Assembly: GCF_932294415.1 (NCBI RefSeq)
Contig: NC_065535.1
Coordinates: 89,358,862-89,422,861, forward strand
Direction of reading: 5' to 3'
Origin: Quercus robur
Taxonomy: Eukaryota > Streptophyta > Magnoliopsida > Fagales > Fagaceae
Length of the DNA stretch: 64,000 nucleotides
The position numbers and the translations under genes are program-made. The notes under the pieces were generated by a model, which saw only the letters and a list, made by a program, of their open reading frames with translations, was not told where the DNA came from and made no database searches. This document shows, one piece after another, positions 1 to 64,000 of the stretch (positions are counted from its first letter, which is position 1; each line of letters begins with the position of its first letter).

Positions 1-80
1 TCGAATTATCTTTCTTTTTACCCTTACTCAATAAAAATGACCAAAAAAATATATCACTCTCTCTCAATTATTATTATTAT
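1..80. repeat. Left copy of a direct duplication shared with 8200-8280
   Basis: These bases match 8200-8280 almost base for base, including the run into a TTA microsatellite. The left copy is cut by the window edge and by the LTR element starting at 81. The pair suggests a duplication of about 8.2 kb spacing that extends left of the window, or two copies of one dispersed repeat. Confidence 0.6.
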
Positions 81-650
81 TGATGAGGATAAAAGGTGAG
101 CCTAGCCACACGGAACATAAAACTGACGGTTTAGTGCAATCCTCAGGATATTACAGACGGTGTTATAGCTGACGGTCATAGGGTCAGCTGGCTCCAAGGA
201 TGACGGCATTACTAGACCGACGCCCAAAAAGCTGAAGGAAGTAAATTGAGGCTGACGGACCGAGCATAGGTTTACTTGCTACCCACGCTACGTATAAGGA
301 ATTGTCTTGCTTCCCACGCTAGATAATATTCAAGGGATCCTTATAAGGAAAAGATCCCATAAAATACGTTCAAGAGGACTCCTATAAGGAAAAGACTTCT
401 ACTCCAAGGAAAAGAGGGGTAACCCTCGCTACTATAAAATCCTAAGCACCCTCGCAACCCAAGGTATGCATAATTTACCCTCTCTAGCACTTTAGAGCAG
501 TGAGAATAATTCTAACTTGACCTTCGGAGGGTGTTTGGCCGGTACCACACCGGTACTCTCTGCTAGGTTATTCCTTTTCGTTGTGCAGGTGCCATTTGCG
601 ACGTACGAGGGACGTGTGACTCACTGGTGGTATTATTTTCGGCATCATCA
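81..650 (+). repeat. 5' LTR of the Tat-type gypsy fossil
   Basis: 570 bp with five-base inverted ends (TGATG/CATCA) and a TATA-like ACTATAAAAT near 430. It is inserted in a TTA-rich microsatellite, so the target duplication cannot be confirmed, and no partner LTR is visible. Confidence 0.85.
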
Positions 651-3600
651 GTTGGCACCGTCTGTGGGAAGCATAGCACATTATCGCTTCCTAGACAAAA
701 GAGCTACATGGTACTCACTCGCTCAATGGCGACCACCAATGACGTTCAAGAAGAAGAAGCCCCTACGACTGCGCTTGAAAGACAGGTGAGGACACTCGCC
801 ACTGCCATGGAGCGCCTCACCAAACAAAACCACGACCTAGAAGAGCAACTGAAACAGAAAAATGCAGCTCCCAAAAACCAGGGAGCAGATCAGGAAGGAA
901 CCAGCGCCGACAGAAGAAACCAGGAGGGACCCTAGGCCAGCAACGCCCCGAGCAAACCGGAACGACAGAACATAAGCATCCCCTCCCTCGCAGAAACCAC
1001 TCCGCCACTTGTTATCGCGGAGATGCAGGCCATGAAGGAACAAATGGAGGTTATGATGAATGCTCTCAAGGGACGAGTATCAAGCGACCTTGACGACCTT
1101 GTCAACCGAACTGACTCGCTGTTCACCGCCACTGTCAACTCCTACCCATTACCAAGTAAGTTCCGCATGCCACAGATAGACAGTTACAACGGGGTCAAGG
1201 ACCCACTGGACCACCTGGAGACCTTTAAGACCCTAATGCACCTTCAAGGAGTAATGGACGCCATCATGTGTAGGGCCTTCCCTACAACACTAAAGGGCGC
1301 AGCCAGAATTTGGTTCAGCCGACTGACACCAAACTCCATTAGCACCTTCAAAGAGCTCAGCGCTCAGTTTACCGCACACTTCATTGGAGGTCATCGATAC
1401 AAGAAGTCTACGGCTTGCTTGATAAGTATGAAGCAGCGAGAAGATGAAACTTTAAGAGCCTACAACTCCCGCTTCAACAAAGAGGCACTCTCGATCGATG
1501 AAGCTGACAATAAGATACTTGTTGCAGCATTCACGAATGGCTTGAAGAAGGGTAAGTTTTTGTTCTCCCTATACAAAAACGACCCAAAGACCATGTCGGA
1601 AGTACTTTATCGCGCCACAAAGTATATGAACGCTGAAGATGCGCTGTTAGCTCGGGAAGAGAGGCCCAGGAAAAGAGAAAGGCAGGAAGACACTCGGCAG
1701 GACCAAGGCCGAAAGAAGGCAAGAACAAGAGACCGAAGGGACGAAAGGCACCCTAAGCCCCTGAGGGGAAGGTTCACGAGCTTCACTCCGCTAACAGCCC
1801 CAATAGATCAAGTCCTTATGCAAATCAAGGACGAAGAGGCTCTAACGTTCCCGGGAAAGCTGAAGAGTGACCTCAATAAACGTTCCCGGGATAAGTATTG
1901 CCGTTTCCACCGCGACCATGGCCACAACACGATTGATTGCTATGACCTCAAGCAGCAGATTGAGGCCCTTATCAGACAAGGAAAGCTGCAGAGATTCGTT
2001 AGCAAGGAGAAAGCGGATCCCCCCGCACAAGACCAACACCTCGACGGGACAATGAGCGACCGAGGCCCCCAATCGGGGATATAAGGATGATCGTAGGAGG
2101 AACGGCTGCCGCCGGGTCATCCAAGAAAGCCCGCAAGACCTATCTTTGGATGGTACAAAATGTTCAGCTGACGGGAGTCGTGCCGAAGATAGCACGAAGA
2201 GAAGGTCCCGTAATCGGATTCTCAAAAGAAGACGCGCGACGCCTTCACCATCCACATGACGATGCACTTGTCGTCAGCTTGCGTGTAGGAGACTACAATA
2301 TGCACCGGGTGCTGATCGACAATGGCAGTTCAGCAGATATCTTGTACTACACAGCGTTCCAGCAGATGAGGATCGACAGGGAGCGATTGATCCCAACAAA
2401 TGCCCCGCTTGTTGGCTTTGGCGGGAGCAGAGTATTCTCATTGGGCGCGGTCACATTATCCGTAATTGTGGGCGATTACCCTCAACAGATAGCAGGGACG
2501 TGACATTCTTGGTAGTCGATTGCTCGTTAGCCTACAACGCTATCCTCGGGCGACCCACGCTCAACTCATGGAAGGCGGTAACTTCCACCTACCACCTGAT
2601 GATAAAGTTCCCAACTGACTACGGAGTGGGGGAGCTGCGCGGGAGTCAGATGGCCGCGCGCGAATGCTACATAGCCATGATGGAAATGGAGGATCAGGTT
2701 CAGGCTTTAAGCATAGAAGAGCACCGGATGGTAACGGAGCCGGTTGAGAAGTTAGAAGAGATACCCCTTGACAGTTCTGATCCTGGCCGAACGACCAAAA
2801 TTGGAACGCTCGTTAACCCCACGGTCCGTCAGGAGCTCATAACCTTCCTCAGATGCAATCGGGACGTATTCGCGTGGGGTTATGAAGATATGCCGGGAAT
2901 AGATCCTTCAGTCATGGTGCACAGGTTGAATGTATCGCCTGCCTTTCCACCTATCAGACAAAAGAAGAGGGTGTTTGCCCTCGAGCGAGACCGAGCCATA
3001 GCAGAGGAAGTCAGAAAGCTACAGGAAGCAAGCTTCATTAGGGAAGTATACTATCCCGACTGGTTAGCAAATGTAGTAATGGTCAAAAAAGCGAGCGGGA
3101 AATGGTGGATGTGTGTGGACTTCACCGACCTTAACAAGGCCTGCCCCAAGGATAGCTACCCCCTCCCGAGGGTTGATGTCCTAGTAGACTCTACGGCCCG
3201 ACATCAGTTGCTGAGCTTCATGGACGCTTTTTCAGGGTACAACCAAATCCGAATGCACGAAGCCGACCAGGAAAAAACGTCGTTCGTGACCAGCCAAGGC
3301 CTCTTCTGTTACAAGGTCATGCCCTTCGGCCTGAAGAACGCAGGCGCAACGTACCAAAGGCTCATGAACAAAATGTTCGCGCAACAGATTAGGAGGAATG
3401 TCCAGGTCTACGTGGACGGCATGCTAGTAAAAAGCCGGAGGGAGGAAGATCATCTAGGAGATCTCAAAGAAACATTCGACACACTTCGCTCCTACAACAT
3501 GAAGCTCAATCCAGGGAAGTGTGCCTTTGGAGTGACGACAGGAAAATTCTTAGGATTCATGGTGTCTCAGAGGGGAATCGAGGCGAACCCAGACAAGATT

Positions 3601-4390
3601 CGGGCTATTATGGACATGGCACCACCAAGAAATGTGAAGGAGGTGCAAAGCCTCAATGGAAAGATAGCGGCACTAAATAGGTTCGTGTCAAGGGCAACGG
3701 ATAAGTGCTTGCCCTTCTTCCGAACATTGAAGAAATCCTTCGAATGGACTGACGAATGCTAGCAAGCATTCGAAGAATTGAAGGCTTACCTCTCCTCCCC
3801 ACCATTGCTGAGCCCGTCGCAGCCAGGAGAAGAGCTTTTTCTCTATCTAGCCGTCTCCCCCGTAGCCGTTAGCGCGGCCTTGGTCAGAGAAGAAGAGAGA
3901 GTGCAAAAGCTCGTGTACTACGCAAGCCGAGCACTTCACGGTGCCGAAGAAAGATACCCGCCCATGGAAAAACTTGCCTTTGCATTAGTTACGGCAGCCC
4001 GCAAGCTCAAACCGTACTTCCAAGCTCATACGGTGAACGTCCTAACTGACAAACCCTTACGGCGGGCAATGAGCAGCCCCAAGGCCGCGGGACAGTTGGC
4101 GTTATGGGCTATAGAACTGAGCGAATTTGATATTCAGTACCGCCCGCGGACCGCCGTCAAGGGACAGATCGTCGCCGACTTTATAGCTAAATTCACTCAT
4201 GACGAAGACAAGGGGGCAACAGAGTCCCCTCAATGGAGCATATATACGGACGGATTGTCCACCAGACAAGCAGCAGGGGCCGGCATTGTGCTACGATCGC
4301 CCGAAGGAGACACCATTGAATGTATGGTCCGTCTCGACTTCCCTGCCACCAACAATGAATCAGAGTATAAGGCTCTGATAGCCAAACATC
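81..4390 (+). mobile_element. Truncated Ty3/gypsy retrotransposon fossil, Tat-type lineage
   Basis: A fossil LTR retrotransposon. The 5' LTR (81-650) begins TGATG and ends CATCA and is followed at once by a primer-binding-like segment (651-670). Parts in order: gag (about 1.0-2.1 kb) with a retrotransposon gag domain and a CCHC-like zinc knuckle region, an aspartic protease (about 2.1-2.6 kb), reverse transcriptase (about 2.8-3.6 kb) and RNase H (about 3.75-4.39 kb). Gag and protease style resembles Tat/Ogre-type gypsy elements common in trees. Integrase and 3' LTR are not in the window. The element is broken: truncated at its right end, with roughly three or four interruptions of its reading frames. 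Age cannot be estimated because only one LTR is present. Confidence 0.93.
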
Positions 4391-4878
4391 ATTCATGCTC
4401 TCCTCTGTTACAAAGATAGCCAAGAATAAATTGACCCCCACGTCTTTAATAGTTACACCATGCGAGCCTCGCCATAGCTGTTGAAGAGTAGACTTGAGAG
4501 CCTCCTTATTAAAATTTTTATTGGTCTGCAATCTGCATAAAAGGCTAAACTGGGCATGTTGTTTAGAACCAGCTACATCTTGATAACTCACTGCTAAAAC
4601 TGCATTCTCCTCTTCAGAAAGCTTAAACTTCTTCCACAAGTCCTACATAGTCGCATCCATAATGAAACAAAACTAGATATTTCAAAGAAACACGTTCAAA
4701 AAGAAAAGGGAAAATAGGATGCACAAAGATGAAAGGTGAAAGAGGAATTAAGAAAAAGAAAAATCCCCTACTACGATCGGAAGAATAGACCGGAGAGGTT
4801 TGAATCTTACGTGATAAAATGCAAGTTAGGAGCTTTTACTTTCCAAGACTGCAGAGAGCCAGGGAGAGAAAAGTTATT
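4386..4878 (-). pseudogene. 5' fragment of a LINE (L1-type) ORF1 with DUF4283 domain
   Basis: Read on the minus strand from an ATG at 4660, the translation gives about 90 residues typical of the DUF4283 domain that opens the first ORF of plant L1-type LINEs (DLWKKFKLSEEENAVLAVSY, later LWRGSHGVTIKDVG and FLAIFVTEESMND). The sixth codon is a stop (TAG at 4643-4645), so the copy is dead. The stretch 4661-4878 upstream is probably LINE 5' untranslated sequence. Oddly it is the 5' end that survives, whereas LINE copies are usually 5'-truncated. Endonuclease and reverse transcriptase are absent because the fragment stops abruptly where the gypsy RNase H begins (about 4386). Confidence 0.75.
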
Positions 4879-4879
4879 T

Positions 4880-5292
4880 AACACAACCTTAATCACAACA
4901 TTCCAAAAGACACATAAAAAATAACTAAACTTTTCTTCAAAATATTAATTCCAAGAAATAGACAAAGAAAGAGAAAACAACAAAATACCTTTTTTTCTTA
5001 CTTAAATTTTCTACTAATCAAACACGAAAAAATTTGTTTATATATTGCTAGTGTTTGAGTATCTATGATTATTTGCTTCAAACTTTATTTACTAACTGAT
5101 TTTTTGGCCTCAAATGTTCATGTTAAGTTGCTAATTTTTCACCATTGGAGATTCTTTGATTGGCTAACTGAATCATTGCAAACTCTAATGTGGTTCATGG
5201 CAGAGTAGCTTCTATTCTTGTTGGTGGTTTGATTCAATTTTTGAGTCTGCAGATGCTGAGTTTTATCAAATAATGCAGCATGCTTGCATTAA
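4880..5292 (+). repeat. Segmental duplicate B1 (partner at 7110-7530)
   Basis: About 410 bp align with 7110-7530 in the same orientation at an estimated 85-90 percent identity, with sharp loss of similarity at both ends. The two copies lie 2.23 kb apart and flank the ECA1-like gene, which suggests a local tandem duplication whose other parts have decayed. No coding potential is seen. Confidence 0.75.
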
Positions 5293-5916
5293 CACAACCT
5301 AACTGTCTAGTTTTGTCATTTATTTGACGATCTCTAGTTGCCTCTTTCCCTTTTATTTTTCCTAAAATTTACTAGTCAATGACTACCTTTTTTTTTCACC
5401 TAAATATAGCATTATAGTCCGTTTATTCTCTCTCTCTCTCTCATTGAGTAGCACTTTTTTCTATTGAAAAAAAAAATTGTAGTCTTCTTTTTCACTTTCA
5501 ATTTCAGATCCCAAGTAAATTCTCACCCACTTAATCCTCTAAATTTTATTTATACTAGAGATTGTAAGTAAATTTTGTCCTTAATCTATATATATATATA
5601 TATATATATATCTGTGTGTGTGTGTTTTAAAATAGACACATGTTGACCTCATACCCTATCCAACGCACAAAAATATTGGACAAAAGCCTTATCCAATGAA
5701 ATAAGATACCTTAGATTGGTGAGACAAATTATTTCTATATATTGATCAAGTATACTTTCTTAATTCAATAGCAACATGGGGGTATAAATCATTGGTGCAG
5801 AATTAAGTTCTTTCTAAAGATAAAAGATGAAGATTTATTCAATGTTAAGATTCATGTGGTACAAAATTGCTAAATAGAATTCAATTTACTATTTAGCTGA
5901 ATAGAGAAGGAGCCAG
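5293..5916. other. AT-rich intergenic stretch with microsatellites
   Basis: Contains a CT run near 5430-5444, a TA run near 5588-5612 followed by a short TG run, and poly-A/T tracts. The part nearest 5916 is the expected 3' untranslated region of the minus-strand gene. No other feature is recognised. Confidence 0.6.
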
Positions 5917-6279
5917 TCAAATATGCCGGGCAACCAAAGCACACTTATGCCATATCCGATTACCCTTGGGAATCGCCTTGGAAGCCCTTGATGAGTAATC
6001 TGGTAAGTGAACAATTGCCTTATCCAAATCATCGTGACAAGTTTTTCCCATTTTCTTAATAAGCTGCAGGCAGCATTTCTTAGACACGGGTAATTTCTCA
6101 AACATTCCAAGGAATATTTCTTTCCCACACTCATCTTCTACTCTCCTAGCACAATGCAACAAGTGCAAGGGGTATCCTGGTACATGCTTTGGTGGGCTTA
6201 TCTTTTTTTGAGCAAGTGAGGCCATGACTCCACTTGCTAAGATCAAAGCCACCATGATGAAGATGTTGAACTTTGCCAT
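5917..6279 (-). CDS. Prolamin-like / ECA1 gametogenesis-type secreted cysteine-rich peptide
   Basis: 120 residues, intronless. Residues 1-23 form a signal peptide (hydrophobic core FIMVALILASGVMA), so the product is secreted. The mature part has six cysteines at 43, 51, 69, 70, 81 and 113 with an adjacent CC pair (C-x7-C-x17-CC-x10-C-x31-C), the layout of the plant prolamin-like family (Pfam Prolamin_like, which includes ECA1 and EC1-type proteins). Such proteins are often expressed in egg cells, embryo sac or seed, and the exact role here is unknown. The start is the only ATG that gives a signal peptide. A TATA box lies about 95-105 bp upstream. Duplicated flanks (4880-5292, 7110-7530) suggest the locus has been duplicated, though no second gene copy is visible. 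A lipid-transfer-like protein is a less likely alternative. Confidence 0.85.
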   Translation of the reverse strand: MAKFNIFIMVALILASGVMASLAQKKISPPKHVPGYPLHLLHCARRVEDECGKEIFLGMFEKLPVSKKCCLQLIKKMGKTCHDDLDKAIVHLPDYSSRASKAIPKGNRIWHKCALVARHI

Positions 6280-6373
6280 GGTGCAAAACTAGTACTAGCT
6301 AGCTCGAGATTCCTTAATTTCCTTTTTGATTAGATTGAGATTTATTGGATGGTTTTCAAGAGTGAGTGATGGG

Positions 6374-6383
6374 TATTTTTATA
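6374..6383 (-). promoter_or_regulatory. TATA box of the ECA1-like gene
   Basis: TATAAAAATA on the minus strand, about 100 bp upstream of the ATG at 6279. This is a suitable distance for a short 5' leader. Confidence 0.6.
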
Positions 6384-6389
6384 TGAGTG

Positions 6390-7108
6390 AGGTGAGGTGG
6401 TGAGATGATCTTGGATTAAGAAAACGGTCTTTAAACTATAATTTTGCATGAGTTTCTTTCATTAAACCTGTCCAAAATTTGATGGGGGTTTCTATGTTGC
6501 AATAAATAAATAAAAACATTTCTTTCATTTAATTTGTTCTAGAGTTATAAAAAAGCTAATAATAATTTATTTTCATGTGTTTTTTCACAAATTCTAAAAT
6601 AACAATTACTTATATATTAGAAAGTTTATTTGTTATCTATTTGACTTCAAATACTCTGAGTTGCTCTTTTTTTTTTTCTTTTTTCTTTTTTAAATCTCAA
6701 TTATGTTCAGTTTCTTTAACGAAAATGAAAAATAAAAACCGGGGAAAAATAAGAATAAAAACTATTATATCAACATCAAGCATGGTTTTTTTTTTTTTTT
6801 TTTTGGCCTTTTTAAATCTTAAAAAAATAATTGAATTTAAAACAAGGTGGTAAACTTCAAAATGCTTTTTTTTTTTTTTTGGAAAAAAAAAAACCAGAAA
6901 AAATAAAGAAGAAAAACTGTTCTATCAACATCAAGCATTTTTTTTTTCTTTTTAAATCTAAAAAATAATAATTTAAAATAAAGTGATAAACTTCAAAATC
7001 CTTGGTTATAAATAAAATTCTCTCCTACTACACGGATTCAAATTCAAACCGAACAGTTTGAAACAGTTTCCTCCATGCTTGCCTCTCACTAACTTGCGTT
7101 CAAATGAT
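6390..7108. other. AT-rich intergenic sequence, promoter side of the ECA1-like gene
   Basis: Many T tracts. Around 6735-6830 and 6885-6995 a stretch is imperfectly duplicated in tandem (both hold a GAAAAACTRTTYTATCAACA-like core and a following T run). No gene recognised. Confidence 0.4.
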
Positions 7109-7109
7109 T

Positions 7110-7530
7110 AACACAACCTTAATCATCACAACATTCCAAAAAACACATAAAAAATAACTAAACTCTTCTTCAAAATATAAATTAGAAGAAATTGACAAAG
7201 AAAGAGAAAACAACAAAACTGCTTTTTTTTCTTAATTAAATTTTCTAGCTAATCAAACACGAACAAATTTGTGTATATATTGCTAGTGTTTGAGCCTCTA
7301 TGATTATTTGCTTCAAATTTTATTTACTAACTGATTTTTTGTCCTCAAATGTCCATGCTAAGTTGCTCATTTTTCACCATTGGAGAGATTCTTTGATTGG
7401 CTAAGTGAATCTTTGCAAACTCTAATGTGGTTCATGATAGGGTAGCTTCTATTCCTATTGGTAGTTTGATTCCATTATCGAATTTGCATATATTGTGTTT
7501 TACTAAATAATGCAGCATGTTTGCACTTAT
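7110..7530 (+). repeat. Segmental duplicate B2 (partner at 4880-5292)
   Basis: Direct-orientation copy of B1, with small indels. See the entry at 4880-5292. Confidence 0.75.
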
Positions 7531-7534
7531 ACAA

Positions 7535-7790
7535 TCTAGACAAAAATCCAAAACTGCCCCTCTAATTTTCAGCCTTTTTTATTTCAGTCATCTAACTTTC
7601 AATTTTGTCATTTCAACCCTCAAACTTTCAATTGTTGTCAATTTGGTATTTTGTTAACCATCTGTTAAGTGTCTCCGTTAAATGAGCAAAATGACGCCGT
7701 TTTGGCTCTTTTTATTATTTTAAATTTTCGTAAAAAAAAAAAAAAAAAAAAAAAAAAAACTATTACTAAAAAAAAAAGCAAAGTTGAAGA
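7535..7790. repeat. Possible decayed transposon fragment of a common plant type
   Basis: Phrases such as AACTGCCCCTCTAATTTTCA, repeated CAACTTTCAATT-type phrases and ATGACGCCGTTTT resemble dispersed non-autonomous repeats of dicot genomes. A long poly-A tract (7730-7760) lies at one side. Ends and target duplication were not found, so the class is open. Confidence 0.3.
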
Positions 7791-8199
7791 AAGGACAGAA
7801 AGCAGTTTTAACATGGCACCCAATAAAAAGTAAAAACAAAGATTCCATATCTGCTGTCTCTTTGACAAAGCTGGGGATGCCTTCCCTTTAAACTCAGGTA
7901 CTTCAACCATTGTCTCTACCAACCCATTGTGGCTTGAATTGGTGTGCAGAGGCTTGTTTAATTTGTAGGGTGAGAGAAGTTGAGATGATTCTTTTTTTCA
8001 TAACGCTATCCAATTAGTTTAAATGAAGCAGGTTTCTCTGTTCTTTATTGTTCTTGTCTCCCAAAATTATTAGGCGGTTGAATTGGGGTTTTCATCCTAG
8101 GACAAATTTGTCGTATCATCATGCGTGTGTTTGTGACAGTGTGAGTGAACTTTAATTCACATCATATGCAACAGGTAAGCTAAAATGGAGGCCAATAAT

Positions 8200-8262
8200 T
8201 CGAATTATCTTTCTTTTTACCCTTAATAAAAATGACCAAAAAAAATATATCACTCTCTCTCA

Positions 8263-8298
<36 letters not shown>
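8200..8298 (+). repeat. Right copy of the 1-80 duplication plus (TTA)n microsatellite
   Basis: Near-identical to the first 80 bases of the window and extended by about 14 TTA units. It marks the right edge of an 8.2-kb direct repeat pair. Confidence 0.6.
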
Positions 8299-8526
8299 TT
8301 GTTAAGCTAGGTTGATAGTAAAGAAGAAGGCCATCAACAAACAAAACAAAACAAAAAAAGAGATATTAAAGAAGGACTACATGGGGTTTGAATTACAGAC
8401 ATAAAATATCATTGACCTTTAAATTTAAAGAAATAATAAAATTGAACCTTATGTTACACTTCCGTCAATTTTGAGTGGAGAGAAGTTATAACTGGATTAT
8501 GTTATTATAAAATTCATTTTAATCAT

Positions 8527-9219
8527 TGTGGGGCCCAAAATCTGCGGTCCCAGCCCACCTTGTATTAAGGGCCCAAAGCCCAAAGCCCAAGCTAAGGAGC
8601 CCTACTACCAAGGACGTATGATGAAAGTCCCTTAAAGGCCCAGGGATGTGGCCGAGGACGATCTCACGCTCAACACCTCACAAAACGCCTGAAGCAAAGG
8701 ACAAACTCAGTACAAGAGCATTACAAAGGAGAAAGCTGCCCACATCGTAATGTGGAGCCCAGCACCTGACAAGCCCATACTACAGACCCTGCTATTCAAC
8801 TTTCCCCAACCACCCCCAACCATTTTGACGTATGGATTGATAGGACGAGTACTTACCCCAAAAAAAAAGGAAAAACTGACACGTAGGTGAAGAACGGGAA
8901 GTAAATACTAGTATAAAAGGGAAAGAGAGCTGAGACAGAAAGGGGAGGAGAATCCTACAAAAAAGGGGAAGAATGGTGAGAATGCGATGCTCCTTGGACT
9001 AAGTCCGAGGAGTCAAACCTTTCAAACTACATCGATGTAAGGCTTAGCTATACAGGCCAAACTTACCTTCGTATGAGCTTCCATGAAAATCATGACGAAA
9101 CCGCCGTCCAACGACCAAGGTTCAGCCTTTCTATCCCACTTTCTATAAATTATATTGTTCGGGCCTTTTACACACGAGCCCAACGTCATTCTTGGGTCGT
9201 TAAAAATTGTGTCCTTACA
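8527..9219. mobile_element. Solo LTR of a retrotransposon
   Basis: 693 bp from TGTGGGGCCC to TCCTTACA with TGT/ACA ends. It is flanked by ATCAT (8522-8526) and ATAAT (9220-9224), which match at four of five bases and probably represent the target duplication. The body is GC-richer than its surroundings and contains a TATA-like AGTATAAAAG near 8912. No internal region or second LTR is present, so this is the fossil of an element lost by recombination between its LTRs. Superfamily (gypsy or copia) cannot be decided from the LTR alone. Confidence 0.75.
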
Positions 9220-9319
9220 ATAATATTTAAAAGAATTATTTTTACAACTTTTCCATTCCCTAAAAAATCCCCCCCAAAAATCATATTATTTAAACTATTG
9301 TCATATAGGTATTTGTATT

Positions 9320-9456
9320 TTGTTAGACACATATAATAGAATGTTAGTGGGAGTGGATAAAAAGATATAAAATAAACTATATTATCGCTTAGGCATTTTG
9401 TTAACAGACACATATAATAGAAAGTTAGTGGGAGTGGATAAAAAGATATAAAATGT
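9320..9456 (+). repeat. Short tandem duplication, period about 82 bp
   Basis: A 47-bp phrase starting GACACATATAATAGAA occurs twice, near 9325 and 9407. The space between the copies has no other recognised content. Confidence 0.6.
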
Positions 9457-9469
9457 AAAATTTTTAATA

Positions 9470-11520
9470 ATATATGATAGGAAAAAAAAAACCTTTTGAT
9501 TTTTCAAAAAAAAATAATGATAACTTTTGACAATTTAGAGACCAAATCCAAACTGTCATGATAGCAATATTTTGGCCTAAAATTAATAACTTTTAGTAGT
9601 TCCTCAAGTATTACAAGCAGGAGAGAAACTTTTATTTGGTGCTCCTATCCTATGCGCTGGACTGAATATTAAGCTAATAAGTGATCACTTTAACATACAT
9701 GTCGTGTCTGTGTCTCTTTCAATAATCAATATCATTGGAGTTAAGCCAAAGCTTACAAGAGAAAACATACAAAACTAAACCAAGCCAATTAATATAGAAA
9801 CAAAATTAACAGCTCAATAGTCAATACCGTAGGAAGATAATACGGTCTTTAATATCATTGACAGTGTAACATGTACTGCCCAATTCATGGCAGAAGGGTT
9901 TACTTTGAATGCAATAATCAAGTTCCTTGCATCTTCAATATATAACAGCCAGTTGTTCCAACTTAGCTTCAACCAGTAATGGATCTCCCGCAACACTATT
10001 AAGTTGTCCATATATGACCAATATTCTGTATAGTCAACGAAAAGCAGCTAGAGAAACCTCATTTTCTCACAATTTTCTCTAATTGCTGCGTCAAAATTTA
10101 ATTTTAGTGCACTAATTAAGGTGGTGACCAGTTTTGTTTTTACTCTAGAAATTGGAGTTTAAGGAATCTCAATCTAGATAGGATCAGTTTGGTAAGATGT
10201 TTTGAGAGTTTTCAAAGCGTATCTAAAATCTAAAACTCTATTTTGCAACCACAACTTCTTGTAACTTTTATTACAAACGCTTAAGTTCAAATTAAACACC
10301 ACTTTTGTACCCATAGTGCTCCTCAAAAAAAAAAAAAAAAAAAAAGAGGAGGCACCCATAGTATGGCAGCAAATGAAAAGAGAAGTTTTAATTTTCATCC
10401 TTGACAATGTTAACATGTTTACTAGGATACAACAACAATTTCATTCACTCATTCAATGGTTGAGTCCAATAATTCTACAGTTCAAATCATTGTCTTTTTT
10501 TTTTTAATCTTCAATCTCCATTATTAACCGTTACGCAGTTGACATTTTAAACCCCTATCACCAATCACTTGAGCAAAGAATCCATGCGTTTTCTCAGTTA
10601 GAAGAAGCTTCGGCCACGTTGTGGGCCACAAAATTGACACTGAAAACGGCATTGACACGAAGTTCCCTCGATTAGTGGCAATGGCCTAATTACCATCTCA
10701 TCAGCAGTCAGAACGATCCACTTTGGAAGAACAACTCATCTGTCAGTAGATGAGATCCTGACCGGCCAATACTGTCAGTGTCAAAAAGGGTTTATTTTTT
10801 TATTCTTATAAAATGTAACATCAAAATAATTTCTCTCTTTTATTTTACTCAATTTTTTATTAATCTTTGAGTGTTTATCTACTTATTTTATAGATAAAAA
10901 GTGTGAATCCTTGAATCTGGACTTTTCTTTATAACTTTTTTATTTTTATAAAACTCTTCGCTTCTAGTCTTAACATTTGTCACCAAACTCACCAATAAAG
11001 ATAAATGTGCCACTAAATTTAAAGGCCATGTACTCTGACAACAATTTGGACACACTAAAAATGACACTTCATCGCACATGAGGAGTTAAATTATTTAATA
11101 TAAATTATTCAATACTCTTAAAGCAATATTCTTTCCTTATACAAGAATAATGATTAGTGCTAACTCAATTCCTATGCAATTTAGGCAATTGGTTAAGACC
11201 CTCAAATAATTAAAAAAAAAACCATAACCTTGGTTCTAAAGCGTAATGCTATGCTTGTGTATAACAACCTAAAATATAATATATTTCGTACCCATTTATT
11301 TATTTATTTTTTGAAAATGTGTTTATGTCTAGTAAAAATTGAATAAATCCATATACAGTTTTTCCTTTGTCTCGCTTTAAAAAAATCTTTTATCATTTAT
11401 AAAATAAAAATAAATAAAATTATTAAAAAAAACCCTTTCCATCTACCCATCAAAAATCCATTCTCCTTCTCTTCTATCTAAATATTAAACCACATATACT
11501 TTCTAAAAGCATTTATTGAT
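9470..11520. other. Intergenic DNA, no gene recognised
   Basis: AT-rich, with poly-A/T tracts (9480s, 10325-10344, 10495-10505). Six-frame reading gives only short unconvincing reading frames. Contains no recognised transposon ends. Confidence 0.5.
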
Positions 11521-11534
11521 AACCAATCATCATT

Positions 11535-11844
11535 AAGCAACTCCTTTTCTCTCGTACTCCTAAACTTGTTCCACTAGCTCATATTTAAGATAAACAAAGT
11601 TAATTTTATTTTTATATATTATGCTTTATATACAAGATTGATTTGTATAATTATATTATAAATTTTATTTTAAGTGAATCATCATTACTAAGCAACTCCT
11701 TTTCTCTCGTACTCCTAAACTTGTTCCACTAGCTCATATTTAAGATAAACAAAGTTAATTTTATTTTTATATATTATGCTTTATATACAAGATTGATTTG
11801 TATAATTATATTATAAATTTTATTTTAAGTGAATCATCATTACT
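11535..11844 (+). repeat. Perfect tandem duplication, 2 x 155 bp
   Basis: Copy 1 (11535-11689) and copy 2 (11690-11844) look identical over 155 bp, each ending with TCATCATTACT. Identity this high in non-coding AT-rich DNA means a very recent duplication or an assembly artefact. Confidence 0.85.
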
Positions 11845-13779
11845 TGTGAAGGTTTAGATTATTAAGTAATTTTATAGATTCCCCTACAAAAAAGTAATTT
11901 TATAGATGAATATAACTATAATAGTGTATTTCATAAATCAAATTCTATGGTCATTTGCTTTAAATTTTTTTATTTTATGATATTAATAGTTCATATTTAT
12001 TTTTAAGAACTAAAGTTATAAATGAAGTCTTACAATTCAGCCAAAAAAAGAGTTACAAATAGAAAATAAAATCTAATTGACACACTAAATTATATAAAAG
12101 ACTACACTTTTTTTGTCAAACGCATGTATCACTACAAAATTTTATTTACAATACCTATTAAATTTGCTTACGAAAAATTAGTTTTTCAAACTTAAAAATC
12201 ATGTCTAAAATCAATTATGTAAGAATAAATATTAAGAGAATTTGTCATCTTATCAATTGAAAAGAAGATGTTAGCAAAACTTGAATAAATATACAAATAA
12301 ATCAATAACCAAACTAGGGAAAAAAAAAATCAAATGCACCATTATGATCATTGTTAGTTTTGGACACCTGTCAAAACACTATATTTAACTAATTTTAAAT
12401 CCAAATTGATTATTAGATCTATTATGGAAGATTTAGATTAAACACATAATCATCAATATCATGCAAGTGTGAAAATATAAATGAGACACGATGTGAAGAC
12501 CCAAGAAACCTAATGAAACAAATAGTTCCAAAGGAAAAACCTGGGGGAACTTAACCTTATTAATCTCAAGGTGAACAATTTCACTATAAGATAAATATTT
12601 ATAATTAAAATGCCTTATTCGTTGTAAATCTAATTATAGTTATCAAACTAAGCTATGAATCCCACAGTCCACAAACGTCTCTGATAGTGATCTGCTGCAA
12701 CATGAACCTCCAATCCATGTACTTCAATGCCCCATTAAAGATTTGAATCCAATACACTTGATAGCCGAAAGGTAGTAACTTGAATCCAATAATTCAATGA
12801 GTATGTGAATGATCACTAGTAGAGACTTTGAAAGAACAATAGGCACAAACTTTTAGATCTCAAACTGAGTTGCTTCAAAGTTTTGAAAAATGTGCCCTAT
12901 GATTTCGTTTACCTACTTAGTGAAGTAGGTCTAGAAACCAAAACAATTGATGGGCTAATGGGTTGTAAAGTTGATTTTGACATACGACTTTTGATTGGTC
13001 GAAACTGTTAAAAATTCAAATTCTTGAATCAGATGTTTTCCTTTTCTTGCATGCTTGAAGTAGTATCTTGAACGTTGTCTAATCAATCTTATAGACCCTA
13101 TGAGTTATATCTAGATAAATTTATATTCACGTGTTTGCTAATAAAACTATGCAAGTATAGAACCTAACAATCACAATCAAACTATGCATGCAACTTTTGT
13201 TTTTTTGTTTTTTCTTTTTTTAAAGTAAAAAAAATGGTAGTATGAGGCAATTAGAGTGACTTTCCTACATAAACATTATCATGGATGTTTATCTCATATT
13301 GATTGTGTGTGTCTAGTGTCTGCTGTTTATAACTTTAGTTTACAATTATAAATGTTATGTCCTTTTGTAGTGTACTCAAGTATTCTAATAAATATTATTA
13401 TTTACTAAAAAAAAAAAAAAAAGAAATCTCACGATATGAAGTGGGCCAAACTCACATGTATCATGAAAGTTATGTCCAAAACATTGAATGAAGTCGGCCA
13501 TAACTACACATTCATCATCCAGATCAACCTATCACAATTATTTTTTTTGAGAAAGAGTTATCACTATTATTTGACTTTACAATGTCTATACATGATATCC
13601 AAAATTCTAATTAACAATAATAAATTGAATGTTTTTTCTTTTTTTTCATTTTTCTTTTTTTTAAATCGATTGAATGTGTTTTCTTATATATAATAAAAAT
13701 AATGATAAAATTTAATTACAAACTGATTGTACCCTAAAGTTACAATATTACTCAATAAAATAAAAATTACTCTATATTT
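11845..13779. other. Intergenic DNA, no gene recognised
   Basis: AT-rich sequence with several A tracts (12320, 13408-13422). The more complex stretch at 12480-13170 could be remains of a retrotransposon LTR, but no ends or target duplication could be defined. Confidence 0.4.
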
Positions 13780-14100
13780 TGAAAATTCAACCATTAAATT
13801 ACATGCTCTTTAAGTTTTTAATATGCATGTCAAATTTTGTATAAATCGGATATTCTTTACTATATAATCTATAAACTTATATTTTATTCATAATTTTAAA
13901 TTATAAAAAACTTGCAATTTAAGCAATTTAGTGATGATATAGTTATTGACCTTTAATTTTCTATAAATTTTGTAGGAATGAAATATATAAAAAGAAGATG
14001 TAATTTAATAGTATATTTATCAAAATCTACCTCTAATAAAAAAATATTAAATAAAATTGTAATTTAATCCTATAATCAATTTTGTAACTAAATTATGTTT
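13780..14100 (+). repeat. Dispersed repeat family R1, copy 1
   Basis: About 300 bp share an ordered series of phrases (TATTTTGAAAATYYAAY, CATAATTTTARATTATAAAA, ATTGAYCTTTRATTTTCT, TAAAAAGAARATRWAAT) with 63410-63700 in the same orientation and with 52930-53260 in reverse. Identity is estimated near 70 percent. No coding capacity. The class is unknown. Confidence 0.6.
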
Positions 14101-15560
14101 CACAAACAATCACAATTAAAGGAATAAGGATAATGTGAAAATGAAATTATAGCGCTCACAATTAAATTCAATTGAGACACCATATCAAATTGTGGGAAAC
14201 GTTGTCCTAACATGGCACATTGTTCAATGAATAGAGTCAGCCTAGAAATAAATGTTGATCCACATGTTAGCCAATCAATAAGGGCCACCACATTTTCATT
14301 CTGTCGGTGGGATGTTAATGGCCTAACTCATTAGACAGGAATATACCGTACACAATGTTGTATAACACCACACTTTTTATTGGATTCTCCTTCCAACTTG
14401 ACTTCTACAGAAAGCTACACTTTTGTTTATTTTTTTTTTTTTTTGGATAAGAAGAAAGCTACACTTTTTAATCATTGTTAGTGGAAATTTTAAATTACCC
14501 ACTTAATTTATTTTCTGATAAATGATGACACTTAAAAAAAAAAAACAAAAAAAAAAAAAAAAAAACAAAAGCTAATTGTGCCCACCTCACCAAGCAAAAT
14601 GTTAAACCTCACTGTCGGTAAGCAAGCTTAGCTTTGTGATACACTGACGTATGCAGACTTTACAGCTGGATTTAAAGCCCACAGATCTGATTCTGGCCTC
14701 AAGTTATTAGCCAAATCCAACGGCAGATGTACGACACTTTTGTTTGACGCACGAGTGGACCCCACCACAACCGTATATCACGGCTCCAACCAGCTGTCCC
14801 TATGTCTCTTACCTGTCACCTATCAATAATCTTCTGAATGTCTTTTATACGGGGTTATATACCGTATATGACCGTATCACTAGTCAAGTCAGCACTCAGC
14901 CATTCACAGTGACCTCAAGTAGTAAATTAATTTAGCATTGAAATTACTGTTCTGTCTCGTAACACCATGCTACTTCCAATTTGAAAGTAAAAAATGTTCG
15001 TAACTTTTCTCTTAACTAAACTATGTTCACCCTACGTATTCGGAATTGTCTTCATTTTGATCTATCGTACATTTCTATTAATAGTCTACAGCTGAATGTC
15101 AGATTACTGAAAAATGAATCACAACATCAATATAAAAACGAGAAGAAACAAAGTGGAAAGTTTTTGAAACCTAAAAAATCCAACTGAGAACAATCCAAGA
15201 CTTATTAAGACAAAAGATGTACTTGAAAAAAATAAAATAAAGCAAAAACTACAAAATACAGTATAATAAGAAATTAACCCCACCCAAAAACAAGAGATTA
15301 CCAGAATAATTGAGTGAAACAAAGCGAAAAACTTTTACTGTATACACAAGATATGAGATACAACAAAACTACAGAGGATGAGTCCCTTTCTAACTCTCCC
15401 CAAGTAAAGAATGTGTCTTTTTTTTTTTTTTTTTTTTTTGGGTGCCTTTGCTTTAACAGGTTTTTTCTTTTCCTTACTTTAACGGGAAAGAAAAATTCAA
15501 GAAAATAACAAAAAGGGTAAAAGAGTAAAAACAAAAGAAAGATAAGAGAAGAAAAGAAAA
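14101..15560. other. Intergenic DNA downstream of the epimerase gene
   Basis: Poly-T/A tracts (14427-14444, 14534-14568, 15418-15439) and no recognised gene. The 15300-15560 part probably holds the 3' untranslated region of the minus-strand epimerase gene. Confidence 0.5.
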
Positions 15561-16856
15561 TTAATTTACGGGTTTTCCGTGATTATAGCCGTAATAAGAA
15601 AGGTACCACCGAACAAACTTCTTCAACCCGGTTTGCAAATCGGTTGTGGGTTTATACCCGAGTTCACTTCGGGCCAAACTAATATTCGCATGAGTGAACG
15701 GAACGTCACCGTTTCCAGGCATATCCACAAGATTCCTCTTCGCTTTCGTCTTCAAATACCTCTCCAATATACTCACAAGTGTCGGTACGGTCACTGGTGA
15801 CGTGTTACCCAGATTAAAGATCCGGTACGGAGCGGGTCCCCGTTTCTTCCCACCCGACCCGGTACTTTTCCCGGACGTGTCCAAAGATCCCAGACAACCC
15901 TTCACAATGTCATCAATGTAAGTGAAGTCCCGGGCCAAGTCCACCCGGTTCTTGCCCCGATAGATCTTAATCGGTTTACCTTGGAGAATATTCCGGGTAA
16001 AAGAGAAGTAAGCCATATCGGGTCGTCCCCACGGGCCGTACACGGTAAAAAATCTCAACCCGGTAATGGAGAGGCCGTAAATGTGGTTGTAAGTGTGGGT
16101 AATTTCCTCACCAGCCTTTTTAGTAGCGGCGTAAAGACTTGCAGGTTGGTCGGTCCGATCCGATTCTGAAAACGGTACCTTTTCGTTTAACCCGTAAACC
16201 GAACTCGACGAGGCCCAAACAACCGACGGCTGAGGATTCGCCGATTTGCAAGCCTCGAGAAGCGAGACGAGTCCGGCGATATTGCTGTGCACATAGGAAT
16301 TTGGATTTTCCATAGCGTATCGAACTCCAGCCTGTGCCGCCAAATGCATCACGTGCGTAAAAGCCACGATGTCGAAAAGCTTCTCCAACATACGACCGTC
16401 GTTTATGTCTCCCTCCACGACGAAAATCCCGTGGCTGTCGAGGAGGGCCCTGCGGGCTTTCTTCAACGACGGGTCGTAGTAGTTGTTGAAGTTGTCGAGC
16501 CCAACGACGCCGTCTCCGCGCCTCTTCAGGGCGAGCGACACGTGCGTGCCGACGAAACCGGCGGCGCCGGTGACTAAAACGGACATGCCGCCGGATCTTC
16601 GGATCTGGGAGGAGACCCGCACTTGTTTCTCCCACTGGAGACCGCCCCACGAGGCGGTGAAATACTTGCTACCGGAATCGACGAAACTCTGGAAACTCAA
16701 ATACGACGCCGTTAATGCAATCAAGAAGAGTGCCCACAAGAACATGGTGCTCGTAGAAGCGAAACAGCGGTGGAATTGACGGTTCATGCTGTGGGCCCGG
16801 TCGATCTTGAACTTCCCAGGCGTTGATGGGAACAGTTCTTCCTGTAAAGAAGGCAT
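15561..16856 (-). CDS. UDP-glucuronate 4-epimerase (GAE), Golgi membrane protein
   Basis: 431 residues in one exon. The enzyme converts UDP-glucuronate to UDP-galacturonate, the donor for pectin synthesis, and sits in the Golgi. The N-terminus has a cytosolic tail and one membrane anchor (about residues 36-57). The catalytic part is an NAD-dependent short-chain dehydrogenase/reductase fold: the GxxGxxG dinucleotide motif at G97-G100-G103, a serine-rich stretch at 216-219 and the catalytic pair Y242 and K246 (YAATK). FFTVYGPWGRPDMA and FTRNILQGKPI are hallmark stretches of plant GAE proteins. Length and lack of introns match the Arabidopsis GAE family (about 430-460 residues), and the N-terminal MPSLQEELFPSTPGKFKIDR start resembles GAE1. 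GC content is far above the flanks, as expected for an intronless coding region. It looks intact. Isoform number cannot be fixed without a tree. Confidence 0.97.
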   Translation of the reverse strand: MPSLQEELFPSTPGKFKIDRAHSMNRQFHRCFASTSTMFLWALFLIALTASYLSFQSFVDSGSKYFTASWGGLQWEKQVRVSSQIRRSGGMSVLVTGAAGFVGTHVSLALKRRGDGVVGLDNFNNYYDPSLKKARRALLDSHGIFVVEGDINDGRMLEKLFDIVAFTHVMHLAAQAGVRYAMENPNSYVHSNIAGLVSLLEACKSANPQPSVVWASSSSVYGLNEKVPFSESDRTDQPASLYAATKKAGEEITHTYNHIYGLSITGLRFFTVYGPWGRPDMAYFSFTRNILQGKPIKIYRGKNRVDLARDFTYIDDIVKGCLGSLDTSGKSTGSGGKKRGPAPYRIFNLGNTSPVTVPTLVSILERYLKTKAKRNLVDMPGNGDVPFTHANISLARSELGYKPTTDLQTGLKKFVRWYLSYYGYNHGKPVN

Positions 16857-17027
16857 TTTGGGTTTCGAACAATACGCCTTCTTGTTTATTTTTTTAAAGA
16901 ATAAAAAAGAAAAAGAAAGTGAAATTTGGGGTTTTGGTTTTTTAAAAAAGATGCAGAGAAAGAAAAATGAGAGATAAGCTTCGAACTTTTATTTCTGCAC
17001 CTAAAGAAAAGAGAAGTTCAGATGGGT

Positions 17028-17036
17028 TTATATATA
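17028..17036 (-). promoter_or_regulatory. TATA box of the epimerase gene
   Basis: TATATATAA on the minus strand, about 175 bp upstream of the ATG. The intervening leader is purine/pyrimidine-biased, as in many plant 5' UTRs. Confidence 0.55.
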
Positions 17037-17442
17037 GGGGATAACCCACAAATGAAGCGACAAGCAAATACGCGTGAACGCGTTAAGGCGTCGGCCAGAT
17101 TGAGAGAAGAGAGAGAAAACTTTGGAGACAAGGATTTTGAGAGTTTTGGACTTTTTTGGTTAAAAGGAAAAGAGAGAGACAGAGTGTATCCAGTGGAATA
17201 TATGATGGCTTATTTATTTATTTACCGAAGAAAGTCACTGGTAAACTATGTACCCAATTGTACGCGCTTTTTAGTGAAGCTGTGTGCACTGTGAGAATGC
17301 ATCATCAACTTTTAATTATGATGTTTTTCTTAAAAAAAAAAAAAAAAAAAAAAGCATTTAATGATGTTGCTAATTGAAATAAGGTAAAAATTTTCTTCTC
17401 TAAAATTGGTATGAAACTTTGAAACATCTTTTAGGTTGTTAA

Positions 17443-17572
17443 GGGTCCGTTTGGTAATCGTATATAAGTATTGTTGTTCAGTTTTTAGTATTGTGGAAGT
17501 ACGTATTTAAGTGTTATAGAAATACGTGTCAAAAGTGTTATTACTATTTAAACAACATTGCCAAACAGTCCC
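17443..17572. mobile_element. Tourist-like (PIF/Harbinger) MITE
   Basis: 130 bp starting GGGTCCGTTTGG and ending CCAAACAGTCCC, flanked on both sides by TAA (17440-17442 and 17573-17575). Inverted GGGnCnGTTTGG ends with a TAA target duplication are diagnostic of PIF/Harbinger miniature elements. Confidence 0.8.
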
Positions 17573-17989
17573 TAAACTATTTGAAAATATTATACTCCCT
17601 ATTATTAATGTAAGACCGTTGACACCAAGTGTTTTATGGTGAGACCATTTAGGTGTAATTTGTTTTTTGGTAGTTCGATAGTTTGGTAAAAATGGATTTG
17701 AACCTTTATTTTTTGAGTTGGGAATATTAGGAAGTATCAACTAATTAAATTATAATTTTTTTTATACATAAATGCGCATTTGAGGAAGTGTGAAATAACT
17801 GAGGTAAAAATCGATGTTTGCACCATTACTCTTTCATTAATTTTTATTATTAGGTGGCATTATTTTATTATTATTATTATTTTGATAATTTGATAGTTGT
17901 TTGAGAGAGGTTTGAATCATGCACGGCACTATGGAAAACTCTAAAAAAGTCCATTGTCCAATAAAAAAAAAAAAAAAAAAAAGTCACGC

Positions 17990-18118
17990 ACATGCACTTA
18001 AACAACAATTTTCAGTTTTTTTAGAAATACATGTAGGTAAAAAAGTGTGTAGAAATACGTGTAATATTGTTTAAAAGCTAAAAATTATTGTTTGAAAACA
18101 TGTACCAAACACCCCTTA
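17990..18118. mobile_element. Partial GTTTGG-type MITE
   Basis: Ends CCAAACACCCCTT and shares its body (ACATGTAGGTRAAAAAGTGT and AATACGTGTAATATTRTTTA) with 20235-20346 in reverse. The left end is missing or degraded next to a poly-A tract. Confidence 0.5.
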
Positions 18119-18277
18119 AAGGAATTTATAGCTTTAACATTGACAGTTATGTGTGACATGAAAATATTGATCACGCACACAATATTAAAGATTTTTTAAA
18201 ATTTAGAAATGAGAAAAAAATATTTTCTAAAATTTAAAAACAAAATTTAAATGTTTACAATAATTTCAAGATTAAAA

Positions 18278-18870
18278 TGTAGGGGCCAAAAAGTTTGTAG
18301 CCCAAGCCCACTTAAAGTAATGGGTTGTGCCTTTCAAACCTAGCCCAAATCAATAAATTTTGTAAAATGAGGGAAATAACAATAACAATGGGCTCTGCTC
18401 GAAGACAATTACAAGGAAGAATTAGGTTTATATTCAGAAGCAAATGAGTATCAGACTCTACACAAATGCTCCTGAGGAGATTTGGTTTGTATAAAAAGTA
18501 GTATTGTTCACTTTCTTCTCCCAATATTCCTCCTTCTATTTCTTTTCTCTCTTTTTCGATCCCCTTTCCAATGCCCTTTCCTTTCATTATATACCTCTAC
18601 TTCCATCACATCTTCACCATCCATTTCTACCTAACCTCCCTTCTTTTTCGACACTTGTTACCTTTCACATCTGAAGAAGATGGTGGAAGGAATTTGCTTA
18701 GTTGTGGCTTACACTATTAAGGTCATTTCCTTATCAATGCAGCTGATAAAACTGTTGTCTACCATTTAATGCGAATGCAACGGGCTACACCAGGCCAAAA
18801 TCTTCCCTACTGCCCACTAACTTCCACTCTGTTTAGATCCTAACTTCCACTTAGAATACCACAGAGTACC
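18278..18870. mobile_element. Possible decayed retrotransposon LTR
   Basis: Begins TGTAGGGGCCAAAAAG, in the style of the solo LTR at 8527, is rich in GCCCAAGCCCA phrases and has an internal TATA-like TATAAAAAGTAG. The right end and target duplication are not resolved, so both limits and class are tentative. Confidence 0.3.
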
Positions 18871-19674
18871 ATGATTCATTTCTTCTCTTTCTCGAGTGGC
18901 TTCTTCCGTTGTGCCCGTGACTTGTAGTATTTCCACATCAATGTTGCGACCTTTGACTTCCTACTCGAGCCAATACTGTGACCCTTCAACTTCATCATCG
19001 GCCCTCGGTCACCCACAAAAACAATCAAGTCTAAGAATGAAAAAAAAGCTTCATGAAAAGTGGGATTTTTTAAAAACAATAGTTTGATTTTTTTAAAAAT
19101 AATAATTTTGTGCATTTGGAGCGAGTATGCATTTAGTTTTAGTCGTGGGAGTGGTGACATTGTTTTAGTGGTAGAACATGGGCGCCATACCACTGGTTGT
19201 AGGAAAAAAGAAAAAAAAAATCTAGATTGATTAGATTATTACAACTTAAAAAATATATAGATATATATATATTATTGGTCTTAAAAAAAAAGTGAATTAC
19301 AATATTCCTCAACCAAAAGAGACGGTTTACTTGAAAAAAAAAATAAACGGAGTTTAGAATTACTATTTCCCACCGGAAAAGCCGGTCATAACTGGGAGAG
19401 AAGTTGCAGAAGTTGACAGAAAAAACTAAATGTGGAAAACCGGAGATAGTTCGCGTAACCAGTGGAATAGGTGGTTGGTCCTTTTTTTTTTTTTTTTTTT
19501 CCTAAGCCATTCGGGAATTGAAATTGGGCGGTGCTGACTGGCCCACTTCCCTAATTTTGTTTGTTGTTCTTTACTTTGACTAACTTCCTTTTTCTCTTTT
19601 AAGTCTTGCTTGCTAATGAAGACCACAACACCATGACATTGGTATTTGGTAGGTTTATCACTCATTATCATCAG

Positions 19675-20763
19675 TAGGGGTGTTCACCAAACCTTACCAA
19701 CAGTAAAAATTGCACCAAAATCACTTGTAAAATAACATAATTGCACCGCATCATAAGTAACAGTACACCGCATAATACAGTGCGGTTTGCGATATTATAA
19801 TATGAAAACCGCACTACACCGCACCCTCTATATATATTAATTAATTAATTTATATTATATTATATTATATATAATAAGAACAAAATATCAATATATTAAT
19901 AATTTAATACCCTAGCCATATTTCACTGTTTTATTAGTAAAAAAAAAAATTGTATCACTCTCTCAGCACTCAGAAGTCAGACCCTAGCCACCACACTTCC
20001 ACTTGAATTGCCACTAGACTACTCACTTGCACTAGTTGCTTCTACTATTGTGGTATTTATCTCTCTATATGTGTTCAATTCAAGTTTTTCTTTGTTAAAG
20101 TTAATCTATTGACCAACTTGTTAATTATAATATTTTTTTATTCATTGTTGCTGTTGGTATATTGGCACTTGGTAGTGATGGGTCAGGACTCAATACTTAT
20201 TAGCTATGTTAGATATTTAAAGTTAATCTATTGGAGTTTAAACACATGTTTTCAGTTTTTAAATAATATTACACGTATTTTCACACACACTTTTTCACCT
20301 ACATGTATTTTCAAAAAATACAAACAACGTTACCAAACGGCCCTTTAAGTTTAATTTTTGTGGGTTTTCTTTGTTTTTGTTTGGTACCGAATTTGGGTTT
20401 AGATATTTACTACGTGTTATTGGATTTCAAAGTTAATTTATGTTACTTGCAGTGCCTTATGGATACTTTGAATTGCTTTCATTCACTTTTGAGAGTTTTA
20501 TAATGTCTTCTTGTTGTTTGATCGCTTAGAATTCCATGAATAATAGTAGGTGAATTTTTATACACTGACCACACCGCACCGTACATGTGACTGCAAAAAT
20601 GAGGCACAGTGCGGTTATGGTTTTGGCTAAACTATACATTACACCGCACTGCACATGTGACCGCAAAAATGAGGTGCAGTGCAGTTATGGTTTTGGTTAA
20701 ACCATACCACAAAGTACAATGCTAAAAATGGCCCAAAATCGCACCGCATTGCGAACACACCTA
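19675..20763. mobile_element. Non-autonomous hAT element
   Basis: 1089 bp with inverted ends TAGGGGTGTTC and GAACACACCTA and near-perfect 8-bp target duplications ATCATCAG (19667-19674) and ATCATAAG (20764-20771). Subterminal repeats of GCACCGCA/TGCGGT flavour occur at both ends, as is usual for hAT elements. No transposase is seen. A GTTTGG-type MITE (20235-20346) lies inside it, so that insertion came later. Confidence 0.85.
20235..20346. mobile_element. GTTTGG-type MITE nested in the hAT element
   Basis: Ends TTACCAAACGGCCC. The body is the reverse complement of the partial MITE at 17990-18118. The other end is not clear. Confidence 0.5.
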
Positions 20764-21132
20764 ATCATAAGATGTGAATCCCACAAATCTTGAACTATTA
20801 AAAACTTGTTTTTTTATTATAGAATTTTTAATTTTTAAGTAATTGTTGGTCAGTCTCAATCTCAATTTGGATTAATTATTGATTTAAAGATCTTACTTAA
20901 CACAATTGGCAACTCCAAAATAAGTTCTGATCAAGTCTCGAATTTCAATGATACTGACCATTAAAATAAGTGAAGCAAGCAAGCAACCAAGTTGTAGCAT
21001 TCATAAAAGTTTAGTTTAGAATTGAAAATTATAAAGTGACATAGCTTGATCTCTTTGTAAGAAGAATTAGGCTCAAATCTCCTTGACTTGTTATTAAAAT
21101 TAAGGGTTATTTTATCCCCAAAAAAAAAAAAA

Positions 21133-21468
21133 TTAGTGTAAATTGCAATTTACATCCTTAAATTTTGGGAGTGTTTAGATTTTACATCATAAAGTTTCAT
21201 AATTTTGATTTTACTCCTAAAGTTTAGGGGTGTTTGAATTTTACACCATGACGTTTCAGAATTTGGATTTTACTTCTAAAATGTGGAGGTGTTTGAATTT
21301 TACACTTTAATGTTTCAAAATTTTGAAATGTAAAATCCAAACACTCCTAAATTTTAGGGAATAAAATTCAAATACCCCAAAACTTTGGTAAAATTCAAAT
21401 TCTAAAACTTTATGGTGTAAAATTTAAATACCTCTAAACTTTAAAAATGTAATTTACAACTTACCCTA
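21133..21468. mobile_element. Palindromic MITE-like repeat with internal 58-bp periodicity
   Basis: The left end (AGTGTAAATTGCAATTTACA) and the reverse of the right end (AGGGTAAGTTGTAAATTACA) form inverted termini. The interior repeats a TTTTACACC..GTTTCA..TTTGGATTTTACTCCTAAA unit about every 58-60 bp, first forward and then inverted. The target duplication is not clear. Confidence 0.55.
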
Positions 21469-21973
21469 TAATTAAATTAAAAAAAGTGTTAGCATTCAAT
21501 TTTCCTTTTCTTTTAGAGAAGAAAAGGACTTAACTTTCAATAATAGAAGGAGTAGTACTGTACAAGAGCAGCAATATTGGAATTTATATATATTATTATA
21601 GTGAATTTTGTTGATCTTGCCAGCTTTAGAAATGCGGTGCAGGGGTCCACCAAAGTGAGAGCGTTGAAGAGTAAAGGAGTGGTACTATACTGATACTAGG
21701 TGATATTTTTGGTTAGATTGGCTGGCACTTGCAGATCATGGGTTCAATGGTCTCTTTTTCTCACTCTGTACATAGTCGTGTCCACTTAGGATATCTCCTC
21801 GTAGCTTCCACTTCCTGGATTCCTCATTTATGTATAAGTACTTAAACCTTATTTCAAGGTTTTTTTTTTTTTTTTTTAGGCTATTATATATTTATTTTGT
21901 GTTACAAAATCGCATAAAATTAACAAATAACAACATCCACCCAAAAATGTTAAAGATAGGTTAATTCTAGGTC

Positions 21974-22004
<31 letters not shown>

Positions 22005-22084
22005 TCTACTATTACCCGAACTCCCTACTCCCCCCTCAACCCCCAAACTCTTTAATACTTAGACCACTTTTTATTCTTTTTTCT

Positions 22085-22250
22085 TTTTTAGAGAGTTTTA
22101 ACTTTTTTCATCCGCTCCTAATAATAACTCTTTATTATTAGACTAAGACATCAATCGATTTTTGGTGTAAGTGAGGATTGAACCCCAGATCTCTTATTCA
22201 ACCATTAGAGACTTTATTCGTTGAACTAATGGAACCCACAATACTTAGAC
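22085..22250. repeat. Possible SINE/LINE-derived fragment
   Basis: The phrase GATTGAACCCCAGATCTCTT followed by CAACCATTAGAGACTTT is typical of a widely dispersed plant repeat. Ends are undefined. Confidence 0.3.
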
Positions 22251-23040
22251 CACTTGAACTAAAGAGTTCAGAGGTAATTTTAGGTCCTTTAAACAAGACT
22301 AAAAGAGATATTTGGTTAATTCAGTATTGATTGATTTTATGGTCAATGATTAGGATTCTGCCAATTGCCACTAGTTTGCGAGAGAAGTAAATGATGTAAA
22401 TCTCTCATAAACCAGTTATTCCGAATCTCTAATAAGTGACTTACTAAAACTGATTTTATTAAAGGTTCAAACTTGGAAGATGTTGATACATGAGAATCTG
22501 ATTTCCAAGTATAAGGTAAATTTGCATCACTAAAATATAAGGCAAGATTTAAATTTGCATAATTTTCTAATGCAAGACTGCAAGTAGGTGGGTTTAAGAT
22601 TTTAATGCCCTATGTTATGAGGAATATATATATATATATATATATAGCTAACAAAGTCAGAAGAGAAGCCTATAAGGCAAACCATACCAAGGAACAGAAG
22701 ATAGAAGTGTATACAAAATGGCAAGAGTTCATGAAAAAGATATCAGCATATATCCCTTTTTTTGAATATTTTAAGAACCATTTTGAGTGGCACAGAAAGT
22801 CTTGTGTCATATATATATTCCCTGCGGGATTAAGATCAGGTGCAATATATTGCACCTGATGCAACTCACCCACTTTCTCTCACAAATTTTTTTTTTTTTA
22901 CATTTTTTACTTTTTAACTTTAACATTTTAACTCTCCTTTAATATATTTTATTTAATGGTTGAAATTGAAAGTTGCTTTTTCAACTTTCAATCTCAGCCA
23001 TTGATTATAATTGCATCAAGTATTGCACCTGTGATGTAAT

Positions 23041-23530
23041 CAAGGGCGGAGCTACTTGTATGAGTGGGGGGGCCACAAAAATTTTAAAAATACTTTAATA
23101 CTATATATAACTATTTAACATTTTAATTATTAGCCTACAAAAATGGGACTTGGCCCCCCAAAATATTTGAGCTAGTCCAATGATGTTCTTAGAAAAGTTT
23201 TCCAATTGATCTAGTAGTTATAGGGAATATATGTTTTTTTTCCTCACATTTATTTATTTTTGTAAAATGTGTTTTTGTGTCTATTAAACTCTTGGATCTT
23301 TCATATCTTTGAATACTTCATTAGTTCAATTGAAATTTTTTTACTCACTTTGGTAGACAATTTGGTAACTTATATTAAAAATGAAAATTTTAAGAATTCA
23401 CTATGAAAGATACTAAATTATTTGTGTGTATGGATGTATGTGTTTATGCGTATTTATGAAAGTTTGTATAAACTAATAAATTAGTATCATAAGTTGGCCC
23501 CCCAAAAAAAAATTTCTGGCTACGCCCCTG
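23041..23530. mobile_element. Non-autonomous hAT element with perfect 8-bp target duplication
   Basis: 490 bp with ends CAAGGGCGGAGCTA and the inverse of CAGGGGCGTAGCCA, flanked by GATGTAAT at 23033-23040 and again at 23531-23538. GGGGGGCC / GGCCCCCC blocks sit inside both ends. No transposase. Confidence 0.9.
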
Positions 23531-23844
23531 GATGTAATGTAAGAAAATTTTTAGTTTTTTTTTTTTTTTTTGGGGTTCAAAAGATGGACATGTAATATAA
23601 AACTAAACAGTTGTACAACAGTTCGAATAAGATTATATTAAGTTCGTTCAAAATCCTACATCTCCCAATATAAACAATCAAACAATGAGAGGAGACATGT
23701 ATAAAAAGAATTTTCCATTGTTTGACAGTTACCCTTTTCAGTTAGTAAGCATGTTTGCACACATATGTGCTTCGGGTGCCTAACTTAGACTTCTCAGCTG
23801 CCGTGACTTTCCGACCAACTGCATGTAATCAATTAAATTAGAAT

Positions 23845-23966
23845 ATAAAATCTTGTAACTTGTAAGCAAGTTACATCCGAATATATATATATATATATAT
23901 ATATAGAAAATGTTGTAACTTGTAAAAGCAAGTTACATCCGAATATATATATATATATATATATAT
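23845..23966 (+). repeat. Tandem duplication of a 62-bp hairpin-plus-(AT)n unit
   Basis: GTAACTTG..GCAAGTTACATCCGAATATAT occurs twice in a row. Each copy contains a GTAACTTG/CAAGTTAC inverted repeat followed by an AT microsatellite. Confidence 0.75.
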
Positions 23967-24860
23967 TTATTTAATTCAATTATTTCAGTAGTGGGATGAA
24001 AGATTTGAGTTCTGATTCTCCTCGTAAAAGAAAGGCAGAAATCACATTTTCGTTCCTACATTTTTAGGCAATTCTCACTTTGGTCCCTAGATTTTATTTT
24101 TACCGCTTTTAGTCCATAACTTGAAAAACGCTTCCCGTTTGGTCTTTGTCGTTACATCAAAGGCGGAAAATGCACACGTGACAAACGGCAAAATTAAAAA
24201 AATATTAAAAATATTTTATTTTATTTTAAAATAAAATAAAATTTTAGTTATCAATAATTTTAAAATAAAATAATTAAAAATTTTAGTTAAAAATAATTGT
24301 TCTTCATGTTCTTCCCCCAAGAACATGGTTGCCCAGAAATAAGAAATTCAAGATTTTCTTCTCTTTTATTTCATTTTCTTAGCATCCAAACAAGCAAAAA
24401 CATATACAAAACCATGATCAAACTCAGATACTCTAACACAATCAACTAACAAAACCCAAAAGAAATCTGTCTCTAAGTTTCAAAGAAAATGGCCTCTAGA
24501 AGTCGTCAAAGATGAAATACAAAAACCAAACCAAAGCAAAACTGAATTGATCCCTTCTTTCACCAAACCCTAACCGCCGCCGCCATCGATCTCTTCTCTC
24601 TCCTCAAACTCGGATCTTCGATACCCAACACTCATAAGCTTCAATCTCAGCTAAGTTTTCTGTGTTTTGTGGGTTTTGATCTTTTTGGGTTACTGGGTCT
24701 CAATTTGTGGGTGTAGATATTTAGGTGTATGATTGTGGGTGTTGATATGCTTTTTTTGGATTTGAGGGTGTCAATTTGTGGTTGTGGTTGTCACTTTGTA
24801 GTGTGGACGTTGATCTACCAATGCACCGCATAGAACCGAGTCAAGGAACCGCACCGCTGG

Positions 24861-26600
24861 TAGGACTGAGCACTTGACCCAACCCGACCCGATAGGTTTT
24901 GGGTGGGTTTGAGAATATTCGGGTCGGTTTTTGGGTCTTATTTTCGGGTTATTGTCGGGTTCGGGTTGGTTTCGGGTCATATAAATACCCTAAGTCTGAA
25001 CCCGATTTCTGTGTTTTTGAAAAAAAAAACCCTACGTTGGTCTCTCTCCAGTCTTCGCCTCCCTCATCTCTCTCTTTATTCCTCAAAGGCTTAAACCTCA
25101 TCCTTACAAGCCAGTTTCAAGCTATTTGCTGCATTTGTCTCTATGTAAGTCATAGAATAAATAGCTAAACCTATTTCTTGTTAGCTCTGTTTCTTGTTAA
25201 TATAGTTGGGTTTTTAATACTTTTGGATTTTGGGGTTTTTTTCTATGTGAATATCCTGTTTGGGTTTGATTTTCTTGCGTTTTGTGATGTGGGTTTGGCT
25301 TGAATCATTTTTTTTAAGGACCCATTTCGATTTTTTTTTTCCAGGTTTTTAACTAAAGAGCTCTTTTGCCTCTCTCTGGGGTTTCACTATTTTGCTTTAT
25401 ATAAAAAAAAAAATACGAAGTCCCTCTGATTTTGTTTTGTTTTATTTTGTTATTCTGTGTCTGACCAAACAGTGGTTAAATGGAGCAACCAGTTCTAGAC
25501 AACATCATCAATCGGCTTCTAGAAGTCCGAGGTCGACCAGGCAAGCAGGTCCAACTCTCCGAGTCTGAGATCCGACAACTCTGTAGCACTTCTAGAGAGA
25601 TTTTCTTGCAACAGCCTAACCTGTTGGACCTTCAAGCGCCTATCAAGATTTGTTTTCCAATACCCACTTTTTGTTTTTAGGTTTTATTTTCAAAATTTGG
25701 CTTTTTTTGATTTTTAGTTTGGGAAATTTGATGTGGGTTTGTTTTGATTGGTTCGTTTCTGGGATATTTGTGTGGAAATTTCTAACAGACCCAGTTGTGT
25801 TTGTGTTTTTATTTTTAATTTTTGGTTCAGTCTCTGTCTTAGGTGTGTTTCATTTGATTCTGTGTGTCTATTGTTGGACCCCATGAAGAATTTTGGTTGT
25901 CGAAGTTTAAAGCCCACTTGGGGTTTCATTTGATTATATGTTTAGTGATAACTGCTGTGATTGGATTGAGGTATTGGATCTTATAAACAGTGAAAACAAG
26001 GCTAACTAGTTCTTTCTTTGGTGGAAGTGCTATTGCTGGTTTTGTTGAAAGTTGCATATGAGAGAATACTAGGAACTATTGAGGATTTGACTTAACACTA
26101 TTATTTCTTGCCTAGCATACAACCATGAAGAAAAACTCATCAATGAACATGATGGGTGTGTTTTCACTTGCTCCTTTGATGGTTCAGTGAAGATATTGTT
26201 GATTTTGTGTTTTTATTGTGTATATTCATTTAATAGTCATAAATGTGGCTTGCTAAGGAGATTTTAGCTTTTATTTTCTATTGTTAATAGCAAATTCAAA
26301 TAGTTAAATAGTATGATTCTTTTTTAAATGATTTGATATTGGATTTTTTTATTTTTAATGAGAGATTATTATTGCAAAAAAGAATATAGTAACATTTAGT
26401 ATAAAGGCTCATGGAAAATAAGCAGCAGAGGAGAAAAAAAAAAAAAAAAAAAACCCGAGACCCGACCCAAGACTCGGAAAACTGACCCGATTTCAGACCC
26501 GATTTTTCGGGTTGGGTCGGGTTTTAGGCGGTCAAACTCGATTTCTATCAGGTCGGGTTTCGGGTCACAGTAAACCCGACCCGACCCAATATCAGTCCTA
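24861..26600. mobile_element. hAT-type element carrying a host gene fragment, nested in the MULE
   Basis: 1740 bp starting TAGGACTGAGCACTTGACCC and ending ATATCAGTCCTA, flanked by identical 8-bp duplications ACCGCTGG (24853-24860 and 26601-26608). GC-rich subterminal repeats of CGGGTCGGGTT type fill about 150 bp at each end, as in the other hAT elements of this window. The centre (about 25029-26400) is not transposon-like: it holds the leader, first coding exon and following intron sequence of a PP1 phosphatase gene. This makes it a transduplicated ('Pack-hAT') element. No transposase is seen. Confidence 0.9.
25029..25653 (+). pseudogene. Captured 5' part of a type-1 protein phosphatase (PP1/TOPP) gene
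   Basis: An ATG at 25480 opens 58 residues matching the N-terminus of plant PP1 catalytic subunits: [37 protein letters not shown] and ending APIKIC, exactly where the first coding exon of TOPP genes is expected to stop. The next residues of the family (GDIHGQ, first metal-binding motif) are absent: the frame runs eight codons into apparent intron and stops at 25678. Upstream, 25029-25150 looks like a 5' leader exon with an ATGTAAGT donor, and ACCAAACAG just before 25473 looks like the acceptor of a leader intron. No catalytic residues are present, so phosphatase activity is impossible. The codons are otherwise undamaged, which suggests recent capture. Confidence 0.88.
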
Positions 26601-27318
26601 ACCGCTGGAGGCCAGAGAACCAACCTCTAGCGGTGATGAGCGGAGCTGACGAAGGGAGAACCGACTCATAAAAAATCTCTTTGGATTTTGGTGGCGTAAC
26701 TCTATGATTCATCATTAAGATTCACCTTCTTGTAATGAAAGATGCGAAATAGACACCCAATGTCTAGTCCTCACCGATGTCTGGCTCAATGTCCTCGTTT
26801 CGCTAACTCTGGGTTGATAATAATATGTGGGACTACTTAAGTGGTTTGGGTTTTGTTAGTTGATTGTGTTAGAGTATCTGAGTTTGATCATGGTTTTGTA
26901 TATGTTTTTGCTTGTTTGGATGCTAAGAAAATGAAATAAAAGAGAAGAAAATCTTGAATTTTTTATTTTCTAGGCAACCATGTTTTTGGGGGAAGAACAT
27001 GAAGAACAATTATTTTTAACTAAAATTTTTAATATTTTTATTTTAAAATATTGATAACTAAAATTTTATTTTATTTTAAAATAAAATAAAATATTTTTAA
27101 TATTTTTTTAATTCTGTGGTTTGCCATGTGTGCATTTTCCATCTCTGAAGTAACGATAGGGACCAAAACGAGAAGCGCTTTTCAGGAAAGGGACTAAAAG
27201 CTGTAAAAATAAAATTTAGGAATCAAAGTGGGATTCGCCTGAAAATGTAGGGACGAAAATGTGATTTCCGCCTAAAAGAAACTAGTCAATGCCATTAATT
27301 AAATTATAACTTCATAAG

Positions 27319-27475
27319 GGAAAATTATTAGGTACACTAGAGTATCATAAATGCGTACTCCTTCCTTTCACATGAATGGTAGGTCTTATCATGAATTTAA
27401 TTAATGAGACTCACTATTCATGTGAGAAGAGGGAGTACGCATTTATGGTATTTCGGGAGTACACAGTAATTTTCC
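27319..27475. mobile_element. Mutator-type palindromic MITE
   Basis: 157 bp, almost a perfect palindrome (GGAAAATTATT.. / ..AGTAATTTTCC), flanked by the identical 9-bp duplication CTTCATAAG (27310-27318 and 27476-27484). It sits only 37 bp from the end of the MULE's target duplication. Confidence 0.9.
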
Positions 27476-27484
27476 CTTCATAAG

Positions 27485-30034
27485 ACTCTTGGCTAAACTC
27501 ATTTATTTTTAAGCTATCGAATATCAATATTTTTTTTTTTAGAATTAATATATAACTGACTTATTGAAAAGTGACGCATTATGAGTAGGAGATAAACTTG
27601 TTAAGTTCGATAAAGAAAAACTAAACTTAATTATCTCTCATTATCAATTGCAAATTTCTTAATATTCATGTGTAGAAAGCTAGTGCCTTGACAATGTAAC
27701 CAATTTACTGGAATCAAACTTCGCTATTAATTTACGCCAAACATTTACTTTAATTGGCCCAATTTTAGAAGTGATTTTTAAAGCTTCGGACAATTTAATT
27801 TATTTCTAATCTTAAATCCATAACAAAATATGCATATTGTATGTATATTCATAATTTACCCCAAAAAAAAAAAAAAAAAAATTCTCGTTTACCGTACGAA
27901 ACAAAAATACTTTGAAAAATATGCATTTTTTTTTTTTTTTTATAATTAAATCTATTAAATGTTTCTTATTTTATGTTTGTATAAATATACTTCAACTTGA
28001 CTTAATTTTAATACTTTCCTTGACAGTATCGTTTTTTCATTTTGTTAAATTGTGTCATAATATTCGACAATGAAATTTTCTAAGTCTACATATATATATT
28101 CCTCCACTTGAATGGAGTGAGTGACATCATTTTGCGCCTTTAGAAACGTCAAAATTAGATGAAAATTTTTAAATCAGTATGAAAAACTACAATAGGGAAG
28201 GCCTACTAGTCAAAAGTTAACTACTACCAGACAACATGCGATGTGGCATGAGGTGATATTGTGGTGTGCTGTTGTTATCTTCTAACGCATCATATGACAT
28301 GGCTAGGGCAAATGTAGCTTGTGTGTATGGAAAAACGATGATTGGTGTGTGGGCAGTGCCAGGCATGTGAAAGTGCTTGAACTTTGCCAATGGCATGAGA
28401 GGTGGGTGGCGAAGCGAACATAACTTCTCGCCAGTGCGGCGTGTGCTATGGAGTTTTTTTTTGGGTGGTTCTGATGGCATTTTGTTTCATGTACTCAGAT
28501 ATTTCAAATGGTGTGGCTGCTGACTTGAACTGGGCAGCATCGATCGCTAGAAGGGGACACCTAAAAGGTGGAGGATGGTTCTCAAAACTAAGGCTTTGAT
28601 ACCATAAACAGATTGAATGGACGTAATCCTTTTATATATCTAAAATGTATGTAGGAGGCCTTTTGAGTAATGCTAGAGACACTTTTTCTCACACCAAAAT
28701 TCATTTTATTTATGTGTTAACTTTTGATTAGATTTTAACACTTTCACATGAGTCCATCACATTTTTTAAAGATGTTGAAATTCAATTAAGAGTTGACATG
28801 CAAATAAAGTATCGATTTGGATGTGTCCTAGCATTACTATATAAGCCTAAGAACTTGGTGTACTATAGTATAACATGCAGTATTTAGTACTGTGGTGCTA
28901 GAACATTAACCCTAGACAATACAAGTGATTTTTTGGCTCTTGAACTTTTATTCTAACAGATATCTCTTTTAGAAACTTGAGACCCTCATTTTTTTTAATT
29001 GCTTTTGAGTTCTTCGGTTCAAATAAATTCTTTGAATCTTGATGAACTAACTAATGTTGCAATAATTTCATTTTGTTGCTTATCAATGAAACTCTAATTG
29101 CCTGTTGGCATCTTTTAGATAGACAGTTCTTTGGTACTATATATAGGCTTGGCTAGATTGGACTAATTTCAGAAAAATTTTTTTTTTTTTGAAGACAGTT
29201 ATTGACTTATTTCAGAATTTTGTAGACAAGATTTTGATAAAAATTATACATAAAATACCTTAAAAACATGGTTGTAGAGCCAACCAGGTCGGGGTATTGC
29301 CGTCCCAGCCCAAAATAGAGCCTAGCCCAATCATCCTCATTGAGTACATAGCAAACCACTGGCTACCCAATCTGAGCCCAATCATGCTAGAAACAAACTT
29401 GTAAGCCCACGTTTCAGGGCATGAAAGCATTTAAGACTTAAGACTTAAGATCAATCCACACCCAAGATGAGAGAGAGGGAAGAAGCGTGAGAGAAAAGAG
29501 CTGTGAGAAGAGATAAAAATAGAGAGAGAAGAAATTATTTAAAAATAACAAATTTAATATTTTATTTAAAAGAAAATTTTGGTAACTTCTCTTAGCATTG
29601 AAAATTGTTTTGAAACAAAATAACCTCATGAGGATCACATTGACATATAGGGAGGTTAACGACAATTATATTTAATGGTACTAGACAGAAGGATGAAATT
29701 GACATATATTTTCGTAATTTAAGGATAAAATTTAGTTAACTTGAAAGATAAATTTAAGTTAAAAAAATGAATTGAAGTTAAGGTTGTATTTTTACGCTAT
29801 TATATTCATAAAGGACATACATTTGGATTTCTGGTATATGTTGTGGTTTGTCTAATTCAATAGGATATTCACGAGTACTTTGACCTCTCGAGTTCAACAC
29901 AAGTGAAAGTGAAAGGAAATGGGCTTTCTAAAGAGGAAAATAGAAGGTGTTTTAATAACGTGGTTTACTGATTTAGTTAAATAATTACGTATTTAACTTA
30001 GCCAAATTTTAAAAGGAGAATCCTAGATACAGGA
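27485..30034. other. Intergenic DNA, no gene recognised
   Basis: AT-rich, with A/T tracts at 27862-27879 and 27927-27941. Around 28200-28615 a GC-richer stretch ends with GCTTTGATACCATAAACAG, which resembles the primer-binding neighbourhood of a degraded LTR element on the minus strand. No LTRs could be delimited. Confidence 0.4.
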
Positions 30035-30040
30035 CATAAG

Positions 30041-30519
30041 CACTACAAAACGCGGGAGCCTTGGGCCGCGTTTTTTAAGCCGTGGCTATAAAAAACGCGG
30101 CCCAAGATAGACTGAAGCCACGTTTCATAAAAACGGGGCCATAGACGGGTTCTTAGGCCGCGTTTTTTAAGCGGGGCCATAGACAGGTTCTTAGGCCGCG
30201 TTTTTTTGAGCTAAAAATGCGGCCTAAGGACCTCCGTATTTTATTTTTTGGCAAACTTTTTTTTTTTCTTTTCCTTAACTGTGGCCGCATTTTAAAAACG
30301 GGGCCACAACCTTAGGCCGCGTTTTAAACGCGGCTATAGGACCTGGTCTTGGGCCGCGGTTAAAAAGTGTGGCCATAGGACCGTGAGTCCTATAGTCACA
30401 GGTTTTAGGCCACACTAGAAAGCGTGGCCTAAAAAAACGCGGTTATAGGCTATAGCCACGTTTTTTTGACATATGGCCACGTTTTAAAAACGCGGCCATA
30501 GAACATTTTTTTTGTAGTG
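30041..30519. mobile_element. CACTA (En/Spm) miniature element
   Basis: 479 bp beginning CACTACAAAA and ending TTTTTTTGTAGTG, flanked by AAG on both sides (30038-30040 and 30520-30522), the 3-bp target duplication of CACTA transposons. About ten copies of GGCCGCGTTTTT-like motifs in both orientations fill the body. These would be the subterminal transposase-binding repeats, but here they cover nearly the whole element. No coding capacity. Confidence 0.92.
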
Positions 30520-30542
30520 AAGGTACATTAAGTTATTTATAG

Positions 30543-30628
30543 GGGGAAAAATTCTTAGATATTCTCAGAGTACAAAGAAATATTGCTCTATTCTTTTACA
30601 TTCACGATAGACTCCACCATAAATTTAA
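30543..30628 (+). mobile_element. MITE, left part (split by the Helitron)
   Basis: Together with 35303-35376 this makes a 160-bp MITE flanked by ATTTATAG (30535-30542 and 35377-35384). A second, unbroken copy lies at 42693-42851 and shows the original continuity across the insertion point. Confidence 0.85.
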
Positions 30629-30846
30629 CTAGTCGCAAACCCGTGCGATGCACGAGTAACTTTTAACTCAAAATGTTAACATGTTCAAGTTTAAATATTT
30701 ATCTAATTTCAACTATTTTAAAGTTAAATCGTCTCCAATATGAAATGGAGAGAAAGTAATTAAACATCTCGTATGACAAATTGTCAAAATTTTAAACGTC
30801 TTTAAAAATGAGAAACATCCAAATTTTATATAGTAATATATTACAT

Positions 30847-30872
30847 AGTCACTAACCCGTGTGATGCACGGG
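30847..30872 (-). repeat. Second Helitron-like 3' terminus inside the Helitron
   Basis: TAGTCACTAACCCGTGTGAT followed by GCACGGG closely matches the true 3' end at 30630-30657. It is either an older terminus bypassed when a new end was acquired or the tail of another Helitron. Confidence 0.65.
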
Positions 30873-30880
30873 ATTGTTTT

Positions 30881-31876
30881 TGTTAAATATTAGCATTGAT
30901 ACACCATGTTGAATATGCTAGTATAGATGCGGAAGCGAAAGCATAAAGTATAAAACACAATAACACACTAGGGTTACGTGGTTTAGCCTAACGGCCTACA
31001 TCCACGGAGGAAACCCTAAAGGGCTACATTAATAATATATTAGAATGTAGTACAAATCCTGTGTTACAATGAATCATAACATGTGTATATATAGTAGACT
31101 AAACCCTAGACTAATAGACTTCTAGTACAAGTAGGAGACTTGACTTGCACACAAAGTAGAATTAGGCTTGGGCCTATGCTAATGGGCTAATATATCTCTA
31201 ACACCCCCTCTCAAACTCAAGATGGAAGCTTGATGAAATCTTGAGATTTGATAAGGTTGAAAAGATTCCTTAAATGAAGTTTGGCTCTGTAACGGTAGTT
31301 TGACAAAAGCAATGGTCTTGCAGTGTTGATGCGACTTCTAATGGTGGCTTGACTATACCGGAGAGTTTTGACGGCAGTAGTAGGAAGCCAAAGAAGATGA
31401 ACGCAGCGAAAAAAAAACACCGAGGAAGACAAAGATTGCTCTTAAATATACCGCAAGGACAGAAAACCATGGCCACAAGAAGGTGGCTCTGATACCATGT
31501 TAAATATTAGCATTGATACACCATGTTGAATATGCTAGTATAGATGCGGAAGCGAAAGCATAAAGTATAAAACACAATAACACACGAGGGTTACGTGGTT
31601 CAGCCTAACGGCCTACATCCACGGAGGAAACCCTAAAGGGCTACATCCACGGAGGAAACCCTAAAGGGCTACATCCACGGAGGAAACCCTAAAGGGCTAC
31701 ATTAATAATATATTAGAATGTAGTACAAATCCTGTGTTACAATGAATCATAACATGTGTATATATAGTAGACTAAACCCTAGACTAATAGACTTCTAGTA
31801 CAAGTAGGAGACTTGACTTGCACACAAAGTAGAATTAGGCTTGGGCCTATGCTAATGGGTTAATATATCTCTAACA
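30881..31876 (-). mobile_element. TRIM-type miniature LTR retrotransposon, looks young
   Basis: 996 bp with 5-bp target duplications GTTTT (30876-30880 and 31877-31881). LTRs at 30881-31203 (323 bp) and 31498-31876 (379 bp) begin TGTTA and end TAACA. The 56-bp length difference equals two extra copies of a 28-bp unit in the second LTR. The primer-binding site TGGTATCAGAGCCA (complementary to initiator tRNA-Met) abuts the right LTR on the minus strand, and a purine-rich tract (about 31203-31212) abuts the left LTR, so orientation is minus. The internal region is about 295 bp and has no gag or pol, as normal for TRIMs. Outside the 28-bp expansion the LTRs differ at only about three sites, which suggests insertion within roughly the last million years. 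The structure looks whole. Confidence 0.92.
31618..31701 (+). repeat. Triplicated 28-bp unit in the right TRIM LTR
   Basis: CTACATCCACGGAGGAAACC plus CTAAAGGG occurs three times in tandem here and once in the left LTR (near 30987). Limits are approximate. Confidence 0.85.
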
Positions 31877-33357
31877 GTTTTAAATCAAATGTTAACATGT
31901 TCAGGTTTAAACATTTCTCTAATTTTAATTATTGAAAGCTAAATTAACTCTAATATAAGATGAAACATGTAATTATGATGAAACTATCAAAATATTACAC
32001 ATAAGATAAATACAAATATTATGAAGTAATATATTACAATAATCATAATGTGCTCTTACATTTGGTTGAATAAGCATTACAAAAGAACCAGTAAATAGAA
32101 TAAATATACAATCATGCTTACATCTTCAAGCTTTATCCAATGCTTTTCAAGAATCTATTTCCTCCCTTTCTTAGGCTGTTCTCTTTTCTCAACTTCTTCA
32201 AGCTACTTTATTTTTTGCCAAATTAGTATCAAGTATAACACCAAATTATACCAATTCATCAAAGATTTACAATGTATAACCAAACACTCTTAATGTCAAT
32301 AAATTTCATAATAACCCCACCCCAACTATTGAATTATTAAAAAAGTTCAATACGTCTATAATCTTCATGAAAATAAGTATTCCATTGGTTTTCATCATGA
32401 AATTCAAAAATAAATAACAAAATAGATTGTTTACACACAAAAAGGTATTATCTTTTTGTGAAACATTTTTAAATTGTACCTATATGGTTTTATTCAAAAA
32501 TTAAGAATACAAAAGCCACAAATCTAGATATTTATGGCATTTAGTTCAAGTGCCAAACCAAAACTAAAGGCATGCCTAAGTACCGTTCACAAAGGCTTTG
32601 TGGCATTGCACAATGTAGGGATGTGTGATTAAATAATGCATATATATTTGTATGCTTCAATAAGTTGCAAGGGTACCAAACAACAATGATTTATGAACAA
32701 CACACTTGGTTGCATTCTAGCAGCAGTAGTAGCAGGAGTAGTATTAGTAGTTGTAGCTCTAACAAACTAAAAGTACAATACACATTCACACACCAAATAT
32801 TTAAAACATTAAATACAAGGCCCTACAGATGGCACAACAGCCCACATATTTGGTATGAAAAATGCTTCTATATGGAGAAAATGTCATCTGATAATTCACC
32901 TATTTTTAACTTCCAAACTGTGCATTGGAAGATGGAAATTAGGTATTACAGCTGCTTGTGGAGACCTACACTTTGCGTTCCTACCTCATAGCAACAGAGA
33001 AAATGAAATTGGCAAAACAGAGTTTTTGGCAAGAAGACTTGGCCCCTTTCTCAAGTTTCATCATTTGCTTAATTACTTGGAAAAAATAGAAAGAAAACTA
33101 AACTAATGTTCCTTCTTTAATTTTCGCTTCCTTCGTTTTCTCAACAACCAAACAAATCAAGAAAGGATCACATAACAGATCTACATTCTACAACCACATA
33201 TCCATTCCATGAATTCAATTCTGCTGAAAGAAACAAACAAAAAAACACATTCTTTATCCTCAAAGAGAAAATTAAACAAAAGCATAAGAACATCGAATCA
33301 CAAATTGAAACAAAGAAGAGAGAGAGAGCGAGAGAGAGAGAGAGAGAGAGATAATAC

Positions 33358-33456
33358 CTTAGCAAGATTGACATAGAAGAAGAGTGGTTTCTTGGTGTTG
33401 GAAACCTGAATTCGATTCCTCTTCTGAAGCTCAGTGGGTGCAGTTGATTGAATTTG
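33358..33456 (-). pseudogene. Captured exon of an Alba-type DNA/RNA-binding protein gene
   Basis: 99 bp with an acceptor (TTTTAG, upstream) and donor (GTATTA, downstream) encoding 33 residues, including RNRIQVSNTKKPLFFYVNLA. This is the conserved start of the Alba domain in short plant Alba proteins of the At2g34160 type. The next exon (expected KRYMQQHNEVELSALGMAIA region) was not found downstream on the minus strand. The exon itself is undamaged. It is Helitron cargo, not a gene. Confidence 0.85.
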
Positions 33457-33671
33457 CTAAAATATGAAAGAGAGAGCAATGCAGCCAATAATTGAAAATA
33501 GCACTACTGGCTCCAAACCCATCAATCTATGCTAATCACTCCCAAACGTAGCCCTAAATCATACTTAACAGCCAAAACCAATAGAACAAAACCCAAAATC
33601 AAAACCACAAATTTACTCCAGATAAAGAGAATAGGTAAGGGGGAAAACCTAAAATTAAAATAAAAACCCAA
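33427..33671 (-). repeat. Alba intron/exon segment, repeat copy A
   Basis: About 245 bp covering the end of an Alba intron and the start of the exon. It is repeated at 34507-34750 (copy B) and in part at 34751-34875 (copy C), all in the same orientation and over 95 percent identical by eye. Confidence 0.85.
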
Positions 33672-33925
33672 TTGCATTCTAATCTATAATCTTGGGATCC
33701 AATTCAACAATCTTACAATTATTCAATCTTCCTCTAAATATTTACTCAGAATAAAACAACCCCCAAGTTGCTAACACAAGCTTGACAATTGAATTCACCA
33801 ACATAACCATCATATCATAAATGCAAATATCTTAATAACGTGATCCAACATCAAATTCCACACGGCATTGCTTCAAAGTACAAAAAAAAAAAAAAAAAAA
33901 AAAACCTAATTACCCACAAACTGAC

Positions 33926-34268
33926 CTGATGGTATCCAGGCGATAAGCCATAAACAGTTTGAAACACATTATCACAATTCTCAACGGGCAACATCGGCAC
34001 AAGCTGAGCCCACCTTCACAAAAACAAAAGCACTTCCAATTAAGCACTTTTTCAATAAGTAAAAACTAAACTAAACTAATAGAATTCTATAACAATCAAA
34101 TAAAAAGTGAAAAAATAAAACCAAAATAAAATCAGAGACTCACTGAGTGAAAGAGCCACAAAGAAAAACACTGTTTCCACCATGTCTCCAAACGAACCGC
34201 ATTGGGATTAACACTGTGCCCGGAACTGCGGCTTCTTCCGGCACAGAATTCATGTTCGGCGAAAACAT
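33926..34268 (-). pseudogene. Captured exons 1-2 of an SNF4/AMPK beta-gamma-like gene
   Basis: Exon 1 (34144-34268) and exon 2 (33926-34013) are separated by an intact GTGAGT..AAG intron and give 71 residues. The translation includes VPGTVLIPMRFVW, GNSVFLCGSFTQ, WAQLVPMLPVENC and VFQTVYGLSPGYHQ. This is the N-terminal carbohydrate-binding (AMPK1_CBM) domain of plant sucrose-nonfermenting-4-like proteins, subunits of the SnRK1 energy-sensing kinase. The domain stops after GYHQ at a GTCAGT donor, and the CBS domains of the full protein are missing. ATG, phase and splice sites are all intact, so capture was recent. The cargo has the same orientation as the Helitron. Confidence 0.88.
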
Positions 34269-34506
34269 TTACCCCTGAATTTTTCAACAAATCAACTTTC
34301 TTCTTCTTCTTCTTCTTGCCTTTTTTTTTTTTTTTTTTTTTTTTAACACCCCGCTCGCTTTATCTATTTACCATAACAAAACCCAAAAAAAAAAAAAAAA
34401 TCAAAGCAAATTCGCTGCAATTCAGTACAATCCCTAAAAAATACAATAACCAAACCCTAAAAAAGTTCAAAATTTTTCAAAAGAATGAAAAACCCCAATC
34501 ACTGCC

Positions 34507-34875
34507 TGAGGCTCAGTGGGTGCAGTTGATTGAATTTGCTAAAATGTGAAAGAGAGAGCAATGCAGCCAATAATTGAAAATAGCACTACCGGCTCCAAAC
34601 CCATCAATCTATGCTAATCACTCCCAAACGTAGCCCTAAATCATACTTAACAGCCAAAACCAATAGAACTAAACCTAAAATCAAAACCACAAATTTACTC
34701 CAGATAAAGAGAATAGGTAAGGGGGAAAACCTAAAATTAAAATAAAAACCCAAACGTAGCCCTAAATCATACTTAATAGCCAAAACCAATAGAACAAAAC
34801 CCAAAATCAAAACCACAAATTTACTCCAGATAAAGAGAATAGGTAAGGGGGAAAACCTAAAATTAAAATAAAAAC
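34507..34875 (-). repeat. Alba intron/exon segment, repeat copies B and C
   Basis: Copy B (34507-34750) repeats copy A including the intron acceptor and the first ten codons of the exon. Copy C (34751-34875) repeats only the intron part, in tandem with B. Confidence 0.85.
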
Positions 34876-35302
34876 ATCACTAACCATTCTTTAAAATGCC
34901 AAGAGATGAAGCCCATGTAGAATTTGATCTTCCATAGGGTTTCCCTAGGTTCAACAAAGCCAACATCGTTCAAATCCTCAGTAGACTGCCTTTCCGTGGT
35001 GGCGGCAATCCGTGGTGGTAGCAATTTGTGGCGGTGGCGGTGACGATGGGAGAATCTGAGTTTTGGGTTTTGATTTTGGAGGAAGGAAAGGGTGAGTTTT
35101 GGGTTTAGGGGAAGGAGAAGTTTGCGTCTGAGAAGAGAAGAGAGAGGTATCGGTTTTTGTAAGGTTTTGTAACGTGTATTTGGTTAAGAAAAATTAGATT
35201 TATTTTAAATCAAATTTAATAAATTTAAAAAATAGAAAAAAAAATGCTGACGTGGAAAATTGTGGAAGCTTCAAAAGTTTCGGTTTTATATATATATATA
35301 GA

Positions 35303-35376
35303 TGAATGAACCCTATTATAAATGTGAGAGGAAGAAATATCATTCTTGATGCTCAAAGAGTACTTAAAAATTACTC
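35303..35376 (+). mobile_element. MITE, right part (split by the Helitron)
   Basis: Right portion of the MITE described at 30543, followed by its ATTTATAG target duplication (35377-35384). Confidence 0.85.
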
Positions 35377-35458
35377 ATTTATAGCATGCTCCAAATATAA
35401 AAACCATTCGCTTAAACTACTCATAAGAAAATAAGTAATGGTTTCTAATAATTAGAGG

Positions 35459-36138
35459 TAGGGATGGCAATGGGGCGGGGCGGGGCCAAAAGATGGGGTC
35501 TTTGTCCCTGCCCCGCATGGTTTTGTCTTATCCCATCCTTGCTTGCCTCGCATGACGAGAAAAACTTTCTAACCCCATCCCCTCCCATTGGGATCCCATG
35601 AAGTCTCACCCCATCTTGTAAAACTCTAATTTTTGTTAATTTGCTTTACAACTAGTACAATTTTTTTAATGAAACTTATTTCATTAATAAAAATATGCTT
35701 GAAATTACAACTAAATTTATCCCATTAAATCAAATCAATTTTTAGAAAAAAATTAAATAATATATCCAAGCGTTTAACAAGATAATCACAAAAAAAAAAA
35801 ATCTCATAGTATAACACATAACAAAATAAAGGCAGAGAACTACATTGGGTAGAATAAAATAAGTTAATATTGATATATTTGTTTAAATAGTAGGGTTTTA
35901 GGGTATGAAAAATTTACAATTATAATCTTTAGCAACGCTGGGCGGGGCGGGGCGGGGCGGGGCGGGACGGGATGGGACGGGTCTAAAAAGTCTAAACCCA
36001 TCCCCGCTCCGCCCTGTGGTGCGGGACTAAAATCTTGCCCCATCTCCGCCCCACCATATTTGAGGAGTGGAAAAAACCCGTGTGGGGCAAAGTGGGGAGG
36101 AGCGAGTTAAGCGGAGCGGGACAAAATTACCATCCCTA
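35459..36138. mobile_element. GC-rich non-autonomous hAT element, copy 1
   Basis: 680 bp, TAGGGATGGCAATGGGGCGG to TTACCATCCCTA, flanked by perfect 8-bp duplications ATTAGAGG (35451-35458 and 36139-36146). Both ends are made of GGGGCGGGGC-type repeats and the middle is AT-rich. The paralogue at 37684-38334 is in the same orientation. Confidence 0.92.
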
Positions 36139-36780
36139 ATTAGAGGTGAAGGATTAAAATCTTTGACATTTTTGTTGTGGACTGTTCAAATTACAATAGA
36201 TCATCTAAAGCGAAACGAGGTAGTTTGGGATGTTGGCACCGAAAAAAATTGTGGTGAAGGCAGTGCCACCCCGGCCCACCATGGATGATGGAGTCTTGTA
36301 TTGCACTCAAAGTAAAAATAGGACGACCACGACAATGCTCAACTAATCCAAAAAAGTACCACAGTGCGTGGGTTATGATTAATGAAGTGACTCATATATT
36401 GTAGGCGAGCTATAACTTTTCGTAACTTGTAGTTGTCACTATTTGCTGTGAAGTCAGGCTTATGACTGCATGCGCAAAGGTTGTGGAAGCTGTATAACTC
36501 TCGTCTATATTTATAGTTTTATACTATTATTTGAGGGACTTTTCTTATTTGGACTGAATTTTTTTTATTCTAAAATATCCTCACTAGCCTAAGTAGAAGT
36601 AGTGACAAAACTAAAGGATAGTCTGATAAAAATACATGTCTAACTTGCGACAAGTGTCTTGCATTTATAATTTACTCCAATGTTTACAGGTTTAAATATA
36701 CCCTATTTGGACTAAGGAATAATTATTGTGCTAAATATGTATATATGTGCAACTAACACAATTATTTTTTTGTCTATTTT
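36139..36780. other. Intergenic spacer between the twin hAT elements, first part
   Basis: No gene or transposon end recognised. It leads into the intron-like sequence before the decayed exon at 36788. Confidence 0.4.
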
Positions 36781-36787
36781 AATGCAG

Positions 36788-37147
36788 AAATGAGTTTGGA
36801 AAATGCACCTATAACTCATACCGATGACTTAGAACGTCGTCGAGAACTTCAGAGATATTATGATTGACGTAGTAGACAAATAGAAGACAATGAAAGTAGA
36901 CAAATTCAATTGGTAAGACGTCGTGCCAATAATGCAAGATGAAGATAACAAACTTTGGGTGGTGATATTACTTTAGTGGGAAGTCTAGCAAATTTAAATG
37001 AAGACGTTGTGCATTCTAATTCAACATCATCATGTGTATCACTAATACCACCTAATCACGAGGCTACACCAAGTTGTTGCCTTACACACATCATAACTTG
37101 GCGCAAAATATGCCAGTTGAGCGAAATGCTATGCAAGAAACTAATGG
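36788..37147 (+). pseudogene. Decayed exon of unknown origin
   Basis: A pyrimidine-rich TTTTTTTGTCTATTTTAATGCAG acceptor-like stretch precedes an ATG at 36790, and ACTAATG|GTGAGA looks like a donor near 37147. Between them a basic, Arg-rich frame is readable (ERRRELQRYYD, then IQLVRRRANNAR), but it has at least three stops and a frame change. The Arg-rich repeats recall the N-terminal region of plant Helitron helicases, but the match is too weak to claim. It is clearly not a functional gene. Confidence 0.4.
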
Positions 37148-37332
37148 TGAGATCATAATTTTGTACCTTTTAAAAAATATTCATTGGTTGGACTATGATT
37201 ATTTTGGGGAAAATTATAAATTTTGGCATGTTAATTTTTTTTTTTTTTAATAAACGGTATGGGGAGGATTTTTGTTCCTGGCCCGCACAAGCAGTTTGTC
37301 CGCTTTGGGACAAGCCCGCATGGTTTTGTTCT

Positions 37333-37506
37333 CAAGTGACATGGAAAGACTTTGAGTGCAGTCCCACATCGACAAGAGAAGTGCCCCACCAATGCCTTAT
37401 AAGCTTGAGCCCAAGGCATGAGTGCACCACTACTACTTATAAGGCATGGGTGGGGCGCTTCTCTTATCGATGTGGGACTACACTCAAAGTCTTCCCATGT
37501 CACTTG
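37333..37506. promoter_or_regulatory. Palindrome with two convergent snRNA-type promoter signatures
   Basis: Two 71-bp inverted arms (37333-37403 and 37436-37506, about 85 percent complementary) are separated by a 32-bp loop. Each arm has AGTCCCACATCG (37360-37371 plus; 37468-37479 minus), which equals the plant snRNA upstream element RTCCCACATCG, and a CTTATAAG TATA-like box (37397-37403; 37437-37443) about 38 bp start-to-start downstream. That is the longer spacing typical of Pol II snRNA genes (U1/U2/U4/U5) rather than U6. No snRNA body lies downstream of either arm, since the arms point at each other. It may be a transposable fold-back derived from a snRNA promoter or an accidental inverted duplication. 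Confidence 0.6.
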
Positions 37507-37683
37507 AAATTAAAAATCATCCATCACATTTTGAGTATTTCATTTTATACTCCATCAATGACATAACTTGTCACACATTCAATTTTCTTTTCTTATAAAA
37601 TAACTAAAGTTTAAAATGAAAAAAAAAAAAAAAAAAAATCAGACACATGACATATATCACAATTGGAAAATAAAGTGAGAGTC

Positions 37684-38334
37684 TAGGGATGGCAATGGGG
37701 CGGGGCGGGGCGGGGCCGAAGGATGGGGTCTTCGTCCCCGCCCCGCCCTGCATGACGGGAAATACTTTTTCACCCCATCCCCGCTCCTTGGGGCCCCACG
37801 AAGTCCCGCCCCACCCCGTAAAACTCTACTTTTTGTTAATTTGCCCTACAACTAGTACAATTTTTTTTTTAATGAAACTTATTTCATTAATAAAAATATA
37901 CTTGAAATTACAACTAAATTTATCCCATCAAATCAAATCAATTTTTAGAAAAAATTGAATAATATATCCAAGTGTTTAACAAGACAATCATTAAAAATAA
38001 ATAAATAAATAAAAATCTCATAGTATAACACATAACAAAATAAAGACAGAGAATCACATTTGGTAGAATAAAATATGATAATATTAATATGTTTGTTTAA
38101 ATAGTAGCGTTTTAGGGTATGAAAAATTTACAATTATAACCTTTAGTAACGCGGGGCGGGGTGGGGACTGGGAGGAGCGGGGACGGGGTGGGTCTAAAAA
38201 GCCTAAACCCTCCCCGCCCCGCCCCATGGTGCGGGGCTAAAATCTTGCCCCATCCCCGCCCCACTGCCTTTGCGGGGCAGGGAAAACCCGCGCGGGGCGA
38301 AGCGGGGAGGGGCGGGGAAAAATTGCCATCCCTA
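37684..38334. mobile_element. GC-rich non-autonomous hAT element, copy 2
   Basis: 651 bp, TAGGGATGGCAATGGGGCGG to TTGCCATCCCTA. Right flank AGTGAGAC and left flank AGTGAGAGTC agree except for two extra bases, a slightly eroded 8-bp target duplication. Body about 85 percent identical to 35459-36138. Confidence 0.88.
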
Positions 38335-39127
38335 AGTGAGACACTAAATATAAGATAGGATTTCTATTCAGATTTTAATAATATTTTTTAGATGTTTACA
38401 TAGACTTTTTAAACAATAATGAAGCACTGTTCACTTATAATTTCAACTCACATACCAAAAGAAGCTCACCATAAAATGAACTCTTCTTACCGGTTCCTAA
38501 TAAATAAAATAAAATGAACGCGTGACCTTAACATTAGTATAGTTTCGGCTATCAATAAACCAAGCTGTACGTAATTTCAATGCCAATTTAGTTACTAGTA
38601 TTGGAATAGAATTGTATGAAGGGATAAATTTTTTCAGTTGTGATATTTATTTTATATAGGAGAAGAATAAATTAATCAAAAAATTCGTGAATAAGAAAAT
38701 GAACCAAATTAACTTGAACACAATCTAATTTGATAATAAATTTGAGTTCGGTTCATATTTAAAATAAAATTAGATGATCTATCAAAAAATATATAAATAA
38801 ATAAATAAATAAAATTAGATGAATAATCACTCATTTTTAATAACCAACTCAGCTTGTTTACAACTCTAAATTGCAGTAGCATTTCTTTCGACATGTAATG
38901 ATACAAAGTGTACTGAAACTCCATGCCAGAGACAACAAAGATAAATTTATTGAACTGAAGGAGGTAAAACAGCATTAATCCAAGGGAATTTAGATTTAGA
39001 ACTAACATTCTGAAATTGACATAGGACTCACAATCACCATACTTATTTATTAATATTCATAAAGGTCAAAAGCTTTATAATTTAAATATTCCTCTTTCTT
39101 TTCAGTCTTAAAGAAAACTACGTGACT
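38335..39127. other. Intergenic DNA, 3' side of the first glycine-rich gene
   Basis: AT-rich and no gene recognised. The part nearest 39127 should hold the 3' UTR of the minus-strand gene. Confidence 0.5.
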
Positions 39128-39610
39128 TCATTTTCCATGACCACTTCCAGACCCAGAGCCATAGCCACGGCCTTCACCATAACCAGAACCTTGACCAGAG
39201 CCACTTCCTCTACCAGAACCCTCACCACGACCCTCACCGTAACCCTCACCAGAGCCTGATCCACCTCCTCGGTTGCCTCCTGATCCTGACCCGGCTCTAG
39301 ACCCAGCATATGAACCTGCTTCTGACCCTGCACCAGATGAGCCTGACCCAGAACCTGATCCTGAGGCAGAAGCTGAACCTGACCCTGAACTAGACCCAGA
39401 CCCAGAACCTGATCCTGAACCAGCACCAGAGCCTGCACCACTTCCTCCTCCTAGACCAATCCCTATTCCTGCGCCAATACCAACTCCAATGCCACCAAGG
39501 TCCAACCCTAGGTCCTTTCTTGCCACTCGGCTTTCTGAAACCATAACAAAGGTTGAAATAAGCAAAGCAGCAAGACAAAAGCACTTCAAACTACCCATTA
39601 TAGAACCCAA
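39128..39610 (-). CDS. Secreted glycine-rich (cell-wall type) protein, copy 1
   Basis: 160 residues, one exon. Residues 1-27 are a signal peptide (core CFCLAALLISTFVMV). The mature protein opens with RVARKDLGLDLGG, then GIGVGIGAG-type repeats, then a long GS/GSGSGS and GAGS tract, SYAGSRAGSGSGGNRGGGSG and GEGYGEGRGEG repeats. This is the layout of small glycine-rich cell-wall structural proteins, presumed to be secreted to the apoplast. The acidic and tyrosine-bearing GYGEG repeats may allow cross-linking (inference). The first ATG is chosen; an in-frame ATG four codons later is a possible alternative start. The paralogue at 43314-43787 shares N-terminal motif, order of repeats, strand and core promoter. 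Low-complexity composition limits finer functional assignment. Confidence 0.85.
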   Translation of the reverse strand: MGSIMGSLKCFCLAALLISTFVMVSESRVARKDLGLDLGGIGVGIGAGIGIGLGGGSGAGSGAGSGSGSGSGSSSGSGSASASGSGSGSGSSGAGSEAGSYAGSRAGSGSGGNRGGGSGSGEGYGEGRGEGSGRGSGSGQGSGYGEGRGYGSGSGSGHGK

Positions 39611-39713
39611 CTAGCTTGCCCAAAGAACCAAGAATATCAAACGAGGTTTTGGAACACAAAGCAATAAAGAGCGTGTGTGTGTGTATACTAATTATTGACG
39701 CTGAGAAACGCAG

Positions 39714-39723
39714 CTATTTATAG
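39714..39723 (-). promoter_or_regulatory. TATA box of glycine-rich gene 1
   Basis: CTATAAATAG on the minus strand inside AACTATAAATAGCTG, about 105 bp upstream of the ATG. The same 15-mer stands in front of the paralogue. Confidence 0.75.
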
Positions 39724-41463
39724 TTGTAGTCGGAGATAGTGAGGCTGCAGGTGGACCATGTGATTGTGAAGTGGGAAATCACGTAGACGAGGCAAGAAGA
39801 AGTGGAAGTACATGTGTCTTTGCCTTATCATTTGGGATTGTGATGTGGGACATTCTTTTGGAATGTGGGTTGAACTAAGTTAGTGGATGATAAAGGCTGA
39901 GAGTTTTCAAGTGGGAATTTCTTTCCAGGATCTGTGGTTGGAAACCTTATTATGATTACAATCGTGCATGTTTAATTTGTATTGGTGCGCCTGGGTGGAC
40001 ACACAATTATTAGGAGAGTTGCCGACCCATATGGATATGTTTTTATCCCCACAAACCATAGTGGAGTCTGGGCGTGGCTACTATAAACTATATCAAAATA
40101 TAATACGTGTTAGAGATGCAAGAGTACTACAATATTAGGAAAACCCTATAGCTAGAAGATACTAGAAAATTCAAGACATACACCAAGAAAAGGATTTTAA
40201 CATCAACTCTACCTAGCTTCTCTAGAAAGCATCTCTTTGATTTTGTTTCCAACATTTTTCTTTTCTTTCTTTCAGAAAGCTGTACCTATGAAAATGGACT
40301 TTGAGTGATCCATTTTTACTCCGACTCCTCAAAGCATTAATGACGACTTAGGTTTAATCAGTTAAAAAGTTTGCCACATGATTTTAGGAATTCTATAGTG
40401 TTGCCCTAAGTTGTTCTTAAGAGTTAAAACCTCCAAGAAAATTACATTTAAATGCCCATTTAGCAAGAGAGTCAGCGACATTATTGTTGTTTGTTCTAAC
40501 TTGGATATAGTTCGCTCTATACTCCATTAGCCGTAACCTGCCATATATCTGTTTTCCCCCTTATTAAGTAACTAAAGTACAAAAATAAAAAATAAAATAA
40601 ATAAGGCACATTTTATATTGTAATCAGTGCAGTGGAGCATAATAATGTGATCTATATCCCATGCTATATCATTCTTGCAATTATTTACTGCTTCTTTGAC
40701 TCTTTTGCTTATGTTTGTATTTGCAAGTATTGAGATTTTTTTTTTTTTTTTTGATTGAGAGTTTGTAAGTTTGGTTTATGAGATTTGATTGAGAGAAATT
40801 TTAATTTATAATATTTAAAGTAGATTTTTGTTGTTGTTGTCCATACCACATTAAATATTATTGTATTGTGTAGTCGTTTTATTTTAAAATTTTGAATGAA
40901 TACTTTTCCTCTAACCCCAAGCTCCAATTGGAAGTTTATTAAATAATGCAATGAATTGAATGCGTAGATCATTAAAGAATTGAATGGGATGAGATAAAAT
41001 GAAAATAATATAATTATTTATGTGTGTGTTTGGAAGTTTATAAAAGAAGGAACAAAAGGGGGAAAAATATAATTTTACTATCATTAAAGGAATGTGTATC
41101 CTCCTAATTTTAAGATAAAGGAATACAATCAAGGGACTGAAATAGAATGGGAAGTTCCTCAATCCCTCATAATCATTTCCTTTTTCCTACTAAGCTAATT
41201 TCAAAGATGAAAAAAGATGAATTATCCTTGAAAATTAGTTTTTTATTCCATTCATTTACATTAACAGATTCAACTCTTGTGCAAGCATGTGCATTCAAAG
41301 TATATGAAACAAACTGTATATACCACAATCTCACTTCATACTTTCATTCTTCAAACATCTTCGACGTGATCTCATATCATATGGCATGATTATAACTTGC
41401 CTACTGCATTGATATCAAGCTTTTCCACTAAAAAGTACTTTTGACTGCAATATGCATATGGAT

Positions 41464-41466
<3 letters not shown>

Positions 41467-41522
<56 letters not shown>
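41467..41522. repeat. (TC)n microsatellite, about 28 units
   Basis: Uninterrupted CT/TC run, then TATATATA. Likely polymorphic in length. Confidence 0.95.
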
Positions 41523-41523
<1 letters not shown>

Positions 41524-42692
41524 ATATATATATATTTGCGCGCAACAATAGTCAATAATTATACATTTTTCACCTTACAAGTGTGTAAGGACCATAATAA
41601 AGAGCAGTAATTAGCAGTATTATTTGCACTTTTTTTTAGGGATAAAAAAAAAGTGATATTTATTATTTTGATTTATGTTTAATATTCTGCTAACTAAAAA
41701 ACCAATTCTTTCTCCAACCAAAAAAAAACTAGAAAACCAATTGGTGTTGTCAAGTTAAAAAATTAACAAAATACCTAAACACAGTTAAGACAACAGACAC
41801 AAAAACTAAGACGAATTTTTATGCCCAATTTTCTATTTTCGAAACTACTTAAACTTAACATTATTCTATGATATGTCCAGTATTATTTTAATTAAAAAAC
41901 CAATTAATGCTTTCAAGTTAAAAAATTATATTTCTTCTTAAAAAAAGTTAAGAAATATTTTATTCTGAAAATAAATTTTTTTTCAAAAAATCCAAACATT
42001 GATTTTTAGAGGATCATAGCAAACATAATTTGGTACAAGTGAGATCCAAGAGTCCTTGCGGTACTCAATAACACCACTTGGCGCCTTATAGAATGGTGGT
42101 CACCTGTTGGCCATAGAAGAGCTAGCAAGTGGCGATGGATAACGTCCGCGACACTTATGAACTAGGGGGTGGTTATTCTTCAACTTCAAGACATATATGG
42201 ACTTTTTTGAGCAAATTACTTGGGTCTCATCATTTGTTAGCTGTTACCCGTTCAACTTTTGACAAAGATTTGACCATTTCTGAACTAAATGTATAGTTAC
42301 ATTCATTTTTAATTTTCATTCAAGAGTTCTTTTTGCTTCTTGTTTGAGGGGCCAGAGGTAATATTGGTTTTGATAACCATTTTACTTTTTAGGGTCCACG
42401 TGGATCCATTTTCAATTCTTAAAGATAAATAATAAATTTGGAACTCAAAATTTAAATATATATATATATTAAAGAATAAATAATAGGAGTGTGTGTTTTG
42501 GTTTGGTTTGCTTGATTAATTTATCAAGTTTGTATTTATATTCAACATATGCTGAAGATGTTACATAACAAAATAATAGGTAATTATGCCTATCTATTTA
42601 GATTACGTGAGAACTCTTAAATATTATCAAACTATTTTGGAAGTTCCAGTTGTTGTGGCTTCAATTGTGGATTGTGGTTAATGGTCATCCAC

Positions 42693-42851
42693 GGAAAATT
42701 CTTAAGTATTTTCGAAGTACAAAGAAATTGTGCTCTATCCTCTCATATTCATAGTGGACCTTACCAAAAATTTAATGAGTAAATCCTACCATGAATTTGA
42801 GAAGAATGAATATCATTCTCCATGCTCTTGAAGTATCTAAGAATTACTTGC
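42693..42851. mobile_element. Unbroken MITE of the family split by the Helitron
   Basis: About 159 bp with inverted ends (ATTCTTAAGTATTTTCGAAG against ATTCTTAGATACTTCAAGAG in reverse) and flanks GTCATCCAC / GCTATCCAC, a probable 9-bp duplication with seven matches. It aligns end to end with 30543-30628 plus 35303-35376. Confidence 0.75.
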
Positions 42852-43313
42852 TATCCACTACCTTATTTTAGCTTTAGATAATATTGTCTTAATATATATG
42901 ATAAGATTTGAATTTATGACATATTTTTCATAATAATTATTTGTTATCATCAAATCAATTCACAAATTGGTTTTTAGCATATGTGAGATTTGAATAGAGG
43001 TCTCTTATTATTATTATTATTTTTGAGAAAGAGAGGTCTTTTGTTGATAGAAAGAAATTTTATTAGTTATATTAAAAATAACCCACATATATATATATAT
43101 ATATATAAACAACATAGAGAATGTATTAGATAGTAAGAATATTTGGATTTAGAAAAGTTTCAAGACATAAATTATTCATATAGAGATACATTTTTTATAA
43201 ACTTCATACAGAGATACATAGTACTGAAATTCACCATCCATTTATTTAGATACAAACTGAAAAGTGAAAACCATTTTCTGGTTTAGCTCAACCATATGGT
43301 ATTATGCGCTGTC

Positions 43314-43787
43314 TCAATCGCCACCACCTTGGCCATGACCCTCACCATAGCCATAGCCTTCGCCATAGCCTTCACCAGAGCCCGAGCCGCTTCCTCTGCC
43401 AGAACCAGAGCCCGAACCGCGGCCTTGGCCTGATCCGGAACCTGCTCCTCTTCCTTGGTTTCCACCTGATCCAGAACCAGCTCGAGACCCTGCATAGGAC
43501 CCAGCATATGAACCTGCTTCAGAGCCTGAACCTGAACCTGATGAAGCAGAAGAAGAACCTGAACTAGAACTAGAACTAGAACCAGAGCCAGAGCCAGAAC
43601 CAGACCCAGCTCCAGCACCTGAGCCACTCCCACCTCCTAAGCCCAATCCTACTCCTGCTCCAACTCCAACTCCAACGCCACCAAGATCCACACCCAGGTC
43701 CTTCCTGGCTACTCGGCCACTCTCACACACAATGACAGATATAGCAACAAGCAAAGCAACAAGTGTTAGAGGCTTGAATGCAGCCAT
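43314..43787 (-). CDS. Secreted glycine-rich (cell-wall type) protein, copy 2
   Basis: 157 residues, one exon. The signal peptide covers about 1-22 (LTLVALLVAISVIVCES), then GRVARKDLGVDLGG, GVGVGVGAGVG repeats, a GSGSGS / SSSSSS tract, SYAGSYAGSRAGSGSGGNQG and C-terminal GEGYGEGYGYGEGHGQGGGD. It is the tandem paralogue of the gene at 39128-39610, with the same strand and domain order, about 3.7 kb apart. This copy has a longer serine run, a duplicated SYAG unit and a C-terminus ending in GGD instead of GHGK. The start is the first ATG after the conserved TATA box and the only one giving a signal peptide. The role in cell-wall structure is inferred from the class only. Confidence 0.85.
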   Translation of the reverse strand: MAAFKPLTLVALLVAISVIVCESGRVARKDLGVDLGGVGVGVGAGVGLGLGGGSGSGAGAGSGSGSGSGSSSSSSSGSSSASSGSGSGSEAGSYAGSYAGSRAGSGSGGNQGRGAGSGSGQGRGSGSGSGRGSGSGSGEGYGEGYGYGEGHGQGGGD

Positions 43788-43907
43788 TATTTGAATGTTA
43801 ATGTAAGGAACAACTACAAGAAGGGAGCTTCTAATGTGAACACAATATTAGTTTCTCAAAAGGCTATGAGCTTGAACTCGTTGATAGATGCTGCTTGGGA
43901 GATTCAG

Positions 43908-43917
43908 CTATTTATAG
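43908..43917 (-). promoter_or_regulatory. TATA box of glycine-rich gene 2
   Basis: CTATAAATAG on the minus strand, about 120 bp upstream of the ATG, inside the same AACTATAAATAGCTG context as gene 1. Confidence 0.75.
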
Positions 43918-44033
43918 TTGTTGATACTGAGGTTGTCAAAACAAACCTGTACTTTACATTGCTATATGTCAGTGAAGTTGAGGAGTGCCTTCGTTTTCAT
44001 TATTGTAGTGGGAGTGGCTATGTGGCATTCTGA

Positions 44034-45031
44034 GATTTTGCTGCACCAAACTTTGTGGATGAGATATAGCTGAGTCCTTGGAAATTAAAATGCTTTGGAC
44101 AAGTGTTAATAAGAAATCGCCGACCAATTTGATCCACACTCAACTAAGTGGAGACTAGTGGCTGATTTTTGTTGCACACGTTTTTACTCTTCATATAAAT
44201 TAAGGTCCTTAGTTATCTAGCTAGCCTCTTAAGTTGCCAGCATGCATGACAATATATACTAGATTTTAAGAGATTTCAAAAAATGGTAACCAGATGCCTA
44301 AAGCTAAATGGACAAAACACTAATGCTGGAATAATGGAATTGGAACAGGCTCATCGATCAAATTCTCAACATGTAACTCTGTATATCCCTGTGGGACATC
44401 CAGGAAATGAAAACTGAAAATAGAAGGTTTTGTGATTGAGCAATCGCATAGTTAATAAAAGTACTATTACTTTATTTGTCAGTCAAATTTTATATATAAT
44501 TCCTTAAGTTTTTTATTTTAATTTTTTATATATAGATATTTCGATTAATTTAAAAATATTTTTTAATTATTATTTTAAGAATCAAACACAAAAAAAGTTA
44601 TTTTCCTCAAGAATATTTAAATTTAATACAACTATACGTTTAGATTTAATTGAGAAACCTAATAAACATCTAAAAATTAACTGTATCTATGTTTTATCCA
44701 AATTTATCTACTCTAAAGAACTCTTGATTGAATTGTCTAAACTCCTCAAAGTGAAACAATGAGTGTCGCTGCTCTTGCAACTTAATTATATCCTTTTGTT
44801 TTTTTCTTTATAATGGAAACTTGAACTTTTATTAATAGATTAAAGCACAGGATACATATGCATGATGGCTGCTAAAACTTATTATGCGTGTGTAAAAAAT
44901 AGTGCTCTAAAGCACATGATAAATCCGCTGCCACTTGAAATCATGGGTTGAACCCATCTTTTCAATTATAAAATGCATGTGTGTGTACATAAACGTGTAT
45001 AACAAATAGTGCTTAAACAGTGCTCTATGCA
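44034..45031. other. Intergenic DNA upstream of glycine-rich gene 2
   Basis: No gene or transposon end recognised. AT-rich from 44460 to 44860. Confidence 0.45.
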
Positions 45032-45039
45032 CGTAATAC

Positions 45040-46067
45040 TAGGGGTGTCAATGTTCGACCCAACCCACGAACACGACACGAACCCAACACGGATTTTTTC
45101 GGGTTAGGGTTGAGCCTTAATGGGTTTGGGTCATAAACGGGTCGACCCGAAAGCGACACGATAAGAACCGTGTCATAAGCGGGTCAACCCGTGTAACCCG
45201 CAATAGATACGTTTGACACGCCAATTTATTTGTATTAATTCGAAATGACCCACTTAACACAAACCGTTTAACTCATATAATAAATAAATATTTATTTTAT
45301 TTTAGATTTGTCAAATACCTTTTATATCCAACATATATTTTAAATTTAGAAAGAAAAGTGAGTAATTATAAAAATTTACAAGGGATATAATTGGAAATTG
45401 AAACTTTCAAATCCTAGAACTACTAATACTTTTTTTTTTTGGCATAAAACTTGCACAAATAAAATTGGATAAGTTTGTGGAAGATGTTATGAATTTGGAC
45501 ATTAACAAAGAATCTATGGATTATAATCGTGGTCATAGTCAGGATTAGTCTACTGTTTGCTCAAATTTTTCAATATTGATACTTAGCATTTGACGAGTTC
45601 CAAGGATATTATATTTTTGTTACACTATGTTATTTTATTTTTGTTAAACTTTGTTATTTTGAATTTGGGTTGAAGTGTATGCACTTCTTTTGGAGTGTAA
45701 GGAACTTATTTTTAGATGAATGTTATATTTTTGTTGAACTATATTATTTTGAATATGGGTTGAAGACTTGAAGTGTATGCATTGCTTTTTAGGATGGAAA
45801 AAAAATTATTTCTAGATAGATGTTATATTTAATATTATGCAAGTTGAAATGAGTTGTGTTACATTCGTGTTAACCCAATACGACTCGTTTATTAAGTGTG
45901 TCAAATGGGTTGGGTCAGGTCAACCCGCCTTATTAACAGGTCGGGTTAGGGTTGAAGGATTATGACACGGTTATTAAATGGGTCGGGTTAGGGTTGAGTC
46001 ATTTAATTGAATACCCCTACCTCGACACGACACGAACCCAACATGCTAACCCGAATTGACACTCCTA
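45040..46067. mobile_element. Non-autonomous hAT element with perfect 8-bp target duplication
   Basis: 1028 bp, TAGGGGTGTCAATGTTCG to CGAATTGACACTCCTA, flanked by CGTAATAC (45032-45039 and 46068-46075). GGGTTAGGGTTGAG and CGACACGA subterminal repeats stand at both ends. The AT-rich centre has no transposase. Confidence 0.93.
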
Positions 46068-46079
46068 CGTAATACATCC

Positions 46080-47300
46080 GCTAGTGGCAGGTCAGTAACC
46101 CAAATAGAACAGTCTTAAAGCCATATATGCATGGCTGAATACAGCCTCTCCTATTGCGAGTTTGCAACTATTCTTATGCCTTGCGGTTGACTGCTTTAGA
46201 AATTTTAACTGTTAATTACATCAATTTTATTCCTGCTCTAAAAAGTTTATTGCTCATGCAAGTTTTAGAGTTTGCTAATTGAATAAAAAAATTAAAATAT
46301 CTTTTTAAAAGTACAACATTACTTTTACATGATAAATAATATAAACTAATGAAAATAAACTCATCCAAATGCATGTAATAGTCTAAATTATGAATATGTT
46401 CTAAATGTATCATCATTGAATTTTAATTTGAGTGTTAATCTAATCATTGTATTTTCGATTCGAACAATTAAGCAAACATTAGAAGAAAAACAATGCAATT
46501 GCATTAACACAGCTTCCAAATGAGGTTTGAATGAAATGGCTCAATAATTTCCAAATTTTGGACACTGCAATCGAATTTCAACTTTAAAATTTCTTGACAA
46601 CAGTTTATAAAATAGACTAGATCATTACCTACATCAACCAAATATTTATTTCAATAGACGGTACCACTATTTAAAGGTGCAGTAATATATGTGGGACAGG
46701 GGATAAGTATCTTAATATATTAACTTATTAAGAAAGAAAGGGATGTTACCTGGTAGCATCAATATTCATGTGATCAAATGATCCATTAAAATATAACCTG
46801 GGAAAGTGATAATTGTATTATAAAATAAAATAGAAATATTCCAAAATCCAAAAACAGTGCAACTAAAAAGGAAAACAGATGGAAGAACTGAGGAAGGAAA
46901 AATGAAGAAACATACTTGAGCCATTATTTCATATGTAAGAACAAACTTTACAGGGCCACTAGTTTAATCAAGCTCGCTATTGGGGCTTAAACCCGGCTTA
47001 GGAACAACCACCCTAAAAAGCAAAATCTTGAGAGACAGAAGAATAAGTTCATGAACCGTTCATCAAGTGAGAGCCTGCATACAGGAAATGAAATATTGTC
47101 AATCACCGCATAACATTTCTTAGGATTGACAGGCCACTGGACAGTTAGTTGGAAAGGGGAAGATTTAATCAGCAAAGAAATAAAATAGGACAGGCAAAAA
47201 AAGTTGAATAAAAGGAAATGAGTGTTAAAAAAGCACAGCCCCAAACATTTACACCAGGAAAATGGCTAAAATAATAGTAGGCAAATCATTTGAAGAATAG
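46080..47300. other. Intergenic DNA; possible extra gene-derived sequence at 46980-47150
   Basis: Mostly AT-rich and featureless. At 47085-47095 an acceptor-like CCTGTATGCAG on the minus strand precedes an open frame of about 35 codons that does not match the next expected SCYL1 exon, so its origin is unknown. Confidence 0.35.
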
Positions 47301-47305
47301 TTAAC

Positions 47306-48210
47306 CTGTCAGGATCAATGGTAAGTACAACGACGTTCGGTAGAATCCGAGTTGCAATCTCAGTGACGTCATAATAAGCACTGGTGGCACATAGAGCCAT
47401 GATCCCTGACACAATAAAATTTTGAATTGGTCCATAAACTAATTGGTACAACAACATTGGAGTTAATCAACCTCCAACATTTAAAGAATTGAAGATGGAA
47501 GATAAAATGCACAATTTTTTTATTGACAAAACGTAGAAATATTTTTAATGCCAAGAACTTCATGAATAATGAGGTGAAAGAGTTGCCACAGACAAATATC
47601 ATAGAGTTCTGATACCTGCTCCTCGGGCAGGCGAGAAAGTATCACACAATGCACAAACAGTAAATGCATTAATCAAAACTCTCTTCCTTGTCTGCATTGT
47701 AGATATGAACGCATCAGTTGAAACTCACAAAAGGAACATTTAGCAAAATATGCTTATGACGACCAATTAGACCATAATGAAAAAAGGAAGAAAGCATGAC
47801 ATTTGAGAACAAGCATATCAAACAAGAATATCGAGTTATTCAGGATGCCAATGAATCAATAAAATCCGAAATTGCTGATACTAACCCCTTCATTTAGGTG
47901 ACTTGCAATATTCCCAAGTAAAATGGTAGTATTTGTTCTGATTGTTGGCTTTTCATCAACCTGCAAGATTTGCAAAACTGAGAAACCTATTGAACATAAA
48001 AGAAAAAGAAAAAGAAGTCATCGTCAACTAAATCAATATAGGCATTTAATGATCAATAAAACCAACTTAAGTCATTAAACAGGAAGTCCAAAATATGAGT
48101 GAATAACCAGCTCTTTATAGGCTCCACTTCTCCAAACAAATGGTTGAAACTATTACCTGCAACTTTGAGAGATACTTTAATAATGACCCTGAAATAGTAC
48201 GTTGAGAAAA
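47306..48210 (-). pseudogene. Intron-bearing fragment of a SCYL1-like (N-terminal kinase-like, HEAT-repeat) gene
   Basis: Four consecutive exons with correct splice sites on the minus strand: 48157-48210 (FSQRTISGSLLKYLSKLQ), 47886-47960 (VDEKPTIRTNTTILLGNIAS..), 47616-47691 (TRKRVLINAFTVCALCDTFS..) and 47306-47405 (IMALCATSAYYDVTEIATRI then LPNVVVLTIDPD). Phases join cleanly to about 102 residues. They match the HEAT-repeat part of plant SCY1-like pseudokinases, which act in vesicle traffic. The kinase-like domain upstream and the remaining repeats and C-terminus are absent, and the exon expected after DPD is not found. Introns are kept, so this is a genomic fragment and not a processed copy. 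Two arginines usual in the family (VRALRD) are cysteines here (VCALCD). It may be captured cargo, but no enclosing element ends were found. Confidence 0.8.
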
Positions 48211-48211
48211 C

Positions 48212-48291
48212 TGCACATAGACAACATCGTAATTATAATTGGTTAAATCGTAATAGATTTAATCTTATGAGGTGCACATAGACAACATCGT
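48212..48291 (+). repeat. 19-bp direct repeat at the upstream edge of the SCYL1-like fragment
   Basis: TGCACATAGACAACATCGT occurs at 48212-48230 and again at 48273-48291. The first copy overlaps the intron acceptor of the first fragment exon, and similarity to a SCYL1-like gene ends here, so the pair marks the breakpoint. Confidence 0.7.
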
Positions 48292-48720
48292 TGGGGACTT
48301 TTTTATGCATGGCAATCTGTTAGCGGCTAAAGGGTTGGCATTGCTAGACCCAAGTATGTTTTTATTTGTTAAACACAAAGCTCTCTCTTTGGAAGAAGAG
48401 ACTCTCTAGCTATGGGGAGTTTTGTCCAAACTTAAGAAAAACATGGCCAAGGCTCAAAAACTCAAAGGAAGACCAGGAATTTACAAATTCCTTGCCCATA
48501 CATGATGATTAAGAAGATATATGTCATCACAAGACTTCACCTCATGAGTATTCATGCGGAAAACTTGGGACCTGTGGTTTGGAGGGAATAAGTGTATTTA
48601 GTAACTTTAGTGATTTGCAGGACTTAACTGCACATGAAAAGCTAGTGCACCATAAGTCTCTCATATTCCAATATCATTCGCCAACCAACAATGGTTCTGC
48701 TATCTCTCCCTTGTAAATAC
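48292..48720. other. Unassigned sequence between the SCYL1-like fragment and a MITE
   Basis: Moderately complex, not AT-rich. Short coding-like runs (48300-48500) with stops could be remains of a transposon or gene. No family recognised. Confidence 0.3.
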
Positions 48721-48727
48721 ACATTTA

Positions 48728-48927
48728 GTGTGCGTTTGGATTAGAATGAAAAATTAAAATTATTTTACTATTCAATTTATTTTTGATATTATTTATGAGT
48801 TTCATTGCACTTTTTGATATTATTCATAGGCCTCACTGTACTATTTCAACTATTTTTATCTTTATCTACAGTATTTTCAGTAATAAGTTTTCAGTTTTAA
48901 CAAAATAAGCGGTATTCAAACACACCC
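48728..48927. mobile_element. PIF/Harbinger-type MITE
   Basis: 200 bp, GTGTGCGTTTGGATT to TTCAAACACACCC, flanked by TTA on both sides (48725-48727 and 48928-48930). Confidence 0.75.
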
Positions 48928-49025
48928 TTAATGGTTCTAATTCATTTTGTCGTTTATCCTCAAAAAAAAAAAAAAAAAAAAAGTTTCTAGCTCATTAAAA
49001 GAACAAACTTGGTTTCTCTTGTTGG

Positions 49026-50398
49026 CAAGGTTGTCAAAATCGGGATCTTATATAGAATTGTAGGAGATAAGTAGGATCGTGGATTGTAAGATCCTACATA
49101 TTTTCGGATTTAAAGTAAAAAACACATTGATAATGACTTTGTATGTTAAATAAATCCATAAAAAAAAAAAGAAAAAGATTTGCATATATGATGCAATTTG
49201 CATGTCAAACATCGTTGCGTCTATACTAATGAAACAAATATATTTAAGTTTTGACCCAATGTATCTAAAAAGTTAAAAAAATGTTTAATTGGCAACTAAA
49301 TACCAAAATATTTATCAACACATATAAAAATATTTTCCAAGTTCCAAGTTTAAAATCCAAAATTAGTTATCAAATAGAAACTAGCTAACTAAAATATGAA
49401 ATTCAAAAGTAAGATGAATATTAAGGTGATACTACAAAAAACTGGGGCTAAACTCCCAAAAGGTACTAAAAAAAAAAAACAAAAAAAAAAACCCCCAAAT
49501 ATACTAGAAGGAGACACGTTAGTCCTTTCTAATCTCTTTCAACCCCTCTCTTGATTCATCCATTCTTCATCTGATCATAATAATATTGACTTGGAAATAG
49601 AATGTTAAAACATTCTTCCCAAATTAAACTCTCAGGCTTTGAAGTACTTGAGCCTATGATAGCCTTTAGCAACATTTCATGGTATCAATTCACCTATTAT
49701 TACCTCAAGATTAACCACTCAGTAACAATTATAGAGCATGCTAAAAAAAAAAAAAAAAAAAAAAAAATCAATCAATCAATATACAAATACAAGCATGCTA
49801 ATAAAATTATATATAAGAAAAACATTTTCGTAAAATTAGAACACAAATTTTTTTTTTGAGAGATAATTACAACAAGCTGCTAACCCCGCAGCTCAAATCT
49901 TTCCTCCCTAAACCTCCAAAGCACTTTGTACATGGGGAGGTGTCAATTCAGTTACAGGGCCCTTGGAAATTAGAACACAGATTAGTATATTGATCAAACA
50001 AATTTAACAACATTATAACTTAAAAGGTAGCAAAGTCAATATAAATTCTTCATTTAGAAATGATGAAGCATTCCTTCATTTTGATTACAAGTGAACTAGA
50101 ACCTAGAAAACATTTGCTTAGGTTAACATAATTATATAAAAAATAAATAAAAAGTCATACCATCACAACATAAAAAAAATAAAAACCTTTAAAGTTTCAT
50201 CAAAATCAAAAAATTTATCCCATAAAATAAAAAAAATAAAAAACCAAAAATTGATATTTTGGTAGGATCGGTAGAATAGGTAGGATCCCATACGATCCTA
50301 CCATTTTTACGATTCTAGTACGATTCTAAACGTTTTGGTGAGGTAGGATTATAAAATCGTGCGATCTTACGATCCAAATCGTGATTTTGACAACCATG
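49026..50398. mobile_element. Non-autonomous hAT-like element
   Basis: 1373 bp with inverted ends CAAGGTTGTCAAAATC and GATTTTGACAACCATG. Flanks TTGTTGG (49019-49025) and TTATTGG (50399-50405) differ at one base. TAGGATCGT-type subterminal repeats are present at both ends. Inside, 49842-49965 carries a separate dispersed repeat (TTTTGAGAGATAATTACAAC to GGGGAGGTGTCAATTCAG). Confidence 0.75.
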
Positions 50399-50619
50399 TT
50401 ATTGGTGTCCCATTTGCCCAACAAGTTTGTTTTCATTTGGTTTTTCTGTTGTCTCCAACGGACCACCTTTTTATTAAATGGATTCAATGCTTTGGGCCTT
50501 CAAGGTACATGTATGGCCTTCTCAAATTTAGCCATGGGATAATGCTTTTTGTTTTGTTTTGCTTTTACCCATTTCATGTAAAATAAGGGCTTTTATGGGG
50601 GAGTCCACCATGGAGCCAT

Positions 50620-50890
50620 GAAAAGGCTGAAGTGAGCCTTTGAGCCTTGGGTTTCTTTAGGAGAAATAACATGGGCTCCAAGCCCAATTCATAAGGTTGG
50701 AGAATGACAAGTCATGAGCCCACTGTGTGAAATTGGCAATATTATGGGCCGCGAGCCCAATTCATGAAGTGGAAAGATTAGTGTTTTGAGCACTTTATGT
50801 AAAGTGACAAGATTCGGACTTTGAGCCTATTCTGTGAAGTAAGAAAAAATAGTAGGTCATGAGTCCAATTTATGATAAAGAAAAAATAGG
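50620..50890. repeat. Degenerate tandem repeat with GAGCCCAATTCATGAAGT unit
   Basis: Units of about 50-60 bp containing GAGCCCAATTCATRARGT and YATGGGC phrases repeat four to five times with many changes. Possibly part of an old LTR or leader region. No ends found. Confidence 0.45.
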
Positions 50891-51714
50891 GATTTTATTC
50901 TTTCTATCCCAAAATTAAAGAAAGAGAGTAGATGGTAGTTGTGTGTTAAAAAAAAGAAGAAAAAAAAAAGGAAACAATTAAAAAAAATTGATATTTTAAT
51001 ATAATATAGTGTAAAATAGATAATCTGATGTAAGGTATTTTGAAAAGTAAATATATAAAATAGAAAAAGAAGGTTCTTATACTAAAATATATGAATATTT
51101 TTTACACCCTCCTTATGCTTTTGAGTTGTGGTGGACCCAAATTGAGTGAATAGGACCAAGTGGCAATGCGATGTGATGGAGAAGAAAATAAAAGATTCGA
51201 TGTCCCTAGTAGAACTATATAAGGAGGAGTCTCTATTATTGTTGTATTTAGACACAATTTTATATATATAATATTTTCATAATTATTGAGTATTTATTTT
51301 AATTTTTTTATTTAATTAACATGATATAAAATTTTGACATTGCTTTATTTAATTAAATCAACTAGCACACTTTTCTTAAAAAAAAAAATCAACTAGCACA
51401 CGTGGCACTTAATGGCCATGTTCGTAATAACAAAAGGGCTTGTTTCATACTCCAATATAATATAATTTTAAGGGTGTGAATCTAAATTTTAGGAAATAAA
51501 ATCAAAATTATTCCAAACATTAAACCATTACTTGCATTTAGATTTTTTTTTTTTTTTTTTTAATTTTTTTAATTATTTAATTATTTTTTAAATCGTATTG
51601 TCATGTCATGTATTTGACAATTAAAAAAAAAAAAAAAAAACACAACGACAACAACAACAAAAACAAAAAAAAGAAGTCATTTTATTTGTTGTAAGTCAAT
51701 AGTGAAGTCTCCCC
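50891..51714. other. AT-rich DNA upstream of the FLX-like leader exon
   Basis: Should contain the promoter of the FLX-like gene. Poly-T (51545-51561) and poly-A (51624-51641) tracts lie at about 160 and 80 bp before the presumed leader exon. No clear TATA box. Confidence 0.4.
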
Positions 51715-51719
51715 TGAGA

Positions 51720-51863
51720 TAACACTTTTTGTTACAAACTCGGCTTCGAAAACCAAAACCCATCCCGAAGCTTTTTCTCCGGTGGGAGCAGCGGCCACCA
51801 TTCTACGCCAAAGGCTCTGATACCCATCTCTATGAATTACTAAAGAATCCCTCACTCACCTTG
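51720..51863 (+). other. Presumed 5' leader exon of the FLX-like gene
   Basis: A GC-richer block ends in a consensus donor (CTCACCTT|GTAAGTACC) followed by a CT-run, a typical plant leader-intron start. The matching acceptor is CAAAACAATGCAG ending at 56373, which would make a leader intron of about 4.5 kb. The start of the exon is uncertain. Confidence 0.5.
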
Positions 51864-52929
51864 TAAGTACCTCTCTCTCTCTCTCTCTCTCTCTCTGATC
51901 TTAGATTTTTATCTTGTAGCTTCACTTTTCTTATACTTTTGATTCTTTTTTTGGTCTGGGTTTTGTTTTGGTTATACTGTTTTTTCTTGATGATCCTAGC
52001 CATATACAATTTATGCTATCACTTTTAAAAATAAAATAAAAAAAATAAAATTTTATTACTTGGGCAAGTTAATTTTATTCTCTATATGTGAAAAGTACCA
52101 CTGTTTTTATTGAATGATTGGTGTAGATAAGCGAGCACAACCCAAATATGAAAAGATGTCACCTTTAGGAACATTACCCAAATTTAAATGCATTGGTATC
52201 AATAGAAATATAGAATGTGCATGCCACATTTGTTAATGATGTGTACTTTCGAGTTTGACTTATACATGAATAAGATGCCCATGTGGGAAGGTATTAAGCT
52301 TATCAAGCACTGGTCTTTTGTATGAGTTTAGTGTATAGAAGGTCGTAGTCGTACCTAGTGCACAAAGCATGGGTTTTTTAAGGTCTGGAAGAGATAGTTG
52401 GTAGGTAGCCTTATGCCTTTTCTCCAATTATTTTTGGATGTTAGTGTATAAATTCAAAAAATGTAATGAGATAGAGTGAAGTTATATCATCCTTAAGTGA
52501 ACAAGAATGGAGGAAAATAATGCAAGGGACCAACTCTAATTAGTTGATGACAATCCATAGCAGCCCCAATTAAGTTGTGATTATGGTCTAGTTGAGTTGT
52601 AAGTGAATGAATCAGAAGATTGCTGAAAAGGGAAAATGTTTTTATCTTAAATTATCCCTCACTTTACATACGTGCATTGCTATACGCACAAATGCGTGGT
52701 GAACGGTGACAAGAACTTTTGATAGTTAAGTTACATGCCACATCTAATTGTTCTAAACTCATAACCTCATCCTCCACCCACACTTGTTTGAGGAGGAAAT
52801 GCCATTTTATCCATGAGGCAAGTGCCATGAAAATAATTCTTATGAACCAAGCAAAAGGTGTAAGAACAATTCTAAGACAACTTATTAATTTAAAGGACAA
52901 ATTTTGGTTACAACTCCACTCAATATCTT

Positions 52930-53270
52930 TTTGTTGAATGTGAATTTTAACAAATCCTCCATTTGATTATATTTTCTTCTTATATCTTTTATACTTGCAA
53001 AATTTCCTGAAATCAAAGATCAATAGTTACGCCATCAATTAAATGTTTAAATTTTAAGTTTTTGTAATCTAAAATTATGCATAAAAGTGTATGGATTGAA
53101 TGGTAAATGACATCCAATTGGCACGGAATTTGACATGCGCGTTAAGAACATAAAGAACATGCAATCCAACGGTTAGATTTTCAAAATATTTAGGCATGTT
53201 AATTTTTTTAGTGAGAGTATAAGCTTTTAGCCAAACTTTGTCCTAATTTAAATTCCCATTGGGAAAAAAT
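52930..53270 (-). repeat. Dispersed repeat family R1, copy 2 (inverted)
   Basis: Reverse complement of the family seen at 13780-14100 and 63410-63700, lying within the presumed FLX-like leader intron. It keeps the ATTTTGAAAATCTAACCGTT and TGCATAATTTTAGATTACAA phrases. Confidence 0.65.
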
Positions 53271-53427
53271 TACTAAATTATTGTTCAACAATGGTTGATA
53301 TACTTGTATATATATATATATATATATCTAACCTCTAATGGAACTAACATCCTCAGATTCTTTGCATCGAGGGAGTGTATATGTTCATTTTGACATTACC
53401 ATTGACTTCCTGTTTGGTGTGTGTGTG

Positions 53428-53458
<31 letters not shown>

Positions 53459-55930
53459 GATTGGATGAAGGCCACAAGTTCACTGTCCTCGAAATTTTTG
53501 GTGTTTATGTATCTTTTGAATTTTAGACATTAGCTTTTTTGTTACACAAAAATGAAGGTGCATTGTATTTTTCACGAAAACTAGCAGGTCTGTATGTTGG
53601 TAAGAATGATGTGATTTTCTTTAAATTGAATGAATGGATTTACATTCAGTTTTTAATTTTCATTGGAAAAAATAAGTTTCAGTGCTCAGTAATAGCTAGA
53701 GGCTTACATTCAAGTAAAATTGGTGGTATGACATGGCCTATGTGAGGCTGTCATAATTTTTCATAAGAAAATTGATTCTATTCTTGCTTTTCTCTTTTTA
53801 TGATAAATATGCAAGATTTTATTGTGCCTATGCCCTACACTCTGCTAAGAACATATGGAATTTTTGGACAATATGGACATCATGAAATTTAATTTGTACT
53901 GCCAACTGGTGAAATTTCTTCCTATATAGGAATTACTATACCAATTATCATTCCAAGGATTCTATGCTCCAATTATTGACACCTTTAGTAGAACCCATAG
54001 CTGTCCAGTTAAAATATGTGTTTGTGAATTTGGAGAGAGAAAAAAATTGTGTGTGTACTTTGTAGTGGTGTTGAGACGCTGATAGTTGAGCTTAACTCTT
54101 TATTTTTGGCATTAGTCCTCTTCCATCACAAGTAGATATATTAATCTTTTAAATTGGAGATTGTAAATTTTATGCGAACTATATGCACGTATCAATGTCA
54201 ACCTATTTTTTTGGTGACTTTCAAATTATAAATAAATATAAGTATCTCAACAACCTTACAATAAGAGTGGGTGCAGGGCAATTCACTGCCAACTAGAATT
54301 ATATTTTTTTGTTGTTTGCAACCAATTATTATGAGTAGGAGATTATGTAGATGGAGACGGGCCATTTTGCTTTTGGTTGAACCATGTTAATCTCATGGGT
54401 GTCTTTATGTAGATAGAGAGGGCTTTGGTTGGGATCATGTTATGCTCATTGGTGAACTTGTCTATTATCTAACGATTCAGTCTCTGGATAAGGATAAGGT
54501 ATCTTTTCTGCATTTAATATTCAAAATTGCCTTCATATAGACGTTATAGGATTTTAGGTAAGGGGAGGCTTCAATTTTTTTTTTTTTTTTTAATTTTTTT
54601 TTTTATTGTTGTTGTTGTTTGGGATTTTTTTTTGGGGGGGTTGGGGGGGAGGGATTAGTTCTTGTTTCTGTTAGCAATGGTGGTGGTACAAGCATATAAG
54701 GTCTCTCAACTTCGAATAAATTAAGACCAGTAGTTTATAGGGGTTTACTGCAAATATTACAGGTATCAAAATTAATACTATTTATTCCGCGAGCTCTTAC
54801 TACACTTGCAATAAACTCAAATGAATTGTTGCAATTCATTTAATGGTGGGAATGATTCTGGCAAGGTCATTGTCTGTCTGACAACTCCCCAGTCATCAGC
54901 CTCTCAAGTAAAGGAAGTCCTTTTTTAATTTTATTATATTACTCTATTCTAAGCTGTTGTCCCTTTCCATTGGTTTGAGAATAGTGATTTAGTATTGACT
55001 ACATTGAATTAGAAGTTGAAATGGAAGTTGAGTAATGTTTAGAATGATGGTCTGTAGCATTTCGCAAGTCATTGATTTGGAATATAAAAAAACAACAAAA
55101 TATGAAGTCATTGTAAATAATCGGAGTATACTTTCCCCTACATTAGTTTTTTTTTATTATTATTATTATTTTTTTATTGGTAATAAGACTTTTATTGAAA
55201 AATGTGAACATCATGTTCCCCTACATTAGTTAATTTTTTGTGTGTGTGTGTATATATATATATTTTTTATTTTTTATTTTGGTGATTGTAAAATTTTCAT
55301 TTTTTATTTTTAATTTGTAATAATTGGTGATTGTAAATATTGTGTTTTTCTTCCAGATATTTATGTTTGGCCAAAATTTTCCCAAACATTCTATTTTTTA
55401 GCTTTCCTAATGATTTTTTAGGAAAGTTAATAATGTTTGAATTTTAAGTTTTAACCCATCATGTAATAGTGAAACTATTCCTCTTTTGCATTAGCAGTCT
55501 GAATTGAACACGTCTTTATCTAATGAAATGAAGCTAGTTTCACAAAGTTGAATTTTAGGTTTCTTAAGTCAAATGCATATGTTGGTACAAAGAAAAAAAT
55601 TGTTTTTAAATGCTAATTGGCCAATTATATTAGAAGCTTACATCTGCAGCTAGCTAATGGTTTGCTGATGATGCAAGTATGAGAGGCTGCTAATAATGGC
55701 ATTTTTATAACTCTTTCCAGAGTTTATATTGTCTGTAGAGGCAGTTCTTGCATTGTGAACTGGATGATATTTCATAGGTTGCTGATTTGTCTGGGCAATT
55801 CCATAAGTTAGTGATCTGGGCTGTTTAGTTATTTCTTCCAAAGTTCCAATCAAAGCCTAAATCTTGACTTTTCAATATTCTTCTAATGCATTGTTTCAGT
55901 ATAAACATCCTGTGTAGCTCCCTAATTTTT
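53271..55930. other. Presumed leader-intron sequence, no gene recognised
   Basis: Microsatellites of AT and CT type (53307-53327, 53428-53459), long T tracts (54578-54603) and no coding potential. Confidence 0.5.
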
Positions 55931-55934
55931 GCAC

Positions 55935-56061
55935 AGGACTTTAACCTAAGGGGTAGCGCATCTGGGCGGGTATCTTGCCCTCATGAAGCAGAGATTGCTA
56001 ATTTGAATCTCCCTCCCCCCTCATTGGGGCCAAAACTTATGTAAAAAAAAAAAAAAAAAAC
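55935..56061 (+). mobile_element. tRNA-derived SINE, copy 1
   Basis: GGGGTAGCGCATCTGGGCGG resembles a Pol III A box and AATTTGAATCTCC a B box about 40 bp later, followed by a short unrelated part and an A tail (56043-56060). Layout and length fit a plant SINE. Confidence 0.55.
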
Positions 56062-56129
56062 ATGTGTATGGAATTTTTATAGAACGAATTCAAAAAAAAT
56101 TTTGATTTAACCACAGCTTTGTTACAATA

Positions 56130-56161
<32 letters not shown>

Positions 56162-56184
56162 TGTATTACAGAATGTTTGGTTAC

Positions 56185-56300
56185 TGATAGGAGGTAGCAC
56201 AATCTGCTGGGGAACAAGCCTTATGAAGCAGATCACTAGTTTAAATCTCCCCTCATTCTCTCATTGGGACCAAACTCACTTAAAAAAAGAAAAAGAAATA
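56185..56300 (+). mobile_element. tRNA-derived SINE, copy 2
   Basis: Related to copy 1 (GAGGTAGCACAATCTGCTGG, AGTTTAAATCTCC, CATTGGGACCAAACTCACTT, A-rich tail). It is more degraded and in the same orientation, about 240 bp downstream of copy 1. Confidence 0.5.
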
Positions 56301-56373
56301 AAGGAAATATCTTTTATATATCCATTGTAGACTTTGCTTTATGGTTGTGATCACTTTTCTCAAAACAATGCAG

Positions 56374-56448
56374 GTAGCTGCACCGCAGGATTTTGATTGT
56401 GTAAATCTCCATTGATGTTTGTCCTGGCCTGAAGGGATTGTTTGATAG
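56374..56448 (+). other. 5' UTR part of the first coding exon of the FLX-like gene
   Basis: Follows the acceptor TGCAG at 56369-56373 and runs to the ATG at 56449. It contains one short upstream ATG (56414) with an early stop, which could dampen translation. Confidence 0.55.
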
Positions 56449-58288
56449 ATGGCTTCAAGAGGACAAATTCCACATTCTTTTGAGCGACGTCCTGTCCAGG
56501 CTCCAGGGATGATGCGGCATGGTCCATTTCCTGGACTGGGTTCTGCAGCAGGCCAACGATCATTGGAGCCACTGCCTCCTCCTGATCTGTTGGAGAATAA
56601 AATTGCTGTTCAGGCAGCAGAAATAGAACAGCTTACAGGAGAAAACCGCAGGTTGGCAGCCAGTCAATTGACATTGAGGCGGGAGCTTGTTGGTGCTCAG
56701 CAGGAAGTACAAAGAGTCAGAGCACACATAGCAAGCATCCAGACTGAAAGTGATTTACAGATCAGGATTTTGGTGGATAAGATCGCAAAGAAGGAAGCAG
56801 ATATCAGAGCTGGTGAGGGTGTGAAGAAGGAACTGCAACAGGCCCATAAGGAAGCACAGAGTTTGGTTGCTGCCAGACAAGAGCTGACTGTCCAGATTCA
56901 GAAGGTCACTCAGGAATTGCAGAAAGCTCGTACAGATGTTAAGAATATACCAGATTTGCATGCTGAGCTTGACAGTTTGAGGCAAGAACACCAGAGATTA
57001 CGGTAAGGCATAAAAATTTGTTTCCTGGATGTTTCCCCTTTAGATTTCTTAGAAGTCCATGTAAAGCGTGCGGAAGAAGTTACTGCACTCTTCTTTAAAA
57101 TGTTGCTAGTTTGATGAAACAGGGAATGACAATATATGAGTTTGCAATCTGTCAACTGCCTTGGTATGGCACGCTTTAGGACCATATTGCCATCCATTTA
57201 GGATTTTGTTTTTATTGGATCATCCGAATCTATTGACAGATCCAGTCATTGGAAAGGACCTTCTTGAACCAGCTCAATTATTTGCTTCACTGATCTATTT
57301 TAGTGCTTAATGAGAGGCATTTAGACATTCCAGTGAATTTTCTCATTAATAAAATTTCCATTTTTTCCATGTCTAAGATATTCCAAATTTTGCCATGATA
57401 TAGCATGCTTTAATTGGCAATAACTGAAAGTTTGATGATACCAAAATTTCTTAAGTTTCTCTATTCAAGTAATCTTTTCTGTGCTTTGAGACTAGTAATG
57501 CAGTATGCGTAGATGGAGTGATCAACACAAGTGACAAAGCTACATCACATACCCGCGTTGGTTTGGATTGGCTTATTTGTTGATTTACTTATTTGCTTGA
57601 CTTGGGCAAATGTATAGTTGTACCTAAGAAAAGTAAGGCCTTAAGAAGCTGTACAGAAGCAAATAAACTAAAGAAGTTCCACAAAAAAGCTAATCAAATG
57701 CACATGAATGTGACAATCTCTGCATTCTTTTTTAATTTGTATGGGACATATGTTTTAGCTTGCCATTTAATTCTCTAAATCTGTTTATTTGGTTGAGCAG
57801 TTCTACTTTTGAGTATGAAAAAGGGAAAAACATTGAGCAAGTGGAGCAAATGCAAGCAATGGAGAAGAATCTATTTGGGATGGCAAGAGAAGTGGAAAAG
57901 CTACGTGCTGAGGTCTTAAATGCCGAGAAGAGAGCACTTGGTAACTTTCCTTGCCTGTATACATCATATTTTGTCTAGATGTTTTATAGATATTTCATTT
58001 CTAATGCTTGAGCTGATACTATGTCAAATAGCACCAAGCCCATACGGTGGTAGTTACATGCATCCCGATCTTTCATACCCACCCCCTCCTATACAAGGTG
58101 GTGGTGCCGGTGCCTATATTGACAGCTATGGAAGGCCTCTTGTTCAGATGGCTGTTGGGCCTGCAGGAGGGGGAATGATTCCATATAGCAGTGGCCATGG
58201 TGTACCTTCCAGTGTTGTAGCTGTTCCTAGTGCTGGCGGTGGAGCTCTTTGGGGAGGAGCATATGATCCCTCGCTCACTCAAAGGTGA
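56449..58288 (+). CDS. FLX-like coiled-coil protein (FLOWERING LOCUS C EXPRESSOR-like 2 type)
   Basis: Coding exons 56449-57002, 57801-57940 and 58032-58288 join in phase (GT..AG introns) to 316 residues. Residues 1-45 are a Gly/Pro-rich head (SFERRPVQAPGMMRHGPFPG, then PPPDLLENKIA). About 45-230 are a long coiled coil (EIEQLTGENRRLAASQLTLR, EVEKLRAEVLNAEKRA). The tail is Gly/Pro/Tyr-rich (SPYGGSYMHPDLSYPPPP..) and ends ..DPSLTQR. Length and organisation match the plant FLX/FLL family. FLX itself acts in the nucleus in the FRIGIDA complex that promotes FLC transcription and delays flowering; roles of FLX-like paralogues are less defined. The conserved start MASRGQIPHSFERR supports this ATG. 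It looks intact. Assignment to FLL2 rather than another FLL is from memory of its tail and needs a tree. Confidence 0.93.
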
Positions 58289-61200
58289 ATATGAAGCTGG
58301 AAATAGAGGCTGTTGATAAGCTTTTCTGCCCCTCTTCACAATTGTCGTTTTGAAATATGAAGAGGAAGAGCTGTTAATGTATTGCTATTTTAAAAACTGT
58401 AGATTAGATTAATCTCCATATAAGCAGTTACTTTTCCATATAAGATTATAAAATATTATTACTGAATTCTCTATTCTCATGGTAGTAATTATGTTTTTTT
58501 CCCATTTGTATATAACCTTATGGGTTGACGGCCTAAGTTTGTTCCTCTTAGGTCTTGAAGTAAATTTTTTGACAGGACTGGAAGAATGGAATATTGGATC
58601 CAGTTCAGCAATGTCGGATTTTTAAGGATCAAGTTAGCCAAGAACTTTGTAATTCAATGACATTATCTAATCTCTTTTATGAGAGATATGGTTTAAATTT
58701 TTTTCTCTTTTATTGTAACAATTGAATTATAAAAACAAAAACAAAAATAAAAGCACTTTAATGATGCTCAAGACCTCCGTTGGCTTGTGAAGCACTTTAA
58801 TGATGTTCTACCATTAGGCCATTTAGGCAATGGCTTAAGGTTCCCAAATGAAGGAGACCCCTTAAAATAGAACATATTATATATCTTAACCTTATAGTAT
58901 TGCACAAGAATAATAATAAAGAAGTAAAGTCTCTCATTTAGGAGGAAAAAAAAAAACCATGTTCTATAGCTGGTAAGATGTCTTGTCTATCTGGCTTAGG
59001 ATGTAAAAATTTTAATTAAGGCCAAAACATTTAAAAAATAAAATGTTTTAGTATGTTTTCAGTAGTTTAAGAATGTAAAATTTTTTCAATTTTCCAAAAA
59101 TTTTATGATTCTTATATCTCTCTATCAAAATTAAAATTACAATTAATAATTTTTGAAACAAATTCATTATTGAAATTCTTTATTAAATAATTGACGTCAA
59201 ACATTGCCAAAAAAAAAAATGATCATCTAAAATATGATATTTATTTTAATATTGTTTCAATATTTTTAGAATTAGAAGTTTTAAAATGCGTTTTGTAAAT
59301 ATATGAAAAATAGTCCAATTAATTTCTCAAATTATATAAAATGTTGGATTTTTTTTCTTCTTCTAATTCATGTATTACTTATAAAATATTAAGTAATAAT
59401 ACATTTTACATTTGCGTCTAACCCCAAATATGTTGAGTTGGGCCTAAACCATATATTTTTGGTATCGTGAATTAATATTTGAGTGAGGTTTAAAAAGAAT
59501 ATGTTTTACATTGAATTTGAGTGAGTTTGAATAAAGAATATGTTTTAAATTGAATTGAGGTATTCAATAGAAACGACATCGTTTAAAATTTATAAGTTTT
59601 TAAAACTTTTTTTTTATAATATTGAAAATGCTCTACGCATATGAAAATTTCTCACAAAAATGTGGCCATATTTTGTATGAAAGACATTTAACATGCCAAA
59701 TACATGATTAATATTTCATGATTTTGAAATTATCATAGTGGTACTACAAAAAAACCAATTTAATTGAGGCTAAAGTTGTTAAAAAAGGAAATATTAAATT
59801 GATGGCTTTGCAAAGAATGTTCAAACACTATTGGGATATTGGAAAAAATTAATAACTTTTCATTAGCGTTAAGGCACAAAATGTATTGAATCGACCTGTT
59901 CTTTGTATTTTCTCAATGCAAGAGTTTTTTTTTTTTTTTTTTTTTGGCATTTTTCAGTTTACAGGAAAAGAAATTTGAAATACTGACTTCTGTTTTATAT
60001 AACGTGATTTCAGTCGATATTGTTATTCCTGTTATTATAAGGTAGTGCCGATTGTGCTCTCTTTGTCTAACAAGAAAGTACCGAACTTCTAGATTTTAGC
60101 CCCATTGCATGCACATATTATACAATAAAATATAGATAGAGTCCTTCTTTCAAAAACTTGGTTTTTTTCTTAGTAAGTAATCAAAACCTTTTTCATCTAA
60201 ACTAAAATAAAAGATTAACTGAAAACTAGGTGGAAGATTGTATCTTTTGTTTTGGTTGCATGCAACGACGGTCTCATAACATGCGGAATTCATGGGTGTG
60301 GTTTGCATTAATTAGTTGTACCTCATGAGTTATCGATTCTATGCAACTAATTATTAGGTTTTTATTTTCTAAATATGAAAATTGTGTTGCCCAAAATTCT
60401 ATCACTAAAAAAAAACTTTATTTTTTTTTTTTGAGAATCACTAAAAAAAAAACTTAGATTTAAAGCAAGATAGTAAAGTTATGACAACTATGATGTCATA
60501 CTTATCTTTAACTAAGTAATTGTTTTTATCTTTCATGCTAGCTAGCTTAGCTTCTTTCTTTGTAACTTGTATCTTTTGATTTTAGATTATAGAAGGGACT
60601 CAATTAAAATTTTCTTCAGAAATTTTATAGATCCAATGGCTTTTGCTTCAAGGCATATAATACAGGAGGAAGAAGTTATACAAGTTGTCAAACCAATAGA
60701 ATGGTCCTTTCGCTATTGTGAAAGGATATTCCTGATTTTGCCTAATCCTAACACCCAAATTTAAATGTTGCAAAAAGAGCACTTAAATTGCCTAATTAGT
60801 AATTACTCTCTCGATCAACTGACTGTTTCCTTCAAGTTCTTGAACTCAAAGCTTGTAGGTGTCATCACCAACATTCTATCTATTGAGCTGTTTGACACCC
60901 GGAACGGGAATGAAGGAAACGATTCAATCAAGTCACATTTTGTTTACAAGTTTTACATGTAATTAAAATAAAATTATAACAAAAAATTTAATGAGTTTAC
61001 TGTTTAGTGGAATGTTGAATTTATAAAACCCTGAAATTTAGCATAAACTAAATAGCAAGAGAGCAAGTATATAATTTACGTTATCCCTAAGACATAATTA
61101 CAAGTATAATTATCTTATTTTGACTGCAATGAAGAGCATATCCTAGCTATTGGAATAATAGTGTAGGTTATCCCTATAAAAAGAGGTGCAAATATATAAT

Positions 61201-61483
61201 GAAACAGATAACACTCATGTCAAATGGCAAGTGAAACAGCAAAAATTTACGTTCCAAATGCTAATACTATTTGTCTTTCTATTCTATCATAACAATAATA
61301 TCTTCTACTTATTCCTAAGACATAATTATGTTCCACTTCAATAATATTCTTAAAGATAAAGAGAAGCTTGCGTTAAGAAAAATATAAAAATAAAGTATGA
61401 AGCATATGCAATGACAACTTGTAATAAGAGATTTGATTCAACAGTCATTAGTTCTGAACTTTCTTACAACTACGACTTAATTT
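58289..61483. other. 3' UTR of the FLX-like gene, then intergenic DNA
   Basis: About 400 bp after the stop are the probable 3' UTR. Beyond, AT-rich DNA with T tract 59927-59945. Two adjacent short open frames at 60567-60962 (for example HIIQEEEVIQVVKP) were not recognised as a gene. Nothing else supported. Confidence 0.5.
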
Positions 61484-61583
61484 TGCTAAAGATGACAAAA
61501 ACAAAGTTTATTAAAAGATGATCCATACAAGCTTGAAACAAAAAGAAAGATAAATAGCAAAAGAAAATGTAACATTTGAACTC

Positions 61584-62657
61584 CTATATTGCATAATGCT
61601 CCAACATCGAAGCAAGGAATAGCAACAGATGAGAAACAATGAGTACTAAAGCCATCACAACCAGGAAGAACCCAAGTGTCCACCATTTGACCTGTAATGT
61701 ACTCAAAAATCCATCTTTGCAAGAGCTGCAATTGTAACATAGAATGCCCTGATCATTTGTCCATGTATCACAGTCGCTGTCATATGGATAAGAACTATCT
61801 TCCGCTACATTTTGTTTTTCCCAAAAAGTGGCATTCACATATTGCATTTGACATGTGGTTGGTGGTTTGCAACAGCCAGCCTTCAAAAATGGCAACATAC
61901 AAAATTTCATAAAACCCATAGTTGAAGTAGAAGTTATATGCATAAAAAAAAAGCATGTAAATGTTGGATTTAGCTAATTATATTCATCATAAATTAGAAA
62001 ATGCTAAATCTGTTACAATAAGAGACTTTATCAGTTAATTAGAACCTACTTAATTTGTTAAACTCATATAGTAAAATTTGTAATTTTTATATATGCAAAC
62101 TACAAAGTAAATAACATTACCTCTATGGGTGATAATCTTTTTGAGTTGAAGTCATATGATTTCAACGTTAATGATCTCGACACCAAATCATTGCATGCTC
62201 CTGTATCATCAATGCATTGTTTGATGTAGTACCAATTATCATTGTCATGCACCTTCAATTTCAGCCACATTGGTGAGCCTGGTATATTACGACTTTCCAT
62301 ATTATAGGCTCCAATGAGGGCAAGTCCCACAGTGAACATAACAGTTAGTGGCACCATAACTACAAGGAGTCCTAGCATAGAAAATCGAGATTGGAAGAAC
62401 ACAACAATATTGCTAACTAAGAAGGTAACGATCAACCCAATACCAATACCAAGTTGCAGTTTTGGCAACCTTAGGACTACTTCACAATCATAGTCTCCCA
62501 TATATAATAGCCATATAACTGAGGCAAATATTGGAAGAGAAAGAATGTAAGTGAGTATGGTTAATAACCTTTTCAAAAGTTTGGCTTTGGTTGCTTTGTC
62601 TGTCATTGAACCTCCTTTTGGTTGATTATTCTCTTCTGTTACTGCCATTGCCATCAC
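61584..62657 (-). CDS. Plant tetraspanin
   Basis: Exon 1 (62121-62657, 179 codons) and exon 2 (61584-61880) are joined by a phase-0 GTAATG..GAAG intron and give 277 residues, the usual tetraspanin size. Four membrane segments: about 31-52, 66-90, 92-115 and, in exon 2, WWTLGFFLVVMALVLIVSHL. The large extracellular loop lies between segments 3 and 4 and starts the plant-specific GCCKPPTTC motif (family GCCK/RP) exactly at the exon junction; it also holds further cysteines (YNCSSC). Plant tetraspanins organise plasma-membrane and exosome microdomains and act in development and defence. The N-terminal MMAMAVTEENNQPKGG extension before the first segment is slightly longer than usual, and the ATG at 62648 (third residue) is an equally good start. 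It looks intact. The subfamily (TET10-like or other) is not settled. Confidence 0.93.
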
Positions 62658-62699
62658 TTCTACAGGGTTATAGTATCTTCTAACATATTTAAGTGTTCA

Positions 62700-63409
62700 A
62701 ATCTTTTAACTTTTTAACTCTTTATTTTTATTTTTTATTTTATTTTTTTCTATTATGTTTATTGTTTAATAAGTCAAAAACAAAAACGTATAAATTCTGT
62801 TGGTGAAAGAGAGAGATTTGGGGAAGATTATGTGATCTTTGTAACAACATAGTCAAATTCCTAACCAACTGCAGAGAAAAAAAAATGATCAGTCAAATTT
62901 TTATTGAGCCAAAATTCTTATAATAATTAACGTTTGGTATTATGTCCCTAAACTAACCATGGCATTGGGTTAGAACAACTTATAAAATTTTGTTGATAGA
63001 TATCAATAAGAAATTCAGGTTTGAATATTGCATGCTTTATTGAAACTTAAACACATAGATTAATTGAATATACAAAAGAAAGAAATAATGACCACTTTTG
63101 GTAAAATTTTTCTTTCATATAAAATTATTTTAGTTAATATAAAAAAGAAACTAATCACTAAAACTATTTATAAATCCTAAGAAATATAAAACTGATGGGA
63201 TTCTCAACAAACTATGATTATATTATATATAGAACAATTTTAAAGTCTGGTTATATGCAAGATGAAAGATACTTGATTCATGATTGAAAATTCTTCACAC
63301 AAATTTCAGCTCCTTGTTAAAAAAAATAAAATAAACCTTTGACGTACTAACTAAGAAGAAGTTCATTAAGATTATTAAATAAAAGGAAAAGTTTGGCAGC
63401 TACAACTCC
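62700..63409. other. Promoter side of the tetraspanin gene and intergenic DNA
   Basis: AT-rich. No convincing TATA box and no other gene seen. Confidence 0.4.
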
Positions 63410-63700
63410 ACTAAAAAAATTTACATGGTTACATATTTTGAAAATCTAATTGTTAAATTCTATGTTCTTAACAAATTTGTCAAATTTCATGATAATCATA
63501 TGTAATTTACTATTCGATTAATAAATTTATTTTTTATGCATAATTTTAGATTATAAAAACTTGAAATTTAAATATTCGATTGGTGACATAGATATTGATC
63601 TTTGATTTTCTGAAAATTTTGCAAACATGGAGGTATAAAAAGAAAATAAAATCCAATGGTGGATTTGTTAAAATTTACATCCAATAAATTTTTTTTTTTT
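63410..63700 (+). repeat. Dispersed repeat family R1, copy 3
   Basis: Same orientation as copy 1 at 13780-14100 and reverse of copy 2 at 52930-53270. It is followed by a T run (63687-63700) and a short 17-bp tandem repeat (CCTAAACAAAATCTGT) at 63768-63799. Confidence 0.65.
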
Positions 63701-64000
63701 AGAGAAACAATAGAAAGATATTGAGTGCCATTAATTGTCTAAGCTAAGATTGTAACCAAACTTTATCCTAAACAAAATCTGTCCTAAACAAAATCTGTAA
63801 TGAATTTACAATTTAAACCATATACTAGTTTGGTAAGTATCTCCAAATTATCTCACCTATGCAGGTTTACACAATTTAACCGTACAGGTTAAAGATTTCC
63901 TTTTTAGTGAAATGAAAATTACAATATAATCCCAAATAATGGTCCCCAAGCATGCTCGTACATCATCCACGTTTCATTGAATCACTATTGCTTTTGTTAC

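Follow-up and report, generated by a model that had tools for sequence, protein, structure and literature searches.

The closest described systems are the gene-capturing Helitrons of maize, and Helraiser with the Helibat elements of Myotis. According to excerpts of PMC4528327 and PMC2267711, the maize elements Hel1-331/332/333 run from TC to CTAG, have a 3' hairpin and an A|T target, and carry fragments of unrelated host genes with their introns, which can possibly be spliced into chimeras; the oak element described here is alike in both respects, its A|T being read from the host bases at either end. It is also like Helraiser and Helibat in keeping a former 3' end inside while a downstream CTAG is used as the end (excerpts of PMC4778049). 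The same excerpts report that bypass of a Helitron 3' end has been established experimentally, that 39 of 395 Myotis copies have de novo 3' ends, and that in the natural exemplar the bypassed CTAG lay in an RTS without a palindrome. A further paper that holds the words Helitron, SNF4 and Alba (PMC7761811) is, by its abstract, a yeast two-hybrid study.

The window, i.e. the whole stretch of 64,000 nucleotides that was analysed, contains at 30629..35302 a non-autonomous Helitron of 4,674 bp with a nested TRIM; without the TRIM and one copy of its TSD, the length is, by arithmetic, 3,673 bp. The element and all the features given below are on the minus strand. We consider it probable (roughly 0.8) that this Helitron was assembled stepwise by gene captures, internal duplication, joining of two 3' ends, spread and, finally, insertion of the TRIM, with the gene pieces as passengers. 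Its parts and junctions, the candidate parents of the cargo and the relations among the copies are shown by sequence comparison, as detailed below.

The 5' terminus, TC(TA)n, occupies 35287..35302, with TC at 35302 and a host A at 35303. The outer 3' terminal unit (217 bp, 30629..30845) has CTAG at 30629-30632, a hairpin at about 30639-30657 and a host T at 30628. The TC start, CTAG end and 3' hairpin named in a sequence-only reading of this DNA are all present, with a host A and T flanking the element at the A|T target that it named, and copy L009 likewise has both ends, bordered by a host A and T. The hairpin of the window copy is weak (-5.8 kcal/mol, with 11 of 200 shuffles equally good); that of L009 is perfect (-9.2 kcal/mol, matched by 0 of 200 shuffles). 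A family comparison found the ends in other dispersed Helitron copies, so that they are not private to this locus. CTAG|T was exact in 9/9 copies read, window counted, of 14 loci cut out, and in a tenth locus examined (L063) the terminus is missing its first 30 bases. The 5' boundary was TC(TA)n in nine of the 12 loci read, again counting the window; L010 has no TC end, and the 5' end of L011 lies about 5.8 kb off. Other family members share the 5' region (34876..35302) and, in part, the Helitron body (31882..33057). A possible third captured exon at 34880-35000 matched no Pfam family and lies within the shared 5' region.

Both gene fragments occur together at four loci on four contigs, namely the window and L009, L010 and L011. 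The latter three are 96.5-97.5% identical to the window element in their longest pieces, and pairwise K2P distances among the copies are 1.3-2.3%. In the same genome these ALBA+SNF4 loci coexist with ALBA-only relatives and with an ALBA-free one (L070), which has both termini and a Helitron segment, here called H, but no ALBA.

The SNF4-like capture (33751..34505) comprises part of intron 2, exon 2 (33926-34013), intron 1 (34014-34143, GT..AG), exon 1 (34144-34268) and the upstream region; the two exons with an intact intron that had been noticed earlier are indeed there. It is a single contiguous genomic piece, intron kept, from a gene on contig C6, from which the window cargo differs at 19 of 736 gap-free sites. 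The five scored genome matches of the SNF4 query were the four Helitron copies and C6:47042980-47043344. All four copies share 12 substitutions and a 26-bp deletion relative to the C6 donor and, because of this common deletion, their SNF4 cargo is, on sequence grounds, the product of a single capture followed by amplification. The exons match AMPK1_CBM (PF16561, E 1.2e-10, for a query peptide that held one extra R), and the captured CBM is incomplete, covering profile positions 1-48 of 85; the next exon of the donor gene carries it onward. In Pfam, no CBS match was returned for the SNF4 gene when its frames were run singly.

Divergence is greater in the ALBA cargo, for which a gene on C3 (L013) is the best parental candidate. 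This gene differs by 7-16% from the pieces in the Helitrons and is possibly a sister of the actual donor rather than the donor itself. The search for parental loci suggested by the sequence-only reading thus yielded, for the ALBA piece as for the SNF4 piece (C6), a candidate with matching intron sequence. Identification as ALBA is based on the spliced C3 gene, which matches PF01918 (E 9.5e-14); neither single exons of that gene nor the 33-aa captured fragment by itself gave a Pfam match, to Alba and to any family, respectively. In the window, an ALBA intron 1 fragment (33058..33357; L013 about 5000-4707) is followed by the 3' part of exon 1 (33358..33443) with its own donor (GT 33356-33357), then by segment H (33444..33671), and then by a second, out-of-order intron 1 fragment (33665..33752, matched by L013 to 33723 and by L012 to 33752), which starts the second unit of an internal duplication. 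About 20 residues of the Alba domain were captured. Six related loci carry ALBA pieces too, with no SNF4 found there. In one of them, L012, positions 3073-4816 are collinear with L013 6420-4622 (84.8%, introns covered); in the five others the longest pieces are 86-93% identical, and all end on one side at L013 6420-6440. Among the ALBA-only loci, a query with exon 1 hit L012 alone, so it is this locus, together with the four copies, that documents the capture on the exon 1 side.

The captured pieces of both genes lie in the Helitron's orientation, as had been proposed. The Alba exon with both splice sites, however, turned out to be the tail of exon 1 with its donor only: the supposed acceptor at 33456/33457 lies in segment H (acceptor-like TTTTAG, 33457-33462), non-ALBA sequence that is also present in the ALBA-free L070. 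This rules out an entire Alba exon that brought along its own acceptor.

Three features absent from the earlier description are the second 3' end, the TRIM insertion and the internal duplications. The gene-less LTR retroelement at 30881..31876 (TSD GTTTT), which we take to be a TRIM, has LTRs at 30881-31203 and 31498-31876 (323 and 379 bp, with 3 differences across the 323 positions aligned), a purine tract at about 31204-31212 and, adjoining the LTR at 31485-31497, TGGTATCAGAGCC, presumably the PBS motif. The interval has no ORF of at least 130 aa, and L009, L010 and L011 run directly from 30880 to 31877 without it. As for the duplications, 34506..34753 repeats 33424-33671 (98%), i.e. the ALBA exon 1 tail and H, and 34623..34875 consists of two tandem copies (97%) of a 126-bp unit, a further local duplication of H.

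The following course would account for this structure. A family member would have picked up part of an ALBA gene, a stretch of about 1.8 kb when measured on L013. In one lineage the block of ALBA intron, exon and H would have been tandemly duplicated, with loss of most ALBA exons, and a 773-bp SNF4-like piece from C6 would have taken the place of part of the second block, probably as filler DNA during the repair of a break or of replication. Before or after these two events, the inner 3' end, without its last G, would have been linked to the 217-bp 3' end that belongs to another Helitron subfamily, so that transposition would now stop at the outer CTAG and both ends would move together. The composite would then have spread to four or more places, presumably helped by RepHel in trans, and the TRIM would have inserted later into the window copy. 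We infer the order of the three middle steps, the filler mechanism, the end joining, the action of RepHel in trans and the lack of function. Literature searches on filler DNA with microhomology and on orientation with splice sites found nothing.

The joining of the ends can be read in two ways. The inner, former 3' terminus (30846..30880, hairpin at about 30856-30872) ends in GACTA and adjoins the outer unit, which is common to another Helitron subfamily (L058-L062). The last G of CTAG is missing in all four ALBA+SNF4 copies; in the ALBA-only loci read, the inner end is CTAG in four of five and TTAG in the fifth, and L012 has lost it. L010 has a perfect inner hairpin, and in the window copy this hairpin is likewise predicted to form. 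Searched as an exact pattern, the joint GACTA+TGTAATATATTACTATA is present at four places in the genome, always in ALBA+SNF4 copies (reversed control 0). It is conceivable, at somewhat below even odds, that the loss of one base from CTAG, leaving CTA and the hairpin, sufficed for transposition onward to the CTAG of the next Helitron, and that the double-ended composite, seen only in the SNF4-bearing copies, then reached at least four sites. The rival account, to which we also assign rather less than an even chance, is that recombination or template switching at short similarity fused the two 3' ends, followed by ordinary transposition and involving no nesting, G loss or read-through. Where the inner end reads GACTAG, L058, L059 and L062 read GATTATGTAAT, and a template switch within TA yields the observed GACTATGTAAT in one step. 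In addition, the match to L058-L062 continues 11 bases beyond the joint, to 30856, and an exact genome-wide pattern that allowed a nested ancestor (CTA+one base+TGTAAT) found none. Against fusion, the joint lies at most 1 base from the former end, as would be expected if an element had inserted between the A and the T in ATTA|TGTAAT. That the similarity passes the joint and that a one-step fusion is possible weighs against read-through and the overall explanation, and in favour of fusion.

The sequence-only reading had rightly seen that a Helitron took up parts of two genes, one ALBA and one SNF4-like, for which both candidate parents and shared ends have now been found, but its further proposal of exon shuffling in progress, uniting an RNA-binding and a glycogen-binding domain, finds no support. 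That the Helitron created a functional chimeric gene, by in-frame splicing of SNF4 exons 1-2 onto the ALBA piece, is very improbable. Maize Helitrons do make chimeric transcripts (excerpts of PMC4528327), and in the window copy the frame is open across 71 + 33 aa when SNF4 exon 2 (phase 0) is joined to 33456, and it continues for 19 residues beyond the ALBA donor. However, stops close this frame in the other three of the four copies (at the exon 1/2 junction and the acceptor in L009, in ALBA in L010 and L011), the acceptor belongs to neither gene, both domains are truncated, and the SNF4 exons, pooled over the copies, diverge from their donor (22/852 site comparisons) to nearly the same degree as noncoding sequence (63/2,092), although these counts are small. 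Most likely, as far as the sequences indicate, the gene pieces are neutral, decaying passengers and form no new working gene. Constraint on the captured exons and a complete RNA-binding or glycogen-binding domain were rejected on the same divergence and truncation.

Spread of the four copies by segmental duplication or ectopic recombination rather than transposition deserves almost no credence: only four SNF4-bearing copies were found, 1.3-2.3% diverged, but they sit on four contigs, similarity stops at CTAG|T with differing flanks in 9/9 copies read, and in the 5' family it ends at or near TC(TA)n.

These data do not show the birth of a new gene. Their value lies in the intermediates, which assist the reconstruction of gene capture by Helitrons: with ALBA-free, ALBA-only and ALBA+SNF4 relatives, candidate donors and a 3'-end change, the junctions can be read directly at base level. 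If read-through is true, it would suggest that CTAG itself, besides the hairpin, matters for ending transposition.

In contrast to the maize Helitrons, a candidate donor can be named for each oak capture, and ALBA-free, ALBA-only and ALBA+SNF4 loci coexist. Unlike the Myotis exemplar (excerpts of PMC4778049), the oak inner end has a perfect hairpin in L010 and a predicted one in the window copy, and the loss common to the four copies is that of the last G; unlike in Helraiser and Helibat, the new end resembles the end of a second Helitron subfamily. Head-to-tail Helitrons of maize, in which the CTAG of one abuts the TC of the next at a G/T junction (excerpts of PMC2267711), have an oak counterpart in L034, where CTAG abuts TC. 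Unlike such pairs, the element described here has two 3' ends of the same direction inside one mobile unit.

The non-autonomous Helitron of the window (30629-35302, minus strand) begins A|TCTATATATATATATAAAACCG and ends CTCGTGCATCGCACGGGTTTGCGACTAG|T. The TC start and CTAG end claimed in the sequence-only reading were thus both read, and both are shared with other loci of the genome searched, probably a plant genome from its gene content (785.7 Mb, 42 contigs; window at G000:C2:89358862-89422861). With the outer 217-bp 3' unit as query, 44 matches were obtained from the best 40 of 158 candidates; of 14 loci cut out, all nine that were read, window included, showed CTAG followed by T with differing flanks. 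Loci L064-L067 fall outside these nine, and in L063 the initial 30 bases of the terminus are missing. For the 5' region, the best 40 of 1,447 candidates were scored, and 14 loci were cut out; TC(TA)n stood at the boundary in 9 of the 12 loci read (window included; L029 and L030, which both stop short of the terminus, not counted). It was absent in L028, L031 and L039, and the CTAG of another Helitron adjoins the boundary in L028, L034 and L039. The hairpin also noted in that reading is present; it is weak in the window copy, where 11 of 200 shuffles fold equally well, and perfect in the copy L009 (0/200 shuffles as good).

Both gene fragments of the element, ALBA and SNF4-like, recur in L009 (C37), L010 (C35) and L011 (C5), whose longest pieces match the window at 96.5%, 97.5% and 97.5% over 3,215-3,466 bp; K2P distances between pairs of the four copies are 1.3-2.3% (3,213-3,342 sites). 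L009 has both Helitron ends, at a different A|T site. In L010 the 3' end is good, whereas the 5' end adjoins another Helitron and a 336-bp 5' piece matches at only 92%. The 3' end of L011 is good as well, and this locus matches the window only up to 35121 within the stretch fetched; the 5' end L037, about 5.8 kb further on, is taken to be its own. A gene-less LTR retroelement (TRIM, 30881-31876) is nested in the window copy. Its LTRs measure 323 and 379 bp and differ at 3 of 323 aligned sites; it also has a primer-binding site, a purine tract and the target site duplication GTTTT. It is missing from the other three copies, and so is a late arrival.

The most interesting feature of the element is its double 3' end. 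Inward of the outer 217-bp unit lies a second terminus, which has a hairpin as well (-7.1 kcal/mol; 3 of 200 shuffles equally good). This inner terminus is the actual end of the ALBA-only relatives, as CTAG in four of the five loci read and TTAG in the fifth; in L012, an ALBA-only Helitron, the inner-type end is lost. In all four ALBA+SNF4 copies it reads GACTA, followed directly by the outer unit's TGTAATATATTAC; the inner hairpins of L009 and L011 have acquired changes. An exact whole-genome search for the joint, with or without one extra base, returned four occurrences, all in the ALBA+SNF4 copies and all without the extra base (control, 0). The outer unit is the terminus of a different subfamily, whose members read, on the Helitron strand at the joint position, ATTA|TGTAAT (L058, L059, L062) or ATTA|TGCAAT (L060; L061 left out of the comparison), a proper A|T target. 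The composite could have arisen by nesting at the A|T of an element of the outer subfamily, followed by loss of the G and then by read-through. Almost equally probable is a switch, in one step, within the TA common to both ends; the extension of similarity 11 bases beyond the joint speaks for it.

For both parental genes, which the sequence-only reading had proposed to seek, a candidate was found, with different degrees of certainty. For SNF4, query 33905-34270 gave five matches from five candidates, namely the four copies of the Helitron plus a single locus on C6 (99%). Homology runs from 33751-34505 to C6:47042724-47043496, collinear across intron 1 and into intron 2, and in the C6 locus the domain is carried on by the following exon (PF16561, E 7.6e-7). 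Farther along that locus, no individual open frame matched CBS in Pfam. The window copy differs from this donor at 19 of 736 gap-free sites. Twelve differences from the donor and a 26-bp deletion are common to all four copies, which a single capture with subsequent amplification would explain.

For ALBA, query 33340-33460 gave 11 matches from 11 candidates: each of the four copies twice (the second match being to the copy's internal duplicate), L012, the C3 gene L013 (90%) and, more distantly, the ALBA-like locus L014 (79%). The spliced L013 product contains an Alba domain (PF01918, E 9.5e-14). L012 is a related Helitron, and its positions 3073-4816 (1.74 kb) are collinear with L013 6420-4622 at 84.8%, introns included; L013 may be a sister of the real donor. 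Later ALBA parts occur in five further loci (C38:20.05M, C41:6.51M, C40:52.83M, C37:34.88M and C38:22.68M, this last one seemingly interrupted by some 8 kb of inserted sequence), with longest pieces at 86-93% and no match to the exon 1 query in any of them. In these five and L012, the ALBA match ends on one side at L013 6420-6440, which suggests that ALBA was captured once. The genome search found SNF4 in none of the six.

What remains of ALBA in the window are pieces of intron 1 and the 3'-terminal 86 bp of exon 1 (33358-33443). This exon had been described as carrying both splice sites, a description that is ruled out: the corresponding C3 exon includes the start codon and has no acceptor at the Helitron's acceptor position, and the TTTTAG|CAAATTCAATCAA preceding the ALBA piece recurs in L070 (C1), a Helitron with both termini and segment H (33444-33671) without ALBA, where it runs into unrelated sequence. 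The supposed acceptor is thus a chimeric junction.

Read along the window's plus strand, L012 has an ALBA intron piece followed by ALBA intron/exon, then H and the 5' region. The window element has intron/exon and H, then an intron piece and SNF4, then the exon tail and H' (the duplicate of H), and lastly a further 126-bp repeat and the 5' region. On the simplest reading, a tandem duplication would have occurred, SNF4 would then have filled the second unit, and the downstream ALBA exons would have been lost at 33058/33061; this succession is what we infer. In the shared 5' region, an exon-like open stretch (34880-35000, minus strand) ending ...FVEPRETLWKIKFYMGFISWHFKEW matched no Pfam family.

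The 5' flank 35303-35380 gave 41 matches, window included, from the best 40 of 53 candidates; the others show 76-86% identity and mostly stop at query positions 71-82. The Helitron probably inserted, to judge from this repeat-like flank, into an older repeat. The stretch 35460-36000, which starts GGGATGGCAATGGGGCGGGGC and contains short G/C-rich tandem repeats, is possibly the end of another transposable element. About 110 bp off the Helitron 3' end, a small element (30041-30519) has ends CACTACAAAA...TTTTGTAGTG and a flanking 3-bp repeat AAG, presumably as in CACTA-type miniature elements. Elsewhere in the window are LTR retrotransposon open frames for Gag, reverse transcriptase and RNase H (1023-4419) and an open 431-aa NAD-dependent epimerase frame (15561-16856, minus strand; PF01370, E 4.3e-51), which we take to be perhaps a UDP-glucuronate epimerase gene.

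An in-frame SNF4-ALBA fusion (71 + 33 aa) is open, among the four copies, in the window copy only. Pooled over the four copies, 22 of 852 comparisons with the donor differ at exon sites and 63 of 2,092 at noncoding sites, which fits neutral decay, although these are small counts from copies of common ancestry. Gene capture by plant elements is the subject of a 2026 review (PMC13317346), and maize Helitrons show that chimeric transcripts can arise from such loci (PMC4528327). The phenomenon is known; the present case is a detailed one, with an unusually complete trail. In addition, in L034 (~1818) and L046 (~2280) a Helitron CTAG stands directly against the apparent 5' end of another Helitron, and these junctions resemble the head-to-tail Helitron junction reported from maize.
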